Positions 1 to 64,000 of a DNA stretch of 64,000 bases are shown in pieces. The notes beneath the pieces are model-generated. The model worked only from the letters and a program-made list of their open reading frames with translations. It was not told the origin of the DNA and ran no database searches. The DNA is taken from positions 6,483,902 to 6,547,901 of the forward strand of contig NC_088646.1 of NCBI RefSeq assembly GCF_964019385.1, read 5' to 3'. Within the stretch, counting starts at the first letter, position 1. Each line of letters starts with the position of its first letter. The translations under genes and the position numbers were made by a program. Source of the DNA: Sycon ciliatum (taxonomy: Eukaryota; Porifera; Calcarea; Leucosolenida; Sycettidae).

Positions 1-1840
1 TTCCAGTCTACCATCTTGTACTGCCGCCATCTTCTATAGTGTCTACCGTCGAAGTACTGTCTTCCATGTGCCTAATAGTATCTCCTCAACTTGATTCAAG
101 TACTGCCGTCCACCATCATCATGAGTACCGTCCGCACTGATCTCTGTCTGCTACCTGAGTGCCACCAAGTAAGACTCGATCTATCTATGTACGAACAAGT
201 GTGCCCCATACAGTTAGTTCTCTAAGTTCCGACTTTGCTCCTATCTAACTCTCGAGTGTCTGCCCAACTGTTACCCCTGGTCCTGTGCCTTAGGCAGTGA
301 ACAATTAGCTCCTAGCCCCATCGTGCTTTGATTAGGATTGTTTCCCAGCACACAAGATGTTGTGCCAGTAGATTAGATCCGCTGTCCATTCGTTTTGTTT
401 TGTTCGGCATAGCTCATCAGTTATCTCATAGTTTTGTTCTGCTGCTAGTGACTGTTTTGCGTCACAATTTTTCCAAGATTAGACCCTGCTAGAGATGCCA
501 CCTGCCAAAGAAATTAGATTTTACATTGTGTTCATTAGTTCTAGCCGTAGGTTCTTTTTGATTTCGTTTCCTGATTCGAAGTCTGAAGCTCTGTTCCCTC
601 TTGCTCACACCCTCTTTGGAACTACGGCGATGTTTAGTTTCCTTTTATTTTAGCCCTTTTTCATTTGCTCTTTTGTGTTGTTTCTTCCCGTCACGAGGAC
701 GTGACCCTTTTCTTTGTAGCCGAGGGAGATGTCATGGCCCTGTATAGATAGTACTACTCACCAATACTATAGTAGTGCTGCACACATTCATTATCAGCCT
801 GTCACCTACCTCTACCGCGGCTCTTCATCAATGTTCTCTTCCTTTTGATTAGGATAGGGTTACCTCTCCTGTCGCCGGACCTAGACTATCCATTACCATA
901 GAACTGTCAGCTATTGTCTCTGTTGCCGGTCCGCTGTTCTGCTGTTCCGCTTAGTTGCTCCGATTCATGATTAGCATTAGCTTCAATACTTAGATACATT
1001 ACTCTTTGCTGAGTTTAGCACAGCTCACTACTCGTTCGCTGCTGCCTGCTCGATCCTTCCCTTCGTGGCCGCTCGCATAGATTTCAGCTAGTATAAGTTC
1101 GCTGACTTAGCCAGATATCGAGGAGTCTTGGATTAGTCTTGTTTGAGTCTTGTATTAGTCTTATTCTCTTTTATAGCTTTCTTGACTTTCTTTATAGGAG
1201 TTCCGCTACCGCTCAAGCGGACTTGTCCGCTTGAGCCGGTTTGGCCTTTGACTTTCTAGTTTCTTACTGTTCCTTTGTTCCTTTACTATATCGGACCTGA
1301 GGGCTCCGCCACCCTGACTTCTCTCTGTGCTTTGGGTCTGAGGTACGCCTGAGTGGAACTACCAAGAGGCGCACATATACTTTGTGCAAACGGGCTTGGG
1401 ATAACTAACACGTAGGGACGATCAGCCAGCCACGACACTTACTATGCGCTTGTATCCTCGCTGTTTCACTTCAAGTGTATACATCCTATTGTAGTTTCAT
1501 CATTCTCTTTAGTCACGAATTCCATTGATAATTGTGACAAGAAAACGTTCTGGAACACATTATTCGTCCCCATGGTTGTGATATGAGTGCGCATTTAGTT
1601 ATATTCATTGCACTATTAAGATTATTGTCTCCATGTCGCCTTTTTACTGTACATTTATTGGGGGTAATACGGTAGTAGTAGTGTCTAGTGCATGCAGTAT
1701 ACAGGTCTGCTCTCGATATAACAACTCTCACTTGTACGTAAACCTCGCTGGTACATGTAGGTATGAAATTAAATCTCGCGCCGAAACAGCATCACTTCCA
1801 TGCAACGTTTCGTTCTCAGCTGCACAATGTAATCCAACAT
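1..1840. other. Gene-free T-rich stretch
   Basis: I see no supported coding exon here. The sequence is pyrimidine-rich and full of stops. A purine tract followed by TGTCATGG around 722-738 resembles the junction of a polypurine tract and an LTR, but I could not find a matching second LTR, so this is only a guess. A short perfect hairpin at 1211-1236 is listed separately. Confidence 0.4.
1211..1236. repeat. Perfect 12-bp hairpin, 2-nt loop
   Basis: The 12-base arm GCTCAAGCGGAC (1211-1222) is followed by TT and its exact reverse complement (1225-1236). It lies in otherwise featureless DNA. There is no T-run after it and no neighbouring gene, so I assign no regulatory role. Confidence 0.7.
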
Positions 1841-1880
1841 AACGTAAACCTCAACCGATACACTGTAGAGCACGCTACGG

Positions 1881-2404
1881 CGTGGTCCCCGCACTCTAGA
1901 TACAACGCGGTCCCCGCACTCTAGATACAACGCGGTCCCCGCACTCTAGATACAACGCGGTCCCCGCACTCTAGATACAACGCGGTCCCCGCACTCTAGA
2001 TACAACGCGGTCCCCGCACTCTAGATACAACGCGGTCCCCGCACTCTAGATACAACGCGGTCCCCGCACTCTAGATACAACGCGGTCCCCGCACTCTAGA
2101 TACAACGCGGTCCCCGCACTCTAGATACAACGCGGTCCCCGCACTCTAGATACAACGCGGTCCCCGCACTCTAGATACAACGCGGTCCCCGCACTCTAGA
2201 TACAACGCGGTCCCCGCACTCTAGATACAACGCGGTCCCGCACTCTAGATACAACGCGGTCCCCGCACTCTAGATACAACGCGGTCCCCGCACTCTAGAT
2301 ACAACGCGGTCCCCGCACTCTAGATACAACGCGGTCCCCGCACTCTAGATACAACGCGGTCCCCGCACTCTAGATACAACGCGGTCCCCGCACTCTAGAT
2401 ACAA
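1881..2404. repeat. 25-bp tandem satellite, 21 copies
   Basis: The unit reads CGCGGTCCCCGCACTCTAGA followed by TACAA. I count 14 units from 1881, one 24-bp unit with a single C deleted (2231-2254), then six more units to 2404. Only the first unit carries another change (CGTGG). Such near-identity implies recent amplification or continuing homogenisation. Each unit contains the short dyad GCGG..CCGC and an XbaI-type TCTAGA. There is no reading frame of interest and no transposon terminus is seen next to it. Confidence 0.95.
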
Positions 2405-2487
2405 CGCATATTCACGTGTACGGTACGATCAAGCTGTAGCTAGCCAGTTTAGCTTTAGTCCTATTGCGCATGTATTCTGCGGCATTA

Positions 2488-2826
2488 GACACCCTTAGCA
2501 AAACACGTTATGTTGTAACGGTATTATCGTAAGGAGGAAAATACCGTGATTTGGGTTCGACCTTTAGCAAGATGCACGCTATTTTTAGTACGCTGTTGCC
2601 ACGAGAATAGCTTTGATTTCACGCGGTACAACCATTTTTGTCACCATGTACGCGATACAAGGTGAAATGCGTACGGACTATGCAATATTTGGCCAAAACA
2701 CGTATCGTTGGTCACAACGATAAATCAGCCCCCATAACGTTTTTACGCTGCAGCTTCAACGCTATTTGGGTGATCTAGGTACGAGTACCGTAAAAAATAG
2801 CGTTACCGTTGTTTGCTAAGGGTGTC
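2488..2826. mobile_element. Tc1/mariner-like MITE with TA target duplication
   Basis: The ends are inverted: GACACCCTTAGCAAA at the left and TTTGCTAAGGGTGTC-type sequence at the right. TA flanks both sides (2486-2487 and 2827-2828). The 339-bp body has no ORF. TA duplication plus TIRs fits a non-autonomous Tc1/mariner-superfamily element. The interior also holds short inverted motifs (ACGCTATTT and AAATAGCGT). Confidence 0.7.
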
Positions 2827-3971
2827 TATTGATTGCATCTGATGTCGATGGTGGTACAGTGTGTACAATCATGTTTGCATGGATTTTACACACAGTTTTC
2901 TACACAACATAACTCTCGATAGAACATCATTCCTGTGCGGCTATAGTACCATACCCTCGTCTAGACTGATGACGTGTGCCTTCCGCCAAGTTCCGGTTCC
3001 GGCCGGGCGTAATGTTTGGTCATCCAGGGCATGCATGCATGCGCCAGGCCCACTTACAAAAACAAGTCTTTCACAAACACAGACTCTGTAGCTAGCTGTC
3101 GAGAGCTACCGGTACCGCGGTTGCATCAAAGCCGTCATGTAGACCAGGTAGACCGCTACAGTCATGTAGATCGAGACATGAGCGCGCGGAGCCAGCATGC
3201 AAAACGTGTATGGCGGGAAGTGGACGTCGATTCGATCGTGTCGGCCAGTTGTCCGCGTAGATCTACGACCCCGGTCAAGTGAATGCAGCAGCAGAAAAAG
3301 ACACCGTGCACAACACGATACGAATCACTTACTTGTCTTCGTACAGTCCTGGCTAAGACTCAGCCGGTTGGGAGAGTCCAGGCTGGAGCTAGTTCGGAAA
3401 TACTCCCAGCTGCTACAATTGTGTTCGCATCGCTAGATAGCAGCATCAAGGAGAAAGAGAGACACGATGGGGAGCGAAGACGAGCGCAAAGCTTCCAGGT
3501 AACCTTGCGTACAGTACTGTTGTCTTTTGTTGCTTTCTCACGCGCCATCATCGCTATCATAACCAACGACAGAATTACTCAAGTACATGTAGTTATCGAT
3601 CTGCAACAAAATATACAACTGATGATCATTTCTGGAAAAAAATTAAAATTAAAAAAGATCATCGCGGAAACGCTATCGCTAGGCCGGGCCATGCAGAGTT
3701 GCTACTGCGCTATAGCCTAGGGCTGCCAAGTATTTGTCTGATTTATCGGACATTCTCTGGAAATTCCCCTTGTCCGAAAACGATCCAAAAAGAACCTTTC
3801 AGTTCTCGACAGGCAGGTAACTATTACTTGTTGAGAAAACCCAAAGATTGTACCATACCGGGTATGCAACAGTATTGGCAAGGCGGAATGCATAGAATGT
3901 TGAACAAATGAAAAGTAGGCTTAGGTTCTGCGAAAATGCCCAATACCTGATTCAGGCGGAGTGGCGTACAC

Positions 3972-4050
3972 AAAGGCACACAATGAAAACCTTGGGCAAA
4001 TTCAGTTGTAACTCGGAGTAATTTGCCCAAGGTTTTCTTTGTATGCCTTT
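3972..4050. repeat. 79-nt pre-miRNA-like hairpin
   Basis: Arms 3972-4002 and 4020-4050 match as reverse complements at 29 of 31 positions and are separated by a 17-base loop. Size and near-perfect pairing are compatible with a microRNA precursor, but also with the remnant of a small foldback element, which this genome has in abundance. No second copy was noticed in the window. Confidence 0.6.
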
Positions 4051-4206
4051 GGGAACTAATGAACATAGAATGTTGCCTCTAATTATTACAACACCAGGAA
4101 AAAGTCCAAGATGAAAGCTCTATGCTTTCGAATTCACTAGTTATATCGGACCTCGAACAGTCAGGCGTGCCGCACTAATCTATTTAGCCCAAAAGCTGAC
4201 AGGGAG

Positions 4207-4360
4207 TATTAAAGGGGAAGTTAAGACACTCCCTTCCTCCTTTATTCCAAATCGAACTCGCCACTTCCGCCGAAACTGGGTGACTGCGCGCTACTGAGAT
4301 GGGGATTTGCGTGCAAAATGTGTACGGATATGGATACGATGAACTCCCGTTATTGCAAAA
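4207..4360. repeat. Fragment of the 23.2-24.1 kb foldback family
   Basis: Starting ATTAAAGGGGAAGTTAAG, this stretch follows the left arm of the foldback at 23239-24124 (shared blocks include GAAACTGGGTGACTGCGC and GAGATGGGGATTTG). It lacks the first inner segment of that arm and the whole opposite arm, so it is a truncated, internally deleted copy. Confidence 0.75.
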
Positions 4361-4630
4361 CAATGCCACCGGTCCCTTGGCGTTCGTCCTAAAGAGGTAT
4401 AGTATGACTGTAGATTACTAGTATCACAGTACTGCCTGTACTTCAGCGTACGGTTCATGATGGCTGCTCAGGTGTGCATCAATTGTACTCTACGCTAGTT
4501 AGCAGTTACGTTAACTGCCCGGGCAGCTGAACCTTTTAACTGGAAATAACGAATCGAATCTAATCCTTCTTGTCTCACACCACCCTGTGCGTGTACATTG
4601 TTGCCATGGTTTCACAGCCTTTCCAGGTGG

Positions 4631-9570
<4,940 letters not shown>

Positions 9571-10992
9571 CCTGGTTCAGCACACTGCAGAGAGAAGGCT
9601 GGTAGGTTGCAGCGCAGTGCTTGCGTGTTCCCGACAGCCAAATGGCACAGCGCTGTCCGGAACACGGCCGAAGGTGCATAGTGCCAGCTGCGAATCACAT
9701 TGCAGACAGCAATCACTGATATAACAGTTATATGCCTATATACATTGCTGCGTTTAGAGATATGCATGCATAGACAGTGCCCGTGTTTAGCGTGCCATGC
9801 ACATGCAGAACGTACTATCGAAAACGTATTTCAGCCGGTTTTATCTCGGGATCCATAGTGCACATGCTCTGCAAACGTACTCTTATGCTGTGGTTGGCAC
9901 GGTTACGCCACTGCCTGTTACCAATACAAGATGTAAATGTTCTAACGATGATGCCAAACCGCTGTCTCATGTAGAAAACATGGTTGCGATTGCTGGATGC
10001 ACACACCTGGAACTCTGAGGCATTGATTGCACTTTTGTCTTTTCTGAAATTATCGTGTTTTTTTGTGGTTTTCACCCTGATCATTGGGTGTGATTCCATT
10101 GATGGCCACAGTAACCGGTAAGGCCGAACATTTGGTAAATTTGAAGATATTCGCAGGTTCTTACATGTATATAAGAGCATATGTCAATACGTTAGATGGC
10201 TAGATGGGACACGATATAAAGCGGGATTGAGAGGCATGATCGAGTGATGTACAAGCAGATAGTCTACATGTGTCCTGGACTAAGTGTTGTCGACTGTGCT
10301 AGGTGGAGACAGCCATGCATGCATGGACTGTGATAAGAAACACTTGGAAGTACTAAATCTACTCCAATGGAAAACAGCAGATCTGAATGAAACCTCTTGA
10401 CTTGTCAACTGTTATGAAGTCAGGACACGTATCATCATCATCATCTGTTGTTTTCGGGTGTTTGTGCAAGACTGCTGAAACAGTGAATCGCTGTCATCAG
10501 ACTGAGGACCGGCTAATAATTGACAAAAGGTCCATAGGCATAGTGTGTATGTGTGTGTGTGTGCGCGTGCGTGTGTGTGTGTCCACGCGTCTGTGTGTGT
10601 GTGTGTGTGTATGTGCATGCGTATGTGTGATGACCAACTGGACTTAAAGAAATTGAAACCATGGCGAAAAATAGAGAGATGTGGTTAAGTGTGATCTCCG
10701 TATGACTGCTGGAAGATCTCACGTGAGAAGTGGTGAAAGACATGCTTGTCCAAAAGTACTGACGGTCCATTGACATTTTACAACCATATGCGCTGGGTGT
10801 TGATTACAGACCATCTAAGACCGGTGTCTCTACCTTTCAGTGAAGGTGCTCAGTTCTGAATAAAAAGTCCAGGAAATGATGAGCGTTCTGTCGTTCCATG
10901 TGCACACGTGTACATCTCATTCTAGGCCTGTGTTGCAGTTGATCATAATTATTATGTTCAGAGCTGTCTGTTCAGCTTGATGTGGGGAAGCA
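9571..10992. other. Convergent intergenic region
   Basis: This separates the UbiA-type stop (9570, +) from the ABCG stop (10993, -). It contains an interrupted GT/GTGC microsatellite (about 10545-10628). I found no exon. An AATAAA lies at 10859 on the plus strand, too far from 9570 to be assigned with confidence. Confidence 0.5.
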
Positions 10993-11789
10993 CTATTTCT
11001 GCTTGCCTCGATGTCTGAAGACAAGCAGGATGAAAGCCAACACTCGTGTGACCCCGCCGATGATGAACAGTGCGGTCAGACAGAATCCAAAGTTATCCAA
11101 GCTGTAGTCGTTGAGGCCGGCTAAGAACTCCACGTTGTATCTCAGAATTGGCGAGTGCTCGTTGGCCTCGATTTCAAAGAGTGCTTCGGAGAACCACTTG
11201 CTGTATGCTATACTGTAGATAAAGGGTCCGACGAACGTGTAGGACTGGAGCTTGCAGATAGTCGTGGTTGCCGTGCCGCACACGGCTGCCGAGATGAGGG
11301 TTATGACCACGGCCGCCATCTTGCTGTTATCAGGGTGCAGCACGGTGGAGAGCACGTAGCCGATGCCGGTCGCCGCCCAGTACGTGAACATGTACACCAC
11401 GAAATAGGATCCGAGCGGTGCCCGCGGCGACGTCAACAGGTAGTAGAAAGACAAGAAGAAAACGGGCAAGAGTAGAATGCAGGGAAGCTGTCCGACGTTG
11501 ACGGAGCAGAAGTAGGCGAAACGGTTGATGCCGGCCGAGCTCTCGCGCCAAAACCGTGGCCTGGTCTCGTTGGTACCGAACGGGCGAAGACCTGCAATCA
11601 TGCCGGTCAACGCTACCGCTAATCCCGTCATGACATTGGCTACGAGTGATTTCTCCAGCGTAATCTCGGTGAACAGAGCACCCAGGATGAACCCAGAGAG
11701 TACTACTAGACCAGCGTCTAGGAGAAACACCGACCAGGTCCTCACCTGTGCCAACAAGAAAGCAAAGAGAGAGAAAGAGGGAGAGGAAA

Positions 11790-11855
<66 letters not shown>

Positions 11856-12486
11856 TTGTGTATGTATATACGTGAGAAAACTAACAAGTGCAATGAATTG
11901 TGAAAAATTACCGGTATTCTGACTTAAGTGCTCTAAGCCATCTGCCTACTTCTTTCTGTTCCAAAGAAGTGATGCTATTACAAACCGGGCCGATCTGTCC
12001 GCGCCTCCCTAATCCTAATGTGGAAGAAACCCCCAAGAATAGGGACCTGTCCCTGCTTAATACAGTCCTGTAGGCTTACAAAACACCTTCTAAGTTCTAG
12101 CTTCTGTTAGGCGTGGGGCTTAGCACTCCTTACTCCAGTTACTCCATGGAGAGCCACATTTCCAACGCCACCTATAAGACACACAAGCTATCAACTTACC
12201 GTTAGCAGTAAGAAGCGTACAAGCAGATAGAGGAATTGCACGGCAATCATTGGCCTCTGGATAGGTTTGAACGGCTGAGTCGGAAATTCCAGTTTCGGTC
12301 TGGGGCACCTCCTCTGTTCAGCCTCCCAGAGGTCTGCTATCGTGTCGATCTCCATGGTGTATCCGTCCGTTCGACGCTTCTCAATTCGCTCCAAGTGTGC
12401 AGATATACAGTCCAGATAGTAGTCTGCGGGGTTCGTGTGACTCGGCCGGTCGTCGTAGCCAATGAATGTGAAGAAATCCTGGAGCA

Positions 12487-12557
<71 letters not shown>

Positions 12558-15500
12558 GAACAATATCACTTCATCAAATTTACTTCACTGCCGTACCTGC
12601 TCCGTTTCACATCATGGCCGTTGGAGTCAAGTAAATATTCAAAATCCGCTTGTGCGCTTTAAAACAAAATACAGATCAACACGGAGCCTGAAAGTTTCTT
12701 GCACCAAAGTTCAAGGCCATATAAATCATAATTAAATGATGCAGCACAGGATGACTGTAATCACACAGACACAACCTGATTCTGTGGAAAATGTGTATCA
12801 CACACATGCATACCCGTGTAAGAAGTGCATACCCGTGTAAGAAGTGCCACTCGCACATGTACATGCACATTTATAACAAAAAAATCCGACCACCGTCACC
12901 AAGTTCACGGCAACCTATGCCGACACAAGAGGCATTTGTTTGTGCAACTCTATTCTGCAGCTCCTTACAGTGCTGGTTCTTGCTCAGACTACTAAGTTCT
13001 ACTGACTTTCGGCCATTCACCGGTTATGACGGCTTCGACGGCTTGCCCGCGTCATAACCACTGTACTACTGGTAACATGTACCTACCTGTGCCTCTTGTG
13101 CAGAACCCTGAAAGGCAATGCGTCCGCCTTTCTCCAGCAGAATGGTGCTATCGAACTGTACAAAGATATCGTATCGTGGCTGATGTATGACGGTTACAAC
13201 GGTCAGATTTCCTTCACTGGCAATGAGCTTCAACAGCTCAATTACCTAAACAGACAACCACAGCAAACCAACACAATCCAAGTTGTACTCTACATGCATT
13301 CTGTGGCAAGACATTTTCATTCCGAATGTATTCTAGTTTCCATTCGTCTGGAATTTGACTCTTCAATATGCCTGGCCCCATTGTAAACCCCCTGACCCCA
13401 TTGTAAACCCCCTGACCTCGTTATCAACTGACCCCTTTGCAAAACCCCTGACCCCATTGTAACCCCCGACCCCACGGTTAACCCCCTGATCCCGTTGTAA
13501 CCACCCCCCCCCCCCTGACCCCGCTGTAAACCCCCCGACCCCGTTGTAAACCTACCTCTCTGCTGGTGACACTATCAAGACCGCTGGTGGGCTCATCTAG
13601 GAACAGGATGGTTGGGTCTGCCACAAGTTCCATTCCGATATTGACACGTTTGCGCTGGCCACCAGAGATCTTCTTTGCTGCCGACTGGGAGCCAATAACT
13701 GAATCACGTATTTTCGACAGCCCCAGGAGATCCTCAATGTCGCCGACCTGTGAAGCAGATGTGGATTGATAGTGCAACACAAAAATAAAGGCCAGCTGAG
13801 AGCTTAGCAAGTGTCATTGCATCTTGTCGCCAATGTCACACACCTTATCAACTGTCCTGCAGCACATGTTTTAGACTCTTTCAGCCAAGATGGACATGCC
13901 GCACAAAATTGTCCTCGTTTTACGCCACACAAGCCGGTCATGCATAGCATGTAGTGTACTGAGTCACACTTCATTGTTGCAGCGAACCACACAGGAAGGT
14001 CTATGGCATTTCGCAGTTACAGAACCAAATGGACAGAAAAGAAAATATTTGTGTGCATTGATTGGAATGAAGTCAAATACTTAGAGGATATACAGTAAAA
14101 CCAGTCGAGGCGACCACTCTGATAAGGCGACCACCTGTCCTAGAGGACCACTGAAACCAGGACCAAGGGATGCCATTTCCAGTCAAATGACCCTGGATAA
14201 GGAGACCACAACCAGTACACAGTGACCACGTTTTGAAGGTCCCTTGAGCAGTGACCACGTTTTGAAGGTCACTTGAGCAGTGACCACGTTTTGAAGGTCC
14301 CTTGAGCAGTGACCACGTTTTGAAGGTCCCTTGAGCAGTGACCACGTTTTGAAGGTCCCTTGAGCGGTGACCACGTTTTGAAGGTCCCTTGAGCGGTGAC
14401 CACGTTTTGAAGGTCCCTTGAGCGGTCGTCTTACACAGGGTTCACTGTAGCATGCTCTGTGGCGAACAATTTTTGTGGGTCACCGGAAGAATAGGGCGGT
14501 TCTCTTACCTCTTTCTCAATCTCTTTGCGTGTCTTGTGACGTGGTAACCGCAGCAGTGCCTGGAACATCAACACCTCGTGTACGGTCAGTTCGGTGTGCA
14601 TGACATCGTCCTGGGGTACGAAGCCCAGCACGGTCCGGTACTGCTCAATGCTGTTTGCCCCCTTGCCGTTTATTCGCAGCGCGCCCGTGCTCGTGGCGTA
14701 ATATGCCTTACCTACGGGTGGTCAAGAGAACAGTAGATAAAGCAACATTGCATTCATGATAGTCTTTCCCTGCTTGCATTATGCACTGCTAGCTTCATAA
14801 TGGCCTTCTTCAGTGCACGGAGACTACACAGCAGCACATCCACTATCCTTGATCGACTCAATTCATCACTGCCGCTACCACCACCACTGGCGCCACCGCC
14901 ACCACAACCACCACTCGCGGCCGCCACCGCCACCACCACCACCACAACCACCACTCGCGGCCACCACCACCACCACCACTACCACTCGCGGCCGCCACCA
15001 CCACCACAACCACCACCACTCGCGGCCGCCACCGCCACCACAACCACCACCACCACCACCACTCGCGGCCGCCACCGCCACCACCACCACCACTCGCGGC
15101 CGCCACCGCCACCACAACCACCACTCGCGGCCGCCACCGCCACCACCACCACCACCACCACCATCACTCGCGGCCGCCACCACCACCACTGCCACCATTG
15201 GCACCCCGTGACCACTGCACTGATACTGTAACAACAGCGAGTTTGCCCTGATGAAGCTCTGAGGGCAAACATTGGGAGATCATAATATCATTGTTGCAGC
15301 ATACACATCATGCGGAGGTGGTGGTGGTGGTGGTGGTGGTGGTGGTGGTGGTGATGGTGGTGGTGGTGGTGGAAGCTAAGCGTGGTGCGGCATCACCTGA
15401 CATCAACGACAGCTTTTCTTCCTGTACTTCTCAACATCATCCATGGTTTGTGTTGATCAATCAATTTCACCCAGCACACCGTGGCCATGCCCATGTATGG

Positions 15501-16159
15501 GTTGTTCCACCAGTTGTTTGATAAAAACAGGCTAGAACAGACTACAGGCTATTTAAACAGCTATTGAAGCTGCATTCTAAACAAAAGGCTTGAAGAACTT
15601 TTCCAATTATCCATTCTATACTTCTGAATTAGCTAAAGTTCATTTTAAAGTTTACATGTATAACGTGTCACTACAAGATGCACATGTGATATACGTGTTT
15701 GCATCACACATCAATCCATGTCAAATTGCTTCATTGTTTGTACGCTATGCTACTGCCTTACCGCACAAACAGTTGAGGAGGGATGTCTTTCCAGTTCCCG
15801 AGCCGCCCATGATGGCTGTAAGCTTGCCCGGCTCTATGCTGCCGCTGACGTTGTCGACAACTTTCTTCTTGCGGCGTCCGTGGAGTCTCAGCGACAAATT
15901 CTCGAACTCGAGATGGATGGTATGCTGTTTTTTCTTCGCCCTGATCACGTCTCTGTAGGCTTGCAACTTACTTGCATTTCCATCAATTGTGTCTCCAGCA
16001 CTGCTCCTCTTGGCCGTCTCTTTTTTAGTCACACCCGCCATCCACATGAGAACAGAGATTGTGCTTGATGTAGTTCGAATGCGCACATGTGGTTCTTGGC
16101 GATTGATGATGTTGCTTCGAGAAGAAGCCCTGCCCTCCTCTCGAGTTAATTCCCGGAAC

Positions 16160-16217
<58 letters not shown>

Positions 16218-18790
16218 GCTGTTGCTGCTGCTGCTGTTGTTGCTGCTCGTTGTGGTGGTTTTGTTGTTGTTGCTGCTGCTCCTGCACCTCCTGGAGATAT
16301 TTCTCCACTTCATCCTCCTCCGGCTGCTGTTCCTGCTGTTTTATATGCGTTTCGGGTAGACTGGACTGGGAATTTGAGTCACTAAGATGTGTGCTATGTA
16401 GTGGCGATACCACATTACTGGGTGGAGACTGAGCAAATGACAACGGGTTAAGAAAGCTTGCTACATTCAGTGTGAATCCTGGCGATGGTGGCAGGGAAGA
16501 CATCAGTGGTGATGGTGGTAAGGAAGACATCGGCGGTGGGGGTGGTAAGGAAGACATCGGTGGTGACGGTGGTGATGGTGGTAAGGAAGACATCAGTGGT
16601 GGGGGTGATGGTGGTAAGGAAGACATCAGTGGTGGGGGTGATGGTGGTAAGGAAGACATCAGTGGTGGGGGTGGTGGTGGCGGGGGTGGTGGTGGCAGGG
16701 AAGAAACTGGTGATGCTGGCAGTTGGTCATGAGGCTCAGCAAACACATCCCCGTCATCTCCGCTCAGCCGACGGGAATCGGAGGGTTCCGTGAGCGATTG
16801 CCCTTGACTGCTGCTAGTGACCCATGTCTGAGTGCTGCGGACTTGAGCGTGCTGTATTCCGGTACGTCTTGGTGAGCATGGAGGGCTATGACACCAGTCG
16901 TTGCTGAGGACGACACCAGTGTCGTTATTCTCCTCCACGTCTACCACCTCGTATGTTCCGTTCTCGTCGATGTTGACATTGTGTTCTCTCAGGTAGTCAA
17001 TGATCTGGTGTCGTATCCATTGCCGTTTTCTGAAGAGAACGACAATGCCAACCAGTAGCATGGCCACGGCTATGCAAACCACCAGGCTGCTGGCTATTGC
17101 CTTGGGTGCACTCGAACTCTTGCTGCATAATGACAGTGTAGGGCACGCGTGTGGCTTGTCCGAGCCCTCGCGGCAGTAATGGCCCTGCGGGCACTGTATC
17201 CTCTCCACCGGTGTTGGGCAATAGAATCCCGAACGGCACGGTTGGTCGGCATTGGCGCCACCACACGCAATGTAACTCCCAGCACTAGAGTTGCTCGACG
17301 TGTTACTGTTGGCACCCTGTGGCCACATAAAACATGACATGTTTTATTGTCATGTGTGCGGTAGCAGTTAGGAAACTTGGAACAGCATCAAAAGGATAAT
17401 TATGCATTACAGTCAACTTCGGTAATAACGACTGCGGATATAACGACAATTCGCGAATAACGACAGACTTTTCATGCCCAGAGCAAAGTCCCATCCCACT
17501 GTAATACATATAATGAGACTTCGGGTATAACGACACTTCGCGAATAAGGACACCTTTTTGATGCCCTCCGAGTGTCGTTATAAGCGAAGTCGACTGTACA
17601 TGGATTACGCTCGCAGACAAGGCCAAGTGGCTCTAGCAACGTTCAGTACTGGTACGCATCTACTCAGAGTCTCATACTGCTACACAATCATTACCGAAGA
17701 CTAAGTAGAACTGAGTACAAACAGTGGACTAAGGTTATACAGTTAAGCTGGTTCAGGTATCAACGACTAAAATGATCTTAACCACAGTTTTTCCAAGCAC
17801 CGATCATGTCATCAATGCCCCTCCCGTTCCCATGTTTGTACAGTCATGATTCATGGCACTGGCACATGGACGTATCCGGCAAAAACTGTTAGCTGCAGTT
17901 TGGTCAATGAAATTCAACCTCTTTGATAGAGCAGTGCGGCATTGAGTACCATGGATAGTAGAGAGCCGGTGTTCCGTAAAAGTTTCAAATTCAACGTCAA
18001 CATTACCGTCAACATCTCACGCTTGCATCCAAAGTTCGCACGCCATTTTCCGCAGCAAAAGTTCACGTCACGCCAAAGATACTGTGCAAAATCTTTCTAC
18101 TAAGTCCATGGCAGGCACGTGCTATTGTGTTGATGAGGCTGCATTTCATTTTCACTTGGAAATATTTTACCAATGGATTTCACCCCCTGATTTCAGGAGA
18201 CTGCTTTTTCATAAAAAAAGAAGAAGAAGATGTAGACCAGTGTGACTACTGTATACAGTGTAGTACTAGTAGTACTGCAGTCATGTAGTGACTTCATCTT
18301 GGACATGGGGTTGCCGGGGACAAGGGGAAGACATTGCACTCACCTGCACCCATCTCTCACTTCCCGCGTATGGCTGACAACACGTTTCTGAGTTGGTCGC
18401 TGAGCATTGGCCAGTCTCATTCTGAACAGCAACGTGTTGCTTGCAGTAGGCACCCACGGAGCAGCGCACCATACACAGGGCATTCTCTGGGCAGAAGAAG
18501 CCGTCCGGGCACGGTAGCGTTGCGTTGTCAGCCCCTGCGTAGTAGCCACCGTGACAGGCGTTGTGCCTCCATGGTCTTGGCAGACATGAGCTACTATTCA
18601 CTGCCTCTGACGGACTGCTGCAGCAGAAGCTGGCGAACGGAGAGCCGGTGCAGTTTAGATTGAGGCGTCGCACCGGTCTCTCGCCATTCTCCACACATAT
18701 GCCTTTACAGAGGACGGGCAAAAGAATCAGTAGCAGCAGCAACGTCCGCAGAGCTGACAGTCCTGCAAGGGACATGCTTCCTTCACCCAT
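10993..18790 (-). CDS. Half-size ABCG transporter, ABCG24/28-like, with cysteine-rich ectodomain (7 exons)
   Basis: Exons in transcription order: 18790-18344, 17316-15762, 14711-14509, 13747-13556, 13245-13087, 12478-12200, 11745-10993 (stop TAG). All are phase-compatible and total about 1195 aa. Residues 1-30 form a signal peptide with a Leu-rich core. A Cys-rich extracellular part follows with [10 protein letters not shown] and [10 protein letters not shown], then a single TM helix near 222-244. A long linker holds MSSLPP repeats and polyQ. Then comes one nucleotide-binding domain: Walker [10 protein letters not shown] (about 653), Q-loop FVPQDD, signature ISGGQRKR (about 763), Walker [14 protein letters not shown]-loop HQPR (about 820). 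The last two exons encode the ABC2-type membrane domain. The order signal peptide-Cys domain-TM-NBD-TMD is that of plant ABCG24/28; half-transporters of this family dimerise. The substrate is unknown. The start is the first ATG of the open frame before the signal peptide. Confidence 0.9.
11791..11852. repeat. (GT)31 microsatellite
   Basis: A pure GT tract in the last ABCG intron, about 50 bp upstream (in transcript sense) of the acceptor at 11746. On the transcribed sense strand it reads (CA)n. Confidence 0.95.
12487..12554. repeat. (CA)34 microsatellite abutting a splice acceptor
   Basis: On the plus strand it is CA; in the ABCG transcript it is (GU)n ending only a few bases before the acceptor CTCCAG at 12479-12484. 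The repeat therefore occupies the place of the polypyrimidine tract. Confidence 0.95.
13371..13555. repeat. Imperfect tandem repeat, about 18-20 bp unit
   Basis: Variants of CCCCTGACCCCATTGTAAAC recur about nine times in the ABCG intron between the exons at 13245 and 13556. One variant includes a C13 run. Units are diverged and of uneven length. Confidence 0.8.
14093..14447. mobile_element. pogo/Tigger-like MITE containing a tandem array
   Basis: TA flanks both ends (14091-14092 and 14448-14449). The left terminus reads CAGTAAAACCAGTCGAGGCG; the right terminus, reverse-complemented, reads CAGTGAACCCTGTGTAAGAC. CAGT..AACC ends with TA duplication are typical of pogo/Tigger elements. The right half is occupied by seven 29-bp repeats (14223-14425) whose unit contains the GACCAC motif of the terminus. 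It lies in an ABCG intron. Confidence 0.75.
14223..14425. repeat. 29-bp tandem repeat, 7 copies
   Basis: The unit begins TGACCACGTTTTGAAGGTCC and ends CTTGAGCRG. The copies differ at two or three positions only (CACTTG for CCCTTG in one, AG/GG at the end). It lies wholly inside the MITE 14093-14447, next to its right end. Confidence 0.95.
14878..15195. repeat. CCACCA/GCGGCCGC minisatellite
   Basis: CCA/CCG triplets are broken at intervals by CACTCGCGGCCGC, so NotI sites (GCGGCCGC) recur about eight times in 300 bp. It lies in the ABCG intron between exons 15762 and 14711. All six frames stay open here only because of the triplet composition, so the long His/Pro and Val/Gly frames are artefacts. 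Confidence 0.95.
15315..15372. repeat. (GGT)n microsatellite
   Basis: GTG/GGT triplets with one GAT interruption, in the same ABCG intron as the CCA minisatellite but of opposite strand composition. The two could pair to form a large stem in the transcript. Confidence 0.9.
16158..16250 (-). repeat. In-frame polyglutamine tract of the ABCG transporter
   Basis: TTG/CTG repeats on the plus strand read CAA/CAG on the coding strand. They give an uninterrupted run of nearly 30 Gln followed by a second, broken Gln-rich run (to about 16290). The upstream part is pure CAA and therefore likely to be length-polymorphic. It lies in the cytosolic linker before the nucleotide-binding domain. Confidence 0.95.
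16480..16715 (-). repeat. Coding minisatellite (MSSLPPSPP repeats) in the ABCG linker
   Basis: Plus-strand units of GGTGGTAAGGAAGACATCRG type recur about eight times. On the coding strand they give repeats of M-S-S-L-P-P with variable Pro/Ser tails, ending in an 11-residue polyPro run. All variants keep the frame (unit lengths are multiples of 3). Confidence 0.9.
17410..17596. mobile_element. pogo/Tigger-like MITE (family 1, copy a)
   Basis: TA flanks both ends. The left end is CAGTCAACTTCGGTAATAAC; the right end is its approximate reverse complement (GCGAAGTCGACTG). The body is 187 bp with internal repeats of TTCGCGAATAACGACA. A close copy is at 29409-29588. It sits in the first ABCG intron. 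Confidence 0.85.
17597..18343. other. Remainder of the first ABCG intron
   Basis: No exon or clear element is seen. A small AG-rich run (about 18216-18230) and a GTAGTACTAGTAGTACTG dyad near 18260 are the only structure. Confidence 0.5.
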
Positions 18791-20260
18791 TGCAGGCGTC
18801 TTCTCGCGGGACAAGGCAAGCAGACAAACCTAGCTACAACGCAAGTACAGTACAGAGCTTGCTGCTGCTGCTGCTAGCATGCTGCTTGCAACGTAGGCCT
18901 GGAGAAAAAATCCGTGGAAAGCACTTCGGCAACTAATACTTGAAGAGTTCATTCCCATTGAATGGACGATTGGACGGCACACAGACACGTAGGACGACGT
19001 CGACCGCACTCAGCTTGAGATCAGTTTTGTACCCTCTGTGTACGACTCGTACCGAGCATATCGCACAGCATGATGGTCATGTTCTCCGCAGGTAGAACAT
19101 GACGTTGTAGATCCTCGGCCTCGTACTCTAATCGTAGGCCAAGATCTGCATAGACTAGACGAGAGAGCTAGAGAGACTCAGACTCAGAGAGAAAGACTTA
19201 GTGCAACAGTTGCACTTGTAGTACTGTCACTACAATAATGTAAGTAAAATAAAGTAAAGTTTGCACGTCCGCGTTACCACCGGCTATACAATTGCGTTGA
19301 GAACTACAATAATGTAGACCTGCAGTAATGCAGCATGCCCAGCATGTTGCCATTGTTGGAGTGTCATTTCCACTGCTGGCGTGGTGATAAATCTCCGGAC
19401 TGCTGTCGACCACCGGCACCACCATTTTACGGTTGATTTACCGCAAAGTATCGCGACGCCCTTCTTTTCCTACAAAGATCGGCCTCATTTCCTCTGTGCT
19501 GCGCTGATGAGTCCACAAGTACAAGGCCGGGACGAAACGGTTCTGTCCGCAGATTGAGTAGATCTACGTACTTCACGTTCGCGCTCATCTGGCCTGGGGT
19601 GCATGCAGATATCGATAGACAGAAGAGATTTTTGCCCGTTTGGGCTTGAAGTATCATGAATATTACTATTAATAGTATTATTAGTCGAGCAAAATCTCTG
19701 TCAGACTGTGGAGCGTTTCACTGCATCATACTTTTCATAGTGCATGCCAAGCCCATGCAGAGGGGGTGTATGCTCTCTCGCTGGTAGCAGAGTCTAGACT
19801 AGGCTACATAGTATCCTTTTCTTTCTTTGCATCATCATTAATTTTTATGCGGTCAATAAAAACCCGCTTCCAAGGCTAGAGACTAGTAGAGTAGAGGAGG
19901 GCATTATGCTGCTAATCCAGCTGGTGCAGAACATGGTGATCAGCTGACGGCATGTTACAAGCTACAACAAGCTACATTTTATTAGATAAACCTTGCTTTG
20001 TTGAAACAGTCATGGTGTTGGTTGACAGCATGCAACAAGGCGGAGACCACCGTGTTCGGAAACCAGCAGTGATCTTACTTCAACCTCCGTGGTTGGTAGA
20101 GCCCCGGCCCCGGTCTTCACGACCACTCTAAACAAAGCCAAACAATATCTAAACCATGGTTAGAAGTTGAAAAAATTATAAAAAAGAAAAGTAGGTAAGC
20201 AGATCAGAGCAAAAGCTAGTATCAAGATGACATCCAGGCGCGAACAACGTATGCACGACT
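18791..20260. other. Upstream region of the ABCG gene
   Basis: This contains the presumed 5' UTR and promoter of the minus-strand ABCG gene; no TATA box is obvious. A (CTG)n run lies at 18862-18877. A SINE tail lies at 19240-19303. I found no protein-coding exon. Confidence 0.45.
19240..19303 (-). mobile_element. 3' end of a SINE (minus copy)
   Basis: The reverse complement is nearly identical to 33499-33555: TCTCAACGCAATTGTATAGC, then CGGTGGTAACG and a (CTTTA)-type tail. Only the last 60 bp are present, as expected for 5'-truncated retroposition. Confidence 0.8.
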
Positions 20261-20263
20261 AGA

Positions 20264-20311
20264 CCAGGGAGTCGTAAAATACCATTTTACGACCATTTTA
20301 CGACTCCCTGG
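20264..20311. repeat. Small palindrome of the CCAGGGAGTCGTAAAATACC family
   Basis: CCAGGGAGTCGTAAAATACC is followed by a short centre and its reverse complement. The same 20-mer occurs at 54375-54394 in a second palindrome, so it is a tiny dispersed foldback family. Confidence 0.8.
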
Positions 20312-20406
20312 ACTAGACTGACGGTACAACAAGAAAAAAACTAAGACAACTCCCTTGAATAAAGAGGGTCAGAACCGGGTCTAACAGCTACATCAAGAGT
20401 CAATAA

Positions 20407-20690
20407 GGGGCCGTCCAAGGTTACCAATAATATTTTCAAAACGAAATGTTTTCGTTTGTGGGTGGGTGGGTTTGATGGAGTTTCGTTCTGAAAATAATAA
20501 TTATTATTGAATGCTGATGGAGAATGCCCAGTTACTTCTGGATGTCGAAAATTGACATCAATATTTTATTGGAATTCGTTTTACCTGCAGAAAAGGTGGG
20601 TGGGTGGGTGGGGGCTGAAAAATACTCAAATTTTGAAACTTTTCGTTTTGTAAAAACAATCGGTAACCCCGGACGACCCCTAACTGGGTT
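20407..20690. mobile_element. Harbinger-like MITE with TAA target duplication
   Basis: The ends are GGGGCCGTCCAAGGTTACC at the left and GGTAACCCCGGACGACCCC at the right (imperfect TIRs). TAA flanks both sides (20404-20406 and 20691-20693). A 3-bp TWA duplication is characteristic of PIF/Harbinger. The interior contains GTGGGTGGGTGGG tracts and an inverted AAAACGAAA. Confidence 0.75.
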
Positions 20691-20775
20691 ATGGACTCTT
20701 GGCTACATATGTCTCCACGCTTCAGATGGGCTCATGACTCAGCGCAGCCCCAGACATTTTCCACGTGACAGTAAA

Positions 20776-21180
20776 ACTCATAAAAAGGACACACTTCAGG
20801 CTCATTACAAACATCTTGAAAGTTTTTGTCTTCACAAGTATACTTTCAAGCCTTCTCATCAGGTGAAATACAGGCAAGAGAAAAGGAACAGGAACAGTGG
20901 ATTAAATACAGTAAGAAGGTGGTAAAACAGCGCAAAAAGAAAGAAAGAAAGAAAGAAGATAGCTAAAGTAAACAGCGAAAATTGCAATAATGACACAAAG
21001 GTGCAAATGCGAGAAAACTCAATAAGCGCGACATGTAGTGCTTACTGTATTTAATCCACTGTTCCTGTTCCTTTTCTCTTGCCTGTATTTCACCTGATGA
21101 GAAGGCTTGAAAGTATACTTGTGAAGACAAAAACTTTCAAGATGTTTGTAATGAGCCTGAAGTGTGTCCTTTTTATGAGT
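20776..21180. repeat. Foldback with 140-bp inverted arms
   Basis: Arm 20776-20915 is the reverse complement of 21041-21180 with no difference I could find by eye. They are separated by about 125 bp that includes an AAAG microsatellite. The arms end ACTCATAAAAAGG. No ORF. Near-identity of the arms implies recent formation or gene conversion. Confidence 0.85.
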
Positions 21181-21234
21181 ATTATCGCATTTTTGTCTCA
21201 GAGGAAACTGTTGACAGTAAAACGTCCATATTTA

Positions 21235-21778
21235 GGCTGCGTTTACACGACAACGCACGGCCAGTTTTCCGTTTTCAGTCCCGCATTTCTTTTTTCGTTT
21301 TCGTACGTTTACACGATCAAAGCCGATCCGAGGTGGTCTCCGTTTGTACCGTTTTCAAGCGTCTAGTGCCGTCTACACGAGAGCAAAGGATCCGCCAAAG
21401 TTCGTCATGTGCCAAGTGTTGCCGTGGAAGCACCAATCACACTCAAGTAATGGTTGAAAACAGGCACACGACAACACACGTCACATGACGAAAATTGTAA
21501 AAACAATTTTTTGGATTGTCGGATCCGTGTAAACGGCCGAAAACGAAACAAACGTGACGGAAAACGAGGCCAGCACACCGTTTCGACTGTTTACACACCC
21601 AAATTTATCCGGCAGAACATTTCCGTTTTCAAATTCTTCCACCTTGGCCAGCGTTTTGGTTTTCTTCCGTTTTCGTGTACAACTTTTACGTTTTGCTCCG
21701 CGTACCGTGTAAATGAACCATGGATCCGAAAGGATTTCGTTGCGTTTTCGCCCCCAGCGTTGTCGTGTAAACGCAGCC
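21235..21778. mobile_element. Harbinger-like MITE with 22-bp TIR and TTA duplication
   Basis: Both ends begin GGCTGCGTTTACACGACAAC followed by GC (right end reverse-complemented). TTA flanks both sides (21232-21234 and 21779-21781). The 544-bp interior carries several degenerate TTTACACG/CGTGTAAA motifs in both orientations and many CGTTTTC/GAAAACG blocks. The open frames across it are composition artefacts. Confidence 0.85.
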
Positions 21779-21789
21779 TTAGACGCGAA

Positions 21790-22160
21790 ACCGGGAAAAC
21801 CCCAAATCGCAGCCATATCGCACCCCACGCAACTGCCGCAACTGGGCCATCGCAGGCCATCGCAGAAGTTGAGCTGCGATGCGATGCGATGCGACAAGCG
21901 ATTTGGTGTACGATTTTGACCTTTTCTACAGCAAAGTTGTACAAAGGTGCAAGAGTTGCCTATAAATTTTTACAAGTAATTATTAGTTGTGTCAAACCGC
22001 GCGAATATCATGGTGACGTACCCAAATCAGCAAAACTTTGTCGCATCGCTGACTTCTTCTGTGAATGGTATTTCGCGAGTTCGCATCGCACGCATCCATC
22101 GCAGATCGCGTCGCATCGCGTGTCGCATCGCAAAAAAGCTTCTGTGAGAGCCCACGTACG
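21790..22160. repeat. GCATCGCA-rich inverted cluster
   Basis: CGCAT/GATGCG motifs are densely packed at both ends (21830-21900 and 22040-22135) around an unrelated centre. This suggests another non-autonomous element with subterminal repeats. TIR ends could not be placed. Confidence 0.5.
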
Positions 22161-23238
22161 CAAGCTGGGGTGACATGATGCGTGATGGATGGAGTTGCGC
22201 TACACGCGCGCAGTCGCGCACTCGCGCAGTCGATGCGCCAAGCCAGCTGAGTGGGTCTTTTTCTTTTTTTTCTTTTATGTCGTGAGGACCGGGGCTCTTC
22301 CAACCACAGTTTTATGTCATGAGGACCAGGGCCCCAGGAAGTCCCTCCCGTTGAGTTCCCCGTTTACTAAACAACATGTGAGTGCTTTGGCTTTTGCACC
22401 TTGTGCCGTTGTGTCGCTCCTGGCCTTGCATGCTAGGACCGGCGATACTTCGCATCTTGGAACCACTAAAAGCCGACGTGTGCACACCAGTACAGCCTCA
22501 TTCGTCTTTCCAGGGAGTTGCTGGCAACTGTTACTTCGCTCCTGGTAACAAGGATGCAACGAATCTTACCAAGGTTCACGGCAAGCCCGGGACATTCTCT
22601 GGACATCTCGTAAGGTCTACCGCTGGCACTGGCACTCGGAGGCTGCTGGGCCATGGGTGCAAGTAGAGCGTTCCCGTGATGATGTAATACCTGGATATTT
22701 CCGCAACGGAACACTTTGCCACGGGGACGGAAGAGAGAAGGCAATCATGGTCAACTAAACCTCCGCTTATCTGATTGTGTTTTTCTACACGCAGACAAGA
22801 CCTTTCGACCTGGCTTTCTTCGTCTTCGGCTTGACAGACAGGAAACATCTTCGGCCGGGAGTATGGGCTGCCATCCCGCCTGTAAGCGGTAAGACCGGCA
22901 TGTGCATGACTATGATTATTCCTACTACAAAAAAGTGGCCGTCCGTAAATACATGCAGAGACGGCTAAGAGGCGTTTCTTTCTTGACCCACCCACCCACC
23001 CCCAGAAGCGCCCCCCAATAATGCAGACACTACCACTACTAATAATAAACAGCATACTTAGTATGCACCAAGGAGTAGTACAATTGTACTACTCCTTGGT
23101 ATGCACACACAATTATACTGTAGTACAGTGGACTGCACTTCTGACAAACTCGCATCGTAGCGAACTTCGTGATAGCGAACCCTTGTCGTTTGCGGTTCAG
23201 AGTTGAACCAGAAACCAAGGCCAAGGTTCCTGTTTCAC

Positions 23239-24124
23239 ACCTACATTAAAGGGGAAGTTAAGGCAAAAATTAAAATTTCACCAGTTGTAGTCTTCGGGGT
23301 GCTGAGGCGAATGGTCGTGGTCCGAGGAAGCTGAGACGCTCCCTTCCTACTTGAATCCCAATCGAACTCGCGCACTTCCACCGAAACTGGGTGACTGCGC
23401 CCTACGAGATGGGGATTTGTATGCAAAATGTCACTAAAAGCGCCATTTCGTTCTTATAAAAGCACGGATGACCGCGATTGGCCCATATGTTGTAGTCTTT
23501 TGGACGCTGAGTCGACTGGTTTTGGTCCGAAAAGGCTGCGATGCAGCGTTCCTCCTTTATTCCCAATCGAACATGGTTGAACAAGTGGTCACGTGCTCCT
23601 GGGTGCCCAAATCACCTGGTCACCACGCCAGCAGGTGACAACTTTCACACCAAGGTTCAACTCGAGTTCAACTCGAGTGACAGGACTGCACCCAAAAAAG
23701 GTCAAACAGGCTAGTAAGTTGTACCCTGCAGGCACGGTGACCAGGTGACTGGCGTACGCAGGAGCACGTGACCGCTTCTTCAACCATGTTCGATTGGGAA
23801 TAAAGGCGGAACGCTGCATCGCAGCCTTTTCGGACCAAAACCAGTCGACTCAGCGTCCAAAAGACTACAACATATGGGCCAATCGCGGTCATCCGTGCTT
23901 TTATAAGAACGAAATGGCGCTTTTAGTGACATTTTGCATACAAATCCCCATCTCGTAGGGCGCAGTCACCCAGTTTCGGTGGAAGTGCGCGAGTTCGATT
24001 GGGATTCAAGTAGGAAGGGAGCGTCTCAGCTTCCTCGGACCACGACCATTCGACTCAGCACCCCGAAGACTACAACTGGTGAAATTTTAATTTTTGCCTT
24101 AACTTCCCCTTTAATAATGTAGGT
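23239..24124. mobile_element. Large foldback element, arms about 360 bp
   Basis: Starting CACCTACATTAAAGGGGAAG and ending with its inverse, the two halves pair almost perfectly from 23239 to about 23600 and from about 23765 to 24124. The central 165 bp contain a partial dyad around CTCGAGTTCAACTCGAG. No ORF survives beyond mirrored frames. A truncated relative is at 4207-4360. Confidence 0.9.
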
Positions 24125-24177
24125 GCTATAAATTTATAGCAAGAGTATAACCCTCTAGTCTTGGTACTACATGTAGC

Positions 24178-24240
24178 AGTGCTACATCATGTACAATGTA
24201 CATGACATCATGTACATTGTACATGACATCATGTACACGC
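24178..24240. repeat. Short tandem/palindromic CATCATGTACAATGTACATGA repeat
   Basis: About three units of a 21-bp repeat that is itself palindromic (ATGTACAATGTACAT) follow directly on the foldback. Confidence 0.8.
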
Positions 24241-24361
24241 GTAGTATGGTATGCATGCACTCCGAAATGTATTTTTTTGGAAACGCCTTTCAGGCGAACC
24301 CACCCACCAGAAACGCCTCTTAGACGTCTCTAAGTAAATACATGTATTTACGGACGGCCCC

Positions 24362-24970
24362 TAATACTATGAGTGATTACATGCATGGTCGACTAGTACA
24401 GTATCTAGTACATCTTCCAACCGGTCATTAGCCCGGTACGCGGTACTTAGGGGGCGTTCGAATTGTCTTCATCAACTTTTAGAACACAAACTTTAAAAGA
24501 GATTAGTAAGTTTCCCAATAGAACGGTTTCTATCATTTTAGAATTTTTCAGTGGAATTGTCATGGCGATAATGACGTACGATCAGATCGACGTCACGCGT
24601 AGCTATTACAAACTTTTCGGAACTATTTATATAAATCCACCTCTCCATCGGATGAGGTTGTGGACTTTCGAAAAGGAGTTTCGGTCACCTCTTCAGAAAA
24701 ACGAAACTCCTCAAAAAGTCAAAGAGTGACCATTCGAACGTGCCCTTGGTCTCCCGCGTGCAGGTCAAGATGGTGTCACAGGGCCAACTGCTTCATGCGG
24801 ATATCCAAAAAGCGTACAATGCAAAAAGTAAAGAAAGGGATAGTAGGTGTTGCCCAGCAAGCATTGTACATGTAGGCCCTAACATGTACATTATATTTTA
24901 TTTCATGACACAGAGGGTGTGCGCCTTAACCTGCAATAGTGCTCAAATGCCCGGAATGGGCAGAGCGTAG
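24362..24970. other. Non-coding stretch
   Basis: No exon, TIR or tandem repeat was recognised. A frame at 24463-24729 has no family resemblance and no splice context. Confidence 0.4.
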
Positions 24971-25146
24971 TACGCAAGAGGTACACAAAAGGAAGTATAT
25001 AGGGCTGTTTTTTGTTGTAACTCAGAGTTTCATGGCAAAAACCAATCATCAGACAACGTGTTGTCTGATGATTGGTTTTTGCCATGAAACTCTGAGTTAC
25101 AACAAAAAACAGCCCTATATACTTCCTTTTGTGTACCTCTTGCGTA
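24971..25146. repeat. Perfect 176-bp palindrome
   Basis: Arms of 87 bp (24971-25057 and 25060-25146) are exact reverse complements by eye, with only two bases (GT) between them. The ends read TACGCAAGAGGTACAC. Such a structure extrudes cruciforms and can form a hairpin RNA. It is either a very young foldback or an assembly artefact. Confidence 0.9.
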
Positions 25147-26963
25147 TTATATTTCATGAGAACACTTTACTATGACTTAAGCAGATGATTTCAGTAGCGG
25201 CATTGCAGCCTTTCCTTCTCTTGAAGCATCAACAAATTAGTGGGCGCTTTCGATTACATATTTGGGCATAATTCTCGAATAAACAGAATGAACCGAGATT
25301 GCGGCCATGTAAACGAACGACTACACGTAAAAACATAGAAGGGGATCAAGTGGGATCCCGTGCACCCTTGCGCGCACGTGGACCAAGCATGGCGTTATAA
25401 TTATGTCGAGTGCATCAATTCCGGATTTAGCAATTCTGGTATTCTGCCCTCTCTTCAGAATTGACTGAACTCTGTTGGAATTGAACGCAATTTGTGTAAT
25501 CGAACGGTGCATCCACCAGAAATAATTCTAGAATTGACCGGAATGTGTGTAATCGAACGCGTCCATTGATTGGTTGAATAGAGCTCGTAGCAAGGCAAGA
25601 GTAACCGCCGGTATATAACCAGCCATGAAATTGCCCTACTCACTGCTTGGGTTAGTCGCAGGATTATTCCAGTGACGTTTGAAGTGTCCACAGCGCTTGC
25701 CAATTTTTAACAGTTCAGTAACACACAATAGGGTCTGATGTCCACTTTTCTTCATTCCTCCCCCCCCCCCCACACACCCTTATAGGGCTGGCGGGGGCTT
25801 GAACGCATAATAAATTAATAATCGAGCAATTTTTACACAAAGGCACCAATTTCTTCGGACAAATGCCCTAACTCATAAGGGATATTTTGAAGACTCCAAA
25901 TGCATCTCTCCGTATCATGTGAATGTAGTCGAGATTCCCTTACGAATCCATTTGCAGGAAAGTCAAGTCATCAGAGCCAGGTGTTGGCAGGCGCGCCATA
26001 CCCTCGCGCGTCATACCCTCGCGCGTCGTGCACTAGGCCCAGACAGACGCACCCCCCCCCCCCTCGTCAAATTCCTGCACACGCCCCTGGGTAGCGCCTA
26101 GCTATGACCGTAAGCTGGGGTCAGAAACTTTGTATGTTATCGAGACGTGTGTGTAAGACTGTTGCGAGAGGTCAATCTAAATTACATGTGCAACGTGAAA
26201 AAGACCCTCTTTGAATACTGGGTAGAACGGGTGCCCGGGTACCTGCATGTGATCAGTTCGCTTCTGTGTACGTGTAAATGCGGCATCCACAGTAAATACT
26301 CATTATACTTTATAGTATACATTGTACTACTGTCCAGGTGAGTGAAGTAGAGACGCCGCGCTCAAGTGCACAGCAGTGTGTGGTACTTGGGTCGTGTAAC
26401 CCTTGGCGCTATTAATATTGAGTAACAATTCGTGAGGTCGGATTTCTCTGGACAGGACTGTGATAGTATACTAGTAATAATGACCATCGATGCAGAAAGG
26501 TTGCGCTGAAAAACCACTGCATACGGTCCGAATTGAGTGAACCGTACGTCGCGGGGACTGAGCGGATTTGATGCGAGTCGATAATGTCACCCTTTGGGGA
26601 ATAAAAGGAAATAGGAAATGGCGCTCTTTGGGCAGGGACTTGCACGGGATGTATGTGATACTAATGTCTTTTTTCCACATTTTCTCCGGATATATCGCTT
26701 GAAACGCATATCAGGGTCCTTGGGAGGCATTTTCACATGGTACAGTAGTCCGGGACGATGATCCTATCTGATTATGAGCTACCCCAAAAGTTAAATCAGG
26801 GCACCTGGGGCAAAAGCCAACACTCAATGACCTTAGCCGGTGGAACAGCCAACACTCAATGACCTTAGCAAGTCCCCATGCCTCTGCATGTGCTAACCCC
26901 ATCACAAAATGGCCGCTTAGTGAATGAAGGATTTGAAACTCAAAAAAATAGAATCTGTGAAAC
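25147..26963. other. Intergenic region without recognisable gene
   Basis: Repeated GGAATTG/CAATTCC motifs in mixed orientation occur at 25250-25560, probably an old MITE. C-rich runs lie near 25760 and 26050. A CCAACACTCAATGACCTTAG 29-bp block is directly duplicated at 26817-26870. No exon is supported. Confidence 0.45.
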
Positions 26964-29858
26964 TCAAAAAAATCGGTTCATATCCGGACATATTTGCTGC
27001 TGGGATAATAATGCTGGGCAACTGAAATTGCAAAGCTTGTGTTCAATTGCCTCCGACATAATTTTTGAAAATGCAAACTTAGAGGGCCAATAAAGACGGA
27101 ATGACGGAATGCTGCTCCTCAAATGTGCATGATCAAGCTCTCTTTGTACAATATCCACATTGCTACAGAACCCACCTGCATGCTAGGGTGACAACACAGG
27201 AAGAAGGACAGCGGCACTTGGTACTGATAAACTACCAGCAGCAGCTGGAACACTGATGCTAACAAGAAACCGTCACCCACTTTTCTCTTCCCTGACGAAC
27301 TTGGTGGTTTTTGGCTGATTTGAAGGACTACTTTACACTTCAGTTACCTGGTGGCTTGTTGGGAGATTGAAAGGACTGAGCCAGTAGCTCAGCCAGCTGT
27401 AGTTCACACTGATCATGTTCGCTTGGCGCCATGAATAGGATCATCTGTGCTGTGAGGTTGCTATTCAGTTGCCGGAGCTCATCAGGTACTTCGGGCGGGT
27501 AGGTGCAGAGACGACGCATTGCTGGGTGCCCAGTTCTGCTGGGGGTTTCCCCCGATGATGCTGCTCTGTGCTTAGCCGGCACAGGGGCTGTGTGGCTACG
27601 TTGCTCCGGCTGAGCATGGCCACGACGCACTGAGGATGATGCACCGGTAGATCCTAATCTATCAGTATGTAGCAGCAGAAGGTATACGAAAAGAGAGATT
27701 GGATCCAGTCCACATTGTATTCATGCATGCAAGGAGCAAAACGCCCAGCAACACCATTGATTTATTCAAACCTGGGCTGAACAGAAAAGCCATCCCAAAC
27801 CACAAACAAAGAATTTTAGATTTTCTTCTCTGGTAGAATCATTGTTGAAATGTGTATTTTTCGTTGGCTGAGCGTAGCGAATGAAAATGAAAATGAAACG
27901 AGTGAACAAACTACTGTGATCTGTATGTTTCTGTTGTGTGTGTGGGTGTGTCTGCCAGCTAGCACGCAAAAATTAGCGTAGGCTATAAAAGTAATTATTC
28001 CAGGAGGGGATGGTGGTCGGGAATTTTACGGCTTGTTTTTCCTTCCTCAAGCAGAAACAACAGGAGTTCAGCCATCAGCACAATAATCAGAGTTCAGCAA
28101 GTGTTTTTATCCTCTTGGCTGTTGTTTCTGCATTTCTGCATGAGGAAGGAGAAAGAAGCCGTAAAATTCTACCGGAGAAAATCTAAATTAAAAAGAAGAA
28201 AATCTAAGTTAAAATTCTTGATTACTTTTATAGCCTACGCTGGCTGTACTTCACACCTGAAATGATTGGTCAACCGGCCTCAGCCAATCAGAGTTCAGCA
28301 AGTGTTTCCCGGCTCTTGGCTTGCTGATGGCTGTTGTTCCTGCACTTGCTCTGATTGGCCCATTATTTCAGGTGTGTAAGACGGGCTATAAAAGTAATCA
28401 TTCCAGGAGGGGATGGTGGTCGGGGTTTGGGATGGCTAGACATTTTTAGATTTTCTTCTCCGTGAAATTTTAGTATTCTTCTCCGGTAGAATTTTCCGGC
28501 TTGTTTCTATCTAGCCATTAGCAAGTCTGTGGCTTGTTTCTATCTAGGCATTAGCAAGTCTGTGTGAGGAAAGGAAACCCATCGTCGTTACTGTATTGCC
28601 TTACTGCGACGTGTTACCAACACCGACTCGTGGAGTCCTGATCTGACCAATGATAATGCATGAATGCACGAATGTATCAATGCAGGAGTTGCGTGCTGAC
28701 CGGCACTCACCTTTCAGTTCTTGATTCCGACGGCCTGACAGTTCCACCAGCACCCGATTTCTGCAAAGACACACAGAGGAGCGAGCACTATCAATATCTA
28801 AAGTCTTTTAGGACCAGCCTCTGGACAAACAAATTATGTATTTCTCACCGGCCTAGAGCAGCGGGATGGGTGAGAAATGATTTCTCATGCATCCCACTGC
28901 TATTGCAAATAAGGCATCCAATGTCCATTACTCTTTTCTTCAGCATCTGTATTTGTATTTGTGGATTCTCCACAGGCCTTAGCCTAAATCGAGGGAGTCT
29001 CCACATTTTGCTCAATACCAGGCAGAGAGCAGAGCAGTTTTGTCGGCTCGCCTGTCAGCTCGCTCATCTTCAGTCAGCTTTTGAGTCTCACCAGTGTCCC
29101 TGCCCTCCCGCCCTTCATGTCTGTGCATCTTGATCTTACCTATTCCGATTTTGCTATGATATGGTGCCCTGTTTCCGTGCTGCCATGTTGCCCTGTCATG
29201 TTGCCACTAAGGGTTTCACCCGGTTTTTCACTCATTACTATATCTGACAGTGGGGGAAAGTGCAGTGCCCGTACCGACACCTGTAACTACTGTGTGTGAG
29301 TTTAAAAGTCTGTTTGTCTGCCTGTCTGTGCCTAGGAGTGTCTGTGTGTATCATTCACTTGGGTGGAGATTGCACAAGTACCACAGCGAGTATGCCGGAA
29401 ATCATGTACAGTCAACTTCGCGAATAACGACTGCGGATATAACGACAATTCGCGAATAACGACAGAATTTCCATGCCCAGAGCAAAGTTCCATCCAACTG
29501 TAATAATGAGACTTCGGGTATAACGACACTTCGCGAATAACGACACCTTTTTGATGCCCCGCCGAGTGTCGTTATGCGAAGTTGACTGTACACATTTTAC
29601 GAGCACTGCCCTGCCTTGTCAACCCTACAGATACAACCCAACGTTACGATACTTCAACACACACACTGTGGTGTCTCTCTCTGTAGTACTAATGTTACTA
29701 CTCTGCACTACTTCACTATCTATGTATTGCGCATGCGCACACGAGCTTCTTGTTCCTATTTTAGTCTGGTCTTCTTCCAAGGCTTTTTCCAATAACAATA
29801 ATGACTTGATGATGTTTGATCAATGGTTGGTACATAACACACACACACCTTGACCTTG

Positions 29859-29894
<36 letters not shown>

Positions 29895-29904
29895 GCACAC
29901 GCAC

Positions 29905-29941
<37 letters not shown>

Positions 29942-31837
29942 AAAGGATAGCTTGGTAAATAAGGCGGCTGCAGAAGACTCAGTGCTGCACAATCCATGTG
30001 AAATCATTCCATTCATGGTCCATAATACTTAGCAAAGTTGCCATTGAGCTGCACCTAACTGCCGCCGGACACAGTCAGTACAAATTGAAATAGAGCAAAT
30101 TTAGTACAAATAGCACAGCACAGGGGTGTAGTAGCCGGTGCGGCCGGAACACTTTTTTTTACACAATGCCAAAAGTGCCCGGAATGCAGGATTTTGCACC
30201 CTAATTTCAACATTTTCACAAGGGACGCCCCCGACCCACCTCCAATGGCGTCAGCTGTGAAACCTGACCAGATTAGGAGAAGGTGTTTGGTACACAGCAG
30301 CAGTATGAAGTAGCCTCAAAAGGCGTCTTGCCCACTAGAGAAAAAGCAGCAGCCTCAGGGACGAGAAAGGTGCGACCCAGTCTGATATCTAGGACCCTGA
30401 TGCAATGCAGCAGACATAACCTATTTGGTTACCAACATTACAATTCTATCTGGGTTTTGCTTCTCCATACATTTTGCCATGGCATACCTGTCCAAATTTC
30501 GTAAAACCTGTCCGAATTTCTAATTGCCTATCCTTGGTCTTTTCCGGCCTCAAATGAATGTGTGGCACGGAAGAATAATATCACGGGTCACACAATGCAG
30601 GATATGATGTGCTGTTGTTTTCAAGATATCTACAACAGTTACGTGGGGGACACCAATGTTGCGACTCAGACACAGCATTGCTACCAGACAGTGGAACTTA
30701 CAAGTCACAATCAAGAGTACATAACCCATACCCCAAGAGCGTGCAACTTCCGGCTATGGGTCTGCATTTGCGATGGCAAAACTTGACCATACATGCATAC
30801 ACATACGGGTAGTTGAAAACTTGAATGCCGGAGAATTCCCGACTGATTTCAAGTGATTTGTACAACACAAAGGGCAAACATCTTACCGAACGAAACGGTC
30901 GACTTTGCTGCGACTGTGGCTGTGGCTGTGGCTGTGGCTGCTGAAACTCCCCAGAAGTGTGCCTGTCACCTGTCTGGTTGGTTGTTCTCACCACACCATG
31001 CACCTGGGGATGTCGATCACCTACTTCAAACGCCTGATCATCAACCAGTGCGTTAGCTCGGCTTCGAGAGGCTCCATCTTCCACCACCCTCCGTGTTGCT
31101 GGGTTCGGCTGACGCCCTGAGACAGCCCGCGTTGGTTCATATTCATGGCGAGTTGATGTAGGCTCTGGAGTGCCGTTCGTCGGTAGTGGCTGCTCTGCAT
31201 GTGGGTGGTGTGGCTGTGAGGAGCGCTGCGACGGGACACCTCGGCCAACGGCTTGCAGGTCTTCAGGCCTACTTGTTGGCAGTTGCTGCGGTTGGGAATG
31301 ATTTCGCTCTTGACCTTGGCCGGGGACCGACACGTACTGTGGCTGTGGCTGGCGTTGCCTCTGCTCCGGAGGGGGAAGTTGTCCTGGAGGAGGCCCATAC
31401 CCTGCAGTTGCCTGCCCAGGGCCATACTGACCAGGCGCAGATGGGGGAATCGGATGCTCCTGTAACGTCGTGTACTGCTGTGGGCCACTCGGCGTGCGCG
31501 TGATGTGTCCGCTGACGTTATTCACCTGGTGGTCGTATCCGACGTTAGCTGCTGTCTGGTTAGCATGGGAGTATCTTGGATCTACCATTGCCGAGGTTGG
31601 GTTGCCCCGACTTGCCACATAGGTAGATGCCGCTGTAGCCGCAGCATTACCACTACCTTTTCTTGGACTGGGTTCCTGCTGACGCCCAGGAGCAGCGTTC
31701 TCCGTGCTCTCCAGATCATACCGTGCTGGTGGCAAGCCTCGCTGAGTCTCCACCTGCCCTGCTGCTGCTGGTGCTGCTGCTGTATAGTGGCCAGTAGGGT
31801 GGGATTGTGGAGGATATGGCTGATACTGAGTGGGTGC

Positions 31838-31868
<31 letters not shown>

Positions 31869-34800
31869 TGAACATGCCCATGGTTATTCTGTCCTGGGTT
31901 GTAATCACTGGATGGTGACACACGTTGTACAAGGCCAGAGGAGGGATGTCTCGCCTGCAGCTGCTGGTCAGGCGTGGACGCTTGTCTGGATGGTGCAGCT
32001 GCCTGCTGTGCACTAGCTCTTCCAGAGCGCTGCTCGGAGCTATGCTGGCGGCTGGTGTTCTGCTGAGCAGGTTCTGCTTGCTGGTGACCTGAATATTGCC
32101 TGCTGGATACATGGCCACTGTAGTTTGATCGCCCGGCATCTCCAGCTTGCTGCTGCTGGTGCTGGTGCTGGTGGTGTGGTTGACTATCCCATGCTGCACT
32201 TCTCGAGTCACGTCGATCAAAGCCATACCCAGCTGATGACCCAGGCATGTGAGAGCTGGCGTGGTGGCCCGACAGCGGTGCACCATGCCCGGCATACGGA
32301 TAATTCGCTCCAGTGCCAGTTGCCGTGACCTGTCCTGTTTCGACGACGTCGCGCTGAGGAGGCTGCCCCGCTTCACTAACGCCGAGAACTGCTGGCGAGG
32401 TGACAGGTCGCGGTGTGCTGCGTACCTTATCCTGAACGAAAATGCTTATAACGTTTTGCATACCCCCGGTGGCTGGCTGTGCTGTTTTGCCTGCGGTGGC
32501 GCTGGAGATGAGCGCTTCTCCAGCTTGATTACTACTGGATATGCCTGATCGTGATGGCATCATCTCGTTGACAGCCTGCAGTCGCCCAGAGTGAGGACCC
32601 GTCGTTCTGCCAGTACGTTCGCTACCACCCGCACCAGACGTGCTGCCCGTGCCAGCAGAGGCAGAATGGGAGCGTCCGTAGTGGGCCTGACTGGCAGAAG
32701 CAGGCGCTGTCGCTGCTGCCTGTTCGTATGGCATTGCTGCTGCTGTCGTTGTTGCTGCTGTTGTTCGCTCATCGTAGTGGGGAATGTCAGTGCTGTAGGC
32801 TCCGTTTCTATCATCAGCATAATGATGCTTTGTTGGCGGATACGCACGACCAAGCTGCAGCGAATGTCAGTAAAAAGCAAACCAGAAAAAGTCAAATGAC
32901 ACTGGAATACTCGTACATCGCCGGCAAATATGATACCACTCCTGTAAATATGATACAATGTACAACTCCTGCAAATATGAAACCACTCCTGCGATTTCTC
33001 TCATAAATGCACAAAGACATGTTATATATCTTGACTTTTTTATTATTCTTTTTCTCAACTCACCCCTCTACTGTGTTATCAGCCCTCTTAAGAGTTGTGT
33101 TAATCACTGTTGAGGCTTCCGATGGAACAATTTACATAAAAGAATACTACTACTACCAGCGCTTTGGCCGAGTGGTTGTGGGCTTGCCTGCGAATCACAA
33201 GGTCCCGAGTTCGAGACCCGCGCTGGGAGCAGGGAGCGTGTACTGTGCTAGCAAATGCGGTGATGCATGCGTGAACCCTTTACATGCAGTGAACTGCGCC
33301 GACACCCACGGTCAACTGGGTACTCACTACTCGGAGTGAGGGTAACATGAATGCAGCTAACGAGGTTAGCCCCCTTGTCGGGCATTGGTTGTGAGACTTA
33401 CCACCTCACCCTCGCCGTTAGGCGCTGCATCCGCCACCCTGGTATCACAGGCATGGTGGTGGCCTGGCACATGCGAAACTTCCTAAGCTGGTTGTGTTTC
33501 TCAACGCAATTGTATAGCCGGTGGTAACGTGGACGTGCAAACTTTACTTTACTTACATGACTTACTAGTGTTACTACTTGTGCAACACCACTCTTGATGT
33601 GTTTTCTATCTGGTCAGCTCAGGTTTTACGCACTCCCGAGACGCACACAATCTCAGAATCAATAACAGTTACCAGCGATGAAACCCTGGCATTGGCTTAG
33701 AAATTGTACCATTGAAAGTATAATCATGGCAAGCTCCAGTATACTTGTTTTCTCAATTAATAATTGTTCACCTCGAACACACGACCACTGAAATATGAAG
33801 AAACAGAAGCAGGAGAGAGCAGAGGCAGCTAATGGTAGGAGCCTCATAAAACTGTTGGGTATGTCGCAGTTTCTACATGCATCAATGTTGTAGTGATGGA
33901 GCATAGGTAAGAGGTGGTTCTTCTTGCTTCTCAGTGCCGTGGATACAGAATCAATGGTGGACGACTGGGGAAAACCCACCCAGTTTGCTGCAAACAAATA
34001 ATTGGACGGTTCACGTACCGGGCGGGTCAAGAACCACATTTCCGCTTCCGTGGGACGCCACCACCCCGTATCAGGCATCAGATGCGGCTCCTAAACGGTG
34101 TGTGTGTGTGTGTGGGGGGGGGGGGGGGGATAGATCAGATCCACCAACCAGAGGCCAAATGCCAAAATCCCATTTGCCACATCCATGTTTTCCTCGTGCC
34201 AGGCCACGAGTTCCCAATTCACTTGGGTCGCAGCAGGCTGGAAAACAATCCTTCCGTTTCCAAGCAGGACTTGAACCTGGTACCTCTCGTTTCTCAATCA
34301 TGGTCTTAGACTAACCCACTGTGCCTGCCTGCTTTGCTGCAAGCATGATGAATACCATGCGTGTGGAGCGTGCAACTGCCTGGCCACCTTGCTTTATCAT
34401 GACTATTCAAGAGAGGGCTATATTTTTTCATTGGCCCTCCGAGACAGGGGCACTATTCGAGACAGGGGTCTAATCGGGCGAGTCCAGTACATGGCAATAG
34501 CGCCGTCGCTTTCTAACACAGGGACGTCGGAAGGTATTTTAGGGTGATACGGTCAGCCACCTGAAGTACAACTTACTAGTGCGGTTGGGGTGGCTCCTCC
34601 GAAAATGCTTGAAATTTAGAGCCCAAATCAGTGCATTTCATTGATTCACGGGGTTACCTGGGACAAAGAGTGCTACGGTCAATAGGGCTTGAAGGTGATG
34701 ACGTCAAAAACGGCCAGGGAGTAGTAAGTTGACATCAGATTTCTATTTTGGATCCACTAAGGTGTGACTTTGCTATTGCCTCAGTATGTGGGTGCATAGC

Positions 34801-35853
34801 AACCCACTCATGTCGTATGCAGGGGTGACTTTTACTTCGCCACCAGTTGTAACCCCCCCCCCCCCCCCCCCCCCAATAGCCAAATCAGTCAGTTTCACTG
34901 GTTACATCACCTTGCTGTGAGTAAGACGGCTTGAAATGTGCTTGGATCCATACAAAAACTGGATCCAAGAGGATCCAGTTTTTGAATTTTTGAAATTGTT
35001 GCTTTGCTGTGACGTAGCACTTCCAAGCCCTATACCGCACTCGTAGTGACCGTAGCATGTCCTATGACCCTGTAACTGCTCTTCGGAAACAGCCAGTACG
35101 CCGCACTCTCACAAAGAAAGTTGTCGGTGAAGAAAGTAGTAGTCGGAGGAGAATGCACAGCAGAGCAACTGCATACTTTCCTTGTACATGTTTGACTCCA
35201 CTGTTTTTTATGGCATTGACTCAGTGCGTGATTTCCACTCACTCACCACTGCTTGAGCTTGCTGAAGCTCATGATCTCCCGCAGTGTTGCGCCTTCTCGG
35301 TTCCAAGTAGTTCTCCTGTTGTGCGCGGTCGGACATTCTGGGCTGAATCAGGTGGTAGCCATTCGGAGCGGAGTCCTTTCGGAAAGTTATCAAAAATCAG
35401 AACGTAAACAGCACGATTAGTCCTGGTGACGTTAGACAACACGCGTTAGTAATGCTGAGCAGCTCTCTGTCTAGTACTAGAATAAGAATAGGGGACTTCT
35501 GGGATTGTAAGTAGAAGCAAAGCTTGGCTGTACTACTGCCTGTACTGGCCATGTGCTCGCTAGCGTCCAGTTCGTCATGCACAACTGAGTGCGCCATCCA
35601 TACATTTGACAGAAATAATTCGAAAACACAGACCGACAACAATCTAATACTGTAGTAATAGGAGACCAAAGTCAGGAGTTGGCCCGTGGCAGAAGGTTTC
35701 AACGTTTTCTGGCAATCGCGTGCATGCTGCTCTTACCCTTCTGTGGCTGTGCGGCGGACCCATTGCAGCGACCTTGTGTTGTGCGTATGACTGCTGATAA
35801 TCAAGGCCATAGCCAGCCGTTTGTCCTTCTGATGGCCGCATTTGGCTGGCCAT
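26964..35853 (-). CDS. Gln/Pro/Ser/His-rich disordered protein (6 exons), unidentified
   Basis: Exons in transcription order: 35853-35737, 35375-35247, 32854-30887, 28760-28711, 27658-27348 and, less surely, 27175-26964 (stop TGA). Borders are AG/GT and phases agree, giving about 928 aa. The ATG at 35853 is preceded in frame by a stop 21 nt upstream. The 656-codon third exon is low complexity: His/Gln clusters, a polyQ run (from CTG repeats at 31837-31869), RQHSSEQRSG-type stretches, and Pro/Gly/Tyr segments. The only ordered-looking part is in exon 5 (PPEVPDELRQLNSNLTAQMI, then a helix ending SFQSPNKPPG). I recognise no domain. Composition suggests a scaffold or transcription-coregulator-like protein with phase-separating tendency; that is inference. 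The last exon rests on phase and a good acceptor only. Confidence 0.7.
27975..28242. mobile_element. Foldback element with GCGTAGGCTATAAAAGTAAT ends
   Basis: The left end GCGTAGGCTATAAAAGTAAT (about 27976) is inverted at 28219-28242. Inner blocks (CCTTCCTC.GCAGAAACAACAG and its inverse, GAATTTTACGGCTT and its inverse) continue the pairing. It lies in the intron before exon 27658 of the Gln/Pro-rich gene. Confidence 0.8.
28253..28374. repeat. Second, smaller foldback
   Basis: ACACCTGAAATGATTGG is inverted as CCCATTATTTCAGGTGT. The centre repeats CAGAGTTCAGCAAGTGTTT from the preceding foldback. It is followed by a direct repeat of GGCTATAAAAGTAATCATTC plus CAGGAGGGGATGG (28384-28425) from the element at 27975, so these pieces share ancestry. 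Confidence 0.75.
29409..29588. mobile_element. pogo/Tigger-like MITE (family 1, copy b)
   Basis: TA flanks both ends. The left end is CAGTCAACTTCGCGAATAAC and the right end is CGAAGTTGACTG. Apart from small indels it follows 17410-17596 throughout, at about 90% identity by eye. It lies in the intron after the long exon of the Gln/Pro-rich gene. Confidence 0.9.
29862..29941. repeat. (AC)n microsatellite
   Basis: An AC tract interrupted by GC steps, intronic. Confidence 0.95.
33159..33555 (+). mobile_element. tRNA-derived SINE
   Basis: The head GCGCTTTGGCCGAGTGGTTG carries a box A (TGGCCGAGTGG, Leu/Ser-type). About 45 bp later comes box B (GAGTTCGAGACCC), the internal RNA polymerase III promoter arrangement. 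A roughly 300-bp unrelated body follows, then a short (CTTTA)n tail ending at 33555. The last 60 bp recur at 19240-19303 on the other strand. Confidence 0.8.
34090..34328 (-). mobile_element. tRNA-derived SINE, minus strand
   Basis: Read on the minus strand, it starts AGGCAGGCACAGTGGGTTAG (box A-like). Box B AGGTTCAAGTCC follows about 45 bp later, then a body of about 150 bp ending in C and CA runs. The body shares GTGGCCTGGCAC with the SINE at 33159-33555. Confidence 0.65.
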
Positions 35854-36343
35854 TCCCCACGCAGCGTGGAGCTAGACCTCTCCAATCTTCGGCGAGCCTA
35901 CTTATAAAGTCAAGGTAGTAGTAGTAGGAATCGACAAGCGCGCTGCAGCCTTGGCAGGTTTAGCTGACTTTAGCTCTACAGCTAGCACGAACACTGCGGG
36001 TGACTCATCCTCCAAACAGTTTTCTCTGCTTGCTCTATCGATTCCAGTGAAGAGCCGTTGAGCTAGCTCGGGAGATCGACTGGCTGCATAGGTTTTTCGG
36101 TTTGGGTGAAAGAAACGCTGCGGACCATGGCGCTAGATCAGCGTGGAACAAAGAGTGCCCGAGTGCGTCAGGGTCTCAGGGACCTTGGAAAGGAGATTTT
36201 CGCCACCTTTCCCTTGGCTCCCAAAATAGGACATTACACCATTCAGTTACGTCACTGTTAGCGAGGGGTTGAATGCTTGGCATAATCATGATCGCAAGTA
36301 GTCATGCAGGCTTGCAGCTCAAAATCATTAATTTTTGGCATGA

Positions 36344-36731
36344 GGCCAAACTAAAGAAGGTGTGTGGTTCGACTCACCCGACCGACCGTACAATTTCAGC
36401 CCGACCGTAACTTTTTTTCGGCGGGCTGTCGTGTGACTGACGTACGTGGACTGAACATGTCCACGTCTACCAGTGGTCTACGTGCTGTGCGGCGTGAGTC
36501 TGCGGACGCAGGCGGCTCCTTTTGGACTTGACTTGTAGTTGTACTGCAGTGCAGTGCAGTGAGTGGTACGACTGCTGCCTTGTGCTGGTAGTATACTAGT
36601 AGAGTCTACTCGATACGCGTATACAGTGTATTTACATGTACTAAAAAATATATTAAAAAAAAAAATCCGCCCGCCCGCCCGTAAAAAAAATGTCCATGTT
36701 AGTCGAACCACACACCTTCTTTAGTTTGGCC
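36344..36731. mobile_element. MITE with 31-bp perfect TIR and 3-bp TGA duplication
   Basis: GGCCAAACTAAAGAAGGTGT plus 11 more bases (36344-36374) is exactly inverted at 36701-36731. TGA flanks both sides. The interior ends carry Asp/Arg-like CCCGACCG and CCGCCCG repeats. A 3-bp duplication points to the PIF/Harbinger group, although TGA is not the usual TWA. Confidence 0.85.
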
Positions 36732-37299
36732 TGATTAGATTATTATAATAATTATGGACATTTGACAAAATGCTCATCACTGTACTGTCTTCGTACAGTA
36801 GCTGTCTTTATCAATATGACAATACATGTAATAATGTGTATACATACTAGTGAGTAGTGACTACAATTATGTATAATAAGAATGGCATAACTCCTCTGAC
36901 TGTACTAGCTGTAGCCTTGTCATGAATGATTTTAATTTCTACCCCCCACAGCCGCACAAAGTCCTTGGCTACACAAAAACGAAAATCTCTCCAAATCTTT
37001 CCAAATTAAACAAACTTCAATTCTTTTCCGAATTTTCGCCCAAGAATTAATTAGTATATCCCCGGATGAGAGCTTCTCTTCGACTTGCCCCTGCCTCCTG
37101 GAAGACACCATATGTTATTTTTTACTCTTGGGAGTCTTGCCATGCTGTCTTGGTATGCACACCCATGCACTAATAAATAATTATTTTTTGTAGTGCAACC
37201 ACATACCGTACTACACTGTAGTACATGTCGCCTTTTAAAATACACCAATGCTACACTGGCACTGCACTGCCTAGTCTGTACTGTACAATACGTCATGTA

Positions 37300-37796
37300 C
37301 AGTCTGTATCGGCTATTGAGTGACCGGATATAAGAATATATCGGCTACAGTGATATTGGTACGAAATATCAAAAGCAAAACGTATTTTATCCTGTACAAA
37401 TATCACTATAACCAATATTATCGGATGTAATGATATATCGGATATTATGATGGCAACATAGAATCAAAACATGCATAGCACACTATATTATTATCGGCTA
37501 TAGTGATAACTTTAAAATACATGTTGCAATAATATCAAAGGCCCTATTTTTTTACTTTCTTCACGTTGCTTATTTTGATAGTGACACATGTACATGTACA
37601 AAACAGAATTTTTTATGGAAATGCGGGCACTGTCAACTATGCAGCATGCTCATTTGTCAAAACGCCATGCTGGAAGTATTTCCTTGCCTTTCATGTGTCG
37701 CTCGAAAAAAATCGATCGTATCGCATATAGTGATGCATCGGTTATAGTGATAAAATCACGGAAATCAAAAGGGTACGCTATAGCCGATACAGACTG
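37300..37796. mobile_element. TA-flanked MITE with subterminal TATCGG repeats
   Basis: The ends are CAGTCTGTATCGGCTAT and ATAGCCGATACAGACTG, flanked by TA. Through the 497-bp body, ATATCGGNTATNGTGATA motifs recur in both orientations. The CAGT start and TA duplication fit the pogo/Tigger type. Confidence 0.85.
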
Positions 37797-38473
37797 TACA
37801 TGTACTAGTAGTAGTAGTAGGCTGTAGTCTGCAATATGCCAATACATGTAGCCGAATTACTGTACATGTACAATGTACATGTATGTTTGTAACACAGTGC
37901 TAGTAGTAGTAGTAGTAGTAGTAGTGAGTGTGCATAGCCAGTGTAGACATGTACATGTCATATAGCCTGTAGGGTCACAGCCTGTCCAGCTGCTGGGGTC
38001 AGGTGGCAAGCACTAACCACCACTTTACCCGGTTTACACTGTTCAACTACAAACAATACAATGACTATTGACAGTACATTGTACTAATAGCCTAGCTTAT
38101 GACCTCTCTCCTGACAAAATGAGAACACGGTTTCTGCCTGATCAGGCACACAGTAGAGTGAAGAGCACTCGGTTAATGTGCAGTGCAGCAGCACGTGCTG
38201 TGCCCTTTAGAGGTTATGCCACGAATGTTGTCATGGTCCTGAGTCAGCAGAACCGCTTATTGTATTGTTTATTTACGGATTCTCCAGAGGTAAATGGATA
38301 CCTACATGTATCATGGGAGTCTCACCAAACCAATACAATAATGAAAATAGAATTATGTAGAGAGTGGATAAAACTCAAAATCTGAGATTTTTTAAGTCAT
38401 TATGGGTGATATGTATACAAGGGGAAGTGTGTGTTGCTACCTACATGGGAGCTCGCGGTTTTCCTGCCGACTT

Positions 38474-38600
38474 GAATTCTCACTTGACTGACTCCGTGAC
38501 GACTGCCATCCAGAGCACACGAGAAGTCCATCGAACCGTCCACTCGGCAAACCTGCAAGAAAGCACCCTCCCTGCTCAATACACAGTGTTTCGGGGAATT
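38474..38600. repeat. Dispersed repeat copy (partner at 52536)
   Basis: It shares CACTTGACT.ACTC, ACTGCCATCCAGAGC.CACG and GCAAGAAA.CACC with 52536-52660, about 70-75% identity over 100 bp in the same orientation. The minus-strand peptide CALDGS is conserved between the copies. Confidence 0.6.
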
Positions 38601-39640
38601 CACCCCTCATCAGTTGAGCTTGAGTAGGCTGATGAAGATTGTGCCTGAAGAGCATCACTTTAATCTTATATAGTGCTCTCCAGGCACAAACATCACCGGG
38701 GATACAACTTACAGAGACGCTCCGTTTCCAGCGCGACAAACACCTCGTGAACACCAGATAGCAGCGCGAGTCAGTGTCGCTCATGGAGGTGCTGAACAAG
38801 CGCTGAGGACCGTTGGCCATTCACAATGTCGTTGCCTACAAACCATCTAATTCGCAAGCCCGCGCTGGGGACAACAATGTGAAGAAGAGGTCGCCGAAGT
38901 CGCACCAACCTCTTCTTCACATATGTATACAAGGCTTTAGAAATTTATTATTTACCTGCAAGTGTACCCAGTGTAGATATATCAGAAAGGGCTCAATGAA
39001 TAATCCGATCTCGTGAATCAAGTCTGCGCCCTGCGCCAGTTCACATCTCAGTGTTCGCAGGTGTAGGGTTGCACGGCACCCTGCATGACAGTGACTCGCT
39101 TGATTGGATTTCATTGAGCAGCACCATACACGCACCACTACTAACTAGACTGTGTGGATTTCGGTTATGGAGTTCTGCAGGATCAGCCAGCATACGCACG
39201 GTGTAATCGAACAGGCTGCCCTTCTCCGCAATCCGCGCAACGGCCAGGGAAATCATGCAGGAAATTAATTTCAACTGGCCGGTGTGCTTCTGTCATGGCA
39301 AGAGTTCTCTACAGATGTGACACATGAAAGCACACACTGACTGAACAAGAGCAAGCATGTCACTATGGCATCACTGAATGCTGCACGCAGACACAGTACT
39401 TCAGTACAAGCTACAGGCTGTGCAGGGCGGCGTTTTCTACGTGTACCCGCTTGGTCCAGGTCATTTTCTTCAGGCAGCACGGGTAATATTACCTTTCCAA
39501 CAAGTCCAACATTATCAAATTGGTCAGACACTGAGACAGAGCTAAATATGGCAGGAAATCGAAAATGAAGGCATACGCTGACATGTACACGCGTATGCCA
39601 AATACCTGATCGGGTATTTGACAATTTTCCTACCAAATTA
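38480..39640 (-). CDS. Unidentified gene, chain of candidate exons
   Basis: Phase-compatible candidates in transcription order are 39546-39491 (SVSVSDQFDNVGLVGK), 39274-39142, 39080-38956, about 38803-38712 and about 38561-38490. The best two read LKLISCMISLAVARIAEKGS and onward (39274-39142), then CRATLHLRTLRCELAQGADL followed by IHEIGLFIEPFLIYLHW (39080-38956). Both are helical and protein-like, joined through a split Arg codon. The next begins RLFSTSMSDTDSRCYLVFTR. I do not recognise the family. The last candidate coincides with a dispersed repeat also found near 52536, so it may not be an exon. Neither the start nor the stop codon was found. Confidence 0.35.
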
Positions 39641-40959
39641 CGCTTGAAATCCATGGTAACACACTTAAACACAGGCATCAACCCGACTGCTGGTGCACAG
39701 TCCTAACATACAAAGCTTGAGGTGCGGAGACACTGACTTGAGAAGTTCACTTACAAAATGCCCTATCGGAATCATCAGTAAAAAATCACCAGTGGGCTTA
39801 GATCTTATGTATTGGGATCATCGGGTATTATCAATGTTTAGTACATGTATCAGTGAAGGTCCCTGGTTCGAATCCTGGTGGTGACAGTCAATTTTTTTCT
39901 TCAGACTTTTCCCGTTTGTGTCTTTCCCTCAAACCAGAAAAACGTATCTTCAGGATTCTTACTATGAGGAGTTGACCAGGTTGGAAAATGCATCCAGACC
40001 CAAAGACATTGTACATAGTAGCCCCCCCCCCCCTTTAAACTAACCCGTATGGAATGACTTCTTTCCCGAACTTTAAATATGAAAACATAGCCATTTCACC
40101 CCCCCCCCCTCCCCTCCACACACACACACCTGCACAAACATACACATACACATACGCAAACACACTCTCACTTTCTCCCTGAAAAAGATATCAGCACACC
40201 TGTACCAAAGGAGGAGGGCCGCAGGTTGACCAGGTAGCATTTTTTTAGTTTACGTTCGCATCTAGTTTATAATATGCTAGCAAAATGTATCTGGCAATTG
40301 CTAACCATAGCAAAATGTATGGTTAATCTTACACTAAAATAAACCGTTGACTACTTCAACGATTCAAGGGCTAGCATTCGTCTAAAGAGTAACACTGCCA
40401 AGGTCGGGGCATAGGGTATTCCTGGAGCATACATTTCCAGGTAGATGGACGGTTAATTGGTTAATGAGAGCTGCATGAAATACTCAAATCATTGGCCAGA
40501 ATCAAAGCACAGAGAGTGGCAGTGCAGTGCTAACGTCTGCCTAGCTGTGAAACTCAACTATGTTGGCTGTAGGCCGCGTGTGAAGATACTACTAGTGCTG
40601 TGAACAGTTCTTTGGTTGACATGCACGCACGCATGCATGCACGCGTACATTCTTGCCTAGCATGGCGAGGGTGGGTTAGCAAGGCCAGTCAGTATACGTT
40701 TGGCCAAGGCTTACTGCCGCAAACTACTAATGCTAGGCAAGTGTGCAGGGCTCGCACACCAAAGCCACAAGCCAACATATATAGCAAGTCTGCGGTGCTG
40801 TGTTTAGTGTTATAATTAGGCACACACTCTCACACACGCGCACATTACATTACGCACTGCTGGTTGTTGCTGGCCGTGTAGGAAAGCAGGAGAACGTCAG
40901 GTCCGGGTGTACACCACCGCGAGTCCGTCATAGTGTCATAGTTGGATAAGCCACTATTA
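39640..40959. other. Intergenic DNA downstream of RPIA
   Basis: It contains a box B-like GGTTCGAATCC near 39868, possibly a decayed SINE or tRNA-like piece (39783-39888). C-runs lie at 40021 and 40100, and a CA-rich segment at 40118-40165. No exon is supported. Confidence 0.45.
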
Positions 40960-42655
40960 TCATGGCGTTCTGGTCTTGACAGTTCCGTCTTCCATTCCGA
41001 AGTAGGCAACGTTAGCCATGCCAACGAAAAGCCCAACTTCAACAACACCTGAGCACAAGGCAAGAAAGCATACACTCGTAAGAATTGCTCAACTGCATGT
41101 GCCGGGACAGAGGCTACTTAGAAGTAGAAGATTTACTGCACACATTGAATCAACACAAATTCGGACGAGACATTCACAGTAAAACCCTTGGCGCACAGAA
41201 TACTTCATTGCAAAATCCTACGACACAAAGTGTAAGATGTATACGAGTCGTATTTATAGTACTTGCTCACCAGCAACGTTATTGATGTCGCTCTCCACTT
41301 GTTTCCAGTCGCGCTCCTAAGGATACAAGACGCACGGTCAAATCAAAACATACTCTATTTCAGCAATTTTAGGTGCTCAAAATTTTCGGTATGAGGGCAA
41401 AAAGCCAGGTTGGTGAGCAGATAGTTTAGGTACAGAGAAGCAGTTCCCTATTGGATTATGTGCGTTAGTGTTTGTTGGGTGCATTGAAATTTTAGGTACG
41501 AAACAGACGTACCGAAAATACCGAAAATAAAAGTACACCAAACACTTGTGAAATGACAGTACTTCAAAACAAGCAAGTGCAGTACAACCGGTCCTAACCG
41601 GACGCCCTTGGTGCAGCGGAAACCGTCCTGACATGACAGGAGTCCACTCAACCCAGGGATGCAGGTTCGATCCACAGCACTTTGGTGCATGAATTTTGTC
41701 CGGTCAATACAGGATTCCGCTTGGTACAGGGTCCGGCAAACACCGGTTTTACTTGTACATGGGCAGGTGGAATGCAGACAATGAACAGTCTAATTCAAAC
41801 ATACCGTTCAACAGGAACTTTTCCGGGGCTGACTTCAGTCAATACGATTCCCATAGAGTTTTCTGATTCTGATGATTGCTTTAACAGTGCGTGAAACTTG
41901 GAGCAAAAACACTTTTTCATCCTCTTATTCTTGTTAGAGTTTTCTGATTATTCGAACCTTGGACTGTCCATTCGTGCCTAAATATAAGTGCTATGAAATT
42001 GGTGTAAAGCAGTGACATAGAAAGATGTAGTATTCCTGCTGATAGTTTGAAGCTTTCAACGGCGCATACGAACTGTTCTGTCAACTTCACCGGCCAGTTC
42101 AGTTTTGCACGAAACATTGTCCTTGTCAGTTTGGAGTGTCCGCAGCACATCCAAAAATCTTCCATTTCCCTCCAGGGTTTTTGTGCCTTGCAGACTGCTA
42201 GAAACGCACAGTTAAGGGCACGGCATGTAGTACACCAGACCTTCGTGTAAGAAAAATCCAGGAGAGTGAACAATCACTCTCGCTATCCTCTCAAGGAGAG
42301 TGGTGGGAGAGCAGTCCCCACAACCCTCCCCCCCCTCCTCCCCAAAAAAGTCGCTCGCCTTATCTATCCAAGGTGAGCACAACACGGGTTTTTTCAGCAT
42401 CTTGCCATAACCCAATCGGATTCAATACCCAATACAGTAAAACCTGTGACTACCGACCACCCCTTGGGGCCAGCAAAAGCGGTCTTTAGTAGCAGGTGGT
42501 CTTTAGTTAGAGGTTTGCACCGCGCGACCATATACATGTATGGATCCCATTATATGATATGTATATCAAAATGCAGCTAATACAATTCCCAAGACTTGCG
42601 CAATGCCATTCTTATTTCAGGTCAAACAACACTTGGAGAGAAAGACGGAGAGATG

Positions 42656-42702
<47 letters not shown>

Positions 42703-45025
42703 ATTTTTTTGCGGACATCAAATTCAGCTCCTACTTCTGAAGCCTGGAGTCAAACGTTCCCTGTGGAAGTTTCGTTTTGCGCTGGGCTTCAAATTTGTTC
42801 ATGCGATCAATGGTACCGACTGTCCTTTGTGCGACTTCTTGATTGCTTTAACGCGATTCTCCAGCATCAGGACCTTGCGGTGCTGCTTTGTTTCTGGATT
42901 CCTTGATGCAATCGTCGATTCGGCTGTATGACTGGGGTGACAGAGCCGCTCAGTCTTCGTTTCTCCTCCGAGTAGTAACATCAATCAGAGAGCGCTTTAG
43001 ATACGCTCTCCAAGACGTTTCCTATCATGTTTATTCTTGACAGTGCTTGAAATTCTGACAGGTGTAGTGCAGTCCACACCAACTCCACAGTCAAAATGAC
43101 CTGCGTTCATTTCTTCAGCTGTAGTATCGAAAGATGCCTTTCAGGACCACGGAAAATCATCAAAATTTCAAGAAGGAGCTTCGAGCAACATTTGATTTCC
43201 TACATCGCGGTCGCTAGTTACGGGTCAAAAATCGTCTTTGGGACAAGAAAAGGCGGTCGCTGGTCGCGTTCAGCAGGTAGTCGCTAGTTACAGTGCATTT
43301 TGAATGTGAGACCGTCCGTGCCTGGCGAAGTGGTCGGTAGTACCAGGCTGGTCGCTAGTCACGGTGGTCTTTAGTTACAGGTCTTACTGTAGTACCACGC
43401 TGGTCGCTAGTCACGGTGGTCTTTAGTTACAGGTTTTACTGTAGTACCAGGCTGGTCGCTAGTCACGGTGGTCTTTAGTTACAGGTTTTACTGTAGTACC
43501 AGGCTGGTCGCTAGTCACGGTGGTCTTTAGTTACAGGTTTTACTGTAGTACCAGGCTGGTCGCTAGTCACGGTGGTCTTTAGTTACAGGTTTTACTGTAG
43601 TACCAGGCTGGTCGCTAGTCACGGTGGTCTTTAGTTACAGGTTTTACTGTAGTACCAGGCTGGTCGCTAGTCACGGTGGTCTTTAGTTACAGGTTTTACT
43701 GTAGTACCAGGCTGGTCGCTAGTCACGGTGGTCTTTAGTTACAGGTTTTACTGTAGTACCAGGCTGGTCGCTAGTCACGGTGGTCTTTAGTTACAGGTTT
43801 TACTGTAGTACCAGGCTGGTCGCTAGTCACGGTGGTCTTTAGTTACAGGTTTTACTGTAGTACCAGGCTGGTCGCTAGTCACGGTGGTCTTTAGTTACAG
43901 GTTTTACTGTAGTACCAGGCTGGTCGCTAGTCACGGTGGTCTTTAGTTACAGGTTTTACTGTAGTACCAGGCTGGTCGCTAGTCACGGTGGTCTTTAGTT
44001 ACAGGTTTTACTGTAGTACCAGGCTGGTCGCTAGTCACGGTGGTCTTTAGTTACAGGTTTTACTGTAGTACCAGGCTGGTCGCTAGTCACGGTGGTCTTT
44101 AGTTACAGGTTTTACTGTAGTACCAGGCTGGTCGCTAGTCACGGTGGTCTTTAGTTACAGGTTTTACTGTAGTACCAGGCTGGTCGCTAGTCACGGTGGT
44201 CTTTAGTTACAGGTTTTACTGTAGTACCAGGCTGGTCGCTAGTCACGGTGGTCTTTAGTTACAGGTTTTGCTGTACATGTACAATGTAGCTGGCAAATTC
44301 GTTCTGGAAAATCGCCGTACGCACTACAAATGAAAGCTGTTCGGACCACAACTTTAGTTTCCCTTCATCAGGGACAATGACACACGCAATGGGAAATTGA
44401 GACAAATCGCTAAGATCCGATCTTAACATGGCATGGTATTTTTTGTAGTATTCATCGTAGAGCGCTCCTTTCTTCTGTAGCTGACCGCTAAAGACCTGTG
44501 CCTGGCGTCACACAGGTCTATGCATGCCCGGACTGTCACGCAAGAGAGGGAAATCCTTTATGTCAAGATACTATGATTGCCACCCAATTGCGGAAGTGAA
44601 AATTTGCAAAGGTACGTAAAATACCTTGCGAGTGCCGTAACTTCACTATTGGACCTCGGATCGACTTCCGATTTGTTGGAGCCGACAGTTGAGAACTTTC
44701 TAATGCGAATAGACCTTTCTATTACTCGATTCCGTTCAGGGAAAGCCGGGTTACGAAATATTTGAGTGTTTTCAGAACTTCATAGTGATGCGGATGCGCT
44801 CGAAATTCTCAAGGCGTGCGACGAAAAGCGCGCCCTAAAAGAAAATAAGGAGAGCGAAGGCGCGCGAGAGCGATCGCTCTCCTTTTACCAGATGGTCTGT
44901 ACACATTGTCACAGCTTACCTGTGTGGCATCAAACTTGACATCTAGGATCACATTGCCATTGTCCGTTATCACTGGTCCCTGCCAAAGCAGAACAGGAAC
45001 CCGACGGCACATACAAGCACACACA

Positions 45026-45069
<44 letters not shown>

Positions 45070-48000
45070 GATATCACTCAGAAGAAAATGATTGCCCTGT
45101 GGTAACATACTTGATGATGATGTCATATACCCAGTTTTCAAGTCTACTGGTACTTAAATTAATTATGTAATCTGTCACGAAGTTCAAACTTCGGAAAAGA
45201 TTAGCTATGAGACTTGGGCAACATATGAATTAGACGCAGATTGAGAATTAGATGCAATAAAACTCAGCCGGTTGTTATTTGCACACTACACTCATATCGT
45301 GCTTATCCGGGCAGTCCGGGACCGGGCACTACCCATAACATGACGGAGATACTCTGAATCATGTACGTTTTGATGGAGAAGGGCCAGAGGTCTGGCATAT
45401 ATGTATGTTGTCACTATTTCCACAAAGAAATATGGCAGGACACCAGTGATATTTCTACTAAACTCGCCCACAGGGTGCCCGGTAAACCGAGGTGCGGATA
45501 AGAGAGACATGAGTGTATATTCTAACTCAACTGCACTAGCTAGGGGTGCTACTCACGGCTTTGTTCTTGGCCATACGCAACACGGGCTCGAATCCCATGC
45601 GCTCCATCTTGATCGCCACAGGCTTGTAGGCAAACGGCACTACTTCCACAGGCAGTCCTTTCTCCCACTGCACAGGACAACACAGGGGAACTGGAGTTTG
45701 CTGGTGGTTGCCAGTGAGTAGTGACAATGCCATGCATGCAGTATGTTCAATGTTTTCCGGCATAAAACCTGATGCCAACTTTTTTTAGGGCATACATCAC
45801 CACATTCACATAACAACAGTCACCTTGTGAATAACGACCTCACGTATAACAACAACTCACGAATAACACACACAATCTTCAGACCTAGTGATCATTTGAC
45901 TACATACTCTTAAAACCTCAACAGGTACCTAACAAGAAAAGGGGACCAAGGAGCTACACATTATGCTATAATGTCCACTAACACCACCAGTTACTTTACA
46001 ATCAGCTCAAGCGATAACATTGCACGTTCTGACGTTCGACACCTAACTGGCAATCAGCTCCAGCACGTCAGTTGCCAGTTAGGTGCAGAACGTCAGAACG
46101 TGCAATGTTATCGCTTGAGCTGATTGTAAAGTAACTGATGGTGTTAGTGGACATTATAGCAAAATGTGTAGCTCTTTGGTCCTCTTTTCTTGTTATAAAT
46201 GAATCCTTGTCTCTCCACCCAAGTCTAACTAGATACCTAACAACTTATGCATATTCGAGTACCTAACAACTTATGAATATTCGAGTACCTAACAATACTT
46301 CCCATTCCACGAATAGCGACAAATCGCGAAAAATGACACTTCTCTGATGCACAATCGAGGGTTAGGCACCGGCGGATTATGCCGGCAGAAAAACTGGCAG
46401 AATTCGGTACTTTTTTTGGTAAGTTTCATGCATGTTTGGTATGTGGATAAAGAAATGGAGCAGAATTCGAGGAATTGCCCGCCATAAGGTTTGTATGGTT
46501 CTGCCAATTTCACTGCTTTTCGAGCAGTATCTGCCACCTTTTCAAGCAGAATCCGCCGGTCCCTATCGAGGGTCCTCATCCGCTAGGTTGACTGTGAATG
46601 TAGCAATGAGATGAATGTTCAATGCTTGCTGAAAGGTTTACACCAGGGCGGATATACCACAAGAAACACTGAGGCACAACTTGCTCAACACAGCTGCTCT
46701 TACCTGCTGACCAAGACGCTCAGAGTCCTTTCTGCAACGAGTAGGAGAAGACAATGGAGGACAACAAGAGCAGCGTGAGTAGGTGATGGGCCAACCATGA
46801 CGATTGTACACTTTGCAGTGACATGTCCTACCTGTAGTCAGCGACGACAACAAACTTCTTCGCTGCAGCTGCGACGACCTTCTCCTGAGTCTGACAGCCA
46901 CTGGCAAGGAAATAGATACACAGAAAAAAAGGAATGCCGAAGAAATCAGTTTCAGGGGTATAGGAATATTTCAATCCCTCGTACCCCAATCAAAACTGCA
47001 TGGCAGACAATTAGGAGGAATCGCCTGCACAACAATTGAGCGAAGGGCATTAGGAAAGAAACAATTTCAGAGACTGACACACACATACACACGCGTGCGC
47101 GCGCAATACTTACCCGCCACCTTTGATGCAGGAAAGGTGGGCATCCACTTCATCCGCTCCATCAATAGCCACATCAAGCTACAACACACAGGCAAGAGCA
47201 GGCACAACCAAAGACATCCATAATTCATACTCTGCTTTTCAAAATTGGCAAAAAACACCCAGTCAACCTGTCTACCGCCGGTATATCACAACACACTTCG
47301 ACAAAGTACACATTTCAAGAAAGTAAATGACGATGCTTGTATAGCATACAAGTAGATTCATACAGATTGTGACTAGGAGTTGTGATTCGTCCTATGCAGA
47401 TGATACATGTACAGTGAATTTGTTAAAGTGCGATGCAAAGTTCACACACGAGATTTCGCATCAGGCTTCGGAAAGCAGGAAGACAAGAGTATAATGCCTG
47501 TCGTGTTCACCTCCCTCGGACTGACGTAATAATAATTTGACAGTAAAATATCACTCAGAGGATCCGGAATAGTACAGGATCCGAAGCTCAAAAATAAAAT
47601 TGGGTCTGCCACTTCACTCCGAGTATTTGCCGCTTTCAGGGCTGATAGGTGATGGTTATAGAAGGTCAATTTTGTTTGTTGGCCCTTCTGAATCGGGGAA
47701 GGAGACGAGCGGCGAGAGGGTTTTCGTCGACGATTTCGCAAGCCTTCTCAAGCGTTCTCAAGAAGGTCGCAAATTTATTTTCGCCGTGCGTCCGTACGCG
47801 CATGGCTTGAGCATGCACACATTGCGCACCCACGACAAACATTTGAAAAATTTAGAAAATGATGACGCCGTAGAAAATGACGACGCTGGCCGGGGAACTT
47901 ATTTGAGGAAGCACGAGGTCTTTCAATTTCATTCCCACGCGAGTAAGCATGGAGGAAGACGAGAATTGTGCCTCCTGTGCACAAAGTCCAGGTAGTGTTG

Positions 48001-51000
48001 GGCATTTAGTGGCTTCAGCCAGTACTCAGGTTTCGGAAATTTCATGGAGCTCATGTTTGTGCCACTGTGTGAAGATCGAAGGAAGCGAAAAGGAGGAGAA
48101 AGTAAATTTCACGAACACCAGCTGGTCTCGAGTGGTATCTGCTGCCAAAATTCGCCAGGACGGCACATGGGCCTTTCTCTGCCAGGAGCAGTGTAGCACG
48201 GATGAGAGCACCCCGCGTGGCTGGTACCATAGGCGCTGCTATGCAGCCTACACCCACAAGAAGACTCTGAGTCGTTTTGAGGGAGAGGAGAGTGGTGGCC
48301 TTGCCAGCAATGTTGGCGCAGAGGAGGTGGGTGACGCAGATGCCTGTGAGGATGAACCTCCCAAGAAGCGTGTTATGACACGAAGCAAAGTGACAACCAT
48401 CGACATCACTCTGTGTATAATATGTCAACAAAAAACAAAAACAAAGAACCGGAAAGCTGAACCGCTTACCCTCTGTTCAGAATTCCGTGCTGGCGAAAGC
48501 TTGATCCGTGCGGCAAATGCACGTGGAGATGAAGCAGGCCAGCGGATTTTACTTACCCTCCAGGAGGGCAGTCCCGATTGTGTAGCATCGGACATATGCT
48601 ACCATTTCTGCTGCTACCGTAACTACACTCATTCTAGTACGGTGGCAGCACTGGAGGCAAAGAAGACGACGGCAGTTGCAGACGACAATGTGTACGATAG
48701 AGCCTTTGAGTGGCTGGCTGTATGCATGGAGAAGGAGCTCTTCAGTGAGACAGAAATACGAGCGATGCGTATGGACAGCCTGACGTCCAAGTACAGCGCC
48801 AAGCTGGCAGAGCTCGGAGCTGCAAGTCAATACCGACGATGGCTGCTGAAGAAGCGCCTGTTGGAGCATTTTGGAAAACGCATCAACTTCGTCCGTCCTG
48901 GTCCATTATCACCCGAGAGCGTTGTAAGCAGCTCCTTGACAGAATCACAACTGCTACAAGTAGTTGGTGCAGCAGTAGCCAAGGCTGAGGCAGCCCAGCA
49001 GTGCGCCGACGAATATGCTGGAGATGATATGGCGGATGAAGATGCACCTCCAGCTATTGATAGCAGCTGCAAGGTACATGCCTTCCACACAGCCATGGCT
49101 CTGAACAACGCCATCTGTGATCAGCAGCCCACAATACCCACCATGCCACATGCCAGTGATGTCGTAAATGAGAATGTGCCAGTGCCAGACATCCTCTACA
49201 ATGTGCTTGCCATGACCATTGTCGGCCCTGAGAAGTGTGACATTGGTGACCTGACAGACTCCCGTGTCCATGTCCCTACCGACATCCATTGCAAGATTTT
49301 GGCAATTGCTGAGGACATTGTGTATGCTGCAACTCGTGGATCTATTCTGACACCAAAGCACGTAGCTTTGGCGCTTACTGTCCACCACCACACGAGGAGC
49401 AAGCACATGGTGGATCTTCTCAACCAGTTCGGCCATGGCATATCGTATTCAAAGCTGCGAGAAGTAGAAACCGGGTATTCTCTCGAAGTAGCAGGAAGTT
49501 CCGCAGCCAGCAGTGTTGTAGTACCCCGTGGCATTTCCCAGCATGGAGGTGATGTTCATTTCTGCTGGGACAATAACGACCTCAACGAGGAAACTCTGAG
49601 TGGCCAAGGGACGACACACTGCACCAACGGCATTGTGCTCCAGCACTCGCTGCCCTTCCAGGACGATCCGTGTCCACCAGAAAGTACGAGCCGTGCCGAG
49701 CCAGGTAACCAACGCCGACCGCGAAGTGTTGCCCCACCTGCAGTTCCGAGCCTAGAATACAACTGCGGTGAATTATGGCTATGGCTGTCAACACACCTAA
49801 CCTGTTCACACATTGTATATAAACTGCTTGTACATAGCTTGGCTTCTAAAGCGATGACGCTATCATCCTACATTTTATTCCAATGTACATATTAAACTGG
49901 GCATATTGTCCATGAATTGCACAGCACTGGACATGTCTTCCTTACTACAGTTGTAGTATTTATTCCCGTAGCTATGCAGAAGACGTTACTTCAGTAACGT
50001 CTGGCGCTAGCCAGGGTCCACACAGCTTTAATTTGGTATTTGTGTGTTTGTTTGTGTCACGCCTGGCGCTATCCGTATCTGACGGCAAAAAAGCATAGGA
50101 TGTTATACATTTTTCAATTCTCCTATTTTTTTTCAGGCATATCCTGGGATTCGAACCCGCACTATCGCCCTACATGCATTCCCCCATACACTTCGCATTC
50201 ATACCCATTCTTCCAAGTTGCTTCACGTTATTATCTTGCGTTTGAAAGCCCTATTTGAATATTGCGGGCAGCTGTATGGCCAGCTGTGTTTGATGGTACG
50301 GTACGGTACGGGAGACGGTGTCGTATTACCCTCGATCGTACCTGTCCCGTACCTATCCCCTACCGTACCGTACCATCAAAGACGGCTGGCCACAATGCAT
50401 ATTCAAATAGGGCTTTCAAATGCAAGATCACAATGTGAAACAACTTAACTTGGAAGAATTAGTATGTATGCGAAGTGTATCGGGGGATGCATGCAGGGTG
50501 CGCGATAGTGCGGGTTCGAATCCCAGGTTATGTCTTAAAAAAAAGGATTTTTTTAAAGAATTTATAACATCCCTATGCTTTTTTTTGTCTAGGTCATCAA
50601 GGCAAAAAAGCATAGCGTAGGGCCCTGAGCTTCCAAGCTCTCTCGTTTATTTCATTTTCGATTGAGTAGTGACTACAATGCGTTTATATCATTTCTACTC
50701 TAACTCTAATTTAATCGAGTGCTATTGAAGGTGTGTGTGCCTGAGAGAGAAGCAGGGAAAGGGTCCAAGCTTACCTTCGCAGAATGATAGGTGTCCCTCG
50801 TATCGATCGTATCAACGAAATTCCAATCAAGAAAACATTTGAGATCACTCGCGAAGCGGCGTCAAACTACACGACACGACGGGTAGTTTGTTGGCTGCCA
50901 TTGCGAGTGGGTAGTGGAAGGACCAAACGATATCTAGGCTAGGCTTACGAAGTCCCTGTGCTTTACTTCTACAAGAGCGAGAGTAAACTTCTTGACCAAG

Positions 51001-52008
51001 AATATGATGAACAACAAAGTGAAGTCGCCGACCAGATCAGACACTCGCTTTGAGTTTTTTTTCAAATTTGACTGCATTTGGTTGTCATGTGCGTACTCTA
51101 CGCAACTCAGAATCGGCCCGAGACGAAAGGTGAGCAGTTCAAGTGACCGACGAAGCTGAACTAAAATTGCCTCTCGCGGAGCTCCTTCCCCGATCTAGAC
51201 GGGCCAACAACTACCATTCGACTCCACAACAGGTATTCTCTCCACCTGTACAGTTCGATTTTACTCGGATTCTAGTGGCAGACCACTTTCAGATTTAGAC
51301 ACTTTTTTTGTCTTGGATCCCCGACTAGAAGGGTCCTCAGTTGAGAGAGGTGTTTATTGTTTAGGTAAGGCAGGGGTACCTGGATAAATGAGGGCTGAGC
51401 GTAGATCAAGACGGCTCTCTTGGGCAAAGCGGCTCATGGCAGCACATGAATTACTCTCTCCCAAACCATGCTGCCTGGGCTCTCGTTTATCTTTGCTTGC
51501 TTTTATTGCTGAGGGAATATTATTACGCTGGTTTGTATTCGTGGGTCCCCATGTTGCATGGGTCACGCGTACTCATCCGGCGGATATGTGTGAATACTAA
51601 TAATAATGATAACCCATACCTCAGGACAAGTCTCCAGATCTGCCAGAACCAGATTATTTGAAATGATCAGCTGCCGTGCCTGTAGACCGAATAGAACAGG
51701 AATTTCAGCATTGAGAAACTGATCATTTAAAATCCTCACACAACAAACTGTACTTTCGTTACTGAACATTTTTTCATCGTCCTTGTCAAGCAGTAATCAC
51801 TGTCTCAATCAGTAGCACAAGCACACGCATGACAGCATGGATTCTTTCTGTGTATTGTATTACTTGTAGAGCACACACACCCATGCACCCACGCATGCAC
51901 ACACGCATGCACACACTCATGTACACACGCATGCACACACAAATGCGTATGCACTTGCACACACACATACACACACATACACACACATGCACACACATGC
52001 ACACACAT

Positions 52009-52055
<47 letters not shown>

Positions 52056-52129
52056 TGCACACACACACAAATGCACACACACAAATGCACACACACACAA
52101 ATGCACACACACACAAATGCACACACACA

Positions 52130-52173
<44 letters not shown>

Positions 52174-53812
52174 AACGCAAGTATGCAGCACACACATCAA
52201 CGCGCAGAGGGATTCCAACCTGAAACGAAGTAGGCACACATTTCAGCTGCAAGTTCTCATTCTTCACTCGCTCGGCTATAACCGAAAGACACGGCAAAAG
52301 AAACAAAGGAAATAGACTTGGATAGACTTTCGAAGTATCATCATCTGTAGTAAGCATGTTTACCAGTACGAACCAAAGAACTGCAAGGAAATATACTAGC
52401 ATGAACATCCAACAAACTGCACAAACTTTTACAGAATATTGTTTCGAGACAATACCAGCAACTTAGGCAGCAGCAGTCAGAAAGTTGGAGTTGCTCACAG
52501 GGCTGAAGGATAGACTTCATCCTGCCAACTTCACACAACACTTGACTAACTCGCTACTGCCATCCAGAGCGCACGGCAAGCCCACCACACCTTCGACTTG
52601 GCACGCTCGCAAGAAAACCACCGCTCCCCGGCCGCGGGTAAATCGACAGGAAGAAGCGAGAGTTCCAATGTTTGGGGAAACAGACTCTCTGAATGAATGC
52701 GTGAACCAAGCTCCTGAACAGTGCCGTTGGTCTTCTAATAGAATGGAGATGAGCGACTGAATAGAAGTAAGGTAGCACATATATGGACGACAGGGGGTGA
52801 TAGCATCTAGGGAGACTGTACGGGCAACTGAAACATGAAACAACGTGAGTGTCGTTCTCGGGTTGCCCATTCCAGACGCGCTAGGAGCAGGGTCGATATA
52901 TTTTTATACACGCTGGCATACGGCATTGCTGGTCCGCTGGGCCGCGAGCTCCATGGGCCACTGGTCACGTGGAATTACTTCCAAATCCGGGGAGCTTAAA
53001 CGCGCATCATGTTGGGTGCTATGGTCTCGTGTAGTGTCTCTAGGGTCTATGACTCCCTGGTAGTGATAGCCATAGCATAGTTATGCCAATGGTGTCTGTA
53101 TGCAAATAATTTGAATACTAGTACTACTGTTGTGGACATGGAAATCCGGTTGCACGTCTAGCGGCCCCAGGGTGCTGGCCATGCAGCCGTCGTCGTGGAT
53201 AAGCGGTGCACACATTAACATGCATTTATGCGCTGCAGCGCGCTGGCAGCTGGTCGCATCGGATAAACAAGTGCACTGCACCAAGCGTTCTGTACGAGCT
53301 GAGGGCGTCGGCATCGGTCAATCGGCTGGATTTCCATGTCCATGACGGTAGTACACAGCTTAGCCACCCACGCCAAGGAGCGTCAGGCCGCGTCCTATTG
53401 AGGATATTTCCCTCATTTTCAAAACTACGTGTACTACAGTGAATTCTAAGTAAAGTGCTCCAAAAACCAAAATAGGATTTTTGGGGGACTTGAGTATTTT
53501 TCATGCACCACGTGTACAATGTACATTCAAAATATCGCGTGTGCTGTGTATTATGTCTGTCCAGTAAGTCAGACTTACTCAGTCGCTCCACGGCATACAC
53601 GACCGTTGAGCCGCTGCCCACTCCAACGACTGTGTTGTTCTGCATTGTGAGATAATTACACCACGACATTCACACATCGTCCCTGAAACATTGGGTCGAG
53701 GTACATGACTGTGCTAGTATTCGGAAATTCGATTCATTCATTCTCCTACCTGAACATGCTGGTCCACTGCCATGAACGCAGCAGCTCGTTTAGCTTGCTC
53801 AACCGTAGACAT
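40960..53812 (-). CDS. RPIA: Ribose-5-phosphate isomerase A (11 exons)
   Basis: Exons in transcription order: 53812-53750, 53639-53579, 52275-52220, 51679-51620, 47178-47114, 46900-46832, 46731-46704, 45667-45557, 44979-44920, 41316-41271, 41048-40960 (stop TGA). They total 708 nt, 235 aa, the usual core length, with every phase consistent. It interconverts ribose-5-phosphate and ribulose-5-phosphate in the non-oxidative pentose phosphate pathway, in the cytosol; no targeting peptide is seen. Conserved RpiA blocks are present: VGVGSGSTV (phosphate and substrate loop), PTSFQARQLI, AIDGADEVD with catalytic Asp, KGGGGCQTQEK with catalytic Lys/Glu, KGLPVEVVP, VITDNGNVILD, and VGMANVAYFGMEDG near the end. 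Exon 7 is only 28 nt. Intron 4 is 4.4 kb and houses the 648-codon repeat ORF. The start matches the position of the animal core start, MSTVEQAKRA. Confidence 0.95.
41597..41690 (+). mobile_element. tRNA-derived SINE head
   Basis: GACGCCCTTGGTGCAGCGGA contains box A (TGGTGCAGCGG), and GCAGGTTCGATCCAC contains box B at the right distance. The body downstream (to about 41890) is unclear. It lies in RPIA intron 9. Confidence 0.65.
42664..42700. repeat. (GA)n microsatellite
   Basis: GA repeats inside the degenerate pogo-like element, within the decayed transposase region. Confidence 0.9.
43342..44275. repeat. 52-bp tandem array of a transposon terminus, 18 copies
   Basis: The unit starts ACCAGGCTGGTCGCTAGTCA, continues through GGTGGTCTTTAGTTACAGG and ends TTTTACTGTAGT. 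It contains the complete right terminal repeat of the pogo-like element, including CTG-TA. Units begin every 52 bp from 43342 to 44226. The first unit differs (GTCTTACTG), the second has CCACGC, the last has TTTTGCTG; the rest look identical. Confidence 0.95.
45022..45066. repeat. (AC)n microsatellite
   Basis: AC repeats just upstream in transcript sense of RPIA exon 9 (44979-44920). Confidence 0.95.
45817..46594. mobile_element. pogo-like MITE interrupted by a foldback
   Basis: The left end CAGTCACCTTGTGAATAACG and right end GGTTGACTG resemble the family at 17410 and 29409. Near the right part, GAATAGCGACAAATCGCGAA continues that likeness. The middle is split by the foldback 45929-46196 and by direct repeats of GAGTACCTAACAACTTATG (46220-46290). 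It lies in RPIA intron 7. Confidence 0.6.
45929..46196. repeat. Foldback with about 115-bp arms
   Basis: TAACAAGAAAAGGGGACCAA at the left is inverted at 46177-46196. Pairing continues through ACATTATGCTATAATGTCCA, then TTACTTTACAATCAGCTCAA, to a centre near 46062. A few mismatches and small indels are present. Confidence 0.85.
47949..49895 (+). CDS. Intact 648-codon single-exon ORF of repeat-element type, antisense in RPIA intron 4
   Basis: ATG at 47949, stop TAA at 49893; no introns. Paired Cys/His motifs suggest zinc binding: WYHRRCYAAYTH (about 92-103), CIICQ (156-160) and CYHFCCYRNYTH (217-228). Further on come TPKHVALALTVHHHTRSKHM, then LNQFGHGISYSK, and near the end VHFCWDNNDLNEETLSGQGT followed by THCTNG. 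From memory, proteins with this series of blocks are multi-copy in marine invertebrate genomes and behave as mobile or expanded families; I cannot name the family and see no DDE or reverse-transcriptase motif. The last 40 residues look unrelated, as if the frame ran off its original end. An upstream frame (47600-47995) overlaps the start and could be 5' leader. Confidence 0.7.
   Translation: MEEDENCASCAQSPGSVGHLVASASTQVSEISWSSCLCHCVKIEGSEKEEKVNFTNTSWSRVVSAAKIRQDGTWAFLCQEQCSTDESTPRGWYHRRCYAAYTHKKTLSRFEGEESGGLASNVGAEEVGDADACEDEPPKKRVMTRSKVTTIDITLCIICQQKTKTKNRKAEPLTLCSEFRAGESLIRAANARGDEAGQRILLTLQEGSPDCVASDICYHFCCYRNYTHSSTVAALEAKKTTAVADDNVYDRAFEWLAVCMEKELFSETEIRAMRMDSLTSKYSAKLAELGAASQYRRWLLKKRLLEHFGKRINFVRPGPLSPESVVSSSLTESQLLQVVGAAVAKAEAAQQCADEYAGDDMADEDAPPAIDSSCKVHAFHTAMALNNAICDQQPTIPTMPHASDVVNENVPVPDILYNVLAMTIVGPEKCDIGDLTDSRVHVPTDIHCKILAIAEDIVYAATRGSILTPKHVALALTVHHHTRSKHMVDLLNQFGHGISYSKLREVETGYSLEVAGSSAASSVVVPRGISQHGGDVHFCWDNNDLNEETLSGQGTTHCTNGIVLQHSLPFQDDPCPPESTSRAEPGNQRRPRSVAPPAVPSLEYNCGELWLWLSTHLTCSHIVYKLLVHSLASKAMTLSSYILFQCTY
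50083..50589. repeat. Foldback containing tRNA box-B-like pieces in both arms
   Basis: GGCAAAAAAGCATAGGATGT at the left is inverted near 50563-50589. GGGATTCGAACCCGCACTAT (50152-50171) is inverted as GATAGTGCGGGTTCGAATCC (50503-50522). Inner arms pair through AAAGCCCTATTTGAATAT to a centre rich in GGTACGGTACGG. A direct copy of GGCAAAAAAGCATAG follows at 50601. Two SINE-like fragments in inverse orientation may have seeded it. It lies in RPIA intron 4. Confidence 0.75.
50616..51600. other. Remainder of RPIA intron 4
   Basis: No exon or element was recognised between the foldback and RPIA exon 4. The frame at 51388-51661 has no family features. Confidence 0.45.
51868..52172. repeat. Complex CA-rich microsatellite with ACACAAATGC units
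   Basis: CA dinucleotides are mixed with units such as ACACACACAAATGC and ACACACATGC. Higher-order repetition is clearest at 52052-52122. It lies in RPIA intron 3, a few tens of bases from exon 3. Confidence 0.95.
52536..52660. repeat. Dispersed repeat copy (partner at 38474)
   Basis: See 38474-38600. This copy lies upstream of RPIA exon 3 in intron 2, where a coding role is excluded by the RPIA reading frame, which suggests a repeat family rather than an exon. Confidence 0.6.
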
Positions 53813-55887
53813 GCTGTAGCTCCGAACACCTCTCAGACCGTGAAGCAACAAAGAACGCATGCGAGCAAATCGATTGTGAAGAAAATTATCTTGTGTTCAA
53901 AATTATCGGAAGTGCTTGAGCCGGATCATCCATATCGTCAAGAGTCCATAACTCTTGGACTCTTGATATCGTGAAGTGCTGACTTTTCGGAGTTCATTCA
54001 GATCTACGACAACTACAGTACAAGGCTGCGGCATGCCGTCTGAGGATGTGCTCTCGAGTGACCGGAAATCGGTCGAGCAACACAAAAGAGTTTCAGTGAA
54101 CACTGGTGAAAGAGCTCAACAACAATTTTACATAACAGGCGCTAGTGTACGTGACCATGGTGACAGCGTAGCAGCTATGACGCGTGCGGTAGTGCTGTAG
54201 ATCTAACCCGTCCCGGGTTTCCGACTCCCTGCCTTGTACATCTACACGTCGGTCCAGGGAATGGGCCGGGATATCATCACCAAAGTAAGTAGTTTTAATA
54301 GGAGTCTAGAAATGCACTATGCATGATGACTGCAGTGTTGGCTAATACTAGTAATAGCAGGGAGTTGTATACAACCAGGGAGTCGTAAAATACCGGTATT
54401 TTACGACTCCCTGTATACAACTCCCTGACACATACAACTCCCTGGCTAAAAGCAATGAGGAAGAGAAATCATGAACCGTAGTAGTAGTAGTAGTAGAATT
54501 TATTATTTTGATAGGGAAGGCTCTCAGCTTTGCCTCTTCTGGATCTCTCTCCACAGTGTCCACTGCGATCATTGCAGGACGTCTGCGGCAAAGGTACATA
54601 GCCAGTGTACGTAACTCGTTTGAGCTGAGACTGCAGCCTGAGAGACAACTAATACTTCCCTAGACCAACTCACTCAGATCAGTGTTGATGATAGTAGATT
54701 CTACGGTACAAGACTTCAGTAGTGATTATTTCACACTGGAATAGCAACTGATAGCAAGCAGCACACAAGCAAAGCAGTGTAAGCCAGCAAGTTCAACTTG
54801 AATCAAAAAGCAGTCAAATTATTGAGATACTCATGAACTACTTCCTTGCGAAACAGAACCGCATCATGGAAAGCCAGTTGCAAGCCAGAACTTGACCTCC
54901 TACTATGTAAGGTCATGTGACAGTTCACAATCATAACTATATCATCAACCATCCTAGCACTCCATCATTACACACGTACATCTGCACTACTATACTAATC
55001 AGTGACTCAGTGTATCCTGTACCAGGATGCAGCTCTCAAAAAAATTACGAGTAGAATCGGGAATTGTACTTCTGCCGGGACGGGTATGGATTATAATGGT
55101 ATCGATTGGCTGTAACCACGGTAACAAACAGACGTAAATGATATGTACTACGGTGTGCAGGTCGAGTGGATCTACTGAGCGACAATTTGTCGTCAGCTAG
55201 GGAAAAAAGAATTCAATACAATCGGGTGCTCATGTTTTTTGTGCCGCATTAACAGATTAGCTTAGTGGAAAATAATACTACATTCATTACTACATTCATT
55301 AGTACAAATCATTAGTAAATATCTATTTTAGATTGCCTACCGGTATCTATCATTATGATTATTGGCTACATTAGTACGTACTCTCTCCGCGTCCGTATTG
55401 AAATTCCACAATACGGTGGCCATCATTACACTATCGATAATCATGCTCAACTGTACCAGTACGATTACTCTGCAGTCTGCCAGCCAAGTAGTAACTATAC
55501 AGCTGCTTCATTACACCCACGCTGAAGGTCTAGGCTAAAGTATATCATTACACATGCTGTTTGGTAATTCATATCGTATTACATAGAAGTGTTTCTCAGC
55601 CTGCGATGGCACTGCGGTCTACTCAAGCAAATAATATAATAATTATTATGTTGCGTATTATGTAGCATTGTAGTTACGTTCGATCGACCAAACCCTATAA
55701 AGTCCATCTAGTTTGTTATTGCGCATAATCTCCTATATTCTACTTGAATTACACCAACAGTTCCTCATGACCGCAACCATGACACCAGCAGTCAGCTTCG
55801 TTGTAGAACCCATGTCCTGTAGTGCTCCACAGCCATGGCAACGGGTCACATGACTTGTCGCAGTAATGACTACCGGTATGTTAGTGA
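53813..55887. other. Intergenic region between RPIA and the TALE gene
   Basis: This includes the presumed RPIA promoter (no TATA box seen) and the 3' flank of the homeobox gene. A palindrome cluster lies at 54357-54446, and a (TAG)n run followed by a repeat-like tail at 54479-54600. No exon is supported. Confidence 0.5.
54357..54446. repeat. Nested small palindromes with CAGGGAGT ends
   Basis: CCAGGGAGTCGTAAAATACC is followed directly by its inverse centred on TACCGGTA. Around it lies CAGGGAGTTGTATAC and its inverse, then ACAACTCCCTGG. It is related to 20264-20311. CAGGGAGT also recurs singly at 58231 and 62962. Confidence 0.8.
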
Positions 55888-58800
55888 TTACTCCATGGAA
55901 CAGCTGCTGTCGGTTAGAATTCTGCCAGATGAACTGTCATCGGATGAGCAGGTCAAGCTGGATTCCTCCTCGCCGTCATCCTCACGCTCCTCATCCGGAA
56001 CAGGAATAATAGCTGAAGAACACAATAGAAGAGAAGAAAAGAGAGAAGGGAACGTTAGTTGAAGACGACCAATGATGTCATTGGCATGGTAAGGAGGTTG
56101 TGGTGTGTGTGCAACACCAGAGCGAAACACAGTGTGTGGACAGTGCAAAGTGATGGATACTGCTACATTATTTTGTCGGCTGGACATCGAATGGTATACA
56201 CGTAGCTGTTCTAGTGGTTGCACATGTAGTCTCAGTTTGATATATCCTATAGCAATACTAGACATGTGGATCTGATAGTCCCATCACTCACCTCCATTTC
56301 CAACCCGGTGTGGTAGTGGTGCACTAAAGAGACCGCCTGACCAGGCCTTCATGCCTACTTTGCGGATCTGGCGACGGGTGTTGGCGAACCACATGGAGAC
56401 TTGGTCAAGACGCATGCGTGTCATCATGGCCAAGGCCAGTTTGTCCTCCTTGCTCGGGTAGGGGTGTGATCGATGCTTCAGGATCCAGTCACGCAGCGGC
56501 TTGGTGCGCTCGCGTTGGCTGACCGGCGCCTCGTGCGATAGCATGAGCTGGTGTGAGTAGGGATGCGTCTGGGATGGCGCAAGGTTCTGATAGTAGCAGG
56601 GTCTGCATGGAGACAGAGGATGATTGCAGGACAAAAAAATACATCTTAGAATGTGAGAAGCAGGACTTCGGGTGTAGATCGGAGATACATGTACATACGT
56701 TTTACTAAGACCGAGGACATCACCTAAATGAGTGCGATATGCTTAGTTTTACCCTGTGAACTACAAGTACAGCCAGTGTACATCATGCCTGTACTGGTAA
56801 TGACAGACCGTGGCCCAGGTGATGGGACTGTGAAAGCTCCTTACCCGGATGGTGCAGGAGCTGACAGTGGTGCTGGGCGATGCTGTTGATGGGACAATGT
56901 TTGAACGACGGCGGGACGGCTCTCGTAAATTGTCTGTTGCTGCGGCGGTCCGGCGACGGAGATTGGCAGCATGACCAGGGGTACCTGGCTACGCTGTACT
57001 GGCTGACCATTAGACGGTATTAGCAGGTTTCTACCGCTGGATGGGATTACATCGGGGGAGGAGGAGGTGATGGCGGGACTGCGCTCCACTGGAGATGGCT
57101 GCTGCATCCATAGAACACACAAGACAAGAAGTAACACGGTTACTGTGTGATGCAAGCGTCCAATCATCTTTTTGCAGTACATGAAGTTGCCAATTGTTGT
57201 TGTTGTGTAAAATTGCATCACCAATAGGCAAGTACCTTCTAGCAGGTGTGTTTGTTGCGTAGTTCACACTCATGTTACATACTTTGAATGTACACGAACG
57301 ATTACCATGACATTGTGATGATTAGATGCAGACATGACATGCAGATACCACAAATACAGTGCCGGCTAGATCTGAAGTGTCGAGTTTGATTGTATATCCT
57401 AGTCTACGAGCCTCATCACAAACTTCACGACTCTTTTAGTGTGACTGTGCTGCTGGCTGAACACCAGCATCTTAGCAAAGGTCAGAGGCTGCAAGTCGGG
57501 ATATCGGCAGCTTCTATAATTGATTTCAGATTATGTGACACGTATTACAATAAAGTCATGTTCGTACTTCGAAGTACTAGAATTTCCTTCTCTCAGTGTA
57601 TTTTCCAACGATGGAAAGTTGACACACAGATTACCGTGTACACACCACCGAACATGTGCAGGTACTGATAAGTGACACTACTTCAAAACACCTCTGTAAC
57701 TTCTGGCAGTTCGCCCGACAACGACTTCCGGCCACTACTTTGCCACCCAGTGGCACCCATGGACGCCCAGGATCACTTCAATTTCCTACGAACATCTCGA
57801 TGTATATTATGTTTGTGCGACGACTGTGAAGGCGTAGAGAGGACAATACAGATAACGGTTAGGAAGTGCTCTCTTACATGCAAGTTTCAGGCGTTTTTTA
57901 GTTTCTAATGTGGTTTGTTGTTGCGGTGACAAACGCGACGATCCCAGATCAATATCATGGGACTATTTGCCATTGACTTTTACTGACTTGATCCAGTGGC
58001 ATTTTCTCGCTGGGCATCGACCCTGCAGCACCCCTCAACTCAAGGGAGGGGAGTCACAGTGCATAAGAGTACTATCTGTTCCTGTATTTTCAGTACGGTC
58101 AAGAGCCTACTGAGTATACATCGACCAAGAGCCCCCTACTCCTGAAATTTTGGTACTTAAACATGTGTATGTACACGGTCTCGACTTGTGCATGCCGATA
58201 ACGGAACAGCCAGTGAGATGCTACAAACAACGAAGAGATCAGGGAGTCGACTCCCCGGGGCCAATGCTGACACGGAAATAAGGTGTGAATCGATCGTTCA
58301 CACCTGCGAACAAAGTCAAAGGTACGAGTGAGGCTGGTACAAAAGTGCGAAGAACATGGACTGTTACACAAGAGAGTATGCCCTGGGGACACGAAAGGCG
58401 TGATGTAGGTCTACTAGCTCGCTCGGATCCTGCGGCTCAAAGTGTGACCCCGTAGATATCTACCCATGTGTGTTTGTGTATGTTGTGTACGCCCGTGGGT
58501 GATGCAAGAAACGAACAACAAGGATGACGGTCGGTGGGCACTCTATCCAGCCTGGGGCAAAGCGGTTCCCTCACTCGAGAACAAGATGAAGCTGAAAGGT
58601 GGGAGAGTGGACAAAACCCTGCCACTGGCTGGATTCACTAGCGCGAACAATAGGCTACTACTGAGCTGAGTGAGAATACATTAATTATCAATGGTACTTG
58701 TGCGCCTTCTGCAGGTCTGCCAATGTCATGGATGCATGGACACACTCTGACGCTCACTTTGCGGGCAGAAAATAAACAATCGCATTAGAGATTCTAGATG

Positions 58801-60791
58801 TGAATTCGGGGCTGTGACTCGTGTGAGTGCGCCAGTGGATCGCAGCTCAAGTCAAGAGAGCGTTTCGATCAGCAACGATCAGCCCCCCGATATTCTCTCA
58901 TTCAGACCTCTCGACTCTGGGCTATAAACGACTACAATCTACATCGTACACTCGTGATTTGAAGTATAATACATAGTGAGCCGATGAGGGGCGACTCAAC
59001 GATGCAATCAGGCACTCGACTGCACAATACAATATTCACTAGATTTGTATTTGTATTGGACAAATTAATTCATTTTGACTCTAGGAGAATTTTTCCCCAA
59101 TTTCACCATCATCACCATCTGCGCGCCACAAATCGATTCCTTTGTCAGGCACCCTGGGCATCGAGTAAACGTCGATAAACAGTTACTGTTGTTCGGGGAG
59201 TTCGAGTACAGCGAAGGATCGGGTGGTACCGTGACAAACGTCACAACAGCTATCGGTATTATCACGGGGTGTACGATTGTGTCGTACAATTAGACGGTGT
59301 TATGTTACCCTTGCTCGATGTGTGGTAGTAACGGGCAACGGTCCTGAAGGCCTGGGAGGCGAGAGCGGCGCAGGGCGATGATAGCACCGCAGAGCTTCAA
59401 CAGGAAAGCATCAAGTAGTCGAGTTGTTAGCGGCACAGTGACATCTGCTTCACACAGTCTAGTACACGGCATGTAATACTAGGAGGCGAGGTAGCCGTGT
59501 TCCGTGTTCACACATACACCTGCAATCTACATGACACTAATCAACTGAACGTATACAATCATGTACAGTCATGTACACTCACACACTCACACACTCACTG
59601 ACTCCGTGAGAACCCATTTCAGTGATTGGCGGTGGGCAGTGTGAAGCTTCAAAGCCCTGCTTATGGAGACACTCTTTTGAAAATGGGCATCACCAACCGG
59701 CTCCGTCTTCAACTCAATGATGGGCCTCGACTTTTAAAACCTATTCCATTTCTCAAAGTACGTTGAAACCTAGCAGAGTAGCATGGCGAACATAACTCGC
59801 AGTCAGTACTGACTAACTTTGACGGCTCAGAATAACAGTGGTGTGACAAGGGCACCAGTATCCGGCGGGGATCATGTCGACAACTACTTCGAAGTACTAA
59901 GATCTCGAGCAAGAGTCATTGCTCGTAACGTTCAGAAGTAGGAGAATTAGTTATAATACGTTGTGTGGTGCTGCACTGATGACGCCATGGCTATGTACAT
60001 TTGCCACCAGTACACGAATTCGAGATAACGTGAAGCTGCACCACAGTAAGACTAGACTACGAGTAGTTGATTTCAAGATGAGCTGTTCCAGAGTACAATT
60101 ATACATGACGTACTGTAGGTATCCGGCGTTACCCACGGCTGTAGTTCTCTAGCGCCAGAGTGCTCTAACTACGAAAAGCAGGTATCCGGTAGATATCTGT
60201 TACAGCTTCCATCATGTCAGGATTATGAAGCGTGACTGGACGCCGAGCAATACCAGATCATACCAAGATGCTTGAAGTACATACCTACTCGCATTGCCTA
60301 GAACAAACTGCTTCCAATGATAATATCCCCTCCCCCTCCTCTTTCTCCCACATCCTTCAGATTCCCTTTGAAAGGGTACAAGACAAGTATTCCATTTCAC
60401 TTACCATCCAGCTGACTCGGCTTGACATGGGCGCTGTGCAGGGTGGAGGAGACACTTGGCCGTGTGGAGGAGACACTTGGCCGTGTGGTTGATGCTGCGA
60501 TGGTGAATGCTGCAGACTCTGCGGGGACAACTGACCGGAGACTGGACCACTTTGGTGGTGAGCATTGCTGGTCACACAAAACGCAGGGGGTTCTGTAGAC
60601 ACAGCAGAGGCTGCGACCGGAGACGAGGAGGGCTGCAGCAAACTGTGGTTGGCGTTGCTGCTACTGAGGGTGTTGTGTCGGAATCCGGCGATGGGTTGTG
60701 ATAGCTCCATACACGACCTAGGTGTTGGTGTCCAGGCTATGGTGGGGCACATCAGTGAAGACTGATTGGTGTTGGACACGTGGGACATCAT
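55888..60791 (-). CDS. TALE-class homeodomain transcription factor, Irx/Mkx-like (4 exons)
   Basis: Exons in transcription order: 60791-60405, 57101-56845, 56602-56292, 56012-55888 (stop TAA). They total 1080 nt, 359 aa, with all phases agreeing. The start is the first ATG of the MMSHVSNTNQ frame. The N-terminal 240 residues are Ser/Pro/Gln-rich, with a tandem HGQVSPP pair. The homeodomain lies at about 243-297: RTKPLRDWILKHRSHPYPSK, then EDKLALAMMTRMRLDQVS and MWFANTRRQIRK. The extra HPYP loop residues between helices 1 and 2 mark the TALE class. Ala at position 50 (WFAN) is typical of Iroquois and Mohawk rather than Meis, Pbx or TGIF (Ile/Gly). DNA-contact W48, F49, N51 and R53 are kept. 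The acidic Ser-rich tail (PDEEREDDGEEESS) could be a regulatory region. No Iro box is seen. Function: nuclear sequence-specific regulator, targets unknown. Confidence 0.9.
57102..60404. other. First intron of the TALE homeobox gene
   Basis: 3.3 kb without recognisable exon, TIR element or long microsatellite, in contrast to all other introns in the window. The only simple runs are short (CACTCACACACTCAC near 59578). Confidence 0.5.

Positions 60792-64000
<3,209 letters not shown>

What the first reader, a model, noticed from the sequence alone, without database searches (positions are those of the whole stretch)
43342..44275. Transposon terminus amplified into an 18-copy satellite
Each 52-bp unit contains the complete right terminal repeat of the surrounding pogo/Tigger-like element, including the CTG-TA boundary. 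The array therefore looks like a satellite born from a TIR. The units are nearly identical except at the array edges, the pattern expected from recent unequal exchange. If the cognate transposase is active elsewhere in the genome, the array would offer 18 binding sites in one intron.
Basis: partly seen in the sequence, partly recalled or inferred. Interest (0 to 1): 0.75.

Follow-up and report, generated by a model that had tools for sequence, protein, structure and literature searches.

The report
Transposon end expanded into repeats
One end of a small jumping gene has been copied head to tail 18 times inside what looks like an intron, and the same kind of end-copying is seen at other copies of this jumping gene in the genome; it is a striking case of a known process by which mobile DNA seeds repetitive DNA.

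Summary
The array is real: 18 units of 52 bp, 99% alike. It forms the right end of a TA-flanked 1,839-bp element (42435-44273), a shortened relative of a 2.6-kb pogo-family transposon in the same genome. The relative's transposase has DDE_1, HTH_Tnp_Tc5 and CENP-B_N domains, and a piece of its N-terminus survives in the window. So 'terminus of a pogo-like element amplified in tandem' holds. Two corrections. It is not a lone satellite: the genome holds 1,976 exact 52-bp junctions, and all eight 52-bp arrays read adjoin an element body on its right side. And the terminus is not what is favoured for copying: a 34-bp register without it has 2,779 exact junctions. The right end consists of three ~17-bp modules, similarly placed in a sister family with a 56.5%-identical transposase. 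Local unequal exchange between modules fits best: arrays are uniform within loci (first 100 of 2,779 hits), and duplicate loci hold 15 and 5 units. Transposase binding to the modules is inferred. Precedents: Tetris TIR-220 and tandem-TIR MULEs.

The parts
42433..42434 (.). TA flanking the left end (target-site duplication)
42435..44273 (+). whole non-autonomous pogo-family element, 1,839 bp (955 bp without the 17 extra units)
42435..42461 (+). left terminal inverted repeat
42481..42514 (+). two 17-bp modules GGTCTTTAGTAGCAGGT / GGTCTTTAGTTAGAGGT of the left end (cores at element positions 47 and 64, as in the sister family L034)
42802..42912 (-). remnant of the transposase N-terminus, 24/37 identical to the L043 transposase
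43332..43348 (+). module R1 GGTCGGTAGTACCAGGC at the start of the array
43340..44275 (+). 18 units of 52 bp, each ending CTG|TA; TRF reports 43337-44275
44224..44275 (+). outermost unit, forming the present right end (one private change, TTTTGCTG), with the flanking TA
40963..45670 (-). probable RPIA gene; exons read by eye at about 45670-45554, 44979-44920 and 41052-40963 (positions worked out by hand from the translation); the element lies between the last two
   Evidence: (PF06026, E 0.00056, 20 bits, below its cut-off of 26); RPIA motifs recalled

Best explanation
The feature is the right end of a deletion-derived, non-autonomous pogo-family element. That end consists of three ~17-bp modules (R1-R2-R3) followed by TTTTACTG|TA. 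Shown: the array is part of a transposon copy; the same end is tandemly expanded elsewhere in three registers (52 bp = part of R1+R2+R3+terminus; 34 bp = R1+R2; 34 bp = R2+R3). Inferred: misaligned exchange or slippage between modules, or between a CTGTA/GTA inside R1 and the CTGTA at the terminus, made a first duplication. Unequal exchange within the locus then lengthened and homogenised it, leaving the edges behind. Some arrays may also have moved with their element. The modules are probably binding sites of the CENP-B-like DNA-binding domain of the transposase; whether extra sites help transposition is open.
For: Autonomous relatives L029 and L043 share the left ~210 bp (85.5-86.5%) and the pre-array right part (about 90%) of the window element; the L029 right end has one unit. 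Domains DDE_1 4e-39, HTH_Tnp_Tc5 8e-15, CENP-B_N 2e-6; only PDB match at E 0.01 is CENP-B 1hlv, 2e-10. L016 is a 923-bp sibling with a single unit, 90.4% alike over 960 aligned columns. Insertions of one short sub-family carry different right ends: 46, 9 and 4 units of 52 bp (L024, L023, L015), a 34-bp array (L009), 34-bp doublings (L010, L023), mixed (L021). Exact junctions: 1,976 / 2,779 / 18 (controls 0). L019 and L020 share flanks and first-unit variants but have 15 and 5 units. In the first 100 of 2,779 listed 34-bp junctions (15 loci, all on C1) the variable dinucleotide is uniform in 8 of 10 multi-hit loci and 93 of 95 hits show the locus majority; 0 of 10,000 shuffles reach this. Edge units differ more than interior ones: 19 changes in 16 against 52 in 102, permutation p 0.018.
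Against: In 7 of 8 arrays the array consensus equals one common 52-bp sequence, although window and L016 bodies differ by about 10%. Independent local amplification with neutral drift would let the consensuses diverge, so common descent of arrays, selection on the unit, or exchange between loci is not excluded. The L019/L020 comparison is uneven: left flank 7.3%, body 8.2%, right flank 1.8% different, so conversion on the right side may be involved. Five of 14 array loci listed on C1 0-7.25 Mb have no exact body match and were not read. No population or long-read data.
Confidence: 0.65

Rival explanations
1. One or a few master elements acquired the array once, and it spread by transposition; length differences came later.
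For: Same unit consensus in 7 of 8 arrays despite about 10% body divergence between window and L016.
Against: Insertions of the same short sub-family carry single, 34-bp and 52-bp right ends; 34-bp junction variants are locus-specific in the 100 hits listed; L016 and L029 have one unit.
Confidence: 0.3
2. Selection on the element: more transposase binding modules at one end raise mobility, so expanded copies are over-represented, as proposed for Galileo, Tetris and tandem-TIR MULEs.
For: Module positions similar in a sister family with a 56.5%-identical transposase; unit sequence conserved across loci; precedents in PMC4079207 section 19 and PMC3310237 passages.
Against: No binding or mobility data. 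8 of 15 exact-body loci on C1 0-7.25 Mb have no exact 52-bp junction within 600 bp. In tomato MULEs an extra solo TIR was judged 'death on birth'.
Confidence: 0.3
3. Transposase itself drives the amplification by joining the CTG end to the TA inside R1 (self-targeting or nested insertion), giving the exact 52-bp step.
For: The junction CTG|TA|GTACC is what joining an end to the TA of R1 would give (sequence); otherwise only CTGTA or GTA is shared.
Against: No nested left end at that TA (0 exact hits); the terminus-free 34-bp register has more exact junctions (2,779 against 1,976).
Confidence: 0.1
4. A pre-existing independent satellite was captured by the element.
For: Five of 14 array loci on C1 0-7.25 Mb were not read and have no exact body match, so body-free arrays are possible there.
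Against: The unit is the element's own last 50 bp plus TA, present once in L016 and L029. Of 62 units not preceded by C at -3, 58 are one-step variants of the usual junctions; that pattern misses cases with C at -3.
Confidence: 0.05

Closest known systems
Tetris / TIR-220 of Drosophila virilis (PMC4079207; abstract and section 19 seen)
   Same: Tandem repeats inside a transposon's terminal inverted repeat, copy number differing even between two alleles, feeding satellite-like arrays; extra transposase sites proposed
   Different: Tetris is foldback-like and its 220-bp repeats lie inside an outer terminal domain; here one end only, pogo family, and the 52-bp unit includes the terminus and TA
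MULEs with tandem TIRs in plants (PMC3310237; abstract, twelve passages and section 4.2 seen)
   Same: Terminal repeat duplicated in tandem, repeated motifs inside the TIR of one family, slippage considered
   Different: Mutator family, long TIRs, mostly one extra copy on both ends (48 of 61 elements); no TSD at the internal TIR; solo extra TIRs rarely amplified there
MITE-borne tandem repeats: Xstir and miDNA4 of Xenopus (seen only through passages of the review PMC12628747)
   Same: MITEs carrying arrays of variable length; replication-based or microhomology-based growth proposed
   Different: Repeats derive from internal sequence (Xstir) or a captured repeat (miDNA4), not from the terminus
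CENP-B box satellites and pogo/Tigger elements (recalled; of PMC7325037 only passages on other points were seen)
   Same: Pogo-type DNA-binding domain (1hlv match) and ~17-bp modules in tandem DNA
   Different: Module sequence is unlike the CENP-B box as I recall it; no link to centromeres tested

Membership tests
pogo family (Tc1/mariner superfamily), non-autonomous member | TA target-site duplication and terminal inverted repeats | tested here: met
   TA on both sides; 29-nt arms including the TA, 86-90% complementary
pogo family (Tc1/mariner superfamily), non-autonomous member | Autonomous-type relative with DDE_1 plus CENP-B-like/HTH_Tnp_Tc5 DNA-binding domains and matching ends | tested here: met
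   L043 domains, L029 ends (left 13-mer with two differences, right exact), homology to the window element, remnant in the window
pogo family (Tc1/mariner superfamily), non-autonomous member | Mobilised by that transposase | not testable with these tools
   shared ends only
TIR-derived tandem array (Tetris TIR-220, tandem-TIR MULEs) | Tandem unit homologous to the element's own terminal repeat | tested here: met
   unit corresponds to the last 50 bp + TA of single-unit elements L016 (2 differences of 52) and L029
TIR-derived tandem array (Tetris TIR-220, tandem-TIR MULEs) | Copy number varies between copies of the element | tested here: met
   4, 5, 5, 9, 15, 16, 18, 46 units in eight loci
Independent satellite DNA | Arrays exist without the parent element | tested here: inconclusive
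   8 of 8 fetched 52-bp arrays adjoin a body and 58 of 62 odd-flank hits are junction variants; but 5 of 14 array loci on C1 0-7.25 Mb were neither read nor matched to an exact body
CENP-B box satellite | Bound by CENP-B or a CENP-B-like protein, centromeric | not tested
   no binding or centromere data

The most novel reading that the evidence does not exclude
The genome shows in progress how a pogo transposase's ~17-bp binding modules are turned into tandem DNA in several registers, a living parallel to the route by which CENP-B-box satellites could have arisen; the arrays may act as binding platforms or sinks for the transposase or a domesticated relative.
Probability: 0.15. Interest if true: 0.75.

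Novelty: new variant of a known kind. Interest (0 to 1): 0.45.

Why it matters
One genome holds many copies of the same element (495 exact copies of a body 20-mer). Those read show a single end, doublings, and arrays of 4-46 units, and three registers were found. That makes the birth of tandem DNA from a transposon end countable. The transposase has a CENP-B-like DNA-binding domain, so the case bears on how CENP-B-type binding sites come to sit in satellites.

Tried and rejected
Rejected: terminus-specific (cleavage-dependent) amplification. I had begun to favour it, which found the R2+R3 register in only two loci; one search then showed more exact junctions in the terminus-free R1+R2 register than in the 52-bp one. 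Not supported: nested self-insertion into the TA of R1 (no exact hits). Not reached, because the server did not answer: body-to-array junction counts (and a shorter form in 135, 137, 139, 140), a wider orphan pattern, and a protein search for intact transposase copies. No match to a 26-base terminal sequence in viral contigs. A script timed out without result. Host species was not determined. I saw no report of a pogo element with a terminus-containing tandem array in the listings of my paper searches; these cover open-licence papers only, and I opened parts of four papers.

Full report
OBSERVATION. The array is at the stated place: Tandem Repeats Finder gives 43337-44275, period 52, 18.1 copies, 99% matches. 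Cut at the TA, 18 units run from 43340 to 44275. Fifteen equal the consensus; the first, second and last each have one change. The whole is bounded by TA|CAGTAAAACCTGTGACTACCGACC at 42435 and by TTTTGCTG|TA at 44273, so the array is the right end of a 1,839-bp element.

WHAT THE ELEMENT IS. The window's genome (538,412,230 bp, 313 contigs; organism not named) holds 6,831 exact copies of CAGTAAAACCTGT against 20 of the reversed control. A DDE_1 search scored 150 of 225 candidates, all 150 matching. Among the 30 loci fetched, six encode close relatives of one transposase (L029-L033 on C11, L043 on C5). L029 is bounded by TA-flanked ends of the same kind, the left 13-mer with two differences and the right one exact, giving 2,596 bp. 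The window element matches L029 and L043 over its left ~210 bp (85.5-86.5%) and its pre-array right part (about 90%). The L043 gene carries DDE_1, HTH_Tnp_Tc5 and CENP-B_N, and its only PDB match at E 0.01 is the CENP-B DNA-binding domain. A 37-residue piece related to this protein's N-terminus survives in the window on the minus strand (24/37, E 5e-14 for that comparison); Pfam itself finds no domain in the piece. The element is therefore a deletion derivative of a pogo-family transposon. Whether any intact transposase gene remains was not established: in L043 and L029 no single listed frame covers the whole gene, and the genome-wide protein search did not complete.

THE MODULES. The right end of a single-unit copy reads R1-R2-R3-terminus, modules of 16-18 bp of the form GGTCnnTAGTnnCAGGT. 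A circular self-comparison of the 52-bp unit alone is only suggestive: best offset 18, shuffled p 0.068. The left end has one inverted and two direct modules. The core GGTCNNTAGT occurs 41 times in the window element and nowhere else in the window. In the sister family L034, whose transposase is 56.5% identical, the left-end cores lie at the same positions (21, 47, 64), and the right-end ones at 21, 37 and 54 against 21, 40 and 58 in L029. Similar spacing under sequence change suggests binding sites; this is inference.

ARRAYS IN THE GENOME. Exact 52-bp junctions number 1,976. Eight 52-bp arrays were read in full, with 4, 5, 5, 9, 15, 16, 18 and 46 units. All eight adjoin the element body, on its right side; a left terminus was recognised with at most two mismatches in seven of them, not in L017. 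The list (first 100 junctions) covers 14 array loci on C1 up to 7.25 Mb. Seven of them lie within 600 bp of an exact body, 7 of 7 on its right and on the same strand; conversely 8 of the 15 exact bodies there have no exact junction nearby. Two more of the 14 (L015, L022) were read and have a slightly changed body. The other five (near 3.375, 3.697, 3.857, 4.023 and 7.244 Mb) were not read, so I cannot say whether they have a body. Exact junctions of a 34-bp register made of R1+R2, without the terminus, number 2,779; exact junctions of R2+R3 number 18, in two loci. Of the 15 R1+R2 loci in the listed first 100 hits, five were paired with a body among the six bodies compared, 5 of 5 on the right (one of them is L023, already among the eight). 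Two others, L009 and L010, were read and adjoin a body. So the right end is prone to expansion in several registers, and the presence of the cleavage site in the unit is not required.

HOW IT GROWS. L019 and L020, 47 kb apart, share flanks, body and two first-unit variants, so they are copies of one insertion; they hold 15 and 5 units. The variable dinucleotide of the 34-bp junction is uniform in 8 of 10 multi-hit loci of the 100 hits listed, with 93 of 95 hits showing the locus majority, a value reached in 0 of 10,000 shuffles; the two exceptions are the first listed unit of their arrays. L024 repeats a three-unit pattern. Edge units carry 19 changes in 16 units against 52 in 102 interior units (permutation p 0.018). 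These point to growth and homogenisation in place. Against a purely local story, 7 of 8 arrays share one consensus (L015 differs at two sites) although the window and L016 bodies differ by about 10%. Either arrays are young, or some were carried along by transposition, or the unit is constrained. I could not separate these.

INDEPENDENT SATELLITE? A pattern for units not preceded by C at -3 gave 62 hits, all listed; 58 are one-step variants of the usual preceding triplets (expectation for random triplets 19%), leaving four, of which two lie 18 x 34 bp apart in one place. Arrays starting on fresh flanks thus seem rare, with the caveats that a flank with C at that place would escape and that the five loci named above were not read.

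SETTING. On the minus strand, exons resembling ribose-5-phosphate isomerase lie on both sides (PF06026 at 20 bits, below the cut-off of 26), so the element probably lies in an intron of that gene. Exon edges were read by eye and the gene's motifs are recalled.

COMPARISON. Tandem repeats inside transposon ends are known: Tetris TIR-220 (PMC4079207), tandem-TIR MULEs (PMC3310237), and MITE-borne arrays reviewed in PMC12628747. What differs here is the family, the one-sidedness, the number of units, the inclusion of the complete terminus plus TA in one register, and a modular end that accounts for three registers. I rate it a new variant of a known kind.

Noticed in passing
window 14091-14449: A second TA-flanked element (CAGTAAAACCAGT...ACAGGGTTCACTG, about 355 bp) with seven 29-bp repeats (14220-14423) near its right end; its unit resembles part of the 178-bp element at L011, so arrays near transposon ends are not confined to one family.
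   Followed up: partly
L012:4658-5165: Another element with CAGTAAAACCTGT ends carries about six 17-bp repeats (GCGACCACTCGACCATG) close behind one terminus.
   Followed up: no
window 1884-2407: 21 nearly perfect copies of a 25-bp unit (GGTCCCCGCACTCTAGATACAACGC); its ends were not examined.
   Followed up: no
window 17509-17553, 29417-29546: Short arrays of a 15-17-bp unit like AATAACGACACTTCGCG, a period close to that of the modules here.
   Followed up: no
window 47907-49895 (+): Open frame of 662 aa (stop to stop) with no Pfam match at E 0.01.
   Followed up: no
L029-L033 (C11:29.5-30.0 Mb): Five copies of the autonomous-type transposon family lie within about 450 kb, with very similar outer flanks in L029, L031 and L032, suggesting segmental duplication rather than separate insertions.
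   Followed up: partly
L019 / L020: In this duplicated locus the right flank is far less diverged (1.8%) than the left flank and body (7-8%), as if a conversion tract reached from the array outwards.
   Followed up: no
C14:6506660-6513685, 8596538-8597252: Several variant units spaced by multiples of 34 bp cluster on C14, perhaps longer arrays there.
   Followed up: no
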